DNA from: Astropecten irregularis
Lineage: Eukaryota > Echinodermata > Asteroidea > Paxillosida > Astropectinidae
Direction of reading: 5' to 3'
Assembly (NCBI GenBank): GCA_963971285.1
Contig: OZ020254.1
Span: 17,390,932-17,454,931, forward strand
DNA length: 64,000 nt
In this document: piece by piece, positions 1-64,000 of the stretch
Position numbering within the stretch: position 1 is the first letter of the stretch
Layout: each line of letters opens with the position of its first letter
Translations under genes and position numbers: made by a program
The notes under the pieces: generated by a model
Database searches by the model: none
The model's input: only the letters and a program-made list of their open reading frames with translations
What the model was told of the DNA's origin: nothing

Positions 1-295
1 ATAAGGATAAATACATATATATTTGATTTTAAATCTATGCGCGGTATTTTTGAACGAGTGAGGGCGCTTCGAATAACTTCCGGGGGTCATTTGACAATGC
101 CTTGTTCTTGTGTACCGCTGTGTCAGAATACAACTCGTACATGTCGTAGTAAAAATATATACTTCTATCGTATCCCAAAAGACAAAATTGTCCGTAAATG
201 ACCTCTGCTCAATTGACAATAAATCGGACCGTACCCCCAGAAAGTAAATAAAGTTGTACCTAACAGCGCCCTCTTGCGTTCAAAAATATGGCGCA

Positions 296-634
296 TTGCA
301 TTCACTATCTCAATGGGTAAATTCTGACCAAATTTCAATACAATCCATTCATGCATCACTGAGCAATAACTGATTGTCTTGAAAAGTCCATTTTGCTACC
401 ATTACAAATGAGTGACAGTTGTGGTCATCTGCATATGTGTAGTGAGTGTGGGTAACCACGTCTAGGGGAGATTTACAGATCACAACTAAGAATGTTAAGA
501 TGACCACCACATTGCCACTCAATTGTAATGGCAGGAAAATAGACTTTTCCAGACAATCAGTAATTGCTCAGTGATGCATGAATGGATTGCATTGAAATTT
601 GGTCAGAATTTACTCAGTGAGATAAAAATCAAAT
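296..634. repeat. long imperfect inverted repeat (hairpin element)
   Basis: Arms at about 296-434 and 494-634 are reverse complements over ~135 bp with scattered mismatches (the arm with gcatcactgagcaataact pairs with the one carrying tcagtaattgctcagtga). A ~60-bp spacer separates them. Foldback MITE type, family not recognised. Confidence 0.8.
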
Positions 635-871
635 AGCTGAAAACATACAATTTCTTTTCATAATTTTTTGAAAATGGGTATCGTTTTTTTTGCGACACAT
701 TATAAAACTAGTGAGAGAAAACATACATCACGCTATGAGTGTATCTTAAGCTGCATCCAAATCTGTTGACTAGAGCTAGGTCTAGGTCTTCGCTCCATTG
801 GAAATACGTGGAGACACCTAGACAATAGACCTAGCCGTAGCTCTGGAAACCCGTTTCGGACACTGCCTTAC

Positions 872-51718
<50,847 letters not shown>

Positions 51719-52447
51719 CTGAGATTGAAGTTCATCATAATTTGTATCCAATAAGTTAACTCTTATTTATTTCCGTAAATGGTTATCACTCAGTGGAATT
51801 CTTTCCAAAATACATTCATCATGGATCATTCAACACATGCATTGCCATTTTGCAAATTAATAAATATCGTCTGCTTTACAAATTGCATGTTACAAAATAC
51901 TGATTTAATGGACAATTTCTCGGGAAAATACCTCCATACTGCTCCGCAGCCGATAACAGTTGTCGAATGTTACTGTCCATAATTAATTCCAAGCTGTTAT
52001 TCCGCAAACACCATGAAAATTCATGTTACTTGTTGCAAAGTTTGAGTTGACAGCTTGCAAAAGTGGTCAATCTAGCGCCCTGGCAACGGGACCGCTTCCC
52101 ACACTAAATCGTATGCACAGAAATGATAATGAATTGGTTGGGCTTGTAAAATAAATAGTCTTGTTACCGGTAACAAACGCTTGAGTTATGGAAAAAAGTT
52201 TGTTATTGATATTATTTTGTTTCTATGAATTGATAAAAAGTTATTAAATTGGAAAACGTTACAGCCAATGTTTTATTTGACAATATTTATTCATATTTTT
52301 ACAATTCAACTCGGTTTATGTCAATCAGTTTAGACCAGGTATTTTTTCAATTAGAAAAAAGGGGGCAGGACGCGCACCCTTGGGTTACAATCAGCTAGTT
52401 GAGTTAAGATGCATAATGACCATTTTGACTTTTTAACTGTATCATTG
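51719..52447. other. presumed CFAP46 5' UTR / promoter interval
   Basis: This is the only repeat-poor stretch upstream of the start codon. It holds the X-box candidate. I see no convincing TATA box or other initiator element, and the transcription start is not determined. Confidence 0.4.
52074..52087 (-). promoter_or_regulatory. candidate RFX X-box upstream of CFAP46
   Basis: On the coding strand it reads GTTGCCAGGGCGCT, 10 of 14 matches to the palindromic X-box GTTGCCATGGCAAC with a perfect left half. It lies ~356 bp upstream of the start codon. RFX factors (with FOXJ1) drive cilium genes through such sites. Position and gene context fit, but activity is inferred. Confidence 0.55.
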
Positions 52448-52746
52448 AAATCCAAGCTGTATGGAGATGGTGCTGGTAGAATCATACCGTTAACAATTTT
52501 CTGCCTAAAATGGTGTATTTATCCAGAAATTAGTAAAACAACGACCGAAAATCTTTTTGATCTTTTAAAAGATCAAAAATAAAAGAGAAAAGACTTAAGA
52601 AATACCGTGGCGGTTTTTCACTGTTTTCTCAAAAAGTGGGCATCGTATGGGACTGAAATTTTCACAGATGACTATTATCTGTCTTGGTATTTTTGCCCAT
52701 GAATCTGTATTTGATAAAAACCAAAGTATGATACATGTATTACCTT
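52448..52746. repeat. CATACTTTGG MITE, reverse orientation
   Basis: gtatggagatggtgctggta ... accaaagtatgatacatgta. From 52750 to 52940 nothing is recognised. Confidence 0.78.
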
Positions 52747-52939
52747 TAATAGGCCTATATTGATCCACTGTTTTTCAATTTTTTTTTCACAGAGAATTTG
52801 AATTCCCTCCTTGACCGGTTTAATGTGGACTATAAAACCTACATTTATTCATATAATTAATATTCATAACTCTTCACAATAACAATTGTCACTTATATGT
52901 AATGTGAATTTACATGTGTAAACTATGGTGTTCCATTTG

Positions 52940-53295
52940 TGCCGTCACCGCGTCGCATTTTTTTTTGGCCGTCGCATTAAATTTTTTTTGGCGTCGCATT
53001 TTATTCCGTCACATTTTTGTATGCGTCACAACTCCACGTGACTATCACATGATCGGTAAGTCTAACTTAAAGTGTGGAGGGAAAAGCTAATCATACATAT
53101 TGTAGCCGTGTTACACAAATCAGGAGAGCGGACCAAAATGGCCTAGCCATAATGCCAACAAAAGGCGAAGTATGTAGTTCTTTAAGATGGTGGATGATAG
53201 TGGGGTGGGGGAGGTGCCGTAGCATTTTTTGTTTTGGCGCCGTATTTTTCTTTTTTTCCGTCGCATCTTTTTTTTGCCGTCACATTTTCCTTCCG
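52940..53295. repeat. degenerate CCGTCGCATTTTTT repeats
   Basis: Nine or so scattered copies of (c)cgtcgcattttttt / ccgtcacatttt, in two blocks around a unique centre (53040-53200). Confidence 0.7.
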
Positions 53296-53919
53296 GTGAT
53301 AATATACTGAGCCCTTTATTATTTTGTATCCTTTAATAATTATGGGGGGCTCAAAATATATTTCCTGTGTTTTTTGTTAAAAAACAAACACATTCAATAG
53401 GCCTACAGTTTTTTATCCCCGTTCTGTTTCTTTCTTGCTAGCGTTACATTACCATATTAAAATCTGGTTGATTGATATTTGCTGACTGCTTAATACAAGG
53501 CAGAGGAACACACCTGTTCTTCTCAGTTGGAATGTTAATTAACTAATTTTCACACTTATAAATTCACCGCCTGTGGGTTAGCTATACTATTATGAAGGGG
53601 CGTCGTAAGTTTGTTAAGCCACTGGGGCGGGCACATTTTCTTTGCCTTATCTTCCTTTTATACCACGACCCTCTACCAACACCAGTACCCACCTTCTATC
53701 TTAAACCCCCGGCCCGGCCCCCACCTGTACCTACCATCCACCATCGTAACTACATAATATGCCTGCTGAAGTTTATTGGGCTCGATGACACTGATATAAG
53801 CTTTTTAAACTTCTAAGAGAGCAGTCCGGTTTTTCCAATTTTCTTCGCTATCACTCACTCATCCCATGACCGGTCTGGTCGTCAGTCGGGGGGGGGGGGG
53901 GGGGGGGGTCTTGAGGGAT
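53296..53919. other. intergenic sequence, G-run at 53889-53907
   Basis: AT-rich with a short C-rich stretch (53700-53730) and a run of ~19 G. No gene is seen. Confidence 0.4.
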
Positions 53920-54430
53920 GCCGCAACAGTTATTCCTTTCCAAAATGTCTCTCCTGGCGGCTGACCGTAGGAGTTACGTCGCCGGAGAGGGACGTCAAGT
54001 CTTTGATGTTGTCAGACCAGGTCTTGCGTTGGCGTCCTCTTCTGCGACTACCTTCCAGGGTGCCTTGGAGGATGGTCTTCTGCGACTACCTTCCTGGGTG
54101 CCTTGGAGGATGGTCTTGGCCAGGCAGTTGTGACGAGTGACATGTCCTACCATGCCAGCTTCCTCCTCTTAACTGTTGCAAGCAGAGGCTTCTGTGATGG
54201 GGGCCTATTATACCATGGAGTTGATTGTGATTCGCTCATATGTTGGTATGTTGAGATACGCAGAAGTCTTCGTATGCATCTGAACTCGAACGCCTGGATG
54301 CGTCTCAGTCTCGGCATGAAGTGTCCAGGTCTCGCAGCCATAGAGAAGTGAGGAGACAACCAGGGATAGAGCTAGCTTGTATTTGGTAGTAAAGTTAATT
54401 TTGCTCTTCCACACCCGGCGCTATCAGGGA
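53920..54430 (-). mobile_element. non-LTR retrotransposon RT C-terminus, remnant
   Basis: Minus-strand blocks WKSKINFTTKYKLALSLVVS, SLLYGCETWTLHAETE, RIQAFEFRCIRRLLRISTYQ and LLATVKRRKLAW follow the usual order after the RT catalytic domain of LINE-type elements (LLYGCETW, RRLLRI). They lie in two frames, so the copy is broken. A 46-bp stretch (tctgcgactaccttcc...) is duplicated at 54033-54110. Confidence 0.85.
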
Positions 54431-54467
54431 TGTAGAAACAGAAATCCAATATGACTCCTTAATTTAA

Positions 54468-54838
54468 AGGTAATATCATACTTTGGTTTTTGTCAAAGAA
54501 ATACAGATTCTTGGACAAAAATATCAAGGAAGATACAGTAAAAGTAATCTGTGAAAATTTGAGTCCCATACGGTGCCCACTTTTTTTTTAGAAAACAGTG
54601 AAGAACGGCCACAGTATTTCCTAAGTCTTTTTTCTTGTTAGTGATGTTTTACTCAAAGATGAAAAAGATTTTCGGTCGTTGTTTTAGTAATTCCTGGATA
54701 ATACAGCATTTCAGGCGGAAACATTTTAACGGTATGTTTCTACCACCACCATCTTCATACCTTGGAAGTATACGCATACGTAAATCTGTGAACATTTCTG
54801 TTTTGGTTTAGTTATCAAAGTATGATACTACCTTTAAA
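54468..54838. repeat. CATACTTTGG MITE, full length
   Basis: ggtaatatcatactttggtt ... atcaaagtatgatactacct, ~370 bp. Confidence 0.83.
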
Positions 54839-55129
54839 ACTATTTACGTGTCCGTAAATTTGTTGGCATTGTGGGTAGACCATGGGTCCGCACTCCTGAT
54901 TCTGTTTAACATGGCTATAAACATGTACATGATGTATGATTAGCTTTCCCCTCTACACACTACTGTTTTTGTTGTGCTTTAGAAATAATTATTATACTCG
55001 TCCTAAAAATTCGATATTTGGGACATCAGTATACTGCGTGGCGTTCTGCATGTGACGTAAGCAAGGTTTTTCGTCGCGAAAAGTGGGGTGCAAAATTATT
55101 GGTCTAAAATACCTCCTTTCTCTATAATT

Positions 55130-55398
55130 GGCTTTTTCGATTTCAATCGGAAAAGGTATTGTTTTTGTTCTGATTTTTGGCTTTTCCGATTTTAATCGGA
55201 AAAGGTATTGTTTTTGTTCTGATTTTTTTTTTTTTGGCTTTTCCATGTTCAATGGAAAAGGTATTGTTTTTGTTCTGATTTTTTTTTCTTTGGCTTTTTC
55301 GCGGAAGCGAAAAGCCTTTGTTTCTGTTCTGTTATTTTTTGGCTTTTTCGCGGAAGCGAAAAGCCTTTGTTTTTGTTCTGTTATTTTTTTTTTTTTCT
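55130..55398 (+). repeat. five tandem hairpin modules
   Basis: Starts at 55130, 55179, 55236, 55292 and 55341, each 49-57 bp. Each module is a stem-loop (for example ggcttttccgat / atcggaaaagg, or ggctttttcgc / gcgaaaagcc), then a T-rich tail with ttgtt(t/c)ttgttctg. A sixth module sits at 59958-60010. Confidence 0.9.
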
Positions 55399-56337
55399 TC
55401 CTCTTCTTGTCGCCAAAAACCCATAGACAAAGCACGGGGGTATTCTCGGAGCCACTTTTGTAATTTCTAAACAGTCAATCTTAACCAAACTTGGTCTGAA
55501 GGAAGTCCATATAGGGTAGTTGTCTCCCGAAACTTTTCGTCATCATGACGTCATGGAGTGTCACGTGACAATGCCTTAAAGGGGCAAATTTCACACATCA
55601 ATTATAAACGAACCCTAGGTCCGATTTGGTTGAAACTTGGTACGTATCTAAGGCGGGAAGTGTTAAAACAAAAAATTACAATTACGTCACCATGACATCA
55701 TCGTGTGTCACGTGACAACGTCTTAAATGGGCAAACTTCACTCATCAATTATAAACGAACTCTTGGTCTGATTGGATTGAAACTTTGTATGTGTCTAAGT
55801 CTTGAAGAGTTATATCGGAAATTTGCAATGACTTTATAGTGACGTCATCGAGTGTCACGTGACAACACCTTAAAGGAGCAAACTTTACACATAAATAATA
55901 AATGAACCCTAGGTCCGATTGAGTTGAAACTGGGTATGTATCCAAGTCGTGGAGTGTTATAACAAAAATAGGCAATGACGTCATCATGACGTCATCGTGC
56001 GTCAAATGACAATGCCTTAAAGTTGCAAACTTCGTACATCAATAATAAACGAACCCTAGGTCCGATTCGGTTGAAACTTGGTATGTATCTAAGTCGGGAA
56101 GAGTTTATATTTTTGTTTATAGGCCCTATGCAAACATTGTGTGTCACGTGACAGGGATTTAAAGGGGCAAACTTTATATGCCAATTAAGAATTAACAAAC
56201 CCTAGAAGAATTAGCTCCTCATTTAAAAGTAGTAAGAATGAGAATACAAATTTCTGAAGTAGCATCATATTAAGAAGGCTTTTTATATCATATGTGAAAA
56301 AGCCTTATGTGCTGTTTCCAACAGCCATAAACTCTAG
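55386..56337 (+). mobile_element. Helitron-like element, array copy 1
   Basis: Starts ttcttcctcttcttgtcgcc, ends with hairpin gctgtttccaacagc and then CTAG-T. Holds four to five 147-bp sub-repeats with GTCACGTGAC and TGACGTCA palindromes. No protein coding is seen. Confidence 0.6.
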
Positions 56338-57580
56338 TTTTTTTTTCTTCCTCTTCTTGTCGCCAAAAACCCATAGACAAAGCACGGGGGTATTCTCGGA
56401 GCCACTTTTGTAATTTCGAAACAGTCAATCTTAACCAAACTTGGTCTGAAGGAAGTCCATATAGGGTAGTTGTCTCCCGAAACTTTTCGTCATCATGACG
56501 TCATGGAGTGTCACGTGACAATGCCTTAAAGGGGCAAATTTCACACATCAATTATAAACGAACCCTAGGTCCGATTTGGTTGAAACTTGGTACGTATCTA
56601 AGGCGGGAAGTGTTAAAACAAAAAATTACAATTACGTCACCATGACATCATCGTGTGTCACGTGACAACGTCTTAAATGGGCAAACTTCACTCATCAATT
56701 ATAAACGAACCCTTGGTCTGATTGGATTGAAACTTTGTATGTGTCTAAGTCGTTAAGTGTTATATCGGAAATTTGCTATGACTTTATTGTGACGTCATCG
56801 AGTGTCACGTGACAACACCTTAAAGGGGCAAACTTCACACATAAATAATAAATTAACCCTAGGTCCGATTTGGTTGAAACTTGGTATGTATCTAAGTCGG
56901 GAAGTATTAAAACAAAAAAATGCAATTACGTCACCATGATATCATCGTGTGTCACGTGACAACGTCTTAAATGGGCAAACTTCACTCATCAATTGTAACG
57001 AACTCTTGGTCTGATTGGATTGAAACTTTGTATGTGTCTAAGTCTTGAAGAGTTATATCGGAAATTTGCAATGACTTTATTGTGACGTCATCGAGTGTCA
57101 CGTGACAACACCTTAAAGGAGCAAAGTTTACACATAAATAATAAATGAACCCTAGGTCCGATTGAGTTGAAACTGGGTATGTATCTAAGTCGTGGAGTGT
57201 TATAACAAAAATGGGCAATGACGTCATCATGACGTCATCGTGCGTCAAATGGCAGTGCCGTAAAGTTGCAAACTTCGTACATCAATAATAAACGAACCCT
57301 AGGTCCGATTCGGTTGAAACTTGGTATGTATCTAAGTCGGGAAGAGTTTATATTTTTGTTTATAGGCCCTATGCAAACATTGTGTGTCACGTGACAGGGA
57401 TTTAAAGGGGCAAACTTTATATGCCAATTAAGAATTAACAAACCCTAGAAGAATTAGCTCCTCATTTAAAAGTAGTAAGAATGAGAATACACATTTCTGA
57501 AGTAGCATCATATTAAGAAGGCTTTTTATATCATATGCGAAAAAGCCTTATGTGCTGTTTCCAAAAGCCATAAACTCTAG
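56338..57580 (+). mobile_element. Helitron-like element, array copy 2
   Basis: Nearly identical to copy 1 over shared parts but ~290 bp longer, equal to two extra 147-bp units. The terminal hairpin is weakened (gctgtttccaaaagc), then CTAG-T. Confidence 0.6.
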
Positions 57581-58780
57581 TTTCTTCTTCTTCTTCTTCT
57601 TCTTCTTCTTCTTCTTCTTCTTGTCGTTGGAATTCCTATAGACAAAGCACAGGAGCATTCTAGGTGGCACTTTGTCCACTTTTAAACTGCCGATTTTAAC
57701 CAAACTTGGTCAAAACAAAGTCCCTGTAGGGTAGTTGTGTGCGCAACATTTTCGCCATCGTGACGTCATCAGGTGTCACGTGACAGTGTCTTAAAGGGGC
57801 AAACTTCAGACATCAATTATGAACGAACCCTAAGTCCGATTGAGTTGAAACTTGGTATGTATCTAAGTCGGGAAGTGTTATATCGAAAAATTGCAATGAC
57901 GTCATCATGACGTCATTCCCTGATTTTTTATGATTTATTGAAATTTTGGGTTATTAAAGTTCTTTTAACGATATCTAGTAAACGAAACAAGATATCTTTG
58001 AATTTGTTTTTGATAATTCTTCAGCATACACCATAGATAAACACTGCATAGACAAAAATTCAGTGACGTCATCATGACGTCATAAAAAATGTGATTTTTA
58101 TAACACATAGTAGGAACGGCCGATGGCCTTGAAAATTGGTACATTGGTGAATTGGAGGTTCGGGGTTGTAATTATGAAGTTACATCAAGACAGCGTCATT
58201 TTTTTATTTTTTATGATTTTTTGAATATTTTTCACGCTATAGCCCATTGACTTGTACAGGGCAAACAGGAAGTAGCTCCTCATTTAAAAGTGGTAAGAGC
58301 TAGGATCATGATTCTTTCACCAAATATCAATGTTAGGCAAGGTCTTTCTTTGTGACACATTGCTTGACCTCTGTGACCTCTACTTCCGGTCAAACAGGAA
58401 GTAGCTCCTCATTTAAAAGTGGTTACAGCTATGATCATGATTCTTTCACCAAAAGTGAATGTTAGGCAATTTCCTTCATTTGTGTCACATTGCTTGACCT
58501 CTGTGACCTCTACTTCCGGTCAAACAGGAAGTAGCTCCTTATTTAAAAGTTGTAAGAGCTAGGATCATGATTCTTTCAGCAAAAGTAAATGTTAGGCAAG
58601 GTCTTTCCCTGTGACACAAACATGACCAAGTCAAGTGACTTCAGATTAAAGGTGCACTCTTCAAAAGTATAAAGTTTAATATCTTAATCAAATGTTTTTT
58701 GTGTATAATGTTTAGAAAAAATTTTAATATCATAAAACGGAAAAGCCATGTGTTCTGTTTTCAACAGACACAATATCTAG
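57581..58780 (+). mobile_element. Helitron-like element, array copy 3
   Basis: Opens with (TTC)n, then ttgtcgttggaattcctata. It ends ctgttttcaacag with tgt/aca flanks, then atatCTAG-T. The second half contains three ~125-bp units with ctacttccggtcaaacagga. Confidence 0.6.
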
Positions 58781-59956
58781 TTTCTTCTTCTTCTTCTTGT
58801 CGTATGAATTCCTATAGACAAAGCACATGTGCATTCTAGGTGCCACTTTTGCCACTTTTAAACTGCCGATTTTAATCAAACTTGGTCAAAACAAAGTCCC
58901 CACAGCGAAGTTGGTTGCCGAAACTTTTCGTCATCATGACGTCATCAGGTGTCACGTGACAGTGTCTTAAAGGGGCAAACTTCAGACATCAATTATGAAC
59001 GAACCCTATGTCTGATTGAGTTGAAACTTGGTATGTATCTAAGTCGGGAAGTGTTATATCGAAAAATTGCAATGACGTCATCATGACGTCATTCCCTGAT
59101 TTTTTATGATTTATTGAAATTTTGGGTCATTAAAGTTCTTTTAATGATATCTAGTAAATGAAACAAGATATCTTTGAATTTCTTTTTGATAATTCTTCAG
59201 CATACACCATAGATGAACACTGCATAGACAAAAATTCAGTGACGTCATCATGACGTCATAAAAAATGTGATTTTTATAACACATAGTAGGAACGGCCGAT
59301 GGCCTTGAAAATTGGTACATTGGTGAATTGGAGGTTCGGGGTTGTAATTATGAAGTTACATCAAGACAGCGTCATTTTTTTTTTTTTATGATTTTTTGAA
59401 TATTTTTCACGCTATAGCCCATTGACTTGTACAGGGCAAACAGGAAGTAGCTCCTCATTTAAAAGTGGTAAGAGCTAGGATCATGATTCTTTCACCAAAT
59501 ATCAATGTTAGGCAAGGTCTTTCTTTGTGACACATTGCTTGACCTCCGTGACCTCTACTTCCGGTCAAACAGGAAGTAGCTCCTCATTTAAAAGTGGTTA
59601 CAGCTATGATCATGATTCTTTCACCAAACGTGAATGTTAGGCAATTTCCTTCATTTGTGTCACATTGCTTGACCTCTGTGACCTCTACTTCCGGTCAAAC
59701 AGGAAGTAGCTCCTCATTTAAAAGTTGTAAGAGCTAGGATCATGATTCTTTCAGCAAAAGTAAATGTTAGGCAAGGTCTTTCCCTGTGACACAAACATGA
59801 CCAAGTCAAGTGACTTCAGATTAAAGGTGCACTCTCCAAAAGTATAAAGTTTAATATCTTAATCAAATGTTTTTTTGTGTATAATGTTTTGAAAAAATTT
59901 TAATATCATAAAACGGAAAAGCCATGTGTTCTGTTTTCAACAGACACAATATCTAG
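58781..59956 (+). mobile_element. Helitron-like element, array copy 4
   Basis: Same layout as copy 3 with few differences, so a recent duplication. Ends in the ctgttttcaacag hairpin and CTAG-T. Confidence 0.6.
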
Positions 59957-61188
59957 TTGGCTTTTCCATGTTCAATGGAAAAGGTATTGTTTTTGTTCTG
60001 ATTTTTTTTTCTTTTCTTCTTCTTCTTCTTGTCGTATGAATTCCTATAGACAAAGCACATGTGCATTCTAGGTGCCACTTAGGCCACTTTTAAAATGCCG
60101 ATTTTAATCAAACTTGGTCAAAACAAAGTCCCCACAGCGTAGTTGGTTGCCGAAACTTTTTGTCAACATGACGGCATCAGGTGTCACGTGACAGTGTATT
60201 AAAGGGGCAAACTTCAGACATCAATTATGAACGAACCCTAGGTCTGATTGAGTTGAAACTTGGTATGTATCTAAGTCGGGAAGTGTTATATCGAAAAATT
60301 GCAATGACGTCATGATGACGTCATTCCCTGATTTTTTATGATTTATTGAAATTTTGGGTCATTAAAGTTCTTTTAACGATATCTAGTAAACGAATCAAGA
60401 TATCTTTGAATTTCTTTTTGATAATTCTTCAGCATACACCATAGATGAACACTGCATAGACAAAAATTCAATGACGTCATCATGACGTCATAAAAAATGT
60501 GATTTTTATAACACATAGTAGGAACGGCCGATGGCCTTGAAAATTGGGACATTGGTGAATTGGAGGTTCAATATTGTAATTATGAAGTTACGTCAAGACA
60601 GCGTCATTTTTGTATTTTTTATGATTTTTTGAATATTTTTCACGCTATAGCCCATTGACTTGTACAGGGCAAACAGGAAGTAGCTCCCCATTTAAAAGTG
60701 GTAAGAGCTAGGATCATGATTCTTTCACCAAATATCAATGTTAGGCAATGTCTTTCTTTGTGACACATTGCTTGACCTCTGTGACCTCTACTTCCGGTCA
60801 AACAGGAAGTAGCTCCTCATTTAAAAGTAGTTACAGCTATGATCATGATTATTTCACCAAAAGTGAATGTAAGGCAATTTCCTTCATTTGTGTCACATCG
60901 CTTGACCTCTGTGACCTCTACTTCCGGTCAAACAGGAAGTAACTCCTCATTTAAAAGTTGTATGAGCTAGGATTATGATTCTTTCAGCAAAAGTAAATAT
61001 TAGGCAAGGTCTTTCCCTGTGACACAAACATGACCAAGTCAAGTGACTTCAGATTAAAGTTGCACTCTTAAAAAGTATAAAGCTTAATATCTTAATCAAA
61101 TGTTTTGTGTGTATAATGTTTTGAGAATTGTTTAATATCATAAAACGGAAAAGCCATGTGTTCTGTTTTCAACAGACACAATATCTAG
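59957..61188 (+). mobile_element. Helitron-like element, array copy 5 with a hairpin module at its start
   Basis: The junction CTAG-T is followed directly by the hairpin module (ggcttttccatgttcaatgg), then TTC-rich tract and body as in copies 3 and 4. Confidence 0.6.
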
Positions 61189-62782
61189 TTTCTTCTTCTT
61201 GTCGTTTGAGTTACCATAGACTTTTTCTAGGTGGCACTTTGGCTACTTTTAAATTGCCGATTTTCATCATACTTGGTCTGGAGGAAGTCCATATAGAGTA
61301 GTTGTCTCCCGAAACTTTTCATTGTCATGACGTCATCAGGTGTCACGTGACAGTGTCTTAAAGGGGCAAACTTCAGACATCAATTATGAACGAACCCTAA
61401 GTCTGATTGAGTTGAAACTTGGTATGTATCTAAGTCGGGAAGTGTTATATCGAAAATTTGCAATGACGTCATGATGACGTCATTCACAGATTTTTTATGA
61501 TTTATTGAAATTTTGGGTCATTAAAGTTCTTTTAACGATATCTAGTAAACGAAACAAGATATCTTTGAATTTCTTTTTGATAATTCTTCAGCATACACCA
61601 TAGATGAACACTGCATAGACAAAAATTCTGTGACGTCATCATGACGTCATAAAAAATGCGATTTTTATAACACATAGTAGGAACGGCCGATCGCCTCGAA
61701 AATTGGTAGGTGTGGGATTTGGAGGTTGGGGATCGTAATTATGAAGTTACGTCAAGACAGCGTGATCATTTGATTTTTTATGATTTTTTTAAATCTTTTT
61801 CACGCTAGCCCATTGACTTGTACAGAGCTAGCTCTGTACGTTGCATGTGCAACAATTTACTTAGACCGCTTTCAATGCATGGCGCCCTCTTTAGACGCTA
61901 GCTCATTGACTTGTACAGAGCTAGCTCTGTACGTTGCATGTGCAACAATTTACTTAGACCGCTTTCAATGCATGGCGCCCTCTTTGGATTAAAACAAGAA
62001 ACTGCGGTGGTGTCAGTACGTTATTTAAAAAAATCAACAAAAACGGTTTGAGATATTAAGTTGATTCTTTCACCAAACGTGATTATTATGCAGGGTGTTT
62101 CTGAGAGACACATTGCTTGACATCTATGACCTCTACTTCCGGTCAAACAGGAAGAAGCTCCTCATATAAAAGTGGTAAATCTCTTTTATGATTTTAATTC
62201 AATAATCAAAATCTTCAAAAATCAACACAAAATCAACGGTTTGAGATATTAAGTTGATTCTTTCACCAAAAGTGACTGTTAGGCAGGGTCTTTCTTTGTG
62301 ACTCACTGCTTGACCTCTGTGACCTCTACTTCCGGTCAAACAGGGAGTAGCTCCTCATTTAAAAGTGGTAAGAGCTAGGATCATGATTCTTTCACTAAAT
62401 ATCAATGTTAGGCAATGTCTTTCTTTGTGACACATTGCTTGACCTCTGTGACCTCTACTTCCGGTAAAACCGGAAGTAGCTCCTCATTTAAGAGTGTTAA
62501 GAGCCAGGATCATGATTCTTTCACCAAATGTCAATGTTAGGCAAAGTCTTTCTTTGTGACACATTGCTTGACCTCTGTGACCTCTACTTCCGGTCAAACA
62601 GGAAGTAGTTTGCCATTTAAAAGTTGTAAGAGCTGGGATCATGATTTTTTTTTCATTTGTCCCATTGAGGGATCCATTTCTTTAATATAATATTTAAAAG
62701 CATATTATATATCTATAAATCCATTTAAAATACCATATGCGGAAAAGCCTTATGCGCTGTTTCTAACAGCCATAAACTCTAG
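61189..62782 (+). mobile_element. Helitron-like element, array copy 6, longest
   Basis: 1,594 bp. Carries a private 93-bp tandem duplication (61804-61989) and more ~129-bp units. Ends in a hairpin (gctgtttctaacagc) and CTAG-T. Confidence 0.6.
61804..61989. repeat. 93-bp tandem duplication with 20-bp palindrome
   Basis: Each half contains the perfect palindrome GTACAGAGCTAGCTCTGTAC (61820-61839 and 61913-61932) and ttgcatgtgcaa. The two halves are almost identical. Confidence 0.9.
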
Positions 62783-63988
62783 TTTTTCTTTTTTCTTCTT
62801 CTTCTTCTTGTCGTTTGAGTTACCATAGACTTTTTCTAGATGGCACTTTGGCTACTTTTAAATTGCCGATTTTAACCAAACTTGGTCTGAAGGAAGTCCA
62901 TGTAGGGTAGTTGTGTCCCGAAACTTTTCGTCATCATGACGTCATTAGGTGTCATGTGACCAGCGATTTGAATTTAATAATCAAAATCTTCAAAAATCAA
63001 CAAAAAATCAACGGTTTGAGATATTAAGTTCATTCTTTCACCAATAGTGATTGTTAGGCAGGGTCTTTCTTTGTGACACATTGCTTGACCTCTGTGACCT
63101 CTACTTCCGGTCAAACAGGAAGTAGCTCCTCATTTAAAAGTGGTAAGAGCTATGATCATAATTCTTTCACCAAAAGTGAATGTTAGGCAAGGTCTTTCTG
63201 TGTGACACATTGCTTGACCTCTGTGACCTCTACTTCCGGTCAAACAGGAAGTAGCTCCTCATTTAAAAGTGGTAAGAGCTATGATCATAATTCTTTCACC
63301 AAAAGTGAATGTTAGGCAAGGTCTTTCTGTGTGACACATTGGTTGACCCCTGTGACCTCTACTTCCGGTCAAACAGGAAGTAGCTCCTCATTTAAAAGTG
63401 GTAAGAGCTATGATCATAATTCTTTCACCAAAAGTGAATGTTAGGCAAGGTCTTTCTGTGTGACACATTGCTTGACCTCTGTGACCTCTACTTCCGGTCA
63501 AACAGGAAGTAGCTCCTCATTTAAAAGTGGTAAGAGCTATGGTCATGATTCTTTCACCAATAAACAATGTTAGCGAAGGTCCTTCATTTGTGACACATTG
63601 CTTGACCTCTGTGACCTCTACTTCTGGTTAAACAGGAAGTAGCTTCTGATTTAAAAGTGGTACGAGCTATGATCATGATTCTTTAACCAAAAGTCAATGT
63701 TAGGCAAGGTCTTTCATTGTGACACATTGCTTGACCTCTGTGACCTCTACTTCTGGTTAAACAGGAAGTAGCTTCTGATTTAAAAGTGGTACGAGCTATG
63801 ATCATGATTCTTTAACCAAAAGTCAATGTTAGGCAAGGTCTTTCATTTGTGTTACATTGCTTGACCTCTGTGACCTCTACTTAATGTCTTAATTAAACAA
63901 AATACGTGATGTGTATTAATTTGAGAAATATTTTATATCATTATGCGGAAAAGCCATGTGTTCTGTTTTCAACAGACACAACCTCTAG
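62783..63988 (+). mobile_element. Helitron-like element, array copy 7
   Basis: TTC-rich start, truncated front body, then about seven 129-bp units, then ctgttttcaacag hairpin and CTAG-T. The sequence after it (tatacaatatt) is not TTC-rich, so the array may end here. Confidence 0.6.
63040..63890. repeat. 129-bp tandem repeat
   Basis: cttccggtcaaacagg recurs at 63104, 63233, 63362 and 63491 (period 129) and continues with degenerate copies. Each unit has the inverted repeat ctacttcc / ggaagtag. Confidence 0.92.
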
Positions 63989-64000
63989 TTATACAATATT

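Follow-up and report, generated by a model that had tools for sequence, protein, structure and literature searches.

Stacked hairpin modules in Astropecten irregularis as probable 5′ termini of Helentron/HINE-type rolling-circle transposons

In the parts of the published description used here, Helentron, HINE, and DINE-1 elements carry palindromic subterminal repeats (subTIRs) at the 5′ end and about 40 bp from the 3′ end, and the combination of Rep, helicase, and endonuclease is the mark of Helentrons (PMC4067079). In Fusarium oxysporum, the Helitron2 element FoHeli has several 5′ termini on one 3′ terminus, with self-insertion as the proposed cause, and transposition of Fusarium Helitrons from the outermost 5′ end to the first 3′ end has been proposed (parts of PMC5148889). 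The canonical Helitron (Helitron1) starts with TC, inserts between A and T, and ends with CTRR after a short hairpin.

Here we describe an array of hairpin modules in the asteroid Astropecten irregularis. The array lies in a stretch of 64,000 nucleotides of contig OZ020254.1, the whole of which was analyzed and is called the window below. The elements involved resemble Helentron, HINE, and DINE-1 in the subTIRs, a 3′ palindrome, an apparent TT target with a variable number of T residues, internal tandem repeats, and a Rep/helicase/endonuclease partner; they differ from those elements, as far as the description used covers them, in that 1 to 13 hairpins stand on one 5′ end, often from several families, and in the CTAG at the 3′ end (PMC4067079). 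Relative to the ends, Rep is encoded on the minus strand, an arrangement that the same source gives for Helentron-Da-40. Unlike Helitron1, the elements start at a hairpin after TT. Their 3′ CTAG, in contrast, is like that of Helitron1, a point against the Helentron/HINE assignment; it follows a hairpin in all 42 ends listed, which were found with a pattern that included CTAG.

The likeness to FoHeli consists of the 5′ terminal hairpins, the inverted repeat near the 3′ end, and the multiplicity of 5′ termini. In the part of PMC5148889 used, FoHeli shows duplication or combination of 5′ sequences 31 to 85 nt long, whereas up to 13 hairpins from at least three families with their own 3′ ends occur here, alongside trains of bodies. 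Cg_HINE of the Pacific oyster shares satellite-like internal arrays, a 5′ subTIR with a complementary repeat, a 3′ subTIR plus palindrome, and the preference for TT; unlike the present case, stacked 5′ hairpins are not found in the portion of its description used (PMC7492417). Multiple 5′ termini are thus already known from Fusarium, while the scale and the family mixing observed here look new; no report of long multi-family stacks of 5′ hairpins was found in searches of open-licence papers. We consider it very probable that the modules are the 5′ termini, that is, the palindromic subterminal repeats, of Helentron/HINE-type rolling-circle transposons, stacked in the way described below.

Hairpin modules and tandem bodies in the window

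The array consists of five modules of 49–58 bp each (Table 1), in which a hairpin of 25–28 nt is followed by a T-rich tail, e.g. ATTGTTTTTGTTCTGATTTTT and then a T-run. These modules, recognized in the initial annotation from the letters of the DNA, are real, and a sixth one with 100% identity to module 3 was found farther to the right. The motif GGCTTTT..AAAAG gives 13 matches at nine places on both strands of the 64-kb window, against 0.54 expected. Folded as single-stranded DNA, the five hairpins have energies of −6.1 to −9.6 kcal/mol and z values of −2.2 to −6.7.

The details of the pairing should be noted, since the annotation had stressed that both arms of the stems change together. Paired changes are indeed present, with corrections. 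The right arm in modules 1–3 is GGAAAAGGT, so that the outermost pair is G-T and the second position is an unpaired G-G. The stem of module 1 contains one T-G pair, a one-sided change. Modules 4 and 5 have one unpaired T each, and their hairpins are identical, the tails alone being different. With these corrections, the covariation within the window rests on four distinct hairpins.

Table 1 Positions of the hairpin modules and the tandem bodies in the window
Feature	Coordinates	Strand	Description
Module 1	55130..55178	+	Type A 5′ terminal hairpin and T-rich tail; left edge of the composite; preceding flank ...ATAATT
Module 2	55179..55235	+	Type B hairpin
Module 3	55236..55291	+	Type Cm hairpin (CCAT/ATGG)
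Module 4	55292..55340	+	Type D hairpin
Module 5	55341..55398	+	Type D hairpin; innermost; T-run continues into body 1
Sixth module	59959..60013 (match to module 3, 59957–60014)	+	Type Cm hairpin; exactly between bodies 4 and 5 (tandem elements)
Body 1	55399..56337	+	147 bp internal tandem repeats; type ii 3′ end (subTIR, hairpin, and CTAG at 56334–56337)
Body 2	56338..57580	+	Starts with pyrimidine run and TTGTCG, without own hairpin; type ii 3′ end; CTAG at 57577
Body 3	57581..58780	+	130 bp internal repeats; CTAG at 58777
Body 4	58781..59956	+	CTAG at 59953
Body 5	60014..61188	+	CTAG at 61185
Body 6	61189..62782	+	Type ii 3′ end; CTAG at 62779
Body 7	62783..63988	+	Type iv 3′ end; CTAG at 63985, then TTATACAATATT at the end of the window

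To the right of the array, seven bodies of about 0.94–1.6 kb each are directly seen in head-to-tail order, with internal tandem repeats of 147 or about 130 bp. The bodies start with a pyrimidine run and TTGTCG and have no hairpin of their own except where a module sits. Their 3′ ends are composed of GGAAAAGCC (or AAAAAGCC), a short hairpin, CTAG, and then T. The outer arm of the hairpins had been said to recur before the 3′ ends of the neighboring elements; this holds in the form of GGAAAAGCC at five of the seven ends, and the other two carry GGCTTTTT..AAAAAGCC. Together with the 5′ subTIR, the complementary 3′ repeat GGAAAAGCC is placed as in Helentron/HINE elements, 34–42 nt from the CTAG end (e.g. 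58739–58747 versus 58780) and slightly nearer to it than the published 38–60 bp. A short palindrome near the 3′ end is also present, CTGTTTTCAACAG, which stops 13 nt short of the CTAG end in the window.

Bodies 1 (55388–56340) and 2 (56338–57583) are alike in their start and end stretches at 97–99% identity, and this likeness suggests a recent copy or a tandem duplication. In body 6, a 93 bp unit containing the palindrome AGAGCTAGCTCT is present twice (61802–61985, 98% match).

Other features of the window are as follows. An ORF at 14482–14985 on the minus strand matches cilia and flagella associated protein 46 (9ijj_A, E 1.6e-05), and the left part of the window probably holds exons of the gene for this protein. 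A 28 bp unit that contains the palindrome GAAAACATATGTTTTC occurs in 17 tandem copies at 48295–48762, and long poly-G runs are found at 53888–53908 and 36079–36118. At 18338–18755, an 83 bp unit in five tandem copies contains GGATTCGAACCCACAATCTGTAGATTG, which we take to resemble part of a tRNA.

Module boundaries, cognate 3′ ends, and the autonomous partner

A search of the same genome (475.7 Mb) with the array as query gave 2022 candidates, of which 40 were scored, with 58 matches; the counts below rest on these best-scoring copies (40 of 2022). Profiles of four 5′ families (GGC, F1, F2, and F3) and three 3′ families were scanned over 290,302 bases at 40 loci, comprising the window, the DNA around the scored places, and one longer locus on C16. 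Eight loci (L001–L008) that duplicate the window or larger loci are left out of all counts. The scan detected 281 modules in 66 arrays. All four 5′ families share the plan of a hairpin plus a T-rich tail. The GGC hairpins are divided into types A, B, B2, C, Cm, D, and Dc, and the arms are AGCTGTTTCGC..GCGGAACAGCT in F1, AGGTGTTCGG..CCGAACACCT in F2, and GGGTTTTCCGC..GCGAAAACCC in F3.

The left edges of the arrays coincide with module starts in 65 of 66 cases (model position 1 in 59 and position 2 in six). TT directly precedes 60 of the 66 arrays, including 34 of the 40 that do not adjoin a CTAG; after CTAG, the base is usually T, to be set beside the insertion of Helentron/HINE elements at TT without target duplication. 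By eye, short module pieces stand ahead of the first full module in five arrays (L009 4065, L011, L015 372, L030, and L044), and thus not all left edges are clean. Such fragments would be expected if the array were a hairpin minisatellite, in which one original terminus was multiplied by replication slippage or unequal exchange at the T-runs, unrelated to transposition. The near-uniform start at a module boundary argues against this explanation, which we return to below with the nested elements.

If the hairpin is a 5′ subterminal repeat, the complement of its 5′ arm is expected just before the 3′ hairpin and CTAG. Outside the modules, the complement of the F1 arm occurs twice and that of the F2 arm three times in the 290 kb; one mismatch was allowed, and all five are exact. 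All of them precede an 8 bp hairpin followed by CTAG (four) or CTAT (one, an F1 case), and these 8 bp stems are the 3′ hairpins of F1 and F2. The 3′ ends of the GGC family, GGAAAAGCC..CTGTTTTCAACAG..CTAG, number 42, with up to seven substitutions allowed in the CTAG-containing pattern.

The cognate ends can be observed directly in the length of the arm matches. Exact matches between an arm and its own 3′ end extend over 11 nt in C, 11 nt in D (one variant end), 11 nt in F1, and 12 nt in F2; in 12,600 comparisons with shuffled ends, every match was shorter than 11 nt. The F1 and F2 arms match the 3′ ends of other families over at most 8 nt. For the GGC arms, the matches with the common 3′ ends are 7 nt in A and 10 nt in B, and the D arm matches the common type ii end over 7 nt, followed by a T-G pair. 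Judging from these sequences, GGC arms are not specific to their own 3′ ends within the family. The first body has a type ii 3′ end in 15 of the 17 arrays with D or Dc as the innermost hairpin and in two of the 20 with other types (3′ matches below 28 bits left out); the Fisher p value of 1.7e-6 includes related copies, and p values of this kind overstate independence.

A separate 3′ end of F3 was not found among the 22 complements of its arm outside the modules; 19 of them have a hairpin and CTAG, and all 14 matches listed are a GGC-family repeat with one mismatch. F3 may be a relative of GGC. Four loci (L020, L022, L027, and L028) have a body in common, which starts at about TATTTTTTTTGAGTTTGTGCTGTGGCCCATAGACTTTGTACAC just after GGC 3′ ends and perhaps represents another Helentron family.

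The shared terminal signal suggested in the initial annotation has taken shape here: the same arm recurs as the 3′ subterminal repeat, in accordance with the modules being transposon 5′ termini.

Helitron_like_N has 149 matches in this genome, many of them in frames longer than 3000 aa. The minus-strand ORF of 3129 aa on C16 (16947750–16957136) contains Helitron_like_N, PIF1 helicase, and Exo_endo_phos domains (2850 aa scanned). It is flanked by the CTAG of the preceding element (16941964) and by a GGC-type 3′ end at 16968632–16968661, after which other DNA follows. No useful result came from looking for ends of different types in 26.5 kb at C16, and no 5′ end in the form of one hairpin joined to a body was obtained for an autonomous copy. 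The Helentron ORF (L061 1350–9899, minus strand) also has matches to OTU protease and Herpes_teg_N, located upstream of Rep.

The 3′ end of the autonomous element (363 bp) was used as a query and gave 57 matches, which were merged into 38 places with two short matches not reaching the 3′ end left out. Thirty of the 38 places, some of which look like tandem copies of each other, have Rep 7.9–19.9 kb upstream on the opposite strand, and the distance is 7.8–10.3 kb in 23 of the 30. For the 33 places on contigs of known size and 125 of the 149 Rep matches (the lower 24 omitted), 28 were observed, whereas randomly placed matches averaged 0.2 and never exceeded 3. The Rep, helicase, and endonuclease domains in one ORF at C16 and the nearness of Rep to the shared 3′ end at these places are as in the partner of Helentron/HINE elements; the autonomous partner (Rep, PIF1 helicase, and endonuclease) carries the same 3′ end as the array elements.

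Pairing between and within hairpin types

Eight consensus hairpins were aligned by hand from templates, with column 8 blank in D, F2, and F3. Their arms pair in 81 of 85 cells, while 20,000 shuffles of the 3′ letters gave a maximum of 77 and a mean of 68.8. The four exceptions are all G-G, found at the second position of A, B, C, and Cm. Across the eight hairpins, both partners have changed in five pairs.

Contrarily, within the types, 62 one-sided and only two two-sided changes are found among 810 cells in 77 distinct hairpins, after exclusion of the nine of 281 modules with more than five changes from any template. The one-sided changes comprise 44 that break the pair, 16 to G-T, and two to Watson-Crick pairs, and about 1.3 two-sided changes are expected by chance (hand arithmetic from the within-type rates). 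Paired positions are changed in 66 of 1620 cases and unpaired positions in 38 of 444. Hence, the proposal of the initial annotation that the stem is selected as a structure is supported between module types and not within them: the gathered genomic copies have an excess of paired changes between types, and the arms change independently of each other within types, which is a refuting outcome named in the annotation.

The sharing of variants should be noted. For variants that occur at two or more places (L012, L014, and L041 counted as one place), all four changed cells are still paired, as against 16 of the 60 changed cells of singletons, suggesting that pairing is kept in the lineages that spread and lost in the copies that sit. 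Such a stem pattern agrees with a structure on which transposition depends, and does not fit one that serves the host where the copy lies.

A small structured RNA or a transcription terminator kept by the host would also have the shape of a hairpin followed by a T-run. This reading is highly improbable, since no Rfam family reaches the gathering score over the array, individual copies freely lose their pairing, and a matching arm is located at the far 3′ end in three families. The small structured RNA put forward in the annotation is unsupported for the first two reasons, and the matched stem changes most likely mark different element families rather than a host RNA.

Another explanation is that hairpin-templated correction during the copying of single-stranded intermediates brings the two arms into agreement by a single mutational event, with no role for selection. 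Unpaired intermediates would then be unnecessary, and the few two-sided events, with a two-sided C-G to T-A variant common to L022 and L035, agree with such a process. However, 44 broken cells in distinct hairpins are left uncorrected, and the distal 3′ repeat of F1 and F2, which is far outside the hairpin and cannot be altered by correction within it, matches the same arm. We therefore regard templated correction as improbable. Under the transposon-terminus reading, the stems would covary since each active family or subfamily has its own matched set of 5′ arm, 3′ arm, and distal 3′ repeat; pairing would be kept only while a lineage moves, and dead copies would decay arm by arm.

Nested elements and the proposed growth of the arrays

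Nesting is directly observed in two loci, L010 and L019. Each has an F1 hairpin, then a GGC unit with a single 3′ end and CTAG (six hairpins in L010 and five in L019), and directly after it an F1 body with the F1 3′ end. The two F1 bodies are 91% identical over 249 nt from just after the CTAG and 83% over 415 nt. Uninterrupted F1 copies are also directly observed: the insert-free join of F1 hairpin and body aligns over 1–207 of 209 at 38 of 40 scored places, and one of the two remaining places is L019 itself. The insert and the uninterrupted copies together indicate that a GGC unit with several hairpins lies within the T-run immediately inside the start of F1. Where neighbors are mixed, F1 or F2 is outside GGC in 14 of 14 cases at loci picked with the GGC-array query, a choice that biases both the array length and this F1/F2-outermost order; three of the F2 cases are neighboring places on C27.

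The numbers of GGC hairpins and 3′ ends are six and one in L010, six and seven in the window, and six and six in the C16 locus. A balanced-bracket model with one hairpin per 3′ end was rejected; it fits C16 and nearly fits the window, but is broken by L010 and also by L017 (five hairpins and two ends) if the right flank of the latter is unique. The unequal counts suggest that arrays would have to move as units or lose bodies.

Neighboring modules are of the same type in 62 of 172 cases (L041 left out), as compared with a mean of 37 and a maximum of 57 in pooled shuffles; shuffles within arrays reach 62 in 90 of 2000. In L016, two adjacent F1 copies have private changes in common. The excess of same-type neighbors and these private changes indicate that local duplication contributes. 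Both observations, and runs such as D D and F2 F2 F2 F2, are also what the minisatellite explanation predicts. Slippage or unequal exchange as the whole origin is nevertheless unlikely, because families with 3′ ends of their own are mixed in the arrays, a solitary, identical copy of module 3 stands at a second element junction in the window, and whole multi-hairpin units are found inside F1 elements.

We thus prefer stacking by transposition, with the following steps. A module would be a 5′ terminus composed of a palindromic subterminal repeat, about 20 nt of subterminal sequence, and a T-run, with the 5′ arm of the hairpin complementary to the repeat before the 3′ hairpin and CTAG at the far end. 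The folded hairpin may be what Rep recognizes. New copies would enter at TT, in many cases within the T-run immediately behind the 5′ hairpin of another element, so that the older hairpin would come to lie to the left of the insert and a hairpin-less body with the pyrimidine run and TTGTCG to its right. With repeated insertion, hairpins would accumulate at the left and bodies lacking them at the right, as in the window. We infer that copying runs from the outermost hairpin to the first 3′ end; if so, the stack would travel as one unit and the array would grow, with local duplication adding further copies.

A further idea, possible though doubtful, is that the arrays are working multi-start platforms, from which a non-autonomous element could be launched by the Rep of any stacked family. 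Self-insertion would then be a ratchet that widens the range of helpers, not just a source of debris.

The covarying hairpin array can be explained as transposon anatomy, and such arrays form a natural archive of the insertions of one rolling-circle family into another. The three parts that match, namely the 5′ arm, the 3′ arm, and the distal 3′ repeat, suggest what a Rep protein must see. The comparison of paired changes in source elements with unpaired decay in dead copies separates selection for transposition from selection by the host. The stacked starts, if functional, would be a way for non-autonomous elements to exploit several helpers.
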